From Humidesulfovibrio sp. (GTDB taxonomy: Bacteria > Desulfobacterota > Desulfovibrionia > Desulfovibrionales > Desulfovibrionaceae): DNA of 46,031 nt. Shown in pieces: positions 1 to 46,031 of the stretch. The stretch is from the NCBI RefSeq assembly GCF_030689645.1, contig NZ_JAUYFU010000082.1, positions 1 through 46,031 on the forward strand, given 5' to 3'. The notes beneath the pieces are model-generated. The model was not told the origin of the DNA. It worked only from the letters and a program-made list of their open reading frames with translations, and searched no databases. The position numbers and the translations under genes were made by a program. Each line of letters begins with the position of its first letter. The stretch's first letter is position 1.

Positions 1-440
1 ATTTTCGGCAGGTACACGCTGGCGCTTATGGCCGAACTGACTTCGGTCATTTTGGTGCAGCCGTTGCCCGTGCTGGTCACCGAGGCGGTGCTGCTGGTGT
101 CGCCGAGGGTGACGCCGAGGCTGAGGGAGAAGCTCAGGCCCTTGGCCGCGTCTACCGTGTAGGAGACGCCGTTCATGGCCGCCACGGCGGCGTTGAGCTC
201 GGTGATGTTGTTGCAGGCGCGCAGCCGGGCCATGGCGTAGCGCAGGCCAGACTCGGCCATGTACCGGGCCGAGGTGGCGCAGTTGGGGGAAAGCACGCTG
301 GTCACGACAGAGCCGAAGCGCGTGACCCCGGCCATGGCCAGGATGCCGAAGGCCACAAGGCCCATGACCAGGTACACCACGATGCTGCCCTGCTGGCGGC
401 GGCGGGGGGAGGATGGGGCCTGGGCGTTGGGCTGCTGCAT
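1..440 (-). CDS. PilX-like minor pilin/pseudopilin, 3' end outside window
   Basis: The reading frame starts at ATG 438-440 and stays open to the window edge, so about 146 residues are visible and the C-terminus is missing. The N-terminus is a short basic leader (RRRQQGS) followed by a hydrophobic helix (IVVYLVMGLVAFGILAM), the layout of PilX/GspK-type proteins, whose processing site is less canonical than the GFTLIE of other pilins. After the helix comes a conserved-type segment (ARYMAESGLRYAMARL), which resembles the AESG..A region of PilX-N domains. A TAGGAG ribosome binding site lies about 9 nt upstream and contains the stop codon of the preceding gene, so translation is probably coupled. 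It is the fourth gene of a pseudopilin operon. The family call is by N-terminal architecture; the exact PilX or MshP identity is uncertain. Confidence 0.72.
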   Translation of the reverse strand, partial: MQQPNAQAPSSPRRRQQGSIVVYLVMGLVAFGILAMAGVTRFGSVVTSVLSPNCATSARYMAESGLRYAMARLRACNNITELNAAVAAMNGVSYTVDAAKGLSFSLSLGVTLGDTSSTASVTSTGNGCTKMTEVSSAISASVYLPK

Positions 441-451
441 CGGAGAGGCTC

Positions 452-970
452 CTAGCTGGTCACGGGATTGAGGATGATGTTGCGCGGCTTCACCGTGATG
501 GAGAAGGGCGCGCTCGTGCCCGTGAGGGTGAAGGTGACGGTGAAAACGATGTCGCTGGTGGCGGCAGCGCCGGTGAAGCCCATGGTGCAGGTCTCCACGC
601 CGTCCGCCAGGATCTGCGCGGTGCCCGGGTTGGTCGGAGTCAGGGTCAGGCGCTTATTCACGGCGTCATAGGCCAGGGTGCGCGCGCCGCCAAGGGAAGG
701 CTCGCTCGTGCCGTACTTGATGCTGGTGGCCGTGACCACGGGCGCGCTGCCTGCGGTGTGGCCGCGCTGCACATCGCGCAGTTCGAGGGAGATGCGCTGC
801 AGGGCGATTTGCGCGCGCTGGGCGTTCTCCTGGGCCTGGCGCGCGGCGATGCTGCCCTTGACCCCGGTGGTGATGAAGATGCCCGCGAACACGCTGATGA
901 GGCCGAGAATGACCATCACGGCGATGAGTTCAATGAGTGTGAATCCGGCCTGTCTGCGCATGGGGGGCAC
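452..970 (-). CDS. prepilin-type protein, PilW/MshO-like minor pilin
   Basis: The 172-residue product begins MPPMRRQAGFTLIELI, a textbook type III signal: basic leader, Gly at the prepilin peptidase site, Phe+1 to be N-methylated and Glu+5. The hydrophobic helix continues to about residue 35 and is followed by a polar stretch (QENAQRAQIALQRISLELRDV) as in PilW/MshO/GspJ proteins. The remainder is Thr/Ser-rich beta sequence with a Cys pair candidate. Its start abuts the stop of the upstream gene with no gap, and its stop overlaps the ribosome binding site of the next gene. Role by family: a minor pilin that primes or tips a type IV pilus or type II-like pseudopilus at the inner membrane. Assignment to PilW rather than GspJ is inference. 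Confidence 0.82.
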   Translation of the reverse strand: MPPMRRQAGFTLIELIAVMVILGLISVFAGIFITTGVKGSIAARQAQENAQRAQIALQRISLELRDVQRGHTAGSAPVVTATSIKYGTSEPSLGGARTLAYDAVNKRLTLTPTNPGTAQILADGVETCTMGFTGAAATSDIVFTVTFTLTGTSAPFSITVKPRNIILNPVTS

Positions 971-1372
971 CTAGAAGGTGGTGGCGTTGTCCGCGCTGCT
1001 GGTGCGTGCCTGGGTCAGAATGGTGGTGAGGCTCGTGTCGCCCTCGGTGACCGTGACGATGAGGGCGTCCACGTTGTTGAAATTGTTGTTGCGGGTGGCG
1101 CTGAAGGTGGCGTTGTTGGGATAATTCGCCACCACTGCGTCCAGCGCGCCGCTGGTGCCGTTGTTCACGCGCTGGGTGTAGTAGGCCGTCACCATCTCTA
1201 TGGTGGCCTCTGCGCGGGCTGCGTTGCTGGCGGACAAAACCGGCGTGCCGCTGCGCAGAAGCTGGGTGCCCAGCATGTTCACCAGGAGCATGCCAAGAAA
1301 ACCGGCGATGACGATGGTGACGATGAGCTCCACGAGGGTGAAGCCCTGGGGACGCTTTTGTGGGGCATGCAT
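971..1372 (-). CDS. prepilin-type protein, PilV/MshD-like minor pilin
   Basis: The 133-residue product starts MHAPQKRPQGFTLVELI, giving a short basic leader, Gly-Phe cleavage site and Glu+5. Its transmembrane/assembly helix spans about residues 9-32 (VELIVTIVIAGFLGMLLVNML). The globular part is small and rich in Asn and Thr. A TAGGAG site lies upstream and includes the stop codon of the preceding pseudopilin gene. It is the second gene of the four-gene pseudopilin operon and by position and size would be a minor pseudopilin (PilV/MshD/GspI class). The ordering FimT, this gene, PilW-like, PilX-like matches minor pilin operons in other proteobacteria. Confidence 0.8.
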   Translation of the reverse strand: MHAPQKRPQGFTLVELIVTIVIAGFLGMLLVNMLGTQLLRSGTPVLSASNAARAEATIEMVTAYYTQRVNNGTSGALDAVVANYPNNATFSATRNNNFNNVDALIVTVTEGDTSLTTILTQARTSSADNATTF

Positions 1373-1383
1373 GGGCGCGTCTC

Positions 1384-1896
1384 CTAGGGCACGAAGCCGG
1401 TTTCCGGGGTCACGGTGAGGGTGCCGCTCTGCCCACCCGCGGTGATGGTGATGGTTGCGTTGTTGGCGAGCTTGGTATGGGTGCTGCCGCTGACGCTGTA
1501 AGGGATGCCGAAACGATCAAAGGAGATGATGAAGGGGCTCATGGTCATTTTTTTGTCAGTCAGGGAGATTGTGCTGGACGTCTCGCCGGGCAGGGCAAGA
1601 AAGATGGTGGAGTTGGCGCTGTTATAAGCCCAGTAGTTGGCGCCTTCGCTTCGGAGCACCAGATATGTGGTGTTGGTCTTCATGGCCTTGAGCTGCAGGT
1701 AGCGCAGTTGAGAGCGCACCTCGCTCATGCGGGCCTGGAGGTCGCTGTTCAGGCCCGTCCCGCGCGAGAAGACAACGGATGATAGAATTCCGATGATGAG
1801 CAGAACGGTTATCACCTCGATGAGGGTGAAGCCCGCAGAACGCGGCCCGGCTGGCGCTCCGCCGCCGCTGTGTGCTTTGCCGTGTCCTTGGGTCAT
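1384..1896 (-). CDS. FimT/GspH-like prepilin-type protein
   Basis: The start was set at ATG 1894-1896 because a strong GGAGG lies 6 nt upstream and because the frame upstream shows no protein-like sequence. The 170-residue product has a rather long leader (about 22 residues) before SAGFTLIEVI, then a hydrophobic helix (TVLLIIGILSSVVFS). The following helix RMSEVRSQLRYLQLKAM and a beta-rich C-terminal domain ending TLTVTPETGFVP fit the FimT/GspH fold, where a C-terminal beta strand with Gly is usual. It is the first gene of the minor pilin operon and lies 89 nt after a small gene on the same strand, with a hairpin between them. Whether the system serves type IV pili or a type II-like secretion machine cannot be told from this window. 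Confidence 0.82.
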   Translation of the reverse strand: MTQGHGKAHSGGGAPAGPRSAGFTLIEVITVLLIIGILSSVVFSRGTGLNSDLQARMSEVRSQLRYLQLKAMKTNTTYLVLRSEGANYWAYNSANSTIFLALPGETSSTISLTDKKMTMSPFIISFDRFGIPYSVSGSTHTKLANNATITITAGGQSGTLTVTPETGFVP

Positions 1897-1931
1897 GCTG
1901 CGCCTCCGCGTTGGCGGGTGCAATATCCGCT

Positions 1932-1968
1932 CCCTCGGAACGACGGGAATACATTGCCGTTCCGAGGG
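1932..1968. repeat. 11-bp perfect inverted repeat between small gene and pilin operon
   Basis: The arms CCCTCGGAACG (1932-1942) and CGTTCCGAGGG (1958-1968) are perfectly complementary with a 15-nt spacer. It sits in the 89-nt gap between the 52-residue protein gene and the first pseudopilin gene. No T tract follows on the minus strand, so it could be an operator, an attenuating or processing hairpin, or a factor-dependent terminator. Only the symmetry is directly observed. Confidence 0.6.
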
Positions 1969-1985
1969 GGGGCAGATCTTGCGGG

Positions 1986-2144
1986 CTAGACCTTGCGGAT
2001 CTCCACGTGGCCCGGGGTGATGGACCGGATGTGCTGCTCGCGCTTGAGCTCCACGTCCAGAAGTTTGGGAGAGGAGAACAGCACTTCCTCTTTCTTGCCG
2101 TTGACGAGGACCAGCTGGTAGCTTTCGGGGGCCTTTTCGCTCAT
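1986..2144 (-). CDS. small conserved-looking protein, 52 residues
   Basis: The frame runs from ATG 2142-2144 to TAG 1986-1988 and encodes 52 residues beginning MSEKAPESYQLVLVNGKKEE and ending VEIRKV. A GGAGTGAAC ribosome binding site directly precedes the start. The alternating hydrophobic/charged pattern (QLVLVNGK, EVLFSS, HVEIRKV) suggests a small beta-rich fold; there is no signal peptide or membrane segment. Codon use with GC-rich third positions supports that it is real. The start lies 2 nt after the remnant stop of the decayed GNAT gene, so it was probably the last gene of the KamA cassette. I do not recognise the family. Confidence 0.66.
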   Translation of the reverse strand: MSEKAPESYQLVLVNGKKEEVLFSSPKLLDVELKREQHIRSITPGHVEIRKV

Positions 2145-2146
2145 GT

Positions 2147-2563
2147 TCACTCCGTTTGCGCCGTGTGGGCGCGTTTATGGTAAATGATCTTGTCGTCGCC
2201 TGCGGCGTAAAACGCCTTTGGTCGCACGCAGATGACGCAGCCATGCTTCTCGTGGAGCCTGCGGGTGGGCAGGGCTGCCCGCGTGAGGAGGTTTCGGCGC
2301 AGATGCCGCGCGCGCTCCGCGCAGCCCTGTGGGCTTCTGTCCGGGCCGCAACAGGCGCACTCGGCCAGTTTGGCAGCCGCCACAGCCGCTGCGTCCGGGG
2401 AGCGCCCTCTTCGGTCAAGACATAAAAATAACCGCTTGCGCCGCCCTTGGCAAGATGCACCTGTGCCGGCTCCCCGGCTACCGCTATCTCCCTGACGTTG
2501 CAGGAGCCTGTGGACTCCGCAAGCTTGCGGACGGCTGCGGCATCTCCCCCGCAGGACCATCAT
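2147..2563 (-). pseudogene. decayed GNAT acetyltransferase, multiple frameshifts
   Basis: No single frame gives a protein, but pieces of a GNAT enzyme appear in order in two alternating frames: MMVLRG (2563-2546), then DAAAVRKLAESTG up to GYFYVLTEEG (to 2404) in the other frame, then CACCGP (2359-2342), then ICAETSSRG (2304-2278), then PTRRLHEKHG and FYAAGDDKIIYHKR (2272-2171). Many GNAT proteins carry the same order: an (A/V)VR.L...TG start, GY.CYGP, ETSSR...(P)TR.FYE..G, and FY..GD..(I/V)IY.K. Only about 37 nt separate CCGP from ETSS where intact relatives have roughly 45 residues including the acetyl-CoA loop, so there is a deletion as well as frameshifts. The first shift falls in a run of five G. 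It follows the kamA-like and ATP-grasp genes. Known of the family: GNAT genes often neighbour aminomutase genes. Sequencing error alone would not explain the deletion. Confidence 0.7.
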
Positions 2564-2742
2564 GCGTGAGCGGCTGTCGTCTTGTGTTTCAATCGCGTTG
2601 GCGTGAACGGCGCGTGGCGCGGACGCAAAAACGCCTGGGCCACGCGCCGCTCCCTGCGTGTGCCTTGCTGGGCTGGCGGCGCGCCTTTCGGCACTGGGGC
2701 GCGCAGTACGGCGATGTCGAGCCCGTCGCTGCTTGAGGTCAC
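2560..2742 (-). other. possible GTG-start small ORF filling the gap after the ATP-grasp gene
   Basis: A GTG at 2740-2742 preceded by AAAGGGAGC opens a 60-codon frame ending TGA at 2560-2562, 14 nt after the ATP-grasp stop. The product (MTSSSDGLDIAVLRAPVPKG...) is rich in Arg, Ala and Pro and matches nothing I recognise. It may be the original start region of the decayed acetyltransferase or non-coding. It is listed because the ribosome binding site is good and the stretch holds no other candidate. Confidence 0.3.
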
Positions 2743-2756
2743 GCTCCCTTTCGCGC

Positions 2757-3764
2757 TCAGCTGCGCACCTTGCGCTCCTTGTCGGGGTTGAGGGGCAGCC
2801 GCTCAAGGGCCGACTGCACGATCATGCGCAGCAGGTCCTGGTAGGAGACGCCGTTCATTTCGCACAGGATGGGCAGGTCTGAGATGCTGGGGTTCAGGCC
2901 GGCCAGCGGGTTCACCTCAAGGAAGCTGGCCCGGCCCGCAGCGTCCAGCCGGATGTCCACCCGGCCCCCGTCGCGGCAGCCCAGCCCGCGCCAGACTTCC
3001 ATGGCCAGCTGCGCGGCCTCGGCGGCCTCCGGCCCTTCCACGGGCAGGTATTCCACCAAGGTCTCGAAGTTGGCTTTGTTGCTGTACGAGTAGGCGCCGG
3101 GCTCGGCCTGGCCGCAGAGGCGGACCTCCATGACTCCCAGTGGCCGCGCCAGCTCGCCCGTGCCCGCGATGCCCACGGTGAACTCCCGTCCAGGCAGGTA
3201 TTCCTCCACCAGCACGGGCTGTTTGAAGCGCTTCAGGAGCACCCGGCAGATGGCCGTGAGCTCCTTGCGGTCGCCCGCGCGCGAGGCCGCGCAGACGCCC
3301 TTGCCCGTGCCCTCGGCCACTGGCTTGGCGAACACGGGGTAGTGCAGGCGGACGCCCGCCACGTCCTTTTCCGTGCGCACCAGGGCGAAGTCCGGCGTGG
3401 GCAGGCCCAGGTCGCGCACCACGCGCTTGCAGGCCGCCTTGTCCAGGCACAGGGCCATGACCATCGGATCGGAGAAGGTGTAGGGGATTTGATACGCGTC
3501 GAGGAGCGCGGGCACCAGGGCCTCGCGCCCGGGGCCGTGCAGGCCTTCGGCGATGTTGAACACCAGATCCCAGCGGCTGCCTCCGGCCAGGGCGGACACA
3601 AGGGACTTGGCCGAGCCGATGGCCTCCACCTCGAAGCCCAGGGCCACGAGGCCCAGGCGCAGGGCCTCGATGGTGTCCTCCTTGTCGAACTCCGCGGTCT
3701 CCTCCTCGCTGTAGCCTTCGGCGAGGTATTCGGAGCGCAGATCATAAACCAGTCCAACGTTCAT
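2757..3764 (-). CDS. D-alanine-D-alanine ligase-like ATP-grasp enzyme
   Basis: The 335-residue product starts at the ATG overlapping the KamA stop (ATGA, 4 nt) and begins MNVGLVYDLRSEYLAEGYS. It shows the D-Ala-D-Ala ligase order: N-terminal Rossmann-like part with LVFNIAEGLHGPGRE (residues about 75-90), substrate-side ALCLDKAACKRVVRDLGLPTP, the ATP-grasp lid PVFAKPVAEGTGKGV, VLVEEYLPGREFTVGI, and the metal/active-site EVNPLAGLNPSISDLP near the C-terminus. In true Ddl the last motif is EVNT.PG.T; the AGLNPS/SDLP form marks the side family seen beside KamA-type genes. It likely ligates an amino acid in ATP-dependent fashion in the cytoplasm, possibly a beta-lysine product of the upstream enzyme; that substrate is inference. 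Cell-wall Ddl is less likely given the context. Confidence 0.85.
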   Translation of the reverse strand: MNVGLVYDLRSEYLAEGYSEEETAEFDKEDTIEALRLGLVALGFEVEAIGSAKSLVSALAGGSRWDLVFNIAEGLHGPGREALVPALLDAYQIPYTFSDPMVMALCLDKAACKRVVRDLGLPTPDFALVRTEKDVAGVRLHYPVFAKPVAEGTGKGVCAASRAGDRKELTAICRVLLKRFKQPVLVEEYLPGREFTVGIAGTGELARPLGVMEVRLCGQAEPGAYSYSNKANFETLVEYLPVEGPEAAEAAQLAMEVWRGLGCRDGGRVDIRLDAAGRASFLEVNPLAGLNPSISDLPILCEMNGVSYQDLLRMIVQSALERLPLNPDKERKVRS

Positions 3765-5086
3765 GCGGCCCCCTTGCTCATGGCGGGTTGCGCCGGGGCT
3801 TTTTGCGCCCCGGCCGGGTCCGGGTAGCGGTACACTCCGCCAGCGTAATTCCGGAGCACCAAGTCTGCGCCAGAATAGCCCAGGGTGTAGTCCGGCGCCA
3901 GGGGTATCTTGCCGCCGCCGCCTGGGGCGTCGATGACGAAGGTGGGCAGGGCATAGCCCGACAGCCTCCCCCGCAAGGCGCGCAGGATTTCCACCCCGCG
4001 CAGGGCCGGGGTGCGGAAGTGGGCCGAGCCGCTGATGGGGTCGCACTGATACAGGTAGTAAGGGCGCACGCGATAGGCCAGCAGGCCCTGGAGCATCCGT
4101 CCCATGACCTCTGGCTCGTCGTTGACGCCGGAGAGCAGCACGGTCTGGCTGCCCAGGGGAATGCCTGCGTCGGCCAGGCGGGCGCAAGCCTTGCGGGTGT
4201 CTTCCGTCAGTTCGCCCGGATGGGTGAAGTGCAGGCTCATCCACAGGGGATGATGCTTTTTCAGCATGCGCGCGAGATCTGTTGTGACGCGCATGGGCAG
4301 AACAGCCGGAACCTTGGTGCCGATGCGCACGATCTGCACGTGCTTGATGGCGCGCAGCCGCGTAAGCAGCCAGTCCAGGGCCTCGTCGGGCATGGTGAGC
4401 GGGTCGCCGCCGGAGAGCAGCACGTCCTGCACCGCCGGGGTGCGGGAGATGTAGTCGAGCCCCTGCTCCCAGCGCTGGCGCAGGTGCTCCAGTCCGCCAC
4501 CGCCGATCTGCTGGCCGCCCATCCCGCGCGAGCGCGTGCAATAGCGGCAGTAGGTGGAGCAGAAGTCCGTTGTCAGAAACAGCACGCGGTTGGGGTAGCG
4601 GTGCACCAGGCCGGGCACCGGGGAGTGGCCGTCCTCGCCCAGGGGGTCGTCGGCCTCGCCAGTGGTTCGCACGGCCTCCCGGCAGGAAGGCAGCACCATG
4701 CGCCGCAGGGGCTGCTGCGGGTTCTTCGGGTCCAGCAGGCGGGCGTAATAGGGCGTCACCGCCAGGGGCAGGGAGGAGCGCGTCAGGCCGATGGCGCTGG
4801 TCTCGGCCTCGGAGAGCTCAAGAATCCGCGCGGCGTCTTCAAGACAGGTGATGCGGTGGGAGAGCTGCCAGCGCCAGTCGACCCATTCGCGCCGCGTGGC
4901 GCCGGGGAAGTGGCGGTGCAGGAAGTCGAGCAGGGGTGTCGGGTGAAAGTCGGCTTGGGCTTTCGGGACAGGGGGGAAAAGGCGAGTCGGTGAGGGGGGC
5001 TCTTCAGGGTCGCGGTCGGTTTCCTGGCCGTCAAGGCCGCAATCCGGAGGTTCCGCTTCGCCCGAGTCCAGAATGGCGGTGTCCAT
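3761..5086 (-). CDS. KamA-family radical SAM lysine 2,3-aminomutase-like protein
   Basis: The 441-residue product carries the radical SAM cluster motif CSTYCRYC (CxxxCxxC) at about residues 172-179, followed by LSGGDPLT. The substrate-binding Asp of lysine 2,3-aminomutase is present in YQCDPISGSAHFRTP, and the second Asp plus the PLP-binding Lys are present in IDAPGGGGKIPL with the usual seven-residue spacing. All residues for the SAM/PLP-dependent conversion of L-lysine to beta-lysine are therefore visible. The N-terminal 45 residues are acidic and Pro-rich, probably disordered. An AGGA site precedes ATG 5084-5086. The stop overlaps the start of the ATP-grasp gene, so the two are translationally coupled. 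In other bacteria KamA/AblA with a GNAT (AblB) makes the osmolyte N-epsilon-acetyl-beta-lysine; here the GNAT is broken, so the end product is open. Confidence 0.88.
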   Translation of the reverse strand: MDTAILDSGEAEPPDCGLDGQETDRDPEEPPSPTRLFPPVPKAQADFHPTPLLDFLHRHFPGATRREWVDWRWQLSHRITCLEDAARILELSEAETSAIGLTRSSLPLAVTPYYARLLDPKNPQQPLRRMVLPSCREAVRTTGEADDPLGEDGHSPVPGLVHRYPNRVLFLTTDFCSTYCRYCTRSRGMGGQQIGGGGLEHLRQRWEQGLDYISRTPAVQDVLLSGGDPLTMPDEALDWLLTRLRAIKHVQIVRIGTKVPAVLPMRVTTDLARMLKKHHPLWMSLHFTHPGELTEDTRKACARLADAGIPLGSQTVLLSGVNDEPEVMGRMLQGLLAYRVRPYYLYQCDPISGSAHFRTPALRGVEILRALRGRLSGYALPTFVIDAPGGGGKIPLAPDYTLGYSGADLVLRNYAGGVYRYPDPAGAQKAPAQPAMSKGAA

Positions 5087-5113
5087 GGTGGTGTTCCTGT
5101 TTGGGGGTTGTGA

Positions 5114-5527
5114 TCATTTCTTTTTCTTGTCCGCGCCGGTCTGCTTCACCGCGCCGCCCGCGCCCGGCGAGTCGTCGTCCGGGCTCACGATGCGGTAATC
5201 AAGCAGGCGGACAGTGCGGTACTCCTGGTCTTGGCGAATGACAAGCCCCTTGGCCTGGATGTGCCTGCCTGCAAAGGGGGTGAGGTCCAGCCCCTGCACC
5301 AGACAGTAGCCTTGCGCGTCCTTGATGAACACCTTGTCCAACCCGACGGTGATGCGTCCGGCGATCTCAATGGGTTCGCCCGCCGGAGCGGCATCGGCCT
5401 TGGCGGCGGATTTTTGTGGCTGCGCCGCGTGTGCCGGGCCAGGGGACGCCGGGCTGGCGACGAAGAGCGCGGCCAGAAGGAGGAATGATGCGGCATTTTT
5501 GCAAAGGCTTGGCGCAGTGCTGCGCAT
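5114..5527 (-). CDS. exported small protein of unknown function
   Basis: The 137-residue product has a signal peptide (MRSTAPSLCKNAASFLLLAALFVASPASPGPAHA, cleavage expected after AHA). The mature part contains one beta-rich module: EIAGRITVGLDKVFIKDAQGYCLVQGLDL, HIQAKGLVIRQDQEYRTVRLLDYRIV. The pattern G-x-I-x-V..D-x-G..Y.L.G..L..F.G..I.A.G.(V) looks like an OB-fold protein of the kind annotated in exported proteins of sulfate reducers. The C-terminus is a charged KKKK tail. An AGGAG site precedes the ATG. It lies 27 nt upstream of the KamA gene on the same strand, so co-transcription is likely, but a functional link is not shown. I cannot assign a function. Confidence 0.72.
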   Translation of the reverse strand: MRSTAPSLCKNAASFLLLAALFVASPASPGPAHAAQPQKSAAKADAAPAGEPIEIAGRITVGLDKVFIKDAQGYCLVQGLDLTPFAGRHIQAKGLVIRQDQEYRTVRLLDYRIVSPDDDSPGAGGAVKQTGADKKKK

Positions 5528-5601
5528 GATTGCTCCTGGCCGGTTCAGTGCGCGGGTTGTGTTGGGCGCTCGGACTCCGGTGATTTGCGCCAGCGAATCA
5601 T

Positions 5602-5627
5602 AAAAGTCCGACAGCGTCTAGACTTTT
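5602..5627. repeat. 7-bp inverted repeat in divergent promoter region
   Basis: AAAAGTC (5602-5608) and GACTTTT (5621-5627) form a perfect inverted repeat with a 12-nt spacer in the 213-nt gap between two divergently read exported-protein genes. It could be an operator shared by both promoters or a weak bidirectional hairpin. No clear -35/-10 pair was identified around it. Confidence 0.4.
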
Positions 5628-5740
5628 TGTAGGTTCTGCCGGGTGGAGCCTGCTTGCGTGTCCAGATATTTTGGCCTATCGTCCGCCCCGACGCACAAAC
5701 GCAATAGTGCGCGCATTCTTGCTTCTGGAGGGACGCTCGC

Positions 5741-6325
5741 ATGACCGTAATGACAAGCATTCGCAAAAGTATTTTTATCGTGGGACTCCTGGCCGCTTCG
5801 GCATTTCTCGCAGCCTGTTCCGCAAACACGGTGGTTCCGTTGCGCTATCAGGCCTCCGCGCCGCAGGGCGCGCCCACCTGTTCGCAGTCCATCAGCCTCT
5901 TGCCCTTTGCGGATAAACGCGCCGACACCATCACCATCGGCACCCTGGGCGAGGGCAAGCGCTTCTACGCAGAGAACGACGTGTCCGAATGGGTGAGCTG
6001 GGCCATGTTCGAAGAGCTCAAGGCTCGCGGCTGCGACGTGAAGTACCGCGAAAAGTCCGACACCGCCCCGCATAAGGGCTACACAGTGTCCGGCTCCTTC
6101 GACACAGTAAGCGTGGACAGTGGCGCCACACTCATGGCCAAGGCCAAGCTGCGCATCCGCGTGAAGGTGGAAAAGGACGGCCAGTTCCTCATTGAGCAGA
6201 TCTACACCGGCGAGCGCGAGAACCTGGGCCTGACCTACGTGGACGCCGCCCAGAAGGTGCTTTCCTCCACCCTGCAGTACCTCTTGCAGGACGCCGCCAC
6301 CGACGTGGTCAAGGCGACCAAGTAA
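5741..6325 (+). CDS. outer-membrane lipoprotein of unknown function
   Basis: The 194-residue product has a lipoprotein signal: basic start, hydrophobic stretch IFIVGLLAASAF and lipobox LAAC with the lipidated Cys near residue 26. The mature domain (SISLLPFADKRAD..TIGTLGEG..., later FEELKARGCDVKY and GYTVSGSFDTVSVDSG) follows the pattern of YajG/LptE-like or DUF-type periplasmic lipoproteins, with a predicted alternation of strands and helices that assembles a small alpha/beta domain. GGAGGGA lies about 8 nt before the first ATG; an in-frame second ATG three codons later is possible. It is 7 nt upstream of the large GGDEF-EAL gene, so the two are probably co-transcribed. Exact function unknown. 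Confidence 0.75.
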   Translation: MTVMTSIRKSIFIVGLLAASAFLAACSANTVVPLRYQASAPQGAPTCSQSISLLPFADKRADTITIGTLGEGKRFYAENDVSEWVSWAMFEELKARGCDVKYREKSDTAPHKGYTVSGSFDTVSVDSGATLMAKAKLRIRVKVEKDGQFLIEQIYTGERENLGLTYVDAAQKVLSSTLQYLLQDAATDVVKATK

Positions 6326-6332
6326 CGACACG

Positions 6333-9300
6333 GTGCAGGACCTGGGCGCACATTCTCCGTTGCGTCCTAAAGGGGCCGCTGGTGGCCGGGCGAAATCGTT
6401 CCGGCTGCTGGCGGCTTTTTTTCTGGCGCTTTCTCTGGGCAGTCTCGCCCCAACGGCATTCGCCCAGACCGCCCCACTGGTCATCGCCTGTCCCGACGAT
6501 TTTCCTCCTTACTCCTACCGCAACGCCCAAGGGGAGGCCGCTGGCCTTCTGCCCGACTACTGGCGACTTTACGCCCGCCGGACGGGTCAAGAGGTGGAGC
6601 TGCGCCTAGCCCATAGGGCAGAGGCCCTGCGGATGGTGGAGGAGAGCCGCGCCGACGCCTACGCAGGCCCGCCTCTGGCCCAGGAGCAGCAGTCTGCGGG
6701 CCAATCAAGCTCCCCGGAAGCCTTCGCCTGGACGCGGCCGCTGCTGGATCAGGGCATTGGCCTGTTCATCGTGGCGGATCAGGCCGTCCGGCAGGGTGTC
6801 GGAACGGGTCAGTCTCTGGAATCGGCCCGGTTGAGCGCCGGACTGGTTGGGGACGATTCTGCTGCGACCATTCTTGCCGCCACCTTTCCCAATCTGAAGC
6901 AAAGGCTTTACCCGGACCTGGATTCCCTGGCCGCTGCCCTGGCCCTTGGGCAGGTGCGCGTGGTCGCGGGACCTGTGTTGCCGGTTCAGCATCGGCTGCG
7001 GGCCTTGGGCGGGGCCGAGCGCTTTGTGCTGGTGCGGCGCTTTCCCGGCACAGCGCTGCATGCGGCGGTCCGCCGGGAGGATCAGACTCTTCTGGCGCGG
7101 CTCAACGACGGGCTGCAATCCCTGGCTTCAGAAGACATCCAGGCCTTGGAGGAACGCTACGCCAAGCCCCCGACGGCGTTGCCGGGTTGGCTGGTCGGCG
7201 TGCTTGTGGGCATCGTGGCCCTTTGCCTCAGCCTTTTGGTGCTGGTCCGCGCGCGCCGGGTGCGCCGCGCCGCCGAGGCGCGCAGCCGCGAGACCGACCT
7301 TCTGCGCGATAACCTGCTGTCTGAGATGGCCCGCCACCGCAAAACCCAGGATCTTCTCGTCTCGGCCGTTGAGCAATCGCCTTCGGGCATCATCGTCGCC
7401 TACGGCGATGGCGTCACTCCGCCACTCTTCAACTCCATGGCAATGAAGATCCTAGGTCTGGATGCGCCACTGGTTTTGGATGATTTCGCCCATGATTGGC
7501 CCTGGCGGGTGTACACGCCCACCGGGAGATTCGTTCCTGCTGAGAACGTGCCTCTGTTTGCGGCCCTGCATCGTGGGGAGACAGTGCCTGGGAGCGAGTA
7601 TCGTGTTGTGTTCGCCGATGGCTCCGAGCGCTGGATTTGGGCAAGCGCCGCGCCCGTGCGAGATTCTCAGGGCGTGGTGCGCGGAGGGGTAAGCGTTTTT
7701 CAAGACATAACCACTTCGCGACAGGCCGAGCGTGATCTGGCCCGCTTCAAATTCTTCATCGAGGCCGGCGTGGAAGAGGTCTACCTGGTCCGGCCCAACG
7801 GCACCCTGGCGTATGTCAACGAGGCCGTTGCGCGCAGCCTGGGCCATGCCCGCCAAGAGATCTTGGATGCCCATCTCTCCGATATCGCCCCGGCCTTTAC
7901 GCCAGAAGAAGTCTACCGTTTGCTGAATGTCGTGCGCCAGGGGCCCTATACCTTTGACACCGTGCAGTACACCCGCGACGGCAGGCCTGTGCTGAAGGAA
8001 ATCAAGGCCTTCTACATGCGGTTCGGCGACGAGGAATACATCAGCGCCTTTGGGCGCGACATCACTGAGAAGAAGCGGCTGGAGCTTGAACTGGGAAGAA
8101 CGCAGGCCTTGTTCGAGGCCTCACTCACCCAGGCTCCATGGGGCATCATCATTGGCGACGCCGCAACGGGCCGGGTAAGCATCGCCAACCCAGCCGCCGC
8201 CGCCATGCTCGGAGTGGAGCCGGAGATCCTGGTGGGCGTGGACGTCGATGGCACCCTACCCATCTGGCTTTTTCTGGATGAAAACGGTCAGGAGGTGACC
8301 CCCGGCGAGACGCCTCTTTCACGCGCGCTGACCCTGGGAGAGCAGACGCGCGACCAGGAGGTGCGCTTCTTCCTGGGCGATGGCCCGGAGCGCTGGCTTC
8401 TGGCCAACGCCTCGCCGGTGCGCAACGCGGATGGAGCCATCGTTGCGGCCATCATGGTCATGGCCGACATCACCGGGCGCAAGCGCATGGAAAATCAGCT
8501 GGTGTTCAAGGCTCTGCACGATTCCCTCACCGGCTTGCCCAATCGCGCTCTGTGCCTGGAGAGCATCCAGCAGACGCTGGAGCGCTCGCGGTTGCAGGGA
8601 CAGCCCTTTGCCGTGGCCTTTGTGGATCTGGACCGCTTCAAGATTCTGAACGACAGCCTGGGGCATTCCTTTGGCGACCGCGTATTGATCGAGGCAGCGC
8701 AGCGTCTTGTTCACGGCCTTGGCCGACTGGGCAGCGTGTGTCGCTTTGGCGGGGATGAATTTGTGCTCCTGGTGGACCGCGCAGACAGCGCCGAGGCCGC
8801 GCAGGATGCGTTGCGCGAGGCTCTGGAGTCCCTCGGTCAGCCCATGAACGTGGACGGCCAGGAGGTGCGCCTGACCGCAAGCGTGGGAGTGGTGCTGGGG
8901 CCGGCCGAGGAGGCTCTGACCGCCGGGAATGTGCTGCAGAACGCGGATTTGGCCATGCACCGCGCCAAGGACACGGGCCGCGACCGCATGCGGCTGTTCC
9001 ACCCCGGCATGCTGCGCCGGGCCCAGGAACTCATGTCCCTTGACGCCGACATGCGCCGGGGGTTGGAGCGCAAGGAATTTCTGGTCTATTATCAGCCCAT
9101 CATGTCCGCCGACGGGACCCGGATACTCGGCGTTGAGGCCCTGGCCCGCTGGCAGAGTTCCACCCGCGGTCTGGTGACCCCGCACGCCTTCATCTCCCAC
9201 GCGGAGGAGTCCGGGCTCATCGTGCCCCTGGGCGAGCAGGTGTTGCGCATGGCCTGCCGCGAAATGACGGACCTGCGCAAGCGCTTCGCCTCGGCCCGCC

Positions 9301-9818
9301 GCATGTCGCTGGCCGTGAACCTTTCCGCCCGGCAGTTCGCTCAGCCGGACATCGTGGACACCGTGCGCCAGGTGCTGCGCGAAGTGGGCCTGCCTCCGGC
9401 CCTGCTGAAGCTGGAGCTCACGGAGTCCGCGCTCATGGGCGACCCGGAGAGCGCCTTGCTGGCCATGCGCCGTCTTAAAGCCCTTGGCGTCTCCCTGGCC
9501 ATCGACGATTTCGGCACCGGCTATTCCTCCCTTGCCTACCTGCAACGTTTTCCCGTGGATGTGCTCAAGATCGACCGCTCCTTTGTGCGCGACCTGCCTC
9601 GCGCCGACGCCGACAGCCGCGCCCTGGTGGGAGCCATCGCCGCCTTGGCGGGCAGCCTGCGCCTGACAATGGTGGCCGAGGGCGTGGAGACCCGCGAACA
9701 GCTTGATATGCTGGTGGGGCTGGGCTGCGACGCCATGCAGGGCTTCTTCTTCCATCCTGCTTTGCGCCTTGACGAGCTTGCCGACTTGCTGGCCCGGTTC
9801 GACGCTCAGGACGCGTAG
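6333..9818 (+). CDS. PBP-PAS-PAS-PAS-GGDEF-EAL c-di-GMP signalling protein
   Basis: The 1161-residue product uses a GTG start 7 nt after the lipoprotein stop. Order: signal peptide (residues 1-44, ending AFA), a bacterial solute-binding family 3 type sensor (about 47-280, starting APLVIACPDDFPPYSY), one membrane helix (about 284-308), three PAS domains (about 340-465, 469-585, 589-715), GGDEF (about 722-890) and EAL (about 905-1160). The cyclase motif is intact (RFGGDEF) but the upstream inhibitory-site position reads RLGS rather than RxxD. The phosphodiesterase side has VEALARW, DDFGTGYSSL and VAEGVETREQ, so catalytic residues look complete. It would sense a periplasmic amino acid-like ligand and set cytoplasmic c-di-GMP. 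Which activity dominates cannot be read from sequence. Confidence 0.92.
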   Translation: MQDLGAHSPLRPKGAAGGRAKSFRLLAAFFLALSLGSLAPTAFAQTAPLVIACPDDFPPYSYRNAQGEAAGLLPDYWRLYARRTGQEVELRLAHRAEALRMVEESRADAYAGPPLAQEQQSAGQSSSPEAFAWTRPLLDQGIGLFIVADQAVRQGVGTGQSLESARLSAGLVGDDSAATILAATFPNLKQRLYPDLDSLAAALALGQVRVVAGPVLPVQHRLRALGGAERFVLVRRFPGTALHAAVRREDQTLLARLNDGLQSLASEDIQALEERYAKPPTALPGWLVGVLVGIVALCLSLLVLVRARRVRRAAEARSRETDLLRDNLLSEMARHRKTQDLLVSAVEQSPSGIIVAYGDGVTPPLFNSMAMKILGLDAPLVLDDFAHDWPWRVYTPTGRFVPAENVPLFAALHRGETVPGSEYRVVFADGSERWIWASAAPVRDSQGVVRGGVSVFQDITTSRQAERDLARFKFFIEAGVEEVYLVRPNGTLAYVNEAVARSLGHARQEILDAHLSDIAPAFTPEEVYRLLNVVRQGPYTFDTVQYTRDGRPVLKEIKAFYMRFGDEEYISAFGRDITEKKRLELELGRTQALFEASLTQAPWGIIIGDAATGRVSIANPAAAAMLGVEPEILVGVDVDGTLPIWLFLDENGQEVTPGETPLSRALTLGEQTRDQEVRFFLGDGPERWLLANASPVRNADGAIVAAIMVMADITGRKRMENQLVFKALHDSLTGLPNRALCLESIQQTLERSRLQGQPFAVAFVDLDRFKILNDSLGHSFGDRVLIEAAQRLVHGLGRLGSVCRFGGDEFVLLVDRADSAEAAQDALREALESLGQPMNVDGQEVRLTASVGVVLGPAEEALTAGNVLQNADLAMHRAKDTGRDRMRLFHPGMLRRAQELMSLDADMRRGLERKEFLVYYQPIMSADGTRILGVEALARWQSSTRGLVTPHAFISHAEESGLIVPLGEQVLRMACREMTDLRKRFASARRMSLAVNLSARQFAQPDIVDTVRQVLREVGLPPALLKLELTESALMGDPESALLAMRRLKALGVSLAIDDFGTGYSSLAYLQRFPVDVLKIDRSFVRDLPRADADSRALVGAIAALAGSLRLTMVAEGVETREQLDMLVGLGCDAMQGFFFHPALRLDELADLLARFDAQDA

Positions 9819-9970
9819 CCACCGCAGGCCTGTCCCTTCCTCTGCGCTCTGCCGTTGTTCCGGCCCTAGGCCGATCTCCTGCTTCATGCGTGTAGCCAAA
9901 GCCTTAATGGCAGTCAGGTCGGCCTTGCCTGCGCGACATTTCGTCTGTGCCGAGGCAAGTCCGCAGGCCG

Positions 9971-10007
9971 AAAAAAAGCCCCCTGGACGCTGGTCCGGGG
10001 GGCTTTT
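9971..10007. terminator. bidirectional rho-independent terminator between convergent genes
   Basis: A seven-A run is followed by a 12-bp stem (AGCCCCCTGGAC / GTCCGGGGGGCT, one T-G wobble) with loop GCTG, then TTTT. The A run serves as the T tract for the minus strand. It lies between the GGDEF-EAL gene and the convergent lytic transglycosylase gene. The other bases of the 208-nt gap show nothing else. Confidence 0.85.
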
Positions 10008-10026
10008 GATTCCAGCTAAGCATCTG

Positions 10027-11769
10027 CTATTGTACGTATACCTTCAGGCTTTCGCCAGCGCGCAGCTCGGTTCCCTTGATCTTGTTCCAGCCTTTGAGAT
10101 CGTCGGCGGTGACGCCGAACCTTTTGGACAGGCTGTAGATGGTGTCGCCCTGGCGCACTGTGTAGCGGGTGACCTGCTCGCGGGCTTTGGCTGCCTGGAC
10201 GCGGGTCTTTTTGGTGGCCTGATCCGAGGCGTCGGGGATGTTCAGCTTGAGGCCGGGCTTGATGGCTTTGGTGCTGGCAAGGCCGTTGGCCTCCATCAGG
10301 GTTTTGACGCTGACCTTATACTTCTTGCTGATGGACCAGGCCGTGTCGGTCTTGCCAACAACATAGTTGGAGCGGGCGCTGGCGATCTTGCGCGTTTTCG
10401 TGAGCCTCTCGGGCACGGACTCGCCGATGCTGCTTTGAGGCAGCTTGATGCTCATGCCTGGCTTCATGGCCAAGGCGCTGGCGCCGTTGATCTGGCTGAT
10501 GACTTCCTGGGGCACGCGGTAACGCTTGGCCAGGGTGCGCAAGGAGTCGCCCTTCTGCACTTGGTGGGCGATGAAGCCGGCGTGGGGCAGGGCGCTGGGG
10601 TTCTGCAGATAGGCCAGCATGGGCGCGGCCTTGTCCTTGGGCATGCTTACCAGGATCTGACGGTCCGGGGGGCTCACCTGACGGCGGAAGGCCGGGTTCA
10701 ACTGGTGGAACTCCTCCCAGTTCATGCCGCCGGACTTGGCCAGGGCGAGGAGGTCGGTGCCGCCGGGAACCTTGACGGTTTCAAGATTTGGAGCCGCGTC
10801 CCAGCGCACGGGCTCGAAGCCCAGGGCCTCAAGATTCTGGAAGATCTTGCTGATGGCCACGAACTTGGGCACGTAGTGCTGGGTCTCGGTTTTAAGCCGC
10901 ATGGTGCGGTTCAGGCGGTCGTTCTGGCTCACCAGATCGAGGAAGTCCTCGGCATTGGTCACCTCAAGGGCCCGGGAGATCTTGCCTTCGCCAGCGTTGT
11001 ATGCGGCCAGGGCCAGATACCAGTCCCCGAACATGTCGTTCAGGAAGGATAGGTACTTGGCGGCGGCTTCGGTGGACAGTTTGGGGTCGCGGCGTTCGTC
11101 GATCCACCAGTCCACGGTGAGGCCGTACTTGCGGCCCGTGTAGGGCATGAACTGCCACATTCCGCCCGCGCCAGCCCAGGAGTAAGCGCTGCAGTTGTAG
11201 CCGGACTCCGCGAAGGGCAGCATGGCCAAGTCTTGGGGCAGGCCGTTGCGCTGGAGGCTTTCGCGCACGTGGGGCAGGTGCGCTTCGGAACGCTTGAGCC
11301 AGCGGACGAAGGTTTCGCGCGCCGGGCCGGTGTAATAGGCGAAGTAGCGCTCAACCTCTTTGGATTCGAAGAGGTCAAGGTCGAAGTCGAGCCCGGTCTT
11401 CTGGCTCAATATGCGTTGCTGCTCCTCGGTGAGCTGCGGGGCCTGGGGCACTGGTCCGGTGACTTCCGGCTCAAGCAGGGTGCCGGTCTGGCCGGGAGTC
11501 AGGGGCACGGCGGAGTATTCGGGCTCAAGATCGACATCGTTGTCCAGCACCGGAGCGTGGCTGGAGGTGGCTCCAGGGGAGCGGCTCTGGGCGGCCAGCA
11601 GGCCGGTGGGTGGAGAGGGGCGGGAGGCTGCCTGACGCGGAGAATCGGGTGACTGGGCCTTGACAGGGCTCACGTTGTCGATATTCATTGCGGAGCACGA
11701 CCACAACGAGGTGAGCAAACAGATGCTGCCCGCTGTGATCAGGGATAGTCGTTTACATTTCTTCAACAA
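10027..11769 (-). CDS. mltD: MltD-like membrane-bound lytic transglycosylase with three LysM repeats
   Basis: The 580-residue product starts at TTG 11767-11769, chosen because GGAGG lies about 9 nt upstream. It is a lipoprotein: lipobox LWSC with Cys 25. Residues about 150-300 form the family 1 lytic transglycosylase (SLT) domain: MLPFAESGYNCSAYSWAGAGGMWQFMP holds the catalytic Glu (FAESGYN) and the substrate-loop GMWQFMP, followed by LALAAYNAGEGK. Three LysM peptidoglycan-binding modules follow (about 400-446, 467-512, 534-579), each with the GDTxxxIxxxY/F pattern, for example VRQGDTIYSLSKRFGV. Length and order match MltD. It cleaves murein strands from the outer membrane, acting in wall growth or remodelling. 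It is monocistronic and divergent from rlmB; a terminator follows. Confidence 0.92.
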   Translation of the reverse strand: MLKKCKRLSLITAGSICLLTSLWSCSAMNIDNVSPVKAQSPDSPRQAASRPSPPTGLLAAQSRSPGATSSHAPVLDNDVDLEPEYSAVPLTPGQTGTLLEPEVTGPVPQAPQLTEEQQRILSQKTGLDFDLDLFESKEVERYFAYYTGPARETFVRWLKRSEAHLPHVRESLQRNGLPQDLAMLPFAESGYNCSAYSWAGAGGMWQFMPYTGRKYGLTVDWWIDERRDPKLSTEAAAKYLSFLNDMFGDWYLALAAYNAGEGKISRALEVTNAEDFLDLVSQNDRLNRTMRLKTETQHYVPKFVAISKIFQNLEALGFEPVRWDAAPNLETVKVPGGTDLLALAKSGGMNWEEFHQLNPAFRRQVSPPDRQILVSMPKDKAAPMLAYLQNPSALPHAGFIAHQVQKGDSLRTLAKRYRVPQEVISQINGASALAMKPGMSIKLPQSSIGESVPERLTKTRKIASARSNYVVGKTDTAWSISKKYKVSVKTLMEANGLASTKAIKPGLKLNIPDASDQATKKTRVQAAKAREQVTRYTVRQGDTIYSLSKRFGVTADDLKGWNKIKGTELRAGESLKVYVQ

Positions 11770-11950
11770 AATTCGTTCCTCCGTTCGGCGGCGCGGGTGG
11801 AGAGGAGACTCCTGGGACTAGGAAACGCCCGTAAAGCGGCCAAGCCCCGTGCGCCGATAGTTGGATACGCAAAAAGACACCTTACCCTACACTTGAACTT
11901 TTCATCTGGCAAGCTTCCCCAAAGCGCCGGAAGAACCCAGGAGGTTCCAC

Positions 11951-13261
11951 ATGACTGATTCCAAGAAACCCTCGCGCCCCAAAGGTCCGCGCCCCTCTGG
12001 CAAGTCCGGGCCGTCCAAAGGCGGCTCCGGAGGCGGCTGGTCCACCAGCAAGCCTGGCGGAAAATCCAGCAGCAAGTCGGGCGATGACCGCCGCTCCGGC
12101 CCCTCGAAAGGTCCGGGCAAGGGGCCTGCGCGCGGCCCGGCCCGTGGCCCGGCCCGTGGTCCTGCGCGTGGCCCGTCCAGCAGCGCGGGCGATCCCCGCG
12201 TCACCGGCGGCTACGGAAAGCCCCCCCAGAAGAAGGCCCCGCGTGAAACCGCGCGTGTGGATGATTTCGATTTCGACATCGATATCGACATGACCGACAC
12301 CCCGCCCGCCGCCTTCCCCACGCCTGCGCGTCCGGCCAAGAACACCGGCAGCGCCGGGGACCAGGGCTCGCGTCCCCCGCGCCGTTCGGAAGGAGGCGAC
12401 CGCCCCGGCAAGCCCGGCAAGTTCACCAAGACCGACCGCTACGACAAGCCAGGCCGACCCGAGCGTCCAGGTCGCCCTGAGCGGGCCGATGCCGCGCCCC
12501 GCGCAGCCGCGCCCAGGGCCGAGGCCGCCGAGCCGGAAGACGGCAAGAGCGTCACCGCCGGGCGCAACGCCGTGCGCGAGTTGCTTGAGGCCGCGCCCAA
12601 GCGCATCGACGGCATCTTCGTGCGTAAGGGACAGCGCGACGCCAAGGTGCAGGAGATCGTGGCCCTGGCCGACGAGAACCGCATCAAGGTGCAGTTTGTG
12701 GACGACATGTTCCTGCGCCGCCTGTTCGCAGGCACGCACCAGGGCGTGGTGGCCGTCACCGCCGCTGTGGAATACGCCGACCTGGACACCCTCATCGCCG
12801 CGGTGGCGTCCGCGCCTTTGCCGGTGCTGCTGGCCCTGGACCAGGTGCAGGATCCCGGCAACATGGGCGCCATAGCCCGCACGGCCTGGGCCTTGGGCGC
12901 AGCCGGACTGCTGGTGCCGCGCCACGGCGGGGCCTACATCGGCTCTGGCGCCATGCGCGCCAGCGCGGGCGCTTTGCACCACCTGCCCGTTGCCCGCGTC
13001 ACCAATATGTCCCAGGCCCTGGACGCCTGCGCCGAGGCCGGGCTGAACATCATCTGCGCCGATTCCGAGGGCGAGGACCTGAACAAGGCCGTCATTCACA
13101 TGCCCGCCGTGCTGGTCATGGGCGGTGAGGAGAAGGGCGTGCGCCACGGCGTGAGCAAGCACTGCCAGCAGCGTCTGGCTGTTCCCCTGCGCCGCACCTT
13201 TGATTCCCTCAACGTGGCGCAGGCTGCGGCCATCTGCCTGGCGCGGCTGGGTCAATTGTAG
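11951..13261 (+). CDS. rlmB: SpoU-family rRNA 2'-O-methyltransferase (RlmB-like) with long disordered N-terminus
   Basis: The 436-residue protein has a C-terminal TrmH/RlmB unit of normal size (about 190-436) and an extra N-terminal tail of about 190 residues. The catalytic part begins SVTAGRNAVRELLEA (substrate-binding domain), then LDQVQDPGNMGAIARTA (motif 1), VMGGEEKGVR (motif 2) and SLNVAQAAAICL (motif 3) of the alpha/beta knot SAM-binding fold. RlmB methylates the 2'-OH of G2251 in E. coli 23S rRNA; tRNA TrmH is less similar. The tail is rich in Arg, Gly, Pro, Lys and Ser with four RGPA-type repeats and an acidic FDFDIDIDMTD patch, likely unstructured and RNA-binding. AGGAGGT precedes the ATG. 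Confidence 0.88.
   Translation: MTDSKKPSRPKGPRPSGKSGPSKGGSGGGWSTSKPGGKSSSKSGDDRRSGPSKGPGKGPARGPARGPARGPARGPSSSAGDPRVTGGYGKPPQKKAPRETARVDDFDFDIDIDMTDTPPAAFPTPARPAKNTGSAGDQGSRPPRRSEGGDRPGKPGKFTKTDRYDKPGRPERPGRPERADAAPRAAAPRAEAAEPEDGKSVTAGRNAVRELLEAAPKRIDGIFVRKGQRDAKVQEIVALADENRIKVQFVDDMFLRRLFAGTHQGVVAVTAAVEYADLDTLIAAVASAPLPVLLALDQVQDPGNMGAIARTAWALGAAGLLVPRHGGAYIGSGAMRASAGALHHLPVARVTNMSQALDACAEAGLNIICADSEGEDLNKAVIHMPAVLVMGGEEKGVRHGVSKHCQQRLAVPLRRTFDSLNVAQAAAICLARLGQL
12125..12172 (+). repeat. 12-bp tandem repeat, four copies, inside rlmB
   Basis: Four head-to-tail 12-nt units (CCTGCGCGCGGC, CCGGCCCGTGGC, CCGGCCCGTGGT, CCTGCGCGTGGC) encode a repeating PARG/PARG tetrapeptide in the disordered N-terminal tail. 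In-frame units make this stretch able to vary in length between strains by slippage without breaking the gene. Confidence 0.8.
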
Positions 13262-13348
13262 GGATTGATTGGGCATGACGGCTGCCCCCTGCGGACGGAG
13301 TCCAAGGGGGGCGCGCCGCTGATTGAAAGAGAGTTTTGATCCTGGTTG

Positions 13349-13382
13349 AGCCCGGGGGGGCCGCCGCCCTCCGGGCTTTTTT
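13349..13382 (+). terminator. rho-independent terminator after rlmB
   Basis: AGCCCGG..GGG pairs with CCCTCCGGGCT across a short GCCGCC loop and is followed by six T. It lies about 90 nt after the rlmB stop and just before the 3' end of the convergent DUF389 gene. The 13262-13348 stretch holds no gene. Confidence 0.8.
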
Positions 13383-13401
13383 GCGTGTGCAGGCGCGCGT
13401 G

Positions 13402-14802
13402 TTAGGCCCGCCGCGCCTTGCGGGGTGCGGGCTTGTGGTCAATCATCAGCCGCACGGCCGGGGCCTTGGTGCGCGCCTGGAACCAGGCCTCCAGCCGCGT
13501 CACGTCTTTGGGCGCAAGCCGGGCCGAAAGTTGGGCGCTTAAAAGGGCAGTGTCCGGCGCGGCCTCTGGCCCGGCTTCCGTCGTGCGGCCGGCGCCGATG
13601 ACCACGTTCTTCAGCTCGGGCCACTGGGCGGCCATCTCCCGCTCCATGTCCGGCGCGGCGTCCATCCACGGTGCGCTTTGGCTGTCGAGCTTTTGCCGCA
13701 GCCGGGCGAGGGTATCCTGTTGTTCCTCCAGGGCCTGGCGCGTGGCCAGGGCCATGGCCTTGTCTCCGCCGCCCTGCGCAGCCGCCAGGGCCACCGCAGG
13801 CTCCCGCGTCTGGTACACCTTGAAGGTTGTTCCACTCAGGCCGGTTTGGCCCAGGCGGGCGCGGATGTCCTGGATGGTGGTCTGCTCCACAGTATCGCCC
13901 ACAAGGGTTACGGTGATCTGCCTCTTTTTCGGATCCACGCCCGTAGCAAGCACATGGGTTCCGGAAAAGCTGAACTCGCGCGTCACAAAGGCCCGCGCCC
14001 TGGCGCTGAACAGCTCTTCCCGCACCAGGCGCGTGGCCAGGTAGACGCTGGGCAGGGCCGTGAGCAGCGCCACGGCCAGCAGCAGATGGCGCACCTTCGA
14101 CTGCACCACTTTGTCCACATACGTCCGGTGCGGCAGGCCGATCATGCGCACCACCGCCACCGCAGCCAGGGCGATGAACACGCTGTTGATGGCGAACAGG
14201 TAGAAAGCTCCGAAGAAATACTGCCAGTTGCCGCTGGCGAGACCGAATCCGGCTGTGCACAGGGGCGGCATGAGGGCCGTAGCGATGGCCACGCCGGGAA
14301 TGACGGTGGTTTTTTCCTTCCGCGTGGCGCCGATGATGCCTGCTAGCCCGCCGAATAGCGCTATCTGCACGTCCCAGATGGTGGGCGAGGTGCGGGCCAA
14401 AAGTTCCGACTGCTCCCCGGTGAGCGGGGACAGGGCGAAGTAGATGGTGGAGGCGCAGAGGCTGATGGCCGTGGCCACTCCGAGGTTGATGAAGGATTTC
14501 TTCACAAGATCGAAGTCGTAGATGCCCACCCCGTAACCGATGCCCATGATGGGCCCCATGAGCGGCGACACGAGCATGGCGCCGATGATGACGGCGGTGG
14601 AGTTGGTGTTGAGGCCGATGGAGGCGATGAGGATGGCCAGCATGAGAATCCACAGGGTGGCCCCCTTGAGCTCGGCCCCGCCGCGCAGTCCCTCGTCGAT
14701 CTGTTGGTCGTCGGCCTTGTCCAACAATAGGCTGAAGCGCGCCATAAGGGTCAGCTTCGCAAGCGCGGTGCGCCCTTCCGCAGAATTTTCTCCGCTCGGC
14801 AT
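13402..14802 (-). CDS. DUF389 (TIGR00341-type) multi-pass membrane protein
   Basis: The start was placed at ATG 14800-14802 because AGGAGGAAAGCCA stands directly before it; an upstream in-frame ATG at 14832 lacks such a site. The 466-residue product has about six membrane helices in its first 270 residues, with the DUF389 hallmark GAMLVSPLMGPIMGIGYG after LIASIGLNTNST, and VIPGVAIATALMPPLCTAG. The C-terminal 200 residues are soluble, with a degenerate DUF389-associated ferredoxin-like region and a coiled segment (LEEQQDTLARLRQKLDSQ). The family is widespread; its transport substrate is not established. It is divergent from ispG with 155 nt between starts and has no operon partner. Confidence 0.88.
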   Translation of the reverse strand: MPSGENSAEGRTALAKLTLMARFSLLLDKADDQQIDEGLRGGAELKGATLWILMLAILIASIGLNTNSTAVIIGAMLVSPLMGPIMGIGYGVGIYDFDLVKKSFINLGVATAISLCASTIYFALSPLTGEQSELLARTSPTIWDVQIALFGGLAGIIGATRKEKTTVIPGVAIATALMPPLCTAGFGLASGNWQYFFGAFYLFAINSVFIALAAVAVVRMIGLPHRTYVDKVVQSKVRHLLLAVALLTALPSVYLATRLVREELFSARARAFVTREFSFSGTHVLATGVDPKKRQITVTLVGDTVEQTTIQDIRARLGQTGLSGTTFKVYQTREPAVALAAAQGGGDKAMALATRQALEEQQDTLARLRQKLDSQSAPWMDAAPDMEREMAAQWPELKNVVIGAGRTTEAGPEAAPDTALLSAQLSARLAPKDVTRLEAWFQARTKAPAVRLMIDHKPAPRKARRA

Positions 14803-14957
14803 TGGCTTTCCTCCTGTCGGCTCAATGGCCATGGCCGCTGCGGCCTGAACTCTCCATGGTCAAATCGATATCCAGGGGGGCGCATGACGTCAAGGCGTCT
14901 TTCCGCGTGCGGAGAGGCGCTTGGCGAACGCAGCGAAGTGCGGTAGGTGCTTTGTCC

Positions 14958-16034
14958 ATGCAGAAGCGCAAGAATACTCGAGCCGTGAACGTCGGTGGTG
15001 TGGGTGTGGGCGGAGACAATCCGGTCCGCGTCCAGAGCATGACCAACGTGGACACGCGCGACGTGTTCGCCGCAAGCGCCCAGGTGCGCGAGCTGGCCAA
15101 GGCCGGGTGCGAGATTGTGCGCCTTGCCGTGCCGGACGAAGCTGCGGCCAAGGCGCTCTTGCACATCCGCAAGGACTCGCCCGTGCCGCTCATCGCGGAT
15201 ATCCACTTCGACCACCGCCTGGCGCTCATGGCCCTTGAGGCGGGCGTGGACGGCCTGCGCATCAACCCCGGCACCATCGGCGGCGAGGACAAGGTTGATT
15301 CGGTGGTGCGCGCGGCGGCCGAGCGCGGCGTGCCCATGCGCATCGGCGTCAACAGCGGATCCGTGGAAAAGGACCTGCTGGCGCGCTTCGGCGGGCCAAC
15401 GCCAGAGGCCATGGTGGAGAGCGCCCTGGGCCATGTGGCGATGCTTGAGCGCCGCAGCTTCTTCGACATCAAAGTTTCGCTGAAGTCCTCCAGCGTGCTG
15501 CACACAATCGAGGCCTACCAGTTGCTTTCAAGCCGCGTGGACTACCCCCTGCACATCGGCGTCACCGAGGCCGGAACGCTTTTGCCCGGCGCGGTGAAGT
15601 CCGCCGTGGGCCTGGGCGTTCTTCTTTTTCAGGGCATCGGCGACACCCTGCGCGTGTCGCTCACCCACGACCCCGTGGCCGAGATCGGCGTGGCCTTTGA
15701 TATCCTGCGCGCCCTGGGTCTGCGCGAGCGCGGCCCGGAGGTCATAAGCTGCCCCACCTGCGGCCGCACCGAGATCGGGCTCATTGCTCTTGCCGAGGAA
15801 GTGCAGAAGCGCCTGCGCGACGTGCCGGAGGTGTTCAAGGTGGCGGTGATGGGCTGCGTGGTGAACGGGCCCGGCGAGGCGCGCGAGGCGGATATCGGCA
15901 TCGCGGGCGGGCGCGGCTCGGGCATCGTGTTCCGCAAGGGCGAGGTGGTGCGCAAGATTCGCGGCGAAAAGAATCTGCTGCCGGAGTTCATGAAGGAACT
16001 GGATAAATTTTTGCTGGAGCTGCGCGCCAAGTAG
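14958..16034 (+). CDS. ispG: 4-hydroxy-3-methylbut-2-enyl diphosphate synthase (IspG/GcpE)
   Basis: The 358-residue product starts at ATG 14958 (MQKRKNTRAVNVGG); TAGGTG lies 8 nt upstream and the length is normal for bacterial IspG. The TIM-barrel part contains PVRVQSMTNVDTRD, IRLAVPDE-type strand (IVRLAVPDEAA), PLIADIHFDHRLAL and RINPGTIG. The C-terminal 4Fe-4S domain has SCPTCGRTE and the third Cys in VMGCVVNGPGEA, with the Glu ligand in GEA. It reduces methylerythritol cyclodiphosphate in the MEP isoprenoid pathway in the cytoplasm, using ferredoxin or flavodoxin. The 155-nt upstream gap must hold the divergent promoters but no strong consensus was found. Confidence 0.97.
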   Translation: MQKRKNTRAVNVGGVGVGGDNPVRVQSMTNVDTRDVFAASAQVRELAKAGCEIVRLAVPDEAAAKALLHIRKDSPVPLIADIHFDHRLALMALEAGVDGLRINPGTIGGEDKVDSVVRAAAERGVPMRIGVNSGSVEKDLLARFGGPTPEAMVESALGHVAMLERRSFFDIKVSLKSSSVLHTIEAYQLLSSRVDYPLHIGVTEAGTLLPGAVKSAVGLGVLLFQGIGDTLRVSLTHDPVAEIGVAFDILRALGLRERGPEVISCPTCGRTEIGLIALAEEVQKRLRDVPEVFKVAVMGCVVNGPGEAREADIGIAGGRGSGIVFRKGEVVRKIRGEKNLLPEFMKELDKFLLELRAK

Positions 16035-16055
16035 CTGCGTACTCTCCCGTTTCCC

Positions 16056-16173
16056 TCCAACCCCCACGCGTCCGCCCTATTCACCGGGTCATCGACACAA
16101 TACCCATACCAGTCGCTATCGCCGCCCTTTGCGCCCAGCGGATCAAGGGCCGTGAAGCGGCCAGTGTCGGCGT
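16056..16173 (-). pseudogene. displaced Rhs core-end fragment (second copy)
   Basis: These 118 nt are about 91 percent identical by eye (11 mismatches) and in the same orientation as 16821-16938, the end of the Rhs core encoding GRFTALDPLGAKGGDSDWYG to DAWGLE. On the minus strand the frame opens directly after a TAG and runs on into the antisense of ispG, with no tip. It is a classic left-over of Rhs tip/immunity exchange: a duplicate of the core end downstream of an immunity gene. Together with the terminator next to it, this is what fills the gap after ispG. Confidence 0.82.
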
Positions 16174-16179
16174 CTACGC

Positions 16180-16217
16180 AAAAAGCCCCGGCCTGGCGCA
16201 GTGGCCGGGCCGGGGCT
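16180..16217 (-). terminator. rho-independent terminator after the putative Rhs immunity gene
   Basis: On the minus strand a perfect 10-bp stem (AGCCCCGGCC / GGCCGGGGCT in plus orientation) with a 14-nt loop is followed by a five-T tract. It starts 9 nt after the stop of the 109-residue membrane protein gene. Confidence 0.82.
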
Positions 16218-16225
16218 GCCCGGCA

Positions 16226-16555
16226 TTAAGGCTTCTCGTCGAGATTTTTGCCACCGCGCCGTTTGTGCTGATATTCTGCGAGCAAGCCGCGTAGCAATCC
16301 GGCACACGAGAGCACCATCAGAATGACCAACCACGACAGCGCAAAGGAAGAATCACCTGTCCGCCAATAGATGAGTATGGCCAAGAGCGTGGAAACAGCG
16401 GTCGCTATTCCTCCAAATCTCCACGTTTGCTTGAATGAATACGGGACCAGTGGAATCTCGCCTTTTGCGATCCGTTTTTCCACGGAAACAGCGTAGCAGA
16501 CAACGAGAATAAAGACTGTGATCAGAACAACTGATCCGGAAGATGGCCAGTTCAT
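16226..16555 (-). CDS. small membrane protein, putative Rhs immunity protein
   Basis: The 109-residue product starts MNWPSSGSVVLITVF with AAGGA 7 nt upstream. It has three predicted membrane helices: VVLITVFILVVCYAVSV (about 9-25), FGGIATAVSTLLAILIYW (about 47-65) and FALSWLVILMVLSCAGLL (about 71-88), then a basic tail QHKRRGGKNLDEKP. Its GC is visibly lower than neighbours. It follows the Rhs tip at 36 nt, the position where an immunity gene stands, and is closed by its own terminator. Immunity function is inferred from position only; a membrane immunity protein would fit a toxin acting in the envelope. No family recognised. Confidence 0.62.
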   Translation of the reverse strand: MNWPSSGSVVLITVFILVVCYAVSVEKRIAKGEIPLVPYSFKQTWRFGGIATAVSTLLAILIYWRTGDSSFALSWLVILMVLSCAGLLRGLLAEYQHKRRGGKNLDEKP

Positions 16556-16591
16556 AGCTTCCTTATATCGTGGCGGGTGCCGAGGTCTAAG

Positions 16592-17510
16592 TTAGTGACG
16601 ATCTCGAAGGTCTTCTGGTTCGGTTCTGGCGTTTCGTTTATCCCAATACTTTTTCGTTTCTTGCTCAACATCGTTGAGCGGGTCTGGGAAAAGCAAGTCC
16701 CCAAGGGGGGCAGTAAGGAGACCGAATGTTCGCGATGCAAACTTTCCAACATTCAAAGCTTTCTCAATGGCCATTTGCGCGGCAGTCTGGATTGGGTCGG
16801 CAAGATCTTTCCAGCCCCACTCCAACCCCCACGCATCGACCCTATTCACCGGATCATCAACGCAATAGCCATACCAGTCGCTATCGCCACCCTTCGCGCC
16901 CAGCGGATCAAGAGCAGTGAAGCGGCCAGTGTCGGCGTCGTAGTCGCGCCAGACGAAGCGCGTCAGGCCGGTGTCGGCGTCAAAGAGCCCGCCCGCGAAG
17001 CCGAGCGGCAGGCGCACCACGTCTCCGGCCACCGCTAACAGGTTGCCGAAGCTGTCGTATTGTATTGCCTGTACAACACCGCCGTCGGGGTTTGCAAGGA
17101 CCAGCGGCGTGCCCAGGTGGTCGGACAGAATTAGAAAGGACTCGTTGCCATTGGTGACGCCTAGAGCGCGCGGCCCAGACCCTGCTCTAAATCGTACACC
17201 AGCCGCCACCACTGTGAGCCGTCGAAGAACTCCAGCAGCCGCAGCGGGTCCAGCCAGCGGTACGCTTCGACGAGCCGACCATCCACGCGCTTCTCGCGAC
17301 GCATGCCACTGGAATCGTGCGCGTATTCGATGCGCTTCCCGTCCGGCAGCTCCGCCGCCAGCAGCAGGCCTGATGGCTCGTACTGGAAGCGGGTTTCCTA
17401 GCCGTCCTCGATTTTCAGGCTGCGGAAGCCCGCCTTGTCGTGCCGGTACTGGGCACGCCCCGCCTGGGACAAGCGATTGCCAGCGGCGTAGGCGTAGCGC
17501 CGCTCGCCGC
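16592..17510 (-). pseudogene. truncated and frameshifted Rhs/YD-repeat protein with short C-terminal tip
   Basis: The core is recognisable as YD-repeat/RHS: RYAYAAGNRLSQAG, DKAGFRSLK, then FQYEPSGLLLAAELPDG, WLDPLRLLEFFDG in one frame, interrupted by an in-frame TAG at about 17399-17401 and then a frameshift near 17160. The next frame gives ESFLILSDHLGTPLVL, IQYDSFGNLLAVAG, FAGGLFDADTGLTRF, WRDYDADTGRFTALDP and the terminal core motif DPVNRVDAWGLEW. A unique tip of about 73 residues follows (GWKDLADPIQTAAQMA...) to the TGA at 16592. Upstream of 17510 homology ends at hairpin repeats, so most of the gene is missing. Intact Rhs proteins exceed 1000 residues and deliver C-terminal toxins; this one cannot be made whole. 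The 3' frame alone could still be an orphan tip. Confidence 0.85.
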
Positions 17511-17735
17511 GAAAGCGCTGGGGGCGCTGCCCCCAGCGCTCCCGCCAGAGGGCGCACGGCCCTCTGGACTCCCTGTGGCGAGGGGTTCCGGCTCCGGCGC
17601 TTCACGCCGGAGCCGGAACCCCTCGCAGAGAGGCCGGGCGGAGGGTAGGCCGTCGCCGCTGCCAGCATAGTTTTCCCTTTGCGGGTCCAGGGGGTGCATA
17701 CCCCCTGGCGGGGTGCAGGGGCGGAGCCCCGCATT
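17511..17735. repeat. cluster of strong hairpins / palindromic intergenic repeats
   Basis: Three consecutive perfect stems: AGCGCTGGGGGC/GCCCCCAGCGCT (17514-17540, loop 3), CCAGAGGGC/GCCCTCTGG (17545-17567, loop 5) and a 21-bp stem with 5-nt loop (17579-17625, left arm starting CGAGGGGTTCCGG). After about 60 nt a reversed related unit follows: CCAGGGGGT/ACCCCCTGG (17687-17708) and GGGGC/GCCCC (17718-17730). The form hairpin-CCCGCCAG..hairpin-CTGGACcc occurs in both orientations and resembles palindromic intergenic repeats common in Desulfovibrio-type genomes. No gene is seen here. It marks the broken end of the Rhs gene. Confidence 0.75.
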
Positions 17736-18014
17736 CCAGCCCGCCCGCACCCGGCACGCTGCCCGGCGCAAATTGCGCAAGGATAGCAAGGGGTTTCGTG
17801 GCCGGACAAAACGGGAAAGGATTGGGACGGGAAAAGGATGAAATTGGCGGGTTGACAGAGTTTGTCGCAATCGAAGGTAAGACTTGCAAGCTCTCCCTGG
17901 CCTGCCCCCCGCACACAAAATCCCCCCCTTTCCCTGCGGTTCGTTTTGCACTAAAGGAGGTTGCAGGCGGCTACGCGACCGCCTCCTACACCTCGCTCAG
18001 GGACGGTACCCCCC
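17736..18014 (+). other. 279-nt leader/intergenic region before the aminotransferase
   Basis: No gene was found. A TTGACA at 17852-17857 lacks a convincing -10 at 17 nt. Near the 3' end, AAAGGAGG (17953-17960) is directly followed by an in-frame TTG with no spacer, so it is an unlikely start; AGGCGG (17965-17970) pairs with CCGCCT (17979-17984) and AGGAGG can pair with CCTCCT just beyond, giving a possible leader hairpin. Confidence 0.4.
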
Positions 18015-19190
18015 ATGCGCATTTCGGACAGACTCAAGAAGCTCAAGCCCTCGGCCACGCTGGCCGTCAACGCCAAAGCCCAGGAGCTCAAGGCTCAGGG
18101 GCGCGAAGTCGTCAGCCTTGCCGTTGGCGAGCCCGACTTCGGAACCCCGGAGCATGTGCGCGAGGCCGCCAAAAAGGCCATCGACGACGGCTTCACCCGC
18201 TACACCCCGGTGCCGGGCATTCCGGACCTGAGAAACGCCATCGCGGGATATTACGGCCAGTTCTACGGCGTGTGCGCCAAGGGCGAGAACACCATCGCCA
18301 GCACAGGCGGAAAGCAGGCCCTCTACAACCTGCTCATGGCCCTTCTGAACCCAGGCGACGAGGTGCTCATCCCCGCGCCCTACTGGGTGAGCTACCCGGC
18401 CATGGTTGAGTTGGCCGACGGCGTGCCCGTCATCGTGCCCACCGGGCCGGAGAACGGATTCCTCGTCTCCGTGCGCGACCTGGAGGCCATGTGCACTCCG
18501 CGCACCTCGGTGCTCATCCTGAACTCGCCCTCCAACCCCACGGGCGGCCACTACGCCCAGGAGGCCATGGACGAGATCGCCCGCTGGGCCAAGGCGCGCG
18601 GCGTGTTCATCATTTCCGACGAGGTCTACGACCGCCTGGTGTACGAGCCGGCCAAGCCCAGCACCCTCTCCGGCTTCTGGCAACGGCACCCGGAGAATGT
18701 CGCCGTCGTGGGCGCGCTGTCCAAAAGCTTCTGCATGACCGGCTGGCGCATGGGCTGGACGCTGGCCCACCCAGACCTGGTGAAGGCCTGCGGCAAGATC
18801 CAGGGCCAGAGCACGTCGAACATCAACAGCATCACCCAAAAGGCGGCCATCGCTGCCCTCACTGGTCCCTGGACCCTGGTGGACGAGATGAAGACGGCCT
18901 TTGTGCGCCGCCGCGACCTGGCCCTGTCCGTCATCCGCTCCTGGCCGGGAGTAACCTGCCCCAAACCGGACGGCGCGTTTTACCTGTTCCCGGTGGTGGA
19001 TTCGTACTACACTCCAGAAATGCCGGACTCCGCCGCCATGTGCACGCGCCTGCTCGAAGAAGCGGGCGTGGCGCTGGTGCCGGGCTCGGCCTTTGGCGAT
19101 GACCGCTGCGTGCGCTTCTCCTACGCCGTGGCCGACGAAGTGCTCATGACCGCGCTGTCCAAGGTGGGCAAGGTTCTGCTGGGCAAGTAG
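18015..19190 (+). CDS. class I PLP-dependent aminotransferase (aspartate aminotransferase type)
   Basis: The 391-residue product begins MRISDRLKKLKPSATLAVNAKA at ATG 18015, matching the usual length of AspC of subgroup Ib. Visible motifs: VGEPDFGTPEHV (N-terminal substrate arm), GGKQALYN, PAPYWVSYPAMV, LNSPSNPTGG (Asn contacting PLP), IISDEVYDRLVY (Asp and Tyr), GALSKSFCMTGWRMGW (Schiff-base Lys in SLSK-type position), and CVRFSYAV with the carboxylate-binding Arg. It transfers amino groups between aspartate or a related amino acid and 2-oxoglutarate in the cytoplasm. No good ribosome binding site stands at 6-8 nt (only AGGGACGG about 8 nt away). pgi follows after 73 nt with its own site. Prephenate or aromatic substrates cannot be excluded. 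Confidence 0.92.
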   Translation: MRISDRLKKLKPSATLAVNAKAQELKAQGREVVSLAVGEPDFGTPEHVREAAKKAIDDGFTRYTPVPGIPDLRNAIAGYYGQFYGVCAKGENTIASTGGKQALYNLLMALLNPGDEVLIPAPYWVSYPAMVELADGVPVIVPTGPENGFLVSVRDLEAMCTPRTSVLILNSPSNPTGGHYAQEAMDEIARWAKARGVFIISDEVYDRLVYEPAKPSTLSGFWQRHPENVAVVGALSKSFCMTGWRMGWTLAHPDLVKACGKIQGQSTSNINSITQKAAIAALTGPWTLVDEMKTAFVRRRDLALSVIRSWPGVTCPKPDGAFYLFPVVDSYYTPEMPDSAAMCTRLLEEAGVALVPGSAFGDDRCVRFSYAVADEVLMTALSKVGKVLLGK

Positions 19191-19263
19191 GCTTGGCCTC
19201 GACCCAAGCTTCCTGGTCAGAACGGCCGCGCACAACCCGAACCAACCCGCCAGGGGAGGCTCC

Positions 19264-20628
19264 ATGACCGCAGGTTCAACGCATCAGGATGTTCTGGACT
19301 GGACCAACGCCTGCTGGGACAGGCTGCCCACGGCCCCTGCCCTGCGCGCGCGGGCCGGAGAAATCGCCGCGAAGCTCGCGGCGGAGATCGCAGGCGGCAA
19401 GCTGCCCTTCCTGGCCACGCCCTTCATGGCCGCGCTGGAAAAGGATCTGGCCGACCTTGAGGCCAAGTATCTGCCCAAATTCAGGCACATGCTGCTGCTT
19501 GGCATCGGCGGTTCGGCTCTGGGCGCTCGCGCCCTGCAAAAGGCCTTCGCACCCGGCCAGGACCTGCCCGGCCACACGGGCAAGAGCCTGTGGATTCTGG
19601 ACAACGTTGACGCCACGAGCCTGGAGGCGCATCTTTCCCGCCTGCCGGCAAAAGACACGCTGGTCTATGTGGTCAGCAAGTCCGGCGACACCATCGAAAC
19701 CATCGGCCAGTACTTCCTGGTAAAGGAATGGCTGAAGCGCGAACTGCCCGCAGACTGGAAGGACCACCTGCTCCTGAACACCGACGAGCAGAAGGGCTAC
19801 CTGCGCCAGGAGGCCACCCAGTTCGGCATCCGCACCCTGCCCGTGCCCGACAACCTGGGCGGCCGCTATTCGGCCATCAGCGCCGTGGGCCTGGTGCCCG
19901 CAGCGTTTTTGGGCATGGACTGGCGCGGGCTGGTGCGCGGGTTCCAATCCGTGGCCGGGCCCCTGGCCGACCCCGGGCTCGACGCGCAGAAGCTCAGCCA
20001 GCACCCGTCCTTCGAGTTCGCCCTGTGGGGCAAGGCGCTGATGGATGCGGGCTACCTTGAGCTCATCACCTTCTTCTACATCCCGGCCTGGTGCAGCTTC
20101 GCCGACTGGTTCGCCCAGCTCTGGGCCGAGAGCCTGGGCAAGGACGGCCAAGGCAGCCAGCCCTTGCCCGCCGTGGGCGTGACGGACCAGCACAGCGTGA
20201 ACCAGATGTTCCTGGACGGCCCGCGCAACAAATCCTGCCTCTTCGTGGAGCGGGCCCAAGGCCCCGAGGGCGCGCCCTTTCCGGCGGACATGCCAGCGAT
20301 CTTCGACTACTTGCAGGGCAAGCGCTTCGGCGAGCTATTGCCCGCCGAGGCCCTGGGCACGCGCATGGCCCTGTGCCAGAGCGCAGTGCCCCTTGTGGCC
20401 CTGCGCTTGGGCAAGGACGATGCCGAAGCCGCTGGCAAGATGATGGCGCTCTTGGGCGCGGCCACGCTCTTGACCGGCTGGCTCATGGGCATCAACCCCG
20501 TGGACCAGCCCGCCGTGGAGCTTGGCAAGCGCCTGGCCAAGGCCCGCCTGGGCGCGGACGGCCTGGAAAAGGAAAAGGCCGATCTGCTCGCCTTCACCAC
20601 CGGCGACCGCGACGAGCGGGGATTCTAA
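19264..20628 (+). CDS. pgi: glucose-6-phosphate isomerase
   Basis: The 454-residue product is of the short bacterial PGI type. Motifs: LLLGIGGSALGARAL (sugar-phosphate binding), YVVSKSGDTIETIGQY (SIS-domain phosphate loop), PVPDNLGGRYSAISAVGLVPAAF (PGI signature 1 region), and a Glu/His set in WAESLGKDGQG and TDQHSVNQMFLDGP, where His would act in ring opening. It interconverts glucose 6-phosphate and fructose 6-phosphate in the cytoplasm. GGGGAGG precedes ATG 19264. The stop is only 3 nt before the start of a sensor kinase, so pgi, kinase and response regulator are likely one transcript, an unusual partner for a two-component system. Confidence 0.95.
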   Translation: MTAGSTHQDVLDWTNACWDRLPTAPALRARAGEIAAKLAAEIAGGKLPFLATPFMAALEKDLADLEAKYLPKFRHMLLLGIGGSALGARALQKAFAPGQDLPGHTGKSLWILDNVDATSLEAHLSRLPAKDTLVYVVSKSGDTIETIGQYFLVKEWLKRELPADWKDHLLLNTDEQKGYLRQEATQFGIRTLPVPDNLGGRYSAISAVGLVPAAFLGMDWRGLVRGFQSVAGPLADPGLDAQKLSQHPSFEFALWGKALMDAGYLELITFFYIPAWCSFADWFAQLWAESLGKDGQGSQPLPAVGVTDQHSVNQMFLDGPRNKSCLFVERAQGPEGAPFPADMPAIFDYLQGKRFGELLPAEALGTRMALCQSAVPLVALRLGKDDAEAAGKMMALLGAATLLTGWLMGINPVDQPAVELGKRLAKARLGADGLEKEKADLLAFTTGDRDERGF

Positions 20629-20631
20629 ACG

Positions 20632-22143
20632 TTGAGCATATACTCAAGCCTGCTGGGAACGCACCGGCCCCTGCAATTCGTCAAGGTCCTCACCTGGACC
20701 TTCCTGATCCTCATCCTGGGCATCAACCTTATGCTCTCGATGTTCCTCTCCAAGCACGCCGAACGCGTGCTTCTTGAGAAACAGAAGGAATTCGGGCTGC
20801 TCTTGTCCGAGAACCTCTCGCACCAGATCTTCACCCGCTTCACCCTGCCCACCATCATCGGCTACGGGCAGATAAGCCTGCGCATCCCCGACCAGTTCAC
20901 CAGGCTCGATCAGGTGGTGCGCACCACCATCCACAGCTTCCATGTGCAGGAAGTGCGCATCTACGACCCCGAGCTGCGCGTGACCTACAGCACCGATCCG
21001 AATCTTGTGCTGCGCACGGGCCTCGCTGGCGAGGGCGTCAAACGCGCCCTGAACCACGAGGAGCCGAGCTTCGAGCTGGTCAGCAAGGTGACTGGGCTCT
21101 CCGCCCTGTTCAAGATAGAGATGCGGCCAGGAAGCGTGGTCATGCGCGGGTTCACCCCCCTGCGCATGGAGCGCAACTTCGGGCCTGGGGCCAAGAACCC
21201 CATCATGGGCATTCTGGAGTTCAGCCAGGACATCACCGACGACTACATGGCCGTGGTGAACTTCGAGCGGCTGGTCTACTCCTCCTCGCTCATCACCAGC
21301 ATGGTGCTTTTTTCACTCATCATCAGCATTCTGCGCCGGGTGGACAGAATCAGCGCCGAACGCCACGCGGAGAAGGAAAAGCTCATGGCCGAACTGCACC
21401 AGCAGGAGAAGCTGGCGGGCATGGGCCGCATGGTGGCCGGCGTTGCGCATGAGATCAGGAATCCCCTGGGCATCATCCAAAGCAGCGCGGAGCTGGTACT
21501 GAAAAAGGCCAAGGCCGACAACCACCCGCACACGCGCATCATCGAGGCCATCTACGACGAGTCCCGGCGGCTATCCCGCACCGTGAACGAATTCCTGGAC
21601 TACGCAAGGCCGCGCCAGCCGCGCCAGGACGAGGTGGACCTGTGCCGCATCCTGGAGCAGGCCTGCGTGTTTCTGGAACGCGAGTGCGAAGACAAGGGCA
21701 TCCAGATGGCGCGGACCTGCCCGGACGGAACCTTGGTGCGCGGCGACCGCGACCTCGTCTACCGCGCGGTGTACAACGTGCTGAGCAACGCCATGCAGGC
21801 CATGCCCCAGGGCGGGACCATCCATGTTGACGTGCGGCGCCCGACAGATAATCCAGCCGACCCCGAAGGCGAGGGCGGCCCGTGGCTCACCCTTGGGGTG
21901 CGCGACTCCGGCCCCGGCTTCGACATGCAGAACCTGGACAAGATGAAGGACCCCTTCTTCAGCACCAAAGACACCGGCACCGGCCTGGGTCTGGCCATCG
22001 TCACCAGCATCGTGGAAAGCCACGGCGGGGCCGTCACCCTCAAGAACCACCCGGAAGGCGGCGCGCTGGTGGAGCTCACCCTGCCCGCCTCCCTGCGCAA
22101 GAACGGCGGCGACGCCAGCCCAGAGGCCCAGCAAACCGCCTAG
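20632..22143 (+). CDS. NtrB/ZraS-like sensor histidine kinase
   Basis: The 503-residue protein uses a TTG start three bases after pgi. Membrane helix 1 (about 17-38, VLTWTFLILILGINLML), a periplasmic sensor of about 180 residues, and helix 2 (about 222-238) are followed by a short linker, then HisKA with the phospho-acceptor His in VAGVAHEIRNPLG and HATPase_c with NVLSNAMQAM (N box), VRDSGPGFD (G1), FFSTKDTGTGLGLAIV (F/G2). It would autophosphorylate and pass phosphate to the sigma-54 activator encoded 18 nt downstream. The signal is unknown; the periplasmic part carries no named domain I can recognise (YDPELRVTYSTD looks like a Cache-type edge). Confidence 0.92.
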   Translation: MSIYSSLLGTHRPLQFVKVLTWTFLILILGINLMLSMFLSKHAERVLLEKQKEFGLLLSENLSHQIFTRFTLPTIIGYGQISLRIPDQFTRLDQVVRTTIHSFHVQEVRIYDPELRVTYSTDPNLVLRTGLAGEGVKRALNHEEPSFELVSKVTGLSALFKIEMRPGSVVMRGFTPLRMERNFGPGAKNPIMGILEFSQDITDDYMAVVNFERLVYSSSLITSMVLFSLIISILRRVDRISAERHAEKEKLMAELHQQEKLAGMGRMVAGVAHEIRNPLGIIQSSAELVLKKAKADNHPHTRIIEAIYDESRRLSRTVNEFLDYARPRQPRQDEVDLCRILEQACVFLERECEDKGIQMARTCPDGTLVRGDRDLVYRAVYNVLSNAMQAMPQGGTIHVDVRRPTDNPADPEGEGGPWLTLGVRDSGPGFDMQNLDKMKDPFFSTKDTGTGLGLAIVTSIVESHGGAVTLKNHPEGGALVELTLPASLRKNGGDASPEAQQTA

Positions 22144-22161
22144 CAAGCCCCCACGGAGTCA

Positions 22162-23538
22162 ATGATGTCAGGGAATATTCTCATACTTGACGACGAGCAG
22201 AACTACCTGCTCGTGCTCGACGCGATCCTCTCCGATGCCGGCTACAAGGCCACGCCCCTTTCCGACCCGGAGATGGGCCTGGCCTTCCTTGAGGAGTCCG
22301 AGGTGGACGTGGTCATCACGGACATGAAGATGCCCAAGCTCACCGGCAAAGATGTGCTGGACCACGTGAAGAAGCACTATCCCTACATTCCGGTGCTCAT
22401 CATGACCGCCTTCGGCAGCATTGAGGCCGCAGTGGAGGCCATGCGCACCGGCGCCTTCGACTACATCACCAAGCCATTCTCCAACGAGGAGCTTCTGCTC
22501 TCCATCTCCAAGGCCATGCAGTACGCGCGCGCGCAACAGGAAAACCGCCAGTTGCGCCGCCAGATTCAGGAGCGCTTTGGGCCGGAGAACATCGTTGGCC
22601 GCGACAAGAGCATGCGCCACGTGCTTGAAATGGTGCACCGCGCCGCGCCCAGCCGCAGCACGGTCCTCGTCACCGGCGAATCCGGCACGGGCAAGGAGCT
22701 CATCGCCAAGGCCATTCACAACGACTCGCCCCGCAAGGACGGGCCCTTCGTGTCCGTGAACTGCATGGCCCTCAACCCCGGCGTGCTGGAAAGCGAGCTT
22801 TTCGGCCACGAGAAGGGCAGCTTCACTGGCGCTGTTTCGCGCCGGCGCGGCCGCTTCGAGATGGCGGACAAGGGCACGCTGTTTCTGGACGAGATCGGCG
22901 AGCTTTCCCAGGACATGCAGGTGAAGCTTCTGCGCGTGCTGCAGGAGCGCCGCTTCGAGCGCGTGGGCGGCACCGACGCCGTTGAGGTGGATATCCGCAT
23001 CGTGGCGGCCACCAACCGCGACCTGGTGAAGGCCGTGGCCGAGGGCATCTTCCGCGAGGACCTGTTCTACCGCCTGAACGTGGTGAGCATCCACCTGCCG
23101 CCCCTGCGCGAGCGCCGGGAGGACATCCCATTTTTGGCCTCGCACTTCCTGGACAAGTTCGCCAAGGAAAACACCCGCGACATGAAGGGCTTCAGCCCCT
23201 CGGCCATGGACTACCTCTCGGCCTACGAGTGGCCGGGCAACGTGCGCCAGTTGGAGAACGTCATTGAGCGCTGCGTGGTGCTTTCCAGCGGAGAGATCAT
23301 CGGGGCCGAGGACCTGCCGCCGGAGATCAAGGACGAGGAGTCGCAGTTCAAGAGCGCGGTGGACCTGTTGCCCATCAAGCTCGACCTCTCGGAAACCCTG
23401 GAGAAGATCGAGGCGGCGGTCATCCGCCGGGCCCTGGTCAAGGCCGACTTCATCCAGGTTAAGGCTGCGGACCTGCTGAACGTGTCCAAGAGCCTCTTGC
23501 AGTACAAGCTGAAGAAGTACAACATTTCGGCGAAGTAG
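22162..23538 (+). CDS. NtrC-family sigma-54-dependent response regulator
   Basis: The 458-residue product has a receiver domain (1-120; acceptor Asp in VVITDMKMPKLTGKD, conserved Lys in ITKPFSNEE), an AAA+ domain with Walker A GESGTGKELIAKAI, the sigma-54 contact loop as GSFTGA instead of the usual GAFTGA, Walker B GTLFLDEIGELS, arginine finger region and sensor GNVRQLENVIERCVVLS, and a Fis-type HTH (QVKAADLLNVSKSLLQYKLKKY). It activates sigma-54 promoters when phosphorylated by the adjacent kinase. GGAG lies 3 nt before the first and 6 nt before a second ATG, so the start is 22162 or 22165. The GSFTGA variant is known among active enhancer-binding proteins but is uncommon. Confidence 0.94.
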   Translation: MMSGNILILDDEQNYLLVLDAILSDAGYKATPLSDPEMGLAFLEESEVDVVITDMKMPKLTGKDVLDHVKKHYPYIPVLIMTAFGSIEAAVEAMRTGAFDYITKPFSNEELLLSISKAMQYARAQQENRQLRRQIQERFGPENIVGRDKSMRHVLEMVHRAAPSRSTVLVTGESGTGKELIAKAIHNDSPRKDGPFVSVNCMALNPGVLESELFGHEKGSFTGAVSRRRGRFEMADKGTLFLDEIGELSQDMQVKLLRVLQERRFERVGGTDAVEVDIRIVAATNRDLVKAVAEGIFREDLFYRLNVVSIHLPPLRERREDIPFLASHFLDKFAKENTRDMKGFSPSAMDYLSAYEWPGNVRQLENVIERCVVLSSGEIIGAEDLPPEIKDEESQFKSAVDLLPIKLDLSETLEKIEAAVIRRALVKADFIQVKAADLLNVSKSLLQYKLKKYNISAK

Positions 23539-23603
23539 GGCACTCTTCTTTGGTCTGGGTCCTGGCCCCGTCCACTTTTGCCTGTCCTTTATGTTCTGTT
23601 CCC

Positions 23604-23642
23604 GGCAGTCGGATCGCGCTTGCGGTTAGGCTGCCTTTTTTT
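23604..23642 (+). terminator. rho-independent terminator after the kinase/regulator operon
   Basis: GGCAGTC pairs with GGCTGCC (one G-U) and is followed by seven T (23636-23642). It lies about 65 nt after the regulator stop. Confidence 0.75.
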
Positions 23643-23726
23643 GTGCGCGCCGCCCCGCCGGACAAAACACACCTTTCTAGTATGGTTCCGCTTTTTACTA
23701 TTTGTATTTGCCACTGTTTTCTGTTT

Positions 23727-23756
23727 TTGATATAGGCCTAGCCTTTGTCGTACATA
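23727..23756 (+). promoter_or_regulatory. sigma-70-like promoter for the 335-residue lipoprotein
   Basis: TTGATA (23727-23732), an 18-nt spacer, then TACATA (23751-23756), in an AT-rich stretch (about 23680-23820) unlike its surroundings. The gene starts 69 nt downstream. Match to consensus only; not tested. Confidence 0.5.
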
Positions 23757-23824
23757 TCAAACCACATGCAGAGACAGAGATAATTGAGCTGTTTATCAAC
23801 AACCGACAATTACGGGGAAACATT

Positions 23825-24832
23825 GTGAAGACAGTATGCGGCATCGTCGCCTTGACCATCGCCCTTTCCGCCTGCGCCACGGTTTGTCCTCCCACGCCTG
23901 CGAACACCATGAGCGACTCGCCATTTCGGAACTACCGCCTGAGCGCCCTGGCCATAAACACCACGGACTCCCCAAGCATGCCGTTCGCACAGGAAATTCT
24001 GGATACTGACCCCCTCCACGGCTATCGTCCCGCCAATTACTCGGAGGCCGAAACAATCATCAGGAGCACCTTCAGCAAGCCTGGGGACGAAGGCTACGCA
24101 AGCGCCCCGGCCGTGCACGTCATCTGCTCCATGGAGACGGTCTCCCCCAGCATGCCCGGCTTCATCGATCACCTGCCCGCAAAGCTCGTCGGGAAGGTGT
24201 CTGTCATTGATCCGGGCACAAAGCGCACGTTGGCCAATAAACAATGCGATTTTGACGCTGCGACGCTTCCCGCCCCCGCAAAGGACGAATGCGGCAAGCG
24301 CGGACTGCCGGGCCTCAGCGACGTCATCCACCAGTGCCTGCGCCAGTTCGCGCCGGACATGAAGTCCGCCCGCCTCAAGCCCCAGCCGACGCCGGGCGCA
24401 ATGCTCGAGGGCACCTTCACCGGTGTGACCGTGAACTTCACGCCCAATCCGCCCACCATGTGGCAAAAGGCCACCAACAGCCAGTCAAAGCGCTTTGACG
24501 ACGTGACGCTGTACAGGCTTACCACCTATGAACTGCCCACAGCCATTTCCAAGGCTTTGGTGGACAACAACCCCTTCAGCAATTCGGCCGCGAACACGTA
24601 CAGCATTATAATTGACGTCAAAGACAGCGAACTGCCCTTCGAATTCTTCTCGGTGCGAAAAGTGCGTTACAGCGCCACAACCACCATCCAGAGAAACGGC
24701 AAGTCCGTCGGCAGCTTCACGCATGCTGCGCCGCAAACCATCGTCTCCCAGCGGCAGACCGCATACGCGGGCCACGTGCAGGCCATTGTTGAGTATCTGC
24801 GCGACCATGCGGAAGAAATCGACAAGATGTGA
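23825..24832 (+). CDS. lipoprotein of unknown function
   Basis: The 335-residue product starts at GTG 23825 (GGGGA about 8 nt upstream) and reads MKTVCGIVALTIALSACATV: a lipoprotein signal with lipobox LSAC, Cys 17. The mature part begins with Pro/Thr-rich linker and includes Cys residues likely to pair in the periplasm (VICSME, KQCDFDA, KDECGKRG, HQCLRQF). A C-terminal segment with NTYSIIIDVKDSELPFEFFSVRKVRYSATTTI looks like a beta sandwich edge resembling DUF799/YajI-type lipoproteins, though I do not recognise the family. GC content is lower than that of flanking genes, and an AT-rich promoter region precedes it, hinting at recent acquisition. No neighbour suggests a role. Confidence 0.68.
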   Translation: MKTVCGIVALTIALSACATVCPPTPANTMSDSPFRNYRLSALAINTTDSPSMPFAQEILDTDPLHGYRPANYSEAETIIRSTFSKPGDEGYASAPAVHVICSMETVSPSMPGFIDHLPAKLVGKVSVIDPGTKRTLANKQCDFDAATLPAPAKDECGKRGLPGLSDVIHQCLRQFAPDMKSARLKPQPTPGAMLEGTFTGVTVNFTPNPPTMWQKATNSQSKRFDDVTLYRLTTYELPTAISKALVDNNPFSNSAANTYSIIIDVKDSELPFEFFSVRKVRYSATTTIQRNGKSVGSFTHAAPQTIVSQRQTAYAGHVQAIVEYLRDHAEEIDKM

Positions 24833-24914
24833 CCATGTAGCATACGCCACCCCGGCGGGGGGGGCCTCACCGCCCCCCCTTCCCCGCCGCCCCCCTTTGC
24901 CCTACAATCGGCCC

Positions 24915-27824
24915 ATGACTTCCGACGTTGCCGAATACATCGCCGCCCTGCTGGCTTCCGAGCGCCTGGGCAGGCAGGTGTGCCACCACAGGCTCATCGC
25001 TGGCCGCGAGGCCGAGTACGCCGAGCCCCGGCGGCCCTGGCCCAATGCTGTGCGCGAGATGCTGGCCGCCCGCGGCATCGACGCGCTATACAGCCACCAG
25101 GCCCTGGCCGCAGACCTGGTGCGCGGCGGCAGGCACGTGGTGGTGGCAACGCCCACTGCCAGCGGCAAGACCTTCGCCTTTCAACTGCCCATCATCGAAG
25201 CGGTGCTGGCCAACCCGGACAGCCGCGCCCTGGCCGTGTATCCGCTCAAGGCCCTGGCCCAGGACCAACTGCGCGGCTTCACGGAGCTGGTGGAGGGCCT
25301 CACGGCCGTGCCAGCGGCGCGGCGCCCCACCGCCGCCATCTACGACGGCGACACCAAGCCGTCCCAGCGGGCCAAGATCCGCAAGCGCCCGCCCAATTTG
25401 CTGCTGACAAACCCGGAGATGCTGCACCTTTCCATGCTGCCGCACCACGGCACCTGGGCCCAGGTCTTCGCCACGCTCACGCATATCGTGCTCGACGAGG
25501 TGCACACGTACCGAGGCGTGCTGGGCGCGCACATGAGCCAGGTGCTGCGACGCGTGCAGCGCATCTGCCGCTACTACGGCTCAGACCCGGTGTTCGTGTT
25601 CTGCTCGGCCACGGTGGGAAATCCGGCGGAATTGTGCCAGCTCTTGACCGGCATCGAGCCCGTGGCCATCACCCAAAGCGGCGCGCCTGCCGGGGCCCGG
25701 CACATGGTCTTCCTGAACCCGGAGGACTCGCCCGCCACGGCGGCCATCCAGCTTTTGCAGGCCGCGCTCTCGCGGGGCCTCAAGACCATCGTGTACGCGC
25801 AAAGCCGCCGCATGACGGAGCTCATCGCCATGTGGGCCAGCGAAAAAAGCGGGCAGTACAAGGACCGCATCAGCGCCTACCGCGCGGGTTTCCTGCCCGA
25901 GGAGCGCCGCGAGATCGAGGCGCGCATGTCGTCGGGAGAGTTGCTGGCGGTCATCAGCACCAGCGCGCTGGAGCTGGGCATCGACATCGGCGGCCTCGAC
26001 GTGTGCATTCTTGTGGGCTATCCGGGCAGCGTCATGGCGACCTTGCAGCGCGGAGGGCGCGTGGGCCGGGCCCAGCAGGAGAGCGCAGTGGTGCTTATCG
26101 CCCAGGAGGACGCCCTCGACCAGTTCTTCATGCGGCACCCTGAGGACTTCTTCGCCCGGCCTGCGGAAAACGCGGTGCTCAATCCGGCCAACCCGGTGAT
26201 CCTGCCCCGGCATCTGGTGTGCGCCGCTGCGGAGCTGCCCCTGGCCCTTTCACGCGGGGGGGAGCCCTATCTGGACGCCCCTGGCGCGCGCGAGGCCCTG
26301 GCCGGGCTGCTGGCCCGCGGCGAATTGCTGCAAAGCGCGGACGGGCTCGAAGCGCTCTCCCCGCGCAAGCGCCCGCACCACAACGTGGACCTGCGCGGCG
26401 CGGGCTCGCAGGTGGCAATCGAAGACGCTGCCACGGGGGAGGTCATCGGCGCGGTGGACTCCCTGCGCGCCCGGCGCGAGACGCACCCCGGCGCGGTGTA
26501 CCTGCACCGGGGGCGCACCTGGCTGGTGGAGAGCCTCGACATTCCTGGCGCAACGGTCAAGGTGCGCGCCGCCCGCGTGGGCTACTCCACTCGCGTGCGC
26601 TCCACCAAGGACACGGAGATTCTGGAAATCTTCGATCGGCGAGAAGTGCTGGGCACCCGCGTCACCCTGGCGCGGCTGAAAGTCACGGAGCACATCACCG
26701 GGTACGAGAAGCGCTCCACGCGCGGCGGCGCACTGCTTGGCATGGTGCCGCTGGACATGCCGCCCTCGGTGTTCGAGACCGAGGGCATCTGGCTCGACGT
26801 GCCGGACGAGGCCCGCAGAAGCGCCGAGGCCGAGTACCTGCATTTCATGGGCGGCATCCACGCCCTGGAGCACGCGGCCATCGGCATTCTGCCCCTGCTG
26901 GTGATGACCGACAGAAACGACCTGGGCGGCATCTCCACGCCCATGCACCCGCAGACAGGCGGGGCCGCCGTGTTCATCTATGACGGCATGCCCGGCGGTG
27001 CTGGTTTGACAAGAGAGGCTTTCAGCCGCGCCGAGGAGCTGCTTGAGCGAACCCTGGCCGTGGTGGCGGACTGCCCCTGCGAGCTGGGCTGCCCGTCGTG
27101 CGTGCACTCGCCCAAGTGCGGCAGCGGCAACCGGCCCATCGACAAGGCCGCAGCGCGATTCCTGCTGCGAGAACTCACCAGCGGCCAGCCCGGAGAAGAC
27201 CGCAGGGCCGAAATCGCCGCCGCAACAAAGGAGAACGCCATGCCCATCGAAGGAACCCTGCCGGGAATCTTTCCCACCACCGTGCCCACCCCCAAGCGCT
27301 TTGCCGTGGTGGACGTGGAGACGCGCCGCAGCGCCGCAGAGGTGGGCGGCTGGACCCGGCCCGACCTCATGGGCATCAGCGTCGCAGTGCTCTACGATTC
27401 CGGCACGGATGAATTCGTGGACTACCAGGAGCATGAGATTCCAGCCCTGGCCGAACGCCTGAAAACCTTCGATCTGGTGGTCGGCTTCAACATCCTGCGC
27501 TTTGATTACGGCGTTTTGGCCGGAGCGCACCCCTTTGCCTACCGCTCCCTGCCCACCCTGGACATGCTGAACCATGTGCACGAGCGCCTGGGCTACCGAC
27601 TGAAGCTGGACAACCTGGCCCAGGCGACCCTGGGCGTGGGCAAAAGCGCGGACGGCCTTCAAGCCTTGCAATGGTGGAAAGAGGGCAAGCTTGAGGAGAT
27701 CGCCCACTACTGCCGCCAGGACGTGGCCGTGACGCGCGACCTGTATCTCTTTGGCCGCGAGAACCGCTACGTGCTGTTCGAAAACAAGGCTGGGCAGAAG
27801 GCTCGGCTGCCCGTTGGCTGGTAA
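24915..27824 (+). CDS. MrfA-MrfB-like fused DEAD/DEAH helicase and DEDDy exonuclease
   Basis: The 969-residue product joins a YprA/MrfA-type helicase (about 1-765) and a YprB/MrfB-type RNase H-like exonuclease (about 790-969). Helicase motifs: ATPTASGKT (I), VYPLKALAQDQL (Ia), LTNPEMLH, DEVH (II), FCSATVGNP (III), STSALELGIDIGGLD and QRGGRVGRA (V, VI). Near its end is the DUF1998 zinc site CPCELGCPSCVHSPKCGSGN (four Cys). The exonuclease part has VDVET (Asp, Glu), NILRFDYG (Asp) and YCRQDVAVT (Tyr, Asp): a full DEDDy set. In Bacillus subtilis MrfA and MrfB are separate proteins that repair mitomycin C lesions independent of UvrABC; here one polypeptide would couple strand separation and digestion. 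Start ATG 24915 lacks a clear ribosome binding site. Confidence 0.88.
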   Translation: MTSDVAEYIAALLASERLGRQVCHHRLIAGREAEYAEPRRPWPNAVREMLAARGIDALYSHQALAADLVRGGRHVVVATPTASGKTFAFQLPIIEAVLANPDSRALAVYPLKALAQDQLRGFTELVEGLTAVPAARRPTAAIYDGDTKPSQRAKIRKRPPNLLLTNPEMLHLSMLPHHGTWAQVFATLTHIVLDEVHTYRGVLGAHMSQVLRRVQRICRYYGSDPVFVFCSATVGNPAELCQLLTGIEPVAITQSGAPAGARHMVFLNPEDSPATAAIQLLQAALSRGLKTIVYAQSRRMTELIAMWASEKSGQYKDRISAYRAGFLPEERREIEARMSSGELLAVISTSALELGIDIGGLDVCILVGYPGSVMATLQRGGRVGRAQQESAVVLIAQEDALDQFFMRHPEDFFARPAENAVLNPANPVILPRHLVCAAAELPLALSRGGEPYLDAPGAREALAGLLARGELLQSADGLEALSPRKRPHHNVDLRGAGSQVAIEDAATGEVIGAVDSLRARRETHPGAVYLHRGRTWLVESLDIPGATVKVRAARVGYSTRVRSTKDTEILEIFDRREVLGTRVTLARLKVTEHITGYEKRSTRGGALLGMVPLDMPPSVFETEGIWLDVPDEARRSAEAEYLHFMGGIHALEHAAIGILPLLVMTDRNDLGGISTPMHPQTGGAAVFIYDGMPGGAGLTREAFSRAEELLERTLAVVADCPCELGCPSCVHSPKCGSGNRPIDKAAARFLLRELTSGQPGEDRRAEIAAATKENAMPIEGTLPGIFPTTVPTPKRFAVVDVETRRSAAEVGGWTRPDLMGISVAVLYDSGTDEFVDYQEHEIPALAERLKTFDLVVGFNILRFDYGVLAGAHPFAYRSLPTLDMLNHVHERLGYRLKLDNLAQATLGVGKSADGLQALQWWKEGKLEEIAHYCRQDVAVTRDLYLFGRENRYVLFENKAGQKARLPVGW
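27227..27242 (+). promoter_or_regulatory. internal ribosome binding site and ATG at the helicase/exonuclease junction
   Basis: AAAGGAG (27227-27233), a 6-nt spacer, then ATG 27240-27242, in frame with the fused gene. Translation from here would give a free 194-residue exonuclease (MPIEGTLPGIFP...). It is a much better initiation site than that of the full gene and lies exactly in the linker between the two enzyme halves. Either a remnant of a recent fusion of two adjacent genes or a working dual start. Confidence 0.7.
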
Positions 27825-27844
27825 AGGGAAAGGCGGCAAGGACC

Positions 27845-28429
27845 ATGCGGGATGCATCGATCATTAACGGCGAGCACGAAGGCGAGACCTTTACAAACAT
27901 TGCGGGCGACAACGCCACGCTGCACTCGGCCAATTTCCACCAGTGCGTGTTCCGCAGCGCGTCTTTTCAGTATGCGAAACTCGTCAACTGCACATTCGAG
28001 CAATGCGTTTTTGATTGCTGCAATTTGTCGCTGGCGCAATTGCGGTCGACCAGAATCGTGGGCACTCGATTCATCAACTCCAAGCTCACGGGCATCAACT
28101 GGAGCACCCCCAGCGGGGTCTTCTCCGCCTCTTTCGAGGGCTGCCTTATGGATAATTGCTCCTTCTCTTCATTGAATCTTTCGAAATACAAATTCATCAA
28201 CTGCTCATTTCACGACGCCTCATTCATGGACACGAAGCTCGCCTATTCCATCTTTGAGGAATGCGATCTGCGCAATTGCACATTCCATAACACCGACCTC
28301 AGCCATGCTGATTTTTCCACCGCGTTCAACTATTTCATGAACGCGGACACAAACAAGCTCCATAAAACCATTTTCGCCTTGCCGGAGGCTGTCTCGCTCC
28401 TTTCAAATTTCGATATCACACTGAAATAG
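27845..28429 (+). CDS. pentapeptide-repeat protein
   Basis: The 194-residue protein consists mostly of A(D/N)LxF-like repeats: for example LHSANFHQCVF, FQYAKLVNCTF, DCCNLSLAQL, TRFINSKLTGINW, SFSSLNLSKYKFINCSF, HDASFMDTKLAYSIF and ECDLRNCTFHNTDLSHADF. This should fold into a right-handed quadrilateral beta-helix. It is the size of McbG/Qnr-like DNA-mimicking gyrase protectors, but pentapeptide proteins have varied functions, so this is only a possibility. No signal peptide. AAGGA stands 2-7 nt before the ATG and the helicase/exonuclease gene ends 20 nt upstream, so they may be co-transcribed. GC is lower than its neighbours. A terminator directly follows. Confidence 0.85.
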   Translation: MRDASIINGEHEGETFTNIAGDNATLHSANFHQCVFRSASFQYAKLVNCTFEQCVFDCCNLSLAQLRSTRIVGTRFINSKLTGINWSTPSGVFSASFEGCLMDNCSFSSLNLSKYKFINCSFHDASFMDTKLAYSIFEECDLRNCTFHNTDLSHADFSTAFNYFMNADTNKLHKTIFALPEAVSLLSNFDITLK

Positions 28430-28448
28430 CCCGTCCTGACGGGTCTTT
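28430..28448 (+). terminator. rho-independent terminator after the pentapeptide gene
   Basis: CCCGTCCTGACGGG forms a short stem with a small loop and TCTTTT follows. It overlaps the end of the stop codon. The rest of the 180-nt gap to the next gene shows no feature. Confidence 0.65.
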
Positions 28449-28608
28449 TGCCGCCACTCTGCCAAAGCGGCGGCGCAGCATCCAGACCGCCAATTCCCGC
28501 CTCCAGAGAGCGGTTTTCCCTTGCCGAGACCTTGGACGCGCTGTATTTCTTCCGGGCTGTGCCCGGACGCCCAGCGCCCCCCCATTCCCGCATCAGACAA
28601 GGTAGAAC

Positions 28609-29496
28609 ATGCTCGCACACAAGCTCAAGGCCGACGGCCTGCTCATGCTCACCGCACTCATCTGGGGCGCGTCCTTTGTCGCCCAGCGCATGGGCATGGA
28701 GCACGTCGGCCCGTTCACATTCAACGGCATCCGCTTCGCCCTGGGCGCGCTGGCCTTGCAGCCGCTCATCTGGAAGATGCAGCAGACCAGAGCCCGCGAG
28801 GGCAAGGGCTCCGGCATCGACACCAAGCGCCTTGTGCGCTTCGGACTGCTGGCTGGCTGCGTGCTGTTCACGGCAGCGGCCTTGCAGCAGGTCGGCATGG
28901 TCTATACCACGGCTGGCAAGGCCGGGTTCATCACGGGACTCTATGTGGTGATGGTGCCGCTGTTCGGCCTGGCGCTGGGCAACCGGGCTGGCATCGGGAC
29001 GTGGGGCGGCGCGCTGGCGGCGGCGGTGGGCATGTATTTGCTCTCGGTGAACGAGGACTTCACCATCGCCTATGGGGACGTTCTGGAACTCATTGGCGCG
29101 GTGTTCTGGGCCGGGCACGTGCTTATCATCAGCAGACTTTCGCCGGGCATGGACGGCACCGACGCCGTGAAGCTGGCCTCAGCCCAATTCGCCGTCTGCT
29201 CGGCATTGAGCCTGGGCGTCGGAGTTATTATCGAGCCCATCACCCTGGCGGGCGTTTCCGGCGCCGCGATTCCAATCCTTTACGGCGGCCTCTTGAGCGT
29301 AGGCGTGGCCTACACCCTCCAGGTGGTGGCCCAGCGCGACGCCGATCCGGCCCACGCGGCCATCATTTTGAGCATGGAGGCTGTGTTCGCTGCCGTTGCG
29401 GGCTACTTCCTGCTGGGCGAAGTTCTGGAAGCGCGCGCCCTCATCGGCTGCGGGCTCATGCTTGCAGGCATGGTCGTCTCGCAGCTCAGGCCATAG
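28609..29496 (+). CDS. EamA-family (DMT superfamily) transporter
   Basis: The 295-residue product has ten hydrophobic segments in two EamA repeats of five, starting ADGLLMLTALIWGASFVAQR in the first and VLELIGAVFWAGHVLIISRL in the second; the signature WG.SF and the small-residue helix AAIILSMEAVFAAVAGYFLLGE (E in repeat 2) are typical. AAGGT lies 6 nt before the ATG. Such drug/metabolite exporters move amino acids, nucleobases or other metabolites across the inner membrane; substrate is unknown. It is monocistronic, convergent with the next gene, with only 45 nt between. Confidence 0.92.
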   Translation: MLAHKLKADGLLMLTALIWGASFVAQRMGMEHVGPFTFNGIRFALGALALQPLIWKMQQTRAREGKGSGIDTKRLVRFGLLAGCVLFTAAALQQVGMVYTTAGKAGFITGLYVVMVPLFGLALGNRAGIGTWGGALAAAVGMYLLSVNEDFTIAYGDVLELIGAVFWAGHVLIISRLSPGMDGTDAVKLASAQFAVCSALSLGVGVIIEPITLAGVSGAAIPILYGGLLSVGVAYTLQVVAQRDADPAHAAIILSMEAVFAAVAGYFLLGEVLEARALIGCGLMLAGMVVSQLRP

Positions 29497-29541
29497 CGCC
29501 CCAGCCACTCCTGTTTCCTGCCCTGCGGCGCCGCCGCCAGC

Positions 29542-29841
29542 CTACTCGGTGGGCTCGTGCTCATCCGCGCCATTGGCCGAGTCCATTCGCCGGGCCATGT
29601 TTTCGTAGATCTTCCTCATGGACTGCGTGAACTCGCGCCAGCTCTCCATGGGGGCGTACTCCGTCTGCTTCAGCCGCTCGCGCAACTCTGCCCTACTGGC
29701 CTGAAGATAAAAGTACGTCTTTTCCCGCTCCAACCGGGCATGCTCGCTCTTGGGCCTTGGCCTCGCCGCCAGCCGCTCCAGCTTCTCGTCGAACTGGCGA
29801 AGCTTCTGCTCCATCTCGGAAAGGAACTCCTGCCTGACCAT
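29542..29841 (-). CDS. coiled-coil protein of unknown function, 99 residues
   Basis: An AGGAGGG site stands 6 nt before ATG 29839-29841. The product is strongly helical and charged: MVRQEFLSEMEQKLRQFDEK, LERLAARP, ARLEREKTYFYLQASRAELRERLKQTE, with heptad-like spacing in the first half and middle, ending in an acidic tail (DEHEPTE). No signal or membrane segment. It lies 141 nt downstream of the phage-type lysis genes on the same strand but is probably host: the composition and codon use are those of the chromosome. No family recognised. Confidence 0.6.
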   Translation of the reverse strand: MVRQEFLSEMEQKLRQFDEKLERLAARPRPKSEHARLEREKTYFYLQASRAELRERLKQTEYAPMESWREFTQSMRKIYENMARRMDSANGADEHEPTE

Positions 29842-29939
29842 GACGCACCCTCCTGTGTTGGTGGAGTGTTGCGGGGGGCTTTCCAGGCTCTCTACCTTTC
29901 ACAAGATAAGAACGGCGCACGGCCCTGTCCATGCCTGCG

Positions 29940-29994
29940 GCCGAAGGCTGACGGCAATATCCGCCAGGCAGCCCACGCGCCGTCAGCCTTCGGC
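29940..29994. repeat. perfect 16-bp inverted repeat at the end of the endolysin gene
   Basis: GCCGAAGGCTGACGGC (29940-29955) and GCCGTCAGCCTTCGGC (29979-29994) are exact complements separated by 23 nt. The right arm contains the endolysin stop codon. On the minus strand it forms a hairpin directly after translation ends, but with no T tract, so it may be a 3'-end stabiliser or recombination scar instead of an intrinsic terminator. Confidence 0.7.
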
Positions 29995-30399
29995 ACGGCG
30001 CACCTGTTCTGCAAGACGCTCCGCCCTTGCGCCAACTTGCCGCGCCCACGAAGAGTCCAGCATGGCCGAAGCCGCCTCGCGATACTGTCCCGTCCGCATG
30101 TGCTCCAGCGTCTTTTGGAACTTCAGCAGCCCGCGCAGGCCAAGGTTGAAGCTCATGTTCACCAGGGCCTCCTGCACCTCCTCCGGGGCCGCCAGCACCC
30201 AGGGCTGACTGACGGCCAGCTGGCCCCAGAACGCCGAGATGTCGTTATTGAGCAGCACAAGGGCCTCAGACTCGGTGATGCCCCGGTCGTCCAAATTGCG
30301 GCCCACGCCGATGGTCAGCCTCCCGGCGGTGCAACGGTAAGGCTTGAGGCGCAGCCCCTCGTCCACGAGAAGCTGGCCTTCCAGACGAAGCCTGTTCAT
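29983..30399 (-). CDS. phage-type GH24 endolysin (lysozyme/muramidase)
   Basis: The 138-residue product starts at ATG 30397-30399, which overlaps the holin stop by ATGA, so it is translationally coupled. The catalytic triad of T4-type lysozymes in its E-C-T form is visible: Glu in LVDEGLRLKPYR, Cys in YRCTAGRLTIGVG at the position of T4 Asp20, and Thr in LTIGVG. Later parts fit the family: EVQEALVNMSFNLGLRGLLKF and the C-terminal SSWARQVGARAERLAEQVR. No signal-arrest helix is seen, so export should depend on the holin. It hydrolyses murein to release particles. Full length for the group. Confidence 0.92.
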   Translation of the reverse strand: MNRLRLEGQLLVDEGLRLKPYRCTAGRLTIGVGRNLDDRGITESEALVLLNNDISAFWGQLAVSQPWVLAAPEEVQEALVNMSFNLGLRGLLKFQKTLEHMRTGQYREAASAMLDSSWARQVGARAERLAEQVRRAEG

Positions 30400-30800
30400 T
30401 TCGACACCCCGCGCGTCTTTTCGAAACTGCGCAGCCCGCCCAGGCCCAGCATGCCGAACATGAGCTGCCACAGGGCGTCATCGATGCCCGGCAGGCCCGG
30501 TAAATGGGGCCACCAGACTCCGCCCGCCCAGGCCAGCAGGGGCCGGAGCAGATACTGGAAGCCCAGGGCGCAGGCGCAGACCCAGCCGATGGCCGGACGC
30601 CAGCCCGCCACGAAGAGCGATGCCGACGCCGCCTCCACCCTGTTGATCTCGCGCTGGTCGGCCTCGGCCTTGGCGGCCATCTCCAGCACGACCTTCTGGT
30701 ATTCCTCGGCCGCCTTGGCCCGGGCGTTCGGGTCCGGGATGAGGTCGAGGAGCTTCTGGGCCGCCGCGCCCACAATTGGCAGGAACTGGAAAATCCCCAT
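30396..30800 (-). CDS. three-transmembrane holin (GTA/phage type)
   Basis: The 134-residue product has an amphipathic N-terminus (MGIFQFLPIVGAAAQKLLDLIPD), a charged helix (ARAKAAEEYQKVVLEMAAKAEADQREINRVEAASASLF), then VAGWRPAIGWVCACALGFQYLLRPLLAW and a last hydrophobic segment ALWQLMFGMLGLGGLRSFEKTRGV. The AGWRP.IGW and MLGLGG.R..EK motifs are the hallmark of the 3-TM holin family that includes the holin releasing Rhodobacter gene transfer agent. AGGAGG stands before the ATG and overlaps the previous stop. It permeabilises the inner membrane to release the endolysin encoded by the overlapping next gene. Confidence 0.9.
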   Translation of the reverse strand: MGIFQFLPIVGAAAQKLLDLIPDPNARAKAAEEYQKVVLEMAAKAEADQREINRVEAASASLFVAGWRPAIGWVCACALGFQYLLRPLLAWAGGVWWPHLPGLPGIDDALWQLMFGMLGLGGLRSFEKTRGVSK

Positions 30801-30812
30801 ATCGTCGTCCTC

Positions 30813-31196
30813 CTATTTCATGGCCAGCCGCAAGGCCAGCGGGGCCAAAAGCTGCAGGACCAGTCCTGCGCCAAGACCAACGTAGACGTGGAAACGCAGC
30901 TTGTTCACCGCGTTCCAGAGCTCTGCGCGCTCCGCCAGATGCTCCTCGCGCTCGGCCATGTGCGACTCCCGGTGCTGCTCGACGCCGCGCTCCATGGTGG
31001 ACAGGCGCTCCTCCTGCCGGGCGCACAGCTCGCGCCGCGCCACCTGGGAATCGGCGATACGCACCAAAGTGTCGCCGTTGGCGCGGGACTGGGCCGCAAC
31101 GCCTTCAATGGCCTCGCGCATCTGGTCCTTCAGGTCGAGCACCGCCGTTCGCAGCTGCACCATGCTCTGATCGTGGAAGGCGCAGGGCTGGTTCAT
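30813..31196 (-). CDS. XhlA-like lysis-associated membrane protein
   Basis: The 127-residue product (start ATG 31194-31196 with AAGGAG 8 nt upstream) has a coiled-coil N-terminal domain (MVQLRTAVLDLKDQMREAIEG, ELCARQEERLSTMERGVEQHRESHMAEREEHLAERAELW) and a single C-terminal helix (VYVGLGAGLVLQLLAPLALRLAM). This is the build of haemolysin XhlA-type and related phage lysis accessory proteins found beside holin and endolysin genes. Its stop is in the ribosome binding site of the holin, so the three form a lysis cassette. Role in lysis timing or spanin-like function is inference. Confidence 0.75.
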   Translation of the reverse strand: MNQPCAFHDQSMVQLRTAVLDLKDQMREAIEGVAAQSRANGDTLVRIADSQVARRELCARQEERLSTMERGVEQHRESHMAEREEHLAERAELWNAVNKLRFHVYVGLGAGLVLQLLAPLALRLAMK

Positions 31197-31338
31197 GATT
31201 CGTCTCCTTGGTGGTGATAGGGCCGGGCGGTCCGCTCCAGGCGCATTGCTCGTTTCCAGGCAGCAATCCACGCAGTTGCAGCCTCACCCCAAACATACTC
31301 ATTCCCGCTTGATGCATGCCAGAGGCACAGCAGTGCCG
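31193..31338 (-). other. truncated small ORF upstream of the lysis cassette
   Basis: A frame ending TGA 31193-31195 (overlapping the next ATG as TCATGA) reads CLWHASSGNEYVWGEAATAWIAAWKRAMRLERTARP, Trp-rich and protein-like. It has no usable start after the stop of the preceding gene; its only upstream ATG (31465) lies inside that gene in another frame. It looks like the 3' part of a small phage gene whose 5' end was replaced when the low-GC tip gene was inserted, or a gene started at an unusual codon. Confidence 0.35.
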
Positions 31339-32022
31339 CTATACCATGATGTGCTTGCTGACGGTAATGTAAGCCGGTCCGAGAGTGTTGTTGCTGCTGA
31401 GGCAGGTTGCGATTATTCCGTGGTGCGCAATCTGCATCTTGTCGCGTGCAAGAGAGAGTTCCCATGTCCCTGGTTTTGCTGTGTCCTTATCTACAAGTGA
31501 TGCATACAACATGGTCGCCGTAATCTTGTAGTATACATCGTATGTTGTGACGACATTATACGCCCTATTTCCGTGGAATGCCCCGCTTATGTACCCAGTG
31601 TTCTTATTTCCAAGTGCGAGCTTTGAAGCGATAACATTAGATCCTGCGCTGTTCGTAATTACGCTTATTGACAGACCATTTGTTGCTATTGCCAAAGTTG
31701 TCGGATCCACAATTGCAATCGCGTCTGGCGAGAAAAACAGCGTTGCGTTCGCGTAGTTGCCGTGAAGCGCTGTTCCAATGCGGAACATGCCTTCAGTTTC
31801 ATCGAAGTGTTCAAATTGCCTGTAGAGCATTTGCGCTGCCGGGCCTGCTGTGTAGGGGTCTTGGCACGTAAATGAAACTCCGCTGGCAACCTGCAATGGC
31901 GTTTCCCACGCGCAACAGCCGCTGAAAGTGACGGGGCCAGTATAATTCCCAGGCACATAACTTTCTGTGTAGACGCCTCTGCGTGCCGCCCCTCCCACCA
32001 TGTTCTTGCAGCCAAGATGCAT
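31339..32022 (-). CDS. phage tail tip / receptor-binding candidate, low GC
   Basis: The 227-residue product follows the tail fibre gene at 2 nt, with AAAGGAGG overlapping the fibre stop. It begins MHLGCKNMVGGAARRGVYTE and is rich in beta-forming, Tyr/Thr/Asn residues (for example TFSGCCAWETPLQVASG, YRQFEHFDETEGMFRIG, YASLVDKDTAKPGTWELSL) with six or so Cys. It has no signal or membrane helix. Its base composition is clearly lower in GC than the surrounding phage genes, so it was probably acquired separately, typical of exchangeable receptor-binding segments. No family recognised; the assignment rests on position after the fibre and composition. Confidence 0.6.
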   Translation of the reverse strand: MHLGCKNMVGGAARRGVYTESYVPGNYTGPVTFSGCCAWETPLQVASGVSFTCQDPYTAGPAAQMLYRQFEHFDETEGMFRIGTALHGNYANATLFFSPDAIAIVDPTTLAIATNGLSISVITNSAGSNVIASKLALGNKNTGYISGAFHGNRAYNVVTTYDVYYKITATMLYASLVDKDTAKPGTWELSLARDKMQIAHHGIIATCLSSNNTLGPAYITVSKHIMV

Positions 32023-32024
32023 GG

Positions 32025-33230
32025 CTAAGCCTCCTTTACGCGGCCCATGAGCAGCCAGTTCGCGCCGTCCACACAGCGGAAGTTCAGAAAGATGCGCTTG
32101 CCAACCGCAAAGGTGGCGTCCAGGGCATTGTCTGCATTGGGTTTGAAGGCCGCGTTCCAGGCGATCGCCAAAGCCGAGGCCGCGTACAGGGTCATAAAGA
32201 TGGTCTTGCCGCGCGCGGCGTTGGCCGGCGCGCCCAGGGTTATGGCCCCGGTGGCGGTAATGTCGATGTCCTGGTGCAGGTCGGCATCCAGGGCGATAGA
32301 GCCGCTCTGTGCGACGAGGACAACGGGCACAGCGTACTGCTGCCGGGTGTAGGCCCCAACCACGGCGGGCATGCGGCCTTGTGCATCGAGCTGCAACAAT
32401 TTGTTCGCAGTGGTGCCCACATCTGCCGCCAGGCCAGAGGCAGACAAGGCCAACCCGGCCCCAGCCTTGATGCGCAGGAGGCCAGCGTCGAACTCCAGCC
32501 CAGGGTTGGCGGCCAAGGCGACGGCCAGGCGCAGGGCCTCGACGCCGCCGGGATTCTCGATGCCCTCGGACAGGCCGTTGCCTGCAAGAAGTTTTGCCGA
32601 AAGGCTCTGGCCCATGGCGTCGCCGCTGGACACCTTCACCAGCCCATCGGCGGTGGCTGCTACTCCCGCCACAATGGCGGCGCTTTGTGCCGCCTCTCCG
32701 GCCGAGGCTGACGCCGCGCTTGCCGAGGCAGCGGCCTTGCCCGCGCTGGCGGCGGCGCCTTGCTCCGAGATGCGGGCCGCGTCCCTGCTGGCTGCGGCAG
32801 CTCCCAAGAAAGCCTCCGAGTTCAGGATATCCCCGTCCGGAGTGCTCACGGGATAGAGCACCGCCCGCCCGATCTGCTCTTGCAGGGACTGGCAGATCAT
32901 GGTCAGCAGATCCAGGGCTGCCTCATGGGTCTCTGCCGGGAAAGCCGAGTTCTCCACATAATCCACCTCCTGCACGATGGCCGGCGCCCGGTACGCCACC
33001 AAGGTCTGCCCCGTGGCAGGAGCATTGGCCAGAGTAAGACTGCCGCCTGTGGCGCTTCCCGCACCGGCAACCGTATAATGCTGTCCTTGCGCCAGCGCTG
33101 TCTCAAAGCCATCCCGGCGAAGCAATACCTTGATGTCTCCCGCGCGCATGAAGGGGAACGGCAAGGGAAACGCGGTGGTGACGCCGTTGCCGCTAAAGGC
33201 GGCCTTGGACGTCTGCGTGGCGATGGTCAT
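32025..33230 (-). CDS. T7-type tail fibre protein
   Basis: The 401-residue product has an N-terminal tail-attachment domain of T7 gp17 type (about 1-120: FSGNGVTTAFPLPFPFMRAGDIKVLLRRDG, LTLANAPATGQTLVAYRAP, NSAFPAETHEAALDLLTMICQSLQEQIGRAV), a long Ala/Ser-rich coiled segment (about 135-190, AAASRDAARISEQGAAASAGKAAASAS), and a C-terminal beta-rich head ending FLNFRCVDGANWLLMGRVKEA, a motif seen at ends of phage fibres. AAGGAG stands before ATG 33228-33230. It would mediate host recognition of a short-tailed particle. A low-GC gene directly follows and may extend the fibre tip. Confidence 0.86.
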   Translation of the reverse strand: MTIATQTSKAAFSGNGVTTAFPLPFPFMRAGDIKVLLRRDGFETALAQGQHYTVAGAGSATGGSLTLANAPATGQTLVAYRAPAIVQEVDYVENSAFPAETHEAALDLLTMICQSLQEQIGRAVLYPVSTPDGDILNSEAFLGAAAASRDAARISEQGAAASAGKAAASASAASASAGEAAQSAAIVAGVAATADGLVKVSSGDAMGQSLSAKLLAGNGLSEGIENPGGVEALRLAVALAANPGLEFDAGLLRIKAGAGLALSASGLAADVGTTANKLLQLDAQGRMPAVVGAYTRQQYAVPVVLVAQSGSIALDADLHQDIDITATGAITLGAPANAARGKTIFMTLYAASALAIAWNAAFKPNADNALDATFAVGKRIFLNFRCVDGANWLLMGRVKEA

Positions 33231-33261
33231 AGGTGCTCCTTGTGTGCCGGAAATCCGGCGG

Positions 33262-35391
33262 CTATTCGTTCAAAGCCAGTGTGGGGGCCATAAGCAGCAG
33301 CGTCATTGGCAACGGCTGGTCCTGCACCAGGGTCAGCACCCCGTCGGTGCTCCAGCCCTGTGGGAAGCGCACGGACTTGTCTCCGGTGAACAGGGCGGGG
33401 GGGCCGTCCATCTTGTCCGCGCTGCTGCGGTACAGCAGCGGCTCCAACCTTGTCAGATCGGGCCCGACCTTGCCGCCCAGGGTGCGGTACAGGCGCACGC
33501 CCACCTCGATGATGCGCTTGGAGCGCGTTTGCGCGCTGCCCCGGCTGCCAGCGAACTCCAGGCGCATGGGCCGCAGAACCGAGGCGTATCCCAGTCCCGC
33601 GTGGACTTGCGAGGCCTCCCGGTCGAGACGGATGGACCCGTCCGGGGCCACCGTCTGCTCAGGCAAAACCGCTCCATCTGCCAGAATCTGCACTTTGCTC
33701 CCGGCCAAGTGGGCCAGGCCGGTGAGCTCCCGCACCGCAGGCCCGGAGTAGCTCATGCCCGCATCCACAAAAAAGGCTGCCGAAGTGTCCTGGGCCGTTT
33801 CCGGGAATCCCGGCTCCAGGGTTTCGATGAACCGGCGACCCACGCTCTGGCCATTTATGGTCACGTTGCGGCGCACCACCAGCCACAGCTCGTCGCGGTA
33901 GAGGCTCTGGTTGAACACAGCGCAGGCCGCCTCCACCGCCCCGTTGGTGACGATGCGCGCAAAGGCGCACACGTCCTGCTCCGGCAGGTAGGTCATGGCC
34001 AGAAGCACCCCGTCGGCGCGCACGCAGTAGAGCATTGGGTCCGGCTCCTGCACGTAGGCCAGCTGGGTGATGCCTGCCTCGCCCAGGTGGGCCGCGAGCA
34101 GGGTTATGTCCCGTGAGGTGTAGGCGTCAGACTCCAGACGGTAGGCCATTTCTCGCACTTTCTTGCCAGAGCGCTGCACATACAGAATGGCTGGGCCTGC
34201 CTGGCAGGGCGGCACCTTGGACGCGCCAAAAGTGCCCTCCCGATTGGCCTTTATCCCGCCCGGCGTCACCGGGGTGTTGAGCGAGCTGCCGGAGACGGTC
34301 CACTCGCCGCTGCTGGCCCCTATCCACAGCTTGTCGCGCGGGGCCAAGAAACAGATGCGCCCGCCGCGCTGCGCCGACAGGGTGATCTCCACCGCGTCGT
34401 CGTCCAGGGGGTCGTCGCCCGGTTCCGCCACAATGCGGTCGCCAATGGCGAACATTTCCCAGAATGCCGTGCGCAGCGCCCCGGAAGCGTCCCGCACGGA
34501 CTCGATCTCGCTCGTCGCCGCAGGCGTCGCGGCCAAGGTCATGCGCAGGGAGGCCGAGGTGCTGGCCTTGACGCTGCGCGCGCCCAGGTAGCGATAGTAG
34601 CAGAGGGTGCCGTCGGCCATGACCCCGGAAAGCGCCGTATTCTTCGCAAAGGTGTCGCCCGCCAGCAGCAGCACCGTGTCCCCGGGTTTGCCGTCGGACA
34701 GCGTGTCTCCGTTGGAGTCCGTGATTTCGAAATCGTCCCAGTCGTCAAGGGGCACTTCCCGCGTGGCCAAGCGAAAGTCCTCATGCTGCGACGTGCGCGA
34801 GAACCACAAGGTGAAGGGCTCCTTTGGCGTGGCGGCGAAGACCAGCCTGTCCTCGTGCAGGCAGCACAGGGCAGGCCAATTGCCCGCGCCCCAGGCCTCG
34901 GGCCGAGAGATAAACGTCAGCTCCGACAATTCAAACCCGCCGTCCGCTGTGCGCGAGAGCCTGCGCGGAGCGAACTCCGGGTGGCTCAGGACAAGGCTGT
35001 ACCGATCCTGCACGAAGCGCAGGCCGTCCAGATGCTCTTCCTTGTAGGGCGTGGCCAGTTGCATGGGCAGCCCGGCTGCGTTCAAGGCCAGGCCTCCGCC
35101 GGTGAAGAAGCGCAGCACGCCCGTCCCGTTGGCGGACTGGGCGAACTCCAGCATCCAGCCCACGCCCGACGCGTCTTCGTAGGGCACAAGCAGAGACCGC
35201 CCCTCATGGCGGGCGGCCTGGGCCACGAAACGCATGCCGCTCCGGCGCGCCACGCCGCCGTGAGGCTGGGCAAGGAAGTTCTCCAGACACTGGCAGCCGT
35301 TGAAGTACTTGGACACATCCACGCGCCCGGCCAGGCGCGGCGAAAGCTCGCCGGACGTAAAGTTTGTCAGGATGATGGGTACGAGGGACAT
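33262..35391 (-). CDS. tail tubular protein B-like (podovirus gp12-like) protein
   Basis: The 709-residue product begins VPIILTNFTSGELSPRLAGRVD, then YFNGCQCLENFLAQPHGGVARRSGMRFVA, the N-terminal signature of podoviral tail tubular B/stabilisation proteins. Further family features: a long beta-rich body with FAATPKEPFTLWFSRTSQHEDF, DKLWIGASSGEWTV, and VPPCQAGPAILYVQRSGKKVREMAY. In T7 the corresponding gp12 forms the distal nozzle of the tail. Start site: only AGGG stands 9 nt upstream, within the previous stop. Length is in the usual 700-800 range, no break is seen. The homology with phage proteins is by motif recall. Confidence 0.85.
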   Translation of the reverse strand: MSLVPIILTNFTSGELSPRLAGRVDVSKYFNGCQCLENFLAQPHGGVARRSGMRFVAQAARHEGRSLLVPYEDASGVGWMLEFAQSANGTGVLRFFTGGGLALNAAGLPMQLATPYKEEHLDGLRFVQDRYSLVLSHPEFAPRRLSRTADGGFELSELTFISRPEAWGAGNWPALCCLHEDRLVFAATPKEPFTLWFSRTSQHEDFRLATREVPLDDWDDFEITDSNGDTLSDGKPGDTVLLLAGDTFAKNTALSGVMADGTLCYYRYLGARSVKASTSASLRMTLAATPAATSEIESVRDASGALRTAFWEMFAIGDRIVAEPGDDPLDDDAVEITLSAQRGGRICFLAPRDKLWIGASSGEWTVSGSSLNTPVTPGGIKANREGTFGASKVPPCQAGPAILYVQRSGKKVREMAYRLESDAYTSRDITLLAAHLGEAGITQLAYVQEPDPMLYCVRADGVLLAMTYLPEQDVCAFARIVTNGAVEAACAVFNQSLYRDELWLVVRRNVTINGQSVGRRFIETLEPGFPETAQDTSAAFFVDAGMSYSGPAVRELTGLAHLAGSKVQILADGAVLPEQTVAPDGSIRLDREASQVHAGLGYASVLRPMRLEFAGSRGSAQTRSKRIIEVGVRLYRTLGGKVGPDLTRLEPLLYRSSADKMDGPPALFTGDKSVRFPQGWSTDGVLTLVQDQPLPMTLLLMAPTLALNE

Positions 35392-35400
35392 GGCAACGCC

Positions 35401-35877
35401 CTACCAGTTGCCCAGGGACTGACCGCCCAGGCGAAGCAGCGAGCCCAACCCGCCGAGACGGCTGTCCACCGAACGCCCCGACAAGCGGATGCTGTGCGCC
35501 TGCTCAGCCCCGGAATCAAGAAGGCTCTGGATCCGCAAGGCGGAGTCTCCCAGCTCCTTGTTCACGCGTGCATCGCCTGCGCCCTCCAGCGCCGTCAGGC
35601 TCAAAAGCGAGCTACCCGAAAGAGCGAGCCCGGAATTAGCCGCCGCCACCCGCGCCGAGGCGTTCCTGTGCTGGCTCGCTTCGCGCATTTCCTCGACCCT
35701 GTCGCGCGCGCCGCGCCTCTCGGCCTCGGCCTGCCGCTTGGCCTGAAGCTCCGCAGACTGCGCCCTGGCCTCTATGACGTCGCTCGCTCCGCTTTTGCCG
35801 CTTTCCGCCAAAGCCTTGCTCAAAATCCCCGCCCCGGTCCTGACGGCCATGGGCATCACCGTGCTTACGCCTTCCAT
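35401..35877 (-). CDS. phage internal virion-like protein (gp14-like)
   Basis: Start ATG 35875-35877 is preceded by GGGAGG and overlaps the upstream gene by 13 nt. The 158-residue product is Ala/Ser-rich and helical: MEGVSTVMPMAVRTGAGILSKALAES, then an Arg/Glu-rich helix (EARAQSAELQAKRQAEAERRGARDRVEEMREA) and small-residue segments (ANSGLALSGSSLLSLTALEGAGD) ending LGSLLRLGGQSLGNW. The pattern, size and place before the tail tubular gene resemble gp14-type internal core/ejection proteins of T7-like phages that form the channel for DNA entry. That assignment is inference from pattern and context. Confidence 0.65.
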   Translation of the reverse strand: MEGVSTVMPMAVRTGAGILSKALAESGKSGASDVIEARAQSAELQAKRQAEAERRGARDRVEEMREASQHRNASARVAAANSGLALSGSSLLSLTALEGAGDARVNKELGDSALRIQSLLDSGAEQAHSIRLSGRSVDSRLGGLGSLLRLGGQSLGNW

Positions 35878-36344
35878 CCGAAAAACCTCCCGTAAAGTAT
35901 GTGCGTTGCCTGATCTGGGCCGTAACCTGGGCAGCGGCCTTCCTGGGCGAGACCCAAAAACTGCGCGAACCCCCTGGCCCGCTGGTCCGTCTCGCGCACA
36001 TGGGCCTGAAGCCGATGAAAGCCGTGCTCGTCTCGCAGACGCAGCAGGGTGGCCCTGGCCTGGCGGGCGATTGCGACAGACCAATGGCCCGCCTCCTGGC
36101 CCGCCCAGCACCACAACTCGCCCACGCCTGGCCAAAAGCGCACAGCCCCGCCGCAGACCAGAGGCCACCCTCCGGCCATCAGCGTCCAGGCCGGCCCGGC
36201 TGCCTCATATGCCGCCGCCAACTGGGCCAGGGGGGCCAGCTTGGACAACACGGCGTCGGCCTCCGGCCGCAGGCGCAGGCTCGCCGCATGCCCGGCTCTG
36301 AAGGGAACAAGCAGGATGGTATCTGGACTGCTGTGGTGGTTCAT
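35865..36344 (-). CDS. phage GNAT-fold virion protein (gp13-like)
   Basis: The 159-residue product starts at ATG 36342-36344 with AAAGGAG 5 nt upstream. It shows an acetyltransferase-like fold: FRAGHAASLRLRPEADAVLS at the start, AGPAWTLMAGGWPLVCGGAVRFWPGVGELWCWAG (strands), RLRDEHGFHRLQAHVRETDQRARGFAQFLGLAQEGRCPGYG at the end, where GFHRLQA..R..D.RA.GF...LG..EG matches GNAT C-termini. Such GNAT-like proteins (T7 gp13, DUF2833) are encoded in podovirus tail/internal core clusters. It is the first gene of the module behind a promoter. Catalysis is not certain. Confidence 0.72.
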   Translation of the reverse strand: MNHHSSPDTILLVPFRAGHAASLRLRPEADAVLSKLAPLAQLAAAYEAAGPAWTLMAGGWPLVCGGAVRFWPGVGELWCWAGQEAGHWSVAIARQARATLLRLRDEHGFHRLQAHVRETDQRARGFAQFLGLAQEGRCPGYGPDQATHILYGRFFGWKA

Positions 36345-36394
36345 GGCCGCTCCTTTGGATGGGGCTGGCGTGTGGCTGGCCCGGTATGGAGCGA

Positions 36395-36424
36395 AGTATA
36401 GATCCGGTTTTAGCGACTGGACAA
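36395..36424 (-). promoter_or_regulatory. promoter of the tail/lysis module with repeated motifs
   Basis: On the minus strand TTGTCC (36424-36419), an 18-nt spacer, then TATACT (36400-36395), 51 nt before the first gene. The motif TTTGTCC followed by ACCGG occurs twice, once over the -35 and once 26 nt further upstream, with unequal gaps, suggesting a regulator or duplicated site. Confidence 0.55.
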
Positions 36425-36674
36425 AAAACTCCCGTCTTTGGCCGGTAAAAGGACAAATTTTCCGGCTTGACAGAGGGGAGCGAGAAGGGCGGATGTGGCA
36501 AGAAACAGGTGGCGACCGCCATTGTCACCCGCCATCGCAAATGTCGGCTGGCACTGGCTTGGAATGGGCGGGCGTCATCTCAGTCATTGCCCAGGCCCAA
36601 CACGTCAGACATGAGTCGACCGACATGTCGCTACCGGAGCGAGGAGCGAGAGAACTCCTGTGAATCAAAACAAC
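36425..36674. other. 250-nt region without a gene
   Basis: Between the module promoter and the D,D-carboxypeptidase terminator there is no supported gene. A lone TTGACA (36467-36472) and small repeats (CATGnnnCGACCGACATG at about 36610-36627) are the only marks. It may carry upstream control sites of the module. Confidence 0.4.
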
Positions 36675-36707
36675 ACGGCCCGGAAGCGTCGTGCGCGTCC
36701 GGGCCGT
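36675..36707 (-). terminator. terminator after the D,D-carboxypeptidase gene
   Basis: A perfect 10-bp stem (ACGGCCCGGA / TCCGGGCCGT) with a 13-nt loop is followed on the minus strand by GTTGTTTTG, a T-rich but interrupted tract, about 40 nt after the stop at 36748. Confidence 0.65.
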
Positions 36708-36747
36708 AAGCGGCGCAGCCCAGGGGCTGACCAAAGGCGGAGCTGTT

Positions 36748-38019
36748 CTATTCTTCGGTGACAGAGCCCCGGGTGAGCATCTTCTCGCGGGTCTTCTTTG
36801 CCGCGTTGGCGCTGGCATAGGGGCCAACCAGCACCCGGTACCACTTGCTGCCGCCCAGATTTGTGGCGACCACCTTCACAGGCAGGCCCCTCTTTTCCAG
36901 GTGCTGAGCACGGCGCTCGGCCTTGAGGCGCGACTGAAACGAACTTTCCTGGATGGCGTAGGTGCTCTTTCCGGTCTTGCGCTGCACCATCTCCTGCGTG
37001 GCTGGCTTTTCCTCCGCAACCGCATTTGCGGCCTGGGCAACCGGCTGACTGGTGCGCACCTGATTGGCGCGCTGGTCGGCCACCTGCTGGGCGGCCTTGA
37101 GGTCAGGGTCGACGCGCGGCGCGGTGTGCGCCAGGGAGGCGGGCAGAACCCCGCGCCCCTTCTGCTCTTCCAGTGTGGCCACAGACTGGCCCTGGTTCAA
37201 GCGCTGAAAGGCCAGATCCAGAAGCTTCTGCGAGGCCACGGCCCGAGCGCCAGCGCTGCGGGCACCCAGCACAACGGCCACGATGCGCGTGTCGCCGCGT
37301 TTGGCGGTCACGACGTTGTTATAGCCAGAGGCCCGCACGTAGCCGGTCTTGAGGCCGTCAACGCCCTCATAGGTGTTCAGCAGGCGGTTGGCGTTGTGGT
37401 GGTTGTGATTGTTGTGCACGTAAGTGGTCATGGAATGAAAGGTCAGGGACTGGGGAAAACGGCGCAGATAGCTGGCAGAAAGCTTCAGCATGTCGCGGGC
37501 CGTGGTCAGCTGCCCGTCTGCGGGCATGCCGTTGGGATTTTTGAAAACCGTGTCGGTCATGCCCAGTTCGCGGGCCTTGGCGTTCATGGCGTTCACAAAC
37601 GGGTGCACGTCCTCGCCGCCGGACAGATGCTGTGCCATGGCCCAGCAGGCGTCGTTGCCGCTGGCCACGGCGATGCCTTTCACCAGTTCGCGCACGATGA
37701 CGCGCTCCCCGGAGCGGATGTTCATGCGCGACCCGCCGGCCTGGGTGGCCTCCGGGCTCACCAACACCGTATCGGTGAGGGACAGGCGGTGCTCCTGCAA
37801 TGCCTCGAAGGTAAGGTACAGGGTGAGCACCTTGGTGAGGGACGCCGGGGGAATCTGCTGGTCGGCGTTCTGCTCGTAGAGGATGCGCCCTGTGCCCAGG
37901 TCCATGGCGATGACGGACTTTGCTCCAAGGGCTCCCGGCTGCTGCGCGGCATGCACCGACCTGGCCGCCAGCATGATGAGCAGCATGGTGAGAATGAATA
38001 CTCTGCTTTTTTCTCGCAT
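36748..38019 (-). CDS. dacA: D-alanyl-D-alanine carboxypeptidase (PBP5-type, S11) with C-terminal SPOR domain
   Basis: The 423-residue product starts at ATG 38017-38019; GGAAAG stands before it. Signal peptide MREKSRVFILTMLLIMLAARSVHA. Peptidase motifs are complete: SLTK (Ser nucleophile and Lys, about residue 61), SGND (SxN), and KTGY (KTG). The usual YEQNADQQIPPAS leader and GMTDTVFKNPNGMP also match. After a Gln/Ala-rich linker, the last 80 residues form a SPOR domain (SSFQSRLKAERRAQHLEKRGLPVKVV, WYRVLVGPYASANAAKKTREKM), which binds denuded glycan strands at the septum. It removes the terminal D-Ala of murein stem peptides in the periplasm and may be directed to the division site. Confidence 0.93.
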   Translation of the reverse strand: MREKSRVFILTMLLIMLAARSVHAAQQPGALGAKSVIAMDLGTGRILYEQNADQQIPPASLTKVLTLYLTFEALQEHRLSLTDTVLVSPEATQAGGSRMNIRSGERVIVRELVKGIAVASGNDACWAMAQHLSGGEDVHPFVNAMNAKARELGMTDTVFKNPNGMPADGQLTTARDMLKLSASYLRRFPQSLTFHSMTTYVHNNHNHHNANRLLNTYEGVDGLKTGYVRASGYNNVVTAKRGDTRIVAVVLGARSAGARAVASQKLLDLAFQRLNQGQSVATLEEQKGRGVLPASLAHTAPRVDPDLKAAQQVADQRANQVRTSQPVAQAANAVAEEKPATQEMVQRKTGKSTYAIQESSFQSRLKAERRAQHLEKRGLPVKVVATNLGGSKWYRVLVGPYASANAAKKTREKMLTRGSVTEE

Positions 38020-38370
38020 GACTTTCCACGGGGTTTGAGGGTTCGCTTCGCCCGCTTCAGGCACTGTCCCGACAAGCAACCTAGCCCAGGAGCGGGCGGC
38101 CTGGCAAGCCCGGCCCTATTGGCAGGCAGGCAGGAACCCTGCCCCTGGCCTCAACCCTGGAACGGCTTATGGGCTGCGCTCGGTCCGGCAAAAATTGTTA
38201 TAGTGATTCTTTAAGAAATGTCTAGGCACATTTTACTTCGCCTGTCAACGTTGACGAAAAAGTTTTATGCCAATTTCGAGACAAACCCCTTCCCTGGACA
38301 TCGGCCGTCCGAGTGGCTACAAACGAAACGCACAAGAGCCTACGATGGAAACTAGCCCAGGAGTCGCATT
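38020..38370. promoter_or_regulatory. divergent promoter region with a 12-bp perfect palindrome
   Basis: GTCAACGTTGAC at 38244-38255 is a perfect palindrome; each half contains TTGAC, so it overlaps possible -35 boxes in both directions (plus TTGACG 38251-38256; minus TTGACA). The gap of 351 nt separates the divergent dacA and receiver genes. It looks like an operator site. The remaining sequence, with AT-rich 38190-38290, holds no gene. Confidence 0.5.
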
Positions 38371-38757
38371 ATGCTAGCTTGCCCACCTTTGTCTTGGCCA
38401 CCGCGCGTGCTCATCGTTGAGGATGAGAGCATTATCGCCCTGGCCACAAAAGCCAACCTGAAACGCATGGGCTGCGAAGTGGTGGGCACTGCCGCCACAG
38501 GGCAGCAAGCCGTGGAATACGCCGCGCTCAAGCACCCAGACGTGGTGCTTATGGATATAATGCTCGAAGGCTCCATGGACGGCATTGAAGCCGCCACCCG
38601 CATACGCGAGAAGAATCCCGACCTGCCCATCATCTACTGCACCGCCTACACAGACGCAGGCACGAGGGGCTTGGCCGCCAGCACCAATCCCAAGGCATTC
38701 ATATGCAAACCCCTGGACTATGAGGCCCTCAAGGATCTCATCGACGACCTGCAATGA
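38371..38757 (+). CDS. stand-alone receiver (CheY-like) response regulator
   Basis: The 128-residue product is a receiver domain only: RVLIVEDESIIAL (acidic pair), PDVVLMDIMLEGSMDG (acceptor Asp), YCTAYTD (Thr/Ser), and ICKPLDYEALKDLI (Lys). No output domain follows. AGGAG stands 7 nt before ATG. ICxxx and EGSMDGIEAA are of the type common in single-domain regulators that partner with hybrid kinases in sulfate reducers. Its stop overlaps the next ATG (ATGA), so it is coupled to a small exported protein. Its kinase is not in the window. Confidence 0.92.
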   Translation: MLACPPLSWPPRVLIVEDESIIALATKANLKRMGCEVVGTAATGQQAVEYAALKHPDVVLMDIMLEGSMDGIEAATRIREKNPDLPIIYCTAYTDAGTRGLAASTNPKAFICKPLDYEALKDLIDDLQ

Positions 38758-39263
38758 AAAGGGCCATCGCCCCCCTGACGATCCTGGGCTTGCTGGGATG
38801 CATGCTCCTCGCCCCAGCGCCGCTCATGGCCGCTGGCTCGCACCCGCTGGATGCCCCAGGCGCCGAAACAAGCGAGGCGACCAAGCCAGACGATGCCGAA
38901 GCCTTGGCGCAATATCAGGTGCTGCGGGAGTTTTTTGAGCGCCAGGCCACCCTGGACGACCGGCTGCCAGATGTGTTCTCGCGCCGAGTGCGCCAGGAAG
39001 AGGCCATGGCCTTCCTTGCTGCGCGGGATACGGTAAACCGCAGGGGGCAGTTGGAGCGCTTCCGTATGGCCAAAGTGGACCTGAGCGGCCTCAAGTTTCG
39101 GCGGGTCACCGCCGACCCCGACTTGGCGCGCATCCAGGTCACCGGATCATACACAATGAGCGTCCCCCCCCTGATCGAAACCGTGGAGGAGGACGCGCTG
39201 TTCGTGCTCTTGCCCGAGATGGGCCAGTGGAAAATTTATGAGCGCCGCGGGGGCTGGCGCTAG
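38754..39263 (+). CDS. exported protein of unknown function, coupled to a receiver domain
   Basis: The 169-residue product has a signal peptide (MKRAIAPLTILGLLGCMLLAPAPLMA, cleavage after LMA), though the GC in the h-region is not a proper lipobox. The mature portion starts with an acidic linker and then a predicted helix (ALAQYQVLREFFERQATLDD) and a nuclear transport factor 2-like beta stretch (RFRMAKVDLSGLKFRRVTADPDLARIQVTGSYTMS, LFVLLPEMGQWKIYERRGGWR). The end W(K/R)(I/V)Y.R.GGW is common in proteins of that type. It starts 4 nt inside the receiver gene, and the two meet the convergent diguanylate cyclase gene 1 nt later. Function unknown. Confidence 0.72.
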   Translation: MKRAIAPLTILGLLGCMLLAPAPLMAAGSHPLDAPGAETSEATKPDDAEALAQYQVLREFFERQATLDDRLPDVFSRRVRQEEAMAFLAARDTVNRRGQLERFRMAKVDLSGLKFRRVTADPDLARIQVTGSYTMSVPPLIETVEEDALFVLLPEMGQWKIYERRGGWR

Positions 39264-39264
39264 G

Positions 39265-40809
39265 CTACATGACCCCGTGCGCAAGCAGGGGCTGGTCCGC
39301 AGCGACCACGGCCACGGCTTCGGTCCCGAGCCTCTCACCATCCTCTCCCAGACTCTGCGTCCCAGCCTCCGGGCCAGCCACAACCACACGGTTGCGCCCC
39401 CCGTTTTTGGCCAGATACAAGGCCTGGTCCGCCAAGGAAACCAGATCCTGACCACGCGCTCCGGGCTCAAGCGCCGCCACGCCCGCGCTCACAGTCAGGC
39501 GCACCGGGTCTTTGGTCTCGCTGAAATTCCGTTGCGACACGCGCTGCCGGATGCGCTCCGCAAGAAACACGGCCTGCTCACGGCTGGTGTGCGGAAGGAT
39601 CACCGCGAACTCCTCGCCGCCATAGCGGGCCGGAAGGTCCGAGCTGCGCAGGCTCTCCAACAACAGTCCGGCCATGCCGCGCAGCACGGCGTCACCGGTC
39701 TGGTGTCCATGGGTGTCGTTGATGTTCTTGAAATGGTCCAGGTCGAGCAGGATGAGCGACAAGGGCAGCTCGTAGCGGCCATGGCGCTGGGCCTCCTCTT
39801 CCAGACGCTCCTCGAAGCGGCGTCGGTTGGCAATCCTGGTCAGCCCGTCGTGGTCGGCCATGCTCTTGACCTGGCGGTACAGCAGCGCATTGCGCAGCGC
39901 CAAGGCCAGATGGTTCACCGCCGCGTTCAGAGTCTGCACCTGATCCTTGGCTAGGCGGACTCCCTTCTGGGTCAAGAGCGCCAAACAGCCGAAGCTCTCG
40001 CCCCCTGCGGACAAGGGCAGCATGAGCAGCCGGCCGCTGCCGGGAGCAGGCGTGGTGCGCAGGTGTTTGCCTGGGGTCAGGCAGTACTGGCGGCAGTCCG
40101 CAACCTTGGCTCCGCCCAGGCGTTCCGCCGCCGCCAGCAAGACCTCTTCCCAGGCGGCATGCTCCACCGGAGCCATGAGGCAGTGCAGATACATCTCCGC
40201 GTCCAGGCCAGGCCCGCCGTCGGCCCTGTTCCAAAACACGGCGCACATCACCTCCAGGGGCAGCAGGTGCCGCAGATCGGTCCTGGCCTTGGACAGGATG
40301 GTGCCCGCGTCGAGGGAGGCCGAGGCGCGGGAAAGCACGCGATTCAGAAAAGTCAAATGGTTGCCTTTGCGCGTCAGCAGCTCGCGCTCAAGCATGACCT
40401 CCTCGGTCTTGCGGCGCAGGTCAGATGAAAGGGAATCCAGCTCGCGCAGGCGCAAAAGGGCATCGCGCACCTTGTAGCGCGTCAGCGGGGCGCGCACAGC
40501 GGTGAGAAACCCCTCGGAAAGCACCTGCTCCGTCTCCAGAGGCTCGGCCCCCTCGGCCACGATGAGGATGCGGCGCACGGAGTTCACGGAACGGCAAGCC
40601 CTGCGGCGAGCTTTTGACAGTCCCTCCCAAGCATCTTGGGGAATCCAGGCGGCTTGGCTCTGGCCCTCCTGTCCTCGCATCCAGGCCACGGCGTCCGGGG
40701 GCAGATTGCGCAGGGCGAAACCAGGCCCGGCGCTCTCTTCAATAAGTGCCGCCGTGTCCGGGTCAAGACCAAGACCCCACATGATTTCAGGATGTTCTGC
40801 TCGATGCAT
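39265..40809 (-). CDS. diguanylate cyclase: degenerate receiver, GAF-like and GGDEF domains
   Basis: The 514-residue product (AGGAGG before ATG 40807-40809) starts with a receiver-like region of about 130 residues that lacks the phospho-accepting Asp (RRILIVAEGAEPLETEQVL...). A GAF-type sensor follows (about 165-320; TFLNRVLSRASASLDAGTILSKARTDLRHLL... and a terminal LNAAVNHLALALRNALLYRQV). The last 170 residues are GGDEF: DGLTRIANRRRFEERL, LLDLDHFKNINDTHGHQTGD, RSSDLPARYGGEEFAVIL with active GGEEF and an inhibitory RxxD (RSSD), and VSAGVAALEPG. It should make c-di-GMP with product inhibition. Soluble, no membrane helices. Confidence 0.92.
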   Translation of the reverse strand: MHRAEHPEIMWGLGLDPDTAALIEESAGPGFALRNLPPDAVAWMRGQEGQSQAAWIPQDAWEGLSKARRRACRSVNSVRRILIVAEGAEPLETEQVLSEGFLTAVRAPLTRYKVRDALLRLRELDSLSSDLRRKTEEVMLERELLTRKGNHLTFLNRVLSRASASLDAGTILSKARTDLRHLLPLEVMCAVFWNRADGGPGLDAEMYLHCLMAPVEHAAWEEVLLAAAERLGGAKVADCRQYCLTPGKHLRTTPAPGSGRLLMLPLSAGGESFGCLALLTQKGVRLAKDQVQTLNAAVNHLALALRNALLYRQVKSMADHDGLTRIANRRRFEERLEEEAQRHGRYELPLSLILLDLDHFKNINDTHGHQTGDAVLRGMAGLLLESLRSSDLPARYGGEEFAVILPHTSREQAVFLAERIRQRVSQRNFSETKDPVRLTVSAGVAALEPGARGQDLVSLADQALYLAKNGGRNRVVVAGPEAGTQSLGEDGERLGTEAVAVVAADQPLLAHGVM

Positions 40810-40960
40810 GGCCCAACGCCTCCTGGTGTAGACTGCTTAACGCAACGAGCATTGCAAAAAACGCTCCGGCGGCAAAGAATGCCGAAGCACGAGTTGGAGC
40901 AAGACCCAAAATCCGCCCAGGCCTTTGACAAAAACCCCCGACTGTGGCTTTGTCTCGGAT

Positions 40961-42652
40961 ATGAAAAAGCCCGGCGTATTCGGCACACTGGACCCATTCA
41001 TCGAGGACGGGCCCATCCTGGGCCGCAGGGTTGCCAACGTGGGCTTCCTGCGCTTCCTGCTGGCCGCAGACCCCTTTGATGCCTATCATTTCTTCATATC
41101 GGACAAGCCCCAGCGCGAATCCCTGGCCGCAAACCTTGCGCAGATAGCGCCAGACATCGCCAAAGCCGGGCGCTTCCGACTCATGGACCGCCGTGAACTG
41201 CCCGCACGGCTGGCCGACACTTCATACTTCTGCTTCCACCAGTCCGACTGCATCAACCACCCGACGCACATCGCCCGGCTGCGCAACGCCTGCGCGCCGG
41301 AAGTCTTCCCAATCACCGGGCCGGTGCACTCCCTGTCCTACCCGGACTATCCGGCGGCGTTCCTGCGGCATCTGTGGGCCGGAGCCACCGCGCGCGACTG
41401 CATCATCGCCACCTCCGAAGCCGGAAGGCTGGCCGTGGAAGGCTTCTTCGACCACCTCCGCGCCGGATACGGCCTGAATCAGATCGCCGGGCCGAGCATC
41501 CGCCGAGTCCCCCTGGGCCTGGACCCGGAAAGCCTGGCCGCGCCCCTGCCTCAGCCTGCGGACAAAACCGCCCTGCGCGCGCGCCTGGACCTGCCCGCCA
41601 ACCGCACCCTGATCCTGGTGCTGGGCCGGGTGTCCCATGCCTCCAAAATGGACATGCTGCCGCTCATCCGGGCCATGAACCGCCTGTTCGCGGATCAACC
41701 CGACAAATCCAAAGGCCTGCGGCGCGAGTCCGTGTCCCTGGTGGTGGCGGGCTGGGCCGAGGAGCACGACCCCTTTCCCCAGACCTTGGTGGACATGGGA
41801 GCGCGGGTGGGCCTCGATGTGCGCCTGGACCTGCGCCCCGGTGAGCGCCGCAAAAACGATTTGCTGGCCGCCTGCGACATCTTCGTGTCCATCGCCGACA
41901 ACCCGCAGGAGACCTTCGGCATCACCCTGCTGGAGGCCCAGGCCGCCGGCCTGCCCGTCATCGCCTCCGACTACGACGGCTACCGCGACCTGATCATCCA
42001 CGGCGAGACGGGGCTGCTGGTGCCCACCACAGGCCCGGCGCCAGAGGCCGGAGATGACTTCGTGGACCGTCTGGCCCCCCTGCTTTTCGACAACCAGTAC
42101 CACCTGCTCCTGGCCCAACGCACCGTGGTCCACACCCCGGAGCTGGCCCAGGCCCTGGCAACGCTGCTGGCAGACGGGCCACTGCGCCAGCGCATGGGCG
42201 CAGCCGGGCGCGAGCATGTGCGCATGCACTTCCTCTGGCCGGACGTCATCCTCCAGCACCTGGAGCTTTGGGATGAGCTGCGCGCCCTGCCCGCGCCGGA
42301 CATCGCCACCCTGCGCCACCTGCCACACCCTTTGCAGCTGCCCTATTCCCGCGTGTTCGCCTCCTACCCAGCGCACACGCTGAACCCCGAGGACCAGTTC
42401 CGGCCAGGCCGCACCGGAGCCGCGCTCCTGGGTGGGCGCGAGTTCCCCATCCTCTACGCCGGGCTGGACAATCTGGTGAATGCCGAGGCCATCCGCAAGC
42501 TGGTGTTCCTGGCGCGCAAGGGCGAAACCGCCCTGCTGCTATCCGAGCGCTTTCGCGAGCTCTGCGCCGGAATGGACGCCGAGGCAGCCAGCTACCACAT
42601 TCTCTGGGCCCTCAAGCACGACCTGCTTGAGTTTGTGCCCGCCGCGCCGTAG
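40961..42652 (+). CDS. GT4-type glycosyltransferase
   Basis: The 563-residue product was started at ATG 40961 (MKKPGVFGTLDPFIEDG); an alternative TTG at 40925 is possible and neither has a good ribosome binding site. A GT-B fold is clear: N-terminal half with DSxFCFHQSD-like acceptor part (TSYFCFHQSDCINHPTHIARL), linker, and C-terminal NRTLILVLGRVSHASKMDMLPLIRAM (donor domain) with NPQETFGITLLEAQAAGLPVIASDYDGYRDLIIHGETGLLVP, the E-x7-E nucleotide-sugar motif of GT4. The C-terminal 120 residues are extra (LPYSRVFASYPAHTLNPEDQF, and FRELCAGMDAEAASYHILWALKHDLLEF). It adds a sugar to an extracellular or outer-membrane glycan; acceptor unknown. A second glycosyltransferase follows after 10 nt. Confidence 0.88.
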   Translation: MKKPGVFGTLDPFIEDGPILGRRVANVGFLRFLLAADPFDAYHFFISDKPQRESLAANLAQIAPDIAKAGRFRLMDRRELPARLADTSYFCFHQSDCINHPTHIARLRNACAPEVFPITGPVHSLSYPDYPAAFLRHLWAGATARDCIIATSEAGRLAVEGFFDHLRAGYGLNQIAGPSIRRVPLGLDPESLAAPLPQPADKTALRARLDLPANRTLILVLGRVSHASKMDMLPLIRAMNRLFADQPDKSKGLRRESVSLVVAGWAEEHDPFPQTLVDMGARVGLDVRLDLRPGERRKNDLLAACDIFVSIADNPQETFGITLLEAQAAGLPVIASDYDGYRDLIIHGETGLLVPTTGPAPEAGDDFVDRLAPLLFDNQYHLLLAQRTVVHTPELAQALATLLADGPLRQRMGAAGREHVRMHFLWPDVILQHLELWDELRALPAPDIATLRHLPHPLQLPYSRVFASYPAHTLNPEDQFRPGRTGAALLGGREFPILYAGLDNLVNAEAIRKLVFLARKGETALLLSERFRELCAGMDAEAASYHILWALKHDLLEFVPAAP

Positions 42653-42662
42653 GCCTTCCATC

Positions 42663-43814
42663 GTGAACCGCGTCATCCTGCACCACGCGGCCCTGCCGCA
42701 CCGGGGCGGAGCCGTACGCGTGGCGCGGCTGCTGCTTGAAGCCCAGCACCAAGCCGGGCCAATGGAAGCGACGCTGGACGCCCGCCTGAGCTTCGAGGTG
42801 GCCGAGAACGACCCGGAGGCTCTGGACGGACACGCCGCGCAAAGCATCCCCCCTTCCGGCCCCACGCCGCCGGGAGAACTCGGACTCCATCTGAAAGCCC
42901 TGCCGCAGGACGCCGCCCTTCACCTGCACACCAGCACCGACTGGCGCGCGCTCCTTGAAGGCCTGCTGCCGCATGCCGATGCTCGCCGCGTGCTTCTCAC
43001 CCTGCACGACGCCACGCCCCTCACCGGCGGCTGCGCCTACCCCCTCGACTGCCCGCATTTCCCGGCCTGCGCCGAGCCCTGCCCGCGCCAGTTCCCCGAG
43101 GCCCGCGCCCGGCAAGCCGAGGTCGCAGAGATGCTGCGCAGTCTGAACCCGCAGTTCGCAAGCCCTTCGCGCTGGCTGGCCGGGCTGGCCCGCCAAGCGC
43201 TGCCGGATCTCCCGGTGCGCGTCATCCCGAACGGCGTGCCCTGGCCGTCCACCGCCCGCATGCCCTCCCGCCACCAGGCGCGGGCTGCGCTGGGCATCGC
43301 GCCCACGGCCCGCGTGGTCCTGTTCGCGGCCCATGGCGGCGCGCGCGCAGCGTACAAGGCCGGCCCCCGCTGGCCGGAATACTGGCAGGGCCTGCGCCAA
43401 GGCCTGCCCCAGGCCCTGGGGTTCGCCGTGGGCGGCGACGAGGCCGCCAGCCAAAACGGCCTGACCACCTGGCCCTACGTGGACCGCCAGCGCCTGACCC
43501 TGCTCATGCGCGCTGCGGATCTGCTGGCCTACCCCACCCTGGCCGACAACCACCCCCTGGTGTTGCTGGAGGCCGCAGCCCTGGGGCTGCCCGTACTTAG
43601 CTACGCCGTGGGCGGCGTTAAGGAAATCGTCATGAGCGGCGAAACCGGGCTTCTTGTCGCGCCAGGCGACATGGACACCTTCTGCCTGGCCGCACGCGCG
43701 CTCCTGTCCGACCCGGCCCTGTGCCGCCGCCTGGGTCAAACCGCGCAAACGCGCGGCGCCAAACGCTTCAACGCAGCGCGCATGGCGGCGGACTACGCCG
43801 CTCTCCTGGGCTGA
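42663..43814 (+). CDS. GT4-type glycosyltransferase
   Basis: The 383-residue product begins with GTG 42663 (MNRVILHHAALPHRGGAVRVARLLLEA), 10 nt after the previous gene, with a weak TAGG upstream. The GT-B halves are visible: N-terminal GGAVRVARLL glycine-rich start, LHTSTDWRALLEG..LLTLHDATPLTGGCAYPLDCPHFPAC where HD and Cys-rich TGGC..P..C..F..C pattern matches WcaC/PimB-like family 4 enzymes; C-terminal ALGIAPTARVVLFAAHGG, FAVGGDE, and ADNHPLVLLEAAALGLPVLSYAVGGVKEIVMSGETGLLV with Glu-x7-Glu-like donor loop (Glu-Ala-Ala-Ala-Leu-Gly). With the gene before it, it likely builds one glycan. Confidence 0.87.
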   Translation: MNRVILHHAALPHRGGAVRVARLLLEAQHQAGPMEATLDARLSFEVAENDPEALDGHAAQSIPPSGPTPPGELGLHLKALPQDAALHLHTSTDWRALLEGLLPHADARRVLLTLHDATPLTGGCAYPLDCPHFPACAEPCPRQFPEARARQAEVAEMLRSLNPQFASPSRWLAGLARQALPDLPVRVIPNGVPWPSTARMPSRHQARAALGIAPTARVVLFAAHGGARAAYKAGPRWPEYWQGLRQGLPQALGFAVGGDEAASQNGLTTWPYVDRQRLTLLMRAADLLAYPTLADNHPLVLLEAAALGLPVLSYAVGGVKEIVMSGETGLLVAPGDMDTFCLAARALLSDPALCRRLGQTAQTRGAKRFNAARMAADYAALLG

Positions 43815-43840
43815 GCCAGCCCCGCAGGGACAAATAGCCT

Positions 43841-43869
43841 TTGACGCGAGGCCCCGAATGCCGTATTTG
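43841..43869 (+). promoter_or_regulatory. sigma-70-like promoter of the acyl-CoA dehydrogenase gene
   Basis: TTGACG (43841-43846), exactly 17 nt, then TATTTG (43864-43869), 67 nt before the start. It lies in the 122-nt gap after the second glycosyltransferase. Consensus match only. Confidence 0.55.
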
Positions 43870-43936
43870 AGCCCTCACATTCGGCACCCTGCCTTTTGCA
43901 ATGCCGCAACAAAATCAGCATGTTCGAGGTTCACGC

Positions 43937-45979
43937 ATGAGCAAGCTCGCGACCCTGCCCGGTGATGACATCCGCCAGATCATGTGGCGCTACAGCGACC
44001 GCTACGACCTTCAGATGGTGGTCCAGTCCGCACGCGGCGTGGCCCGCGGCCACGTGGCCCGCATGGTGGCCGATGGCGTGCGCAACACCCACGAGTGGGA
44101 CGAGCGCAAGCAGTCCCTGCTCGACGCCTTCGACACCTCCGGCCTCACCGCCCTGTACATGGACACCACCCAGGGCGGGTACATCGACGGCCCCAAGAAT
44201 TTCGCCCTCAGCCTCACCACCTTCGAGCTGTCCTGGGTCGACGCCGGCGCCGCCACCTGCGGTCTGGCCAACAACCTGGCCCTGGCGCCCATCCACGAGA
44301 AGGGCACCAAAGAACAGCGCGACCACTACATGAGCATCTCCTGCCCTGGAGAGGGGCGCGAGACCTGGCGCGGAGCCTTCGCCCTCACCGAGCCCCTGCC
44401 CTTTGTCGGCGTGGACACCGGCATCCTCACCAGCAAGATCCGCGTGGCTGAGTGGAAAGACGGCGAGGAGCCCCTGCTCCACGTGGACAAGCGTGGCCGC
44501 TTCATCACCGGCATGGACTTCGCCAACTTCGTCACCGCCGCAGTGACCAGCGACGACCCGCGCATCAAGGGCTCCTGCATGGTCATCCTGGAAGAGGGCG
44601 ACCCCGGCGTGTTCGACCGCGGCGCGCCCACCCTGAAGATGGTGCACCAGCTCTCCAGCACCCGCGACCCCATCATGAGCCTCAAGGTGCCAGCCAGCCG
44701 CATCATCGGCGGCTACACCGTGAAGGACGGCGTCATCGTTCCCAATTTCAGCCACGCCGAAATCATCGGCTCCGTGTTCCACCGCACGCGCATCCCGGTT
44801 GGCGTCATGAGCTCGGCCAAGCTGCTCTCCGCAGTGGAGCCCATCATCCGCTACCACCGCACCCGCTTCCGCGGCGGCGACGCCCAGCCCGGCACCCCGC
44901 GCTTCGACCAGGGCCTGCAGATGAAGGAGGACGCCTGCCAGCGTCTGGCCGACCTTTGGGCCTGCGGCGAGGCCGGCTCCTCCCTCGGCTTCGACGCCGC
45001 GCGCAAGGCCGACCTGCTCGACCCCCTGGAAAAGGACAAGGAAGCGCAGTTCCACGCCCAGGGCATCACCGGCCCCCGCGCCCAGATGAGCGCCCTCAAA
45101 AAGATGGAGCCGCAAGTCCTTGAGTACCTGAACCTGCTCTATACCCCGGAAGACAAGCGCGACGCAGCGCGTTTCGCCGAACTCTCCGCCGACATCTTCG
45201 TGCAGAGCATCGTCCTCGACGCCGAGACCAACGTGCTCATCCCGGCCTGCAAGCTGTGGTGCCCGGGCGTTGGCGCAAACATGATGCGCGAGGCCGTTTC
45301 ACTGGTGGGCGGCTACGGCGTCACCGAAGACTGCCCCGGCTTCCTGTTCCAGAAATGGAGCGACTGCCAGCTTGAGGCCACCTACGAAGGCCCGGAGGTC
45401 GTGCAGCGCCGCCACCTCACCGCCACCATGGGCAACCCCGTATTCCTGGCCCTCATGGGCCACTGGATCAAGGAGCTGGACGCCCTGGCCGAAACCTGGC
45501 CCCAGGCCGGAACCAAGGCCCTGGCCCAGGCCATGCGCCTGTGGATGTGGACCCTGAACCACCTGCAGAACAGCAAGGACGCCGAAGGCAAGAAGCTCTT
45601 CAGCGGCAACCGCCAGGGCGTCACCTTCCCCATGGCCGACGCCATCAGCTGGATCGTGGCCGCGCGCTCCTTCGTGGCCGACGTACAGGAACTGAAGCTC
45701 AAAGGCCCGGAGAATCCCCTGCTGGCTGAAAGCCTGGACGATACCCTGGGCTTCTTCGCCGACCTGCTGACCCTGCAGAACTCCCGCACCGCCGGTGAAG
45801 TGGCGCGCATCTGCGCCGAGCTGGTGTACGGCTACACAGACGCGCCCGAGGCTGGAGAATTCCCGGCCCTGCGCGCCAGCACCGACGCCGCCCTGGCTGG
45901 CGCCCGCCTCGCCCGCGACCGCGCAGGCGAAGCCATCACCGGGGTCATGATCCCCGAAGCGCTGGATTACCCGCTGTAA
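43937..45979 (+). CDS. large acyl-CoA dehydrogenase family protein
   Basis: The 680-residue product begins MSKLATLPGDDIRQIMWRYSDRYDLQ (GAGGT 7 nt upstream). It has the three-domain ACAD layout: helical N-terminus (SLLDAFDTSGLTALYMDTTQGGY), beta domain with GAFALTEPLPFVGVDTGI (FAD/substrate) and ITGMDFANFVTAAVTSDD, and C-terminal helices with MREAVSLVGGYGVTEDCPGFLFQKWSDCQLEATYEGPEVVQR, where the Glu of TYEGP is the catalytic base position of MCAD-type enzymes. At 680 residues it is about 250 longer than classic ACADs, with extra helices after 520 (as in C-terminally extended members). It oxidises an acyl-CoA at the alpha-beta bond with FAD; the substrate and electron acceptor are unknown. Monocistronic, with its own promoter and terminator. 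Confidence 0.85.
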   Translation: MSKLATLPGDDIRQIMWRYSDRYDLQMVVQSARGVARGHVARMVADGVRNTHEWDERKQSLLDAFDTSGLTALYMDTTQGGYIDGPKNFALSLTTFELSWVDAGAATCGLANNLALAPIHEKGTKEQRDHYMSISCPGEGRETWRGAFALTEPLPFVGVDTGILTSKIRVAEWKDGEEPLLHVDKRGRFITGMDFANFVTAAVTSDDPRIKGSCMVILEEGDPGVFDRGAPTLKMVHQLSSTRDPIMSLKVPASRIIGGYTVKDGVIVPNFSHAEIIGSVFHRTRIPVGVMSSAKLLSAVEPIIRYHRTRFRGGDAQPGTPRFDQGLQMKEDACQRLADLWACGEAGSSLGFDAARKADLLDPLEKDKEAQFHAQGITGPRAQMSALKKMEPQVLEYLNLLYTPEDKRDAARFAELSADIFVQSIVLDAETNVLIPACKLWCPGVGANMMREAVSLVGGYGVTEDCPGFLFQKWSDCQLEATYEGPEVVQRRHLTATMGNPVFLALMGHWIKELDALAETWPQAGTKALAQAMRLWMWTLNHLQNSKDAEGKKLFSGNRQGVTFPMADAISWIVAARSFVADVQELKLKGPENPLLAESLDDTLGFFADLLTLQNSRTAGEVARICAELVYGYTDAPEAGEFPALRASTDAALAGARLARDRAGEAITGVMIPEALDYPL

Positions 45980-46007
45980 GAACAACGAGAAAAATATGCT
46001 TCGCAGA

Positions 46008-46030
46008 CCGGGGGGAATGATTCCCCCCGG
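46008..46030 (+). terminator. hairpin after the acyl-CoA dehydrogenase gene, at the window edge
   Basis: CCGGGGGGAA and TTCCCCCCGG form a 10-bp perfect stem with loop TGA, 29 nt after the stop. The T tract expected for a rho-independent terminator would fall outside the window, so it is unconfirmed. Confidence 0.65.
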
Positions 46031-46031
46031 A

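Follow-up and report, generated by a model that had tools for sequence, protein, structure and literature searches.

Loss of a fused ATP-grasp ligase-acetyltransferase gene from a KamA cassette and a promoter-like element that may have outlived it

Results

Genes and features of the locus

The window, i.e. the whole stretch of DNA analysed here, is a contig of 46,031 nucleotides from a member of a group of sulfate-reducing bacteria. Its features relevant to this work are listed below, with G101 and G108 denoting two genus relatives in which the gene decayed here is intact.

5114..5527, minus strand: up137, the gene 5' of KamA (tblastn of loci)
3761..5086, minus strand: KamA-family radical SAM aminomutase, intact, 441 aa (profile matches, structure alignment)
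2757..3764, minus strand: GRASP1, intact D-Ala-D-Ala-ligase-like ATP-grasp ligase (PF07478, 9.2e-25)
2599..2754, minus strand: remnant of the GRASP2 N-terminus, matching G101 fusion residues 9-65 at 42% identity (tblastn, E 1.8e-8 with the 621-bp stretch alone as search space)
2407..2556, minus strand: GNAT remnant block 1, G101 residues 373-422 (52% identity, E 2.2e-10; blastn 117/158 to G108)
2421..2454, minus strand: promoter-like island (TTGCCA at 2453-2448, 17 nt, TATTTT at 2430-2425)
2147..2356, minus strand: GNAT remnant block 2, reaching the C-terminus (blastn 158/213 to G108)
2158..2172, minus strand: short leader hairpin GCGCC/GGCGC, just 5' of the small54 ribosome-binding site (folding, alignment)
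1986..2144, minus strand: small54, a conserved small protein (52 aa with ATG as the start, 54 aa with an in-frame GTG)

Reading along the minus strand, KamA (5086-3761) is followed by GRASP1 (3764-2757), by a stretch from 2756 to 2147 that contains no recognisable intact gene, by small54 (2144-1986) and then by pilin-like genes. The start of GRASP1 and the stop of KamA overlap by ATGA. In genus members that have no cassette at this place up137 lies directly 5' of small54, as seen by tblastn of the loci. Elsewhere in the window, positions 6333-9815 encode a large sensor with solute-binding, PAS, GGDEF and EAL domains.

KamA scores above the cut-off of TIGR00238 and fails that of TIGR03820 (lysine 2,3-aminomutase; 459.3 bits vs 525.4). 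It matches the lysine 2,3-aminomutase structure 2a5h with an E value of 2.2e-124, and in the alignment to this structure the cluster motif CxxxCxxC is present as CSTYCRYC, the PLP lysine motif GGGGK is kept within DAPGGGGK, and two Asp-bearing motifs, YQCD and VxDAPGGGGK, are retained; the Asp residues of YQCD and VxDAP are presumably those that bind lysine. GRASP1 reaches 87.8 bits with PF07478 (cut-off 24), stays below the curated cut-off in the best 25 of 50 matching NCBIfam families (top match 147.1 vs 243 bits) and is ~30-34% identical to other Ddl-like proteins in the genus.

The decayed gene encoded a ligase-acetyltransferase fusion

In genus relatives the intact gene after GRASP1 encodes a single fusion protein, GRASP2-GNAT (541 aa in G101), in which a second D-Ala-D-Ala-ligase-like ATP-grasp domain is followed by a GNAT domain in the C-terminal half. 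GRASP2, too, is nearest to the D-Ala-D-Ala ligase family (PF07478 above cut-off). The G101 fusion protein exceeds the cut-offs of PF00583 and PF13508 (47.8 and 48.3 bits), and the intact GNAT has sub-cut-off matches only in NCBIfam, rimI being the best.

An earlier note on this DNA had described a decayed acetyltransferase gene in the KamA cassette. The decay is real, as alignment with the intact genes of G101 and G108 places the pieces in two frames. Their similarity to GNAT was also borne out, with 52% identity to the G101 protein in block 1 and 60% in block 2 (2150-2278, minus strand, against residues 498-541). When the remnant was compared with two intact genes by blastn, the GNAT blocks matched G108 with E values of 3e-32 and 1e-23, so that the resemblance goes beyond chance. 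The gene was, however, not the stand-alone acetyltransferase that had been assumed: its counterpart in the relatives is the GRASP2-GNAT fusion, and the remnant is longer than thought and includes the GRASP2 N-terminus.

The strong GNAT pieces lie in two frames with one frame switch, whereas the at least four alternations claimed before are obtained if one also counts the weak pieces MMVLRG and LAECACCGP, which were recognised by eye in the translations (four alternations in our count). The open reading frames over the GNAT remnant gave no GNAT match in Pfam, and no frame is continuous. We agree with the earlier reading that the acetyl-CoA loop region is deleted, since the acetyl-CoA-binding stretch Q-x-x-G-x-G/A, which we take to be GNAT motif A, is missing from the remnant in comparison with the intact relatives. 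About 55 codons of the GRASP2 share are kept, and fusion residues ~66 to 372, i.e. ~300 codons or about 900 bp, are missing. A second copy of GRASP2-GNAT was found neither in the window genome (G000) nor in G099.

Three related genomes lack GRASP2-GNAT

Among the 15 genus genomes searched, KamA with a close GRASP1 occurs in eight and KamA is absent from seven. GRASP2-GNAT is present in five of the eight cassette-bearing genomes and absent from three, namely the window genome, G099 and G102 (hereafter the losers), and its loss is thus not peculiar to the window genome. G102 is 84% complete, yet its locus is contiguous from GRASP1 through small54. Little of GRASP2-GNAT is recognisable in G102 and G099 beyond the short block that is also best kept in the window. 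A further candidate for decay, G100, in which KamA and GRASP2 were each matched in two pieces, was rejected: the breaks are N runs (1519-1550 and 3515-3582 of locus L035, a metagenome-derived record), i.e. assembly gaps that interrupt KamA and GRASP2-GNAT.

An rpoB tree, for which no sequence was obtained from G103 and G104 and only a partial one from G102 (32% of columns), unites the three losers with support of 95/98 and places them as sister to G108, G101 and G061 (92/93 for the latter group). The loser clade is also supported by KamA alone (90/91) and by codon positions 1+2 of KamA and GRASP1 combined (96/95); it is not recovered with confidence from GRASP1 alone (35/37). A tree of small54 and the pilin leaves G103 unplaced, and the pilin frames of G101, G061 and G107 are probably wrong, having long branches. 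The simplest account of these trees would be one loss of GRASP2-GNAT in the common ancestor of the three losers, separate losses being the alternative.

The full set occurs in several phyla: 26 of 41 fetched loci, some of them from Bacteroidota, Krumholzibacteriota or Alphaproteobacteria, contain KamA, GRASP1, GRASP2 and GNAT, the last two being either fused or separate. GRASP1 stands alone in ten loci, five of which are near a contig end (L049, L061, L062, L063, L069), KamA and GRASP1 are the only members in two (L034, which is G102, and L070, an Elusimicrobia record), and three loci are partial (L050, L053, L066). GRASP1 without the later genes therefore occurs elsewhere too. A search of 99 genomes of the family found a GRASP1 with at least 51% identity in 31. 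Six alphaproteobacterial loci (L057, L060, L062, L063, L064, L071) carry GRASP1 orthologs of 53-55% identity whose fetched flanks contain no KamA, GRASP2 or GNAT, and thus GRASP1 probably has a separate use there.

KamA and GRASP1 remain under constraint

The dN/dS values of KamA are 0.29-0.38 in the losers and 0.23-0.32 in the intact genomes, those of GRASP1 0.215-0.226 and 0.15-0.34, respectively. As the loser values for KamA go up to 0.38, compared with at most 0.32 in intact genomes, some relaxation of KamA is possible, and this slight increase speaks against a perfectly unchanged KamA role. At near-invariant columns, defined as identical in 97% or more of the orthologs, the losers deviate at 2 of 94 positions in KamA (54 orthologs; E251Q in the window and G102, L331M in the window) and at 1 of 60 in GRASP1 (64 orthologs; F27L in G099). 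D349 and D386 of KamA are near-invariant and retained in the losers.

Changes in the remnant were counted at sites where G108, G101 and G061 agree. At codon positions 1+2 the window-specific changes amount to 26/137 in the remnant vs 61/1310 in KamA and GRASP1 (p = 2e-8), and within the remnant positions 1+2 do not differ from position 3 (11/40; p = 0.27), indicating that the remnant evolves without protein constraint and KamA and GRASP1 with it. These results support purifying selection on KamA and GRASP1 in the three loser species and, with the ATGA overlap, uphold the earlier description of the two partner genes as intact and coupled. The C-terminal GNAT block is fairly well kept in the window (17 changes at 101 sites).

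A promoter-like island upstream of small54

What the earlier note had missed is the reason for the survival of fragments: the best-preserved piece of the remnant is shaped like a promoter for the next gene. This island of ~34 bp (TTGCCA-N17-TATTTT) sits within the former GNAT codons LAKGGASGYFY and is the remnant common to all three losers, where it reads CTTGCCAA, followed by the spacer and TATTTT or TACTTT. It agrees with the sigma-70 consensus at 9 of 12 bases with a spacer of 17 and is the sole sigma-70-like site in 1900-2800, where shuffled sequences yield 0.1 on average. In the window the island has one change at 26 comparable sites vs 37 at 177 sites elsewhere in the two GNAT blocks (p = 0.024); the good conservation of the C-terminal block is not accounted for by the promoter reading.

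small54 is found in all 15 genus genomes and has no Pfam match. A loose form of the element lies 125-410 bp before its ATG in each of the 13 genus genomes with readable upstream DNA, G106 and G107 being omitted from all leader counts since small54 is at the contig start there. In seven of these genomes (G029, G100, G083, G098, G104, G105, G103) the element is present without a cassette upstream, that of G103 being weak (TACGTT). A strict pattern, CTTG[AC]C-N16-18-TAnnnT no more than 450 bp 5' of small54, which was written after the site had been seen, matches 11 of the 13 genus leaders (G061 and G083 miss it) and 3 of 12 leaders outside the genus, has no match in the remaining 133,372 bases of these loci, counting both strands, and occurs twice in the 46-kb window, once as the island. 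In other genera small54 has its own CTTGACC promoter nearby or lies directly behind another gene, which, judged by eye, we take to be bactofilin-like. A search of 1900-2800 against Rfam gave no match. From its position, hexamers, spacing and conservation we infer that the island is a sigma-70 type promoter driving small54.

Just past the island (~2413-2420, minus strand) all three losers share CTTGACCG, which is absent from the intact GNAT genes of G101, G108, G061 and G029 and may be either a second -35-like hexamer or a sign of shared descent.

The hairpin close to the small54 ribosome-binding site is found at the equivalent place in 13 of 13 leaders with a mean z of -2.6 against mononucleotide shuffles, being weak in G029 (z -0.5) and G083 (z -0.9). 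In the alignment 89.2% of cells are paired, with a covariation score of 0.295; each of these values is reached by 4/500 shuffles and both exceed all six slid versions. The number of cells changed on both sides is reached by 29/500 shuffles, and the pairs with two-sided change as well as the further pair types are both reached by 239/500. As two of the five measures are thus no better than shuffles, support for the hairpin is moderate.

Origin of the island

The element falls within the intact GNAT codons HLAKGxASGYF in G101 and G108 and, in weaker form, in G061, and as a similar motif is present in GNAT proteins of distant phyla the protein motif is probably older. Outside the hexamers, six cassette-free leaders match GNAT codons above position permutations, with z = 5.4 against the GNAT genes of G101, G108 and G061, which have small54 downstream, and z = 3.9 against those of G029 and G100, which do not (parts of the latter: 1.8 upstream, 2.0 spacer, 3.1 downstream). 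Counting the hexamers, 36 of 42 bases are identical between the G105 leader and the window remnant. These matches favour a GNAT fossil at these loci. On this basis the small54 promoter of the whole genus may have been born as GNAT codons LAKGxASGYF, been recruited under an upstream cassette, and survived as a 34-bp fossil after the ligase-acetyltransferase was lost or the cassette was lost or moved, a history to which we would give nearly even odds.

Alternatively, the small54 promoter could be old and independent, the cassette having arrived upstream of it and the GNAT motif L-x-K-x5-G-Y-x-F resembling it by convergence. Intact GNAT genes far from small54 are promoter-like as well, and CTTGACC promoters of a similar kind precede small54 in other genera (the 3 of 12 strict matches above). 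In a codon-choice test the GNAT genes with small54 downstream (n = 3) agree with the consensus at 9, 8 and 7 of 12 bases and those without a known small54 downstream (n = 13) at 5-9; the small54-linked genes are, contrary to expectation, not more promoter-like, so that codon choice gives no support to a fossil. Convergence is weakened by the matches of cassette-free leaders to GNAT codons outside the hexamers and by the closeness of G105 to the window remnant, and we regard it as a serious, if doubtful, contender. It is quite improbable that the island was kept as a terminator or repressor site instead of a promoter. Several leaders do contain an inverted repeat, CTTGCC-N8-GGCAAG, followed by a T-rich stretch, but this repeat is perfect in none of the three losers and disrupted in G103, the island is not listed by a terminator scan of the window, and a terminator inside the intact coding gene of G101 and G108, where the same sequence occurs, would cut that gene short. 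Even with a GNAT fossil as the tentative origin, more than one order of losses is conceivable, since G103 has the element without any cassette: in this genome (locus L113, 83% complete) KamA and a close GRASP1 were not found, up137 adjoins small54, and the leader contains a weak GNAT-like copy of the island and a stretch resembling the GNAT 3' end.

Discussion

The reading that we prefer, with a probability of roughly 0.7, is that a KamA - GRASP1 - GRASP2-GNAT cassette lost its last gene in one clade, that the shortened pathway was kept, and that the small54 promoter outlived the GNAT gene. The cassette would formerly have stood between up137 and small54. KamA is predicted to convert L-lysine to beta-lysine and GRASP1 to form an amide bond to the resulting amino acid; to judge by gene order and families, GRASP2-GNAT would once have extended and acetylated this product. 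After loss of GRASP2-GNAT in the common ancestor of the window genome, G102 and G099, the gene would have eroded, as shown for the window, with KamA and GRASP1 staying under selection and yielding a product that would now lack the second ligation and the acetylation. The island promoter would have overlapped the living GNAT codons, outlived the gene, and would now drive small54, with the hairpin before the ribosome-binding site.

The earlier note had proposed that loss of the last step changed the end product. The dead acetyltransferase and the constrained partner genes agree with this proposal, but the second ATP-grasp ligase was lost too, so two pathway steps would be missing, not one, and the end product is predicted from the genes. 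A loss of the final acetylation only, with the pathway now ending at the ATP-grasp product, would fit the intact, constrained pair of KamA and one ATP-grasp gene beside a dead GNAT. It is nevertheless unlikely, as the second ATP-grasp domain belongs to the same gene, which is a fusion in the five genus relatives that have it, and is gone as well, its N-terminal remnant being still readable in the window. That the whole cassette is dying, with KamA and GRASP1 lagging behind and doing nothing, could be argued from the seven of 15 genus genomes without KamA and from the slightly raised KamA dN/dS of the losers. Yet G099 and G102 hold full-length KamA and GRASP1 with little GRASP2-GNAT recognisable, dN/dS is 0.22-0.38, and the losers deviate at just three near-invariant columns (2/94 and 1/60), and we give this idea a small chance. 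Since KamA and GRASP1 are intact and under purifying selection, a working shortened pathway is the likeliest state. The window belongs to a 111-contig draft assembly, which might raise the question of a sequencing or assembly error, but about 900 bp are missing, all codon positions carry substitutions and GRASP2-GNAT is absent from two further genomes as well, so that a base-calling error is very unlikely and the chance of an artefact of either kind negligible.

The AblA/AblB route leads to N-epsilon-acetyl-beta-lysine, an osmolyte of methanogens, and is proposed, in passages of PMC3543383, for Pelobacter carbinolicus. The locus resembles this system in that a GNAT acetyltransferase is encoded close to a lysine 2,3-aminomutase-like protein, with the Asp motifs kept in KamA. 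In contrast to it, two ATP-grasp ligases lie between KamA and GNAT, the GNAT of the genus is fused to GRASP2 whereas AblB is a stand-alone GNAT beside AblA, and in the window KamA stays under the AblA model cut-off and the acetyltransferase is dead. Compared with this route, a peptide-like compound may have been the former product here instead of acetyl-beta-lysine, to judge by the two ligases that lie between KamA and GNAT. The nearest named family of both GRASP1 and GRASP2 is the D-Ala-D-Ala ligases (Ddl, Van), although GRASP1 stays below the cut-offs among the NCBIfam matches listed. Osmolyte genes of the N-acetylglutaminylglutamine synthetase type presumably combine GNAT and ATP-grasp in one protein, as GRASP2-GNAT does, with what we take to be a different domain order, and to our knowledge that system includes no KamA. 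A 2009 survey by Iyer and co-workers reportedly predicted neighbourhoods of ATP-grasp, GNAT and modified amino acids and may mention an aminomutase with ATP-grasp genes; we know of no statement in it on a loss or a promoter. No title or abstract opening among the literature matches listed was concerned with the cassette or the island promoter.

Promoters inside an upstream coding gene are common in bacterial operons, and the island resembles them where it lies in upstream-gene codons, i.e. in G101, G108 and, weaker, G061. It differs from them in persisting after decay of its host gene in three species. What appears to be new here is an island common to the losers, with like elements upstream of small54 throughout the genus.

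The locus would thus represent a conserved pathway shortened from its end, with the first enzymes remaining under selection, and species without the later steps allow a direct test of the activity of KamA and GRASP1. It also appears to contain a regulatory element saved from a decaying gene, and the stages are present in one genus, from the intact gene through the gene in pieces to the gene gone with the element left. The best-conserved fragment of a pseudogene is, accordingly, not necessarily kept for its protein.
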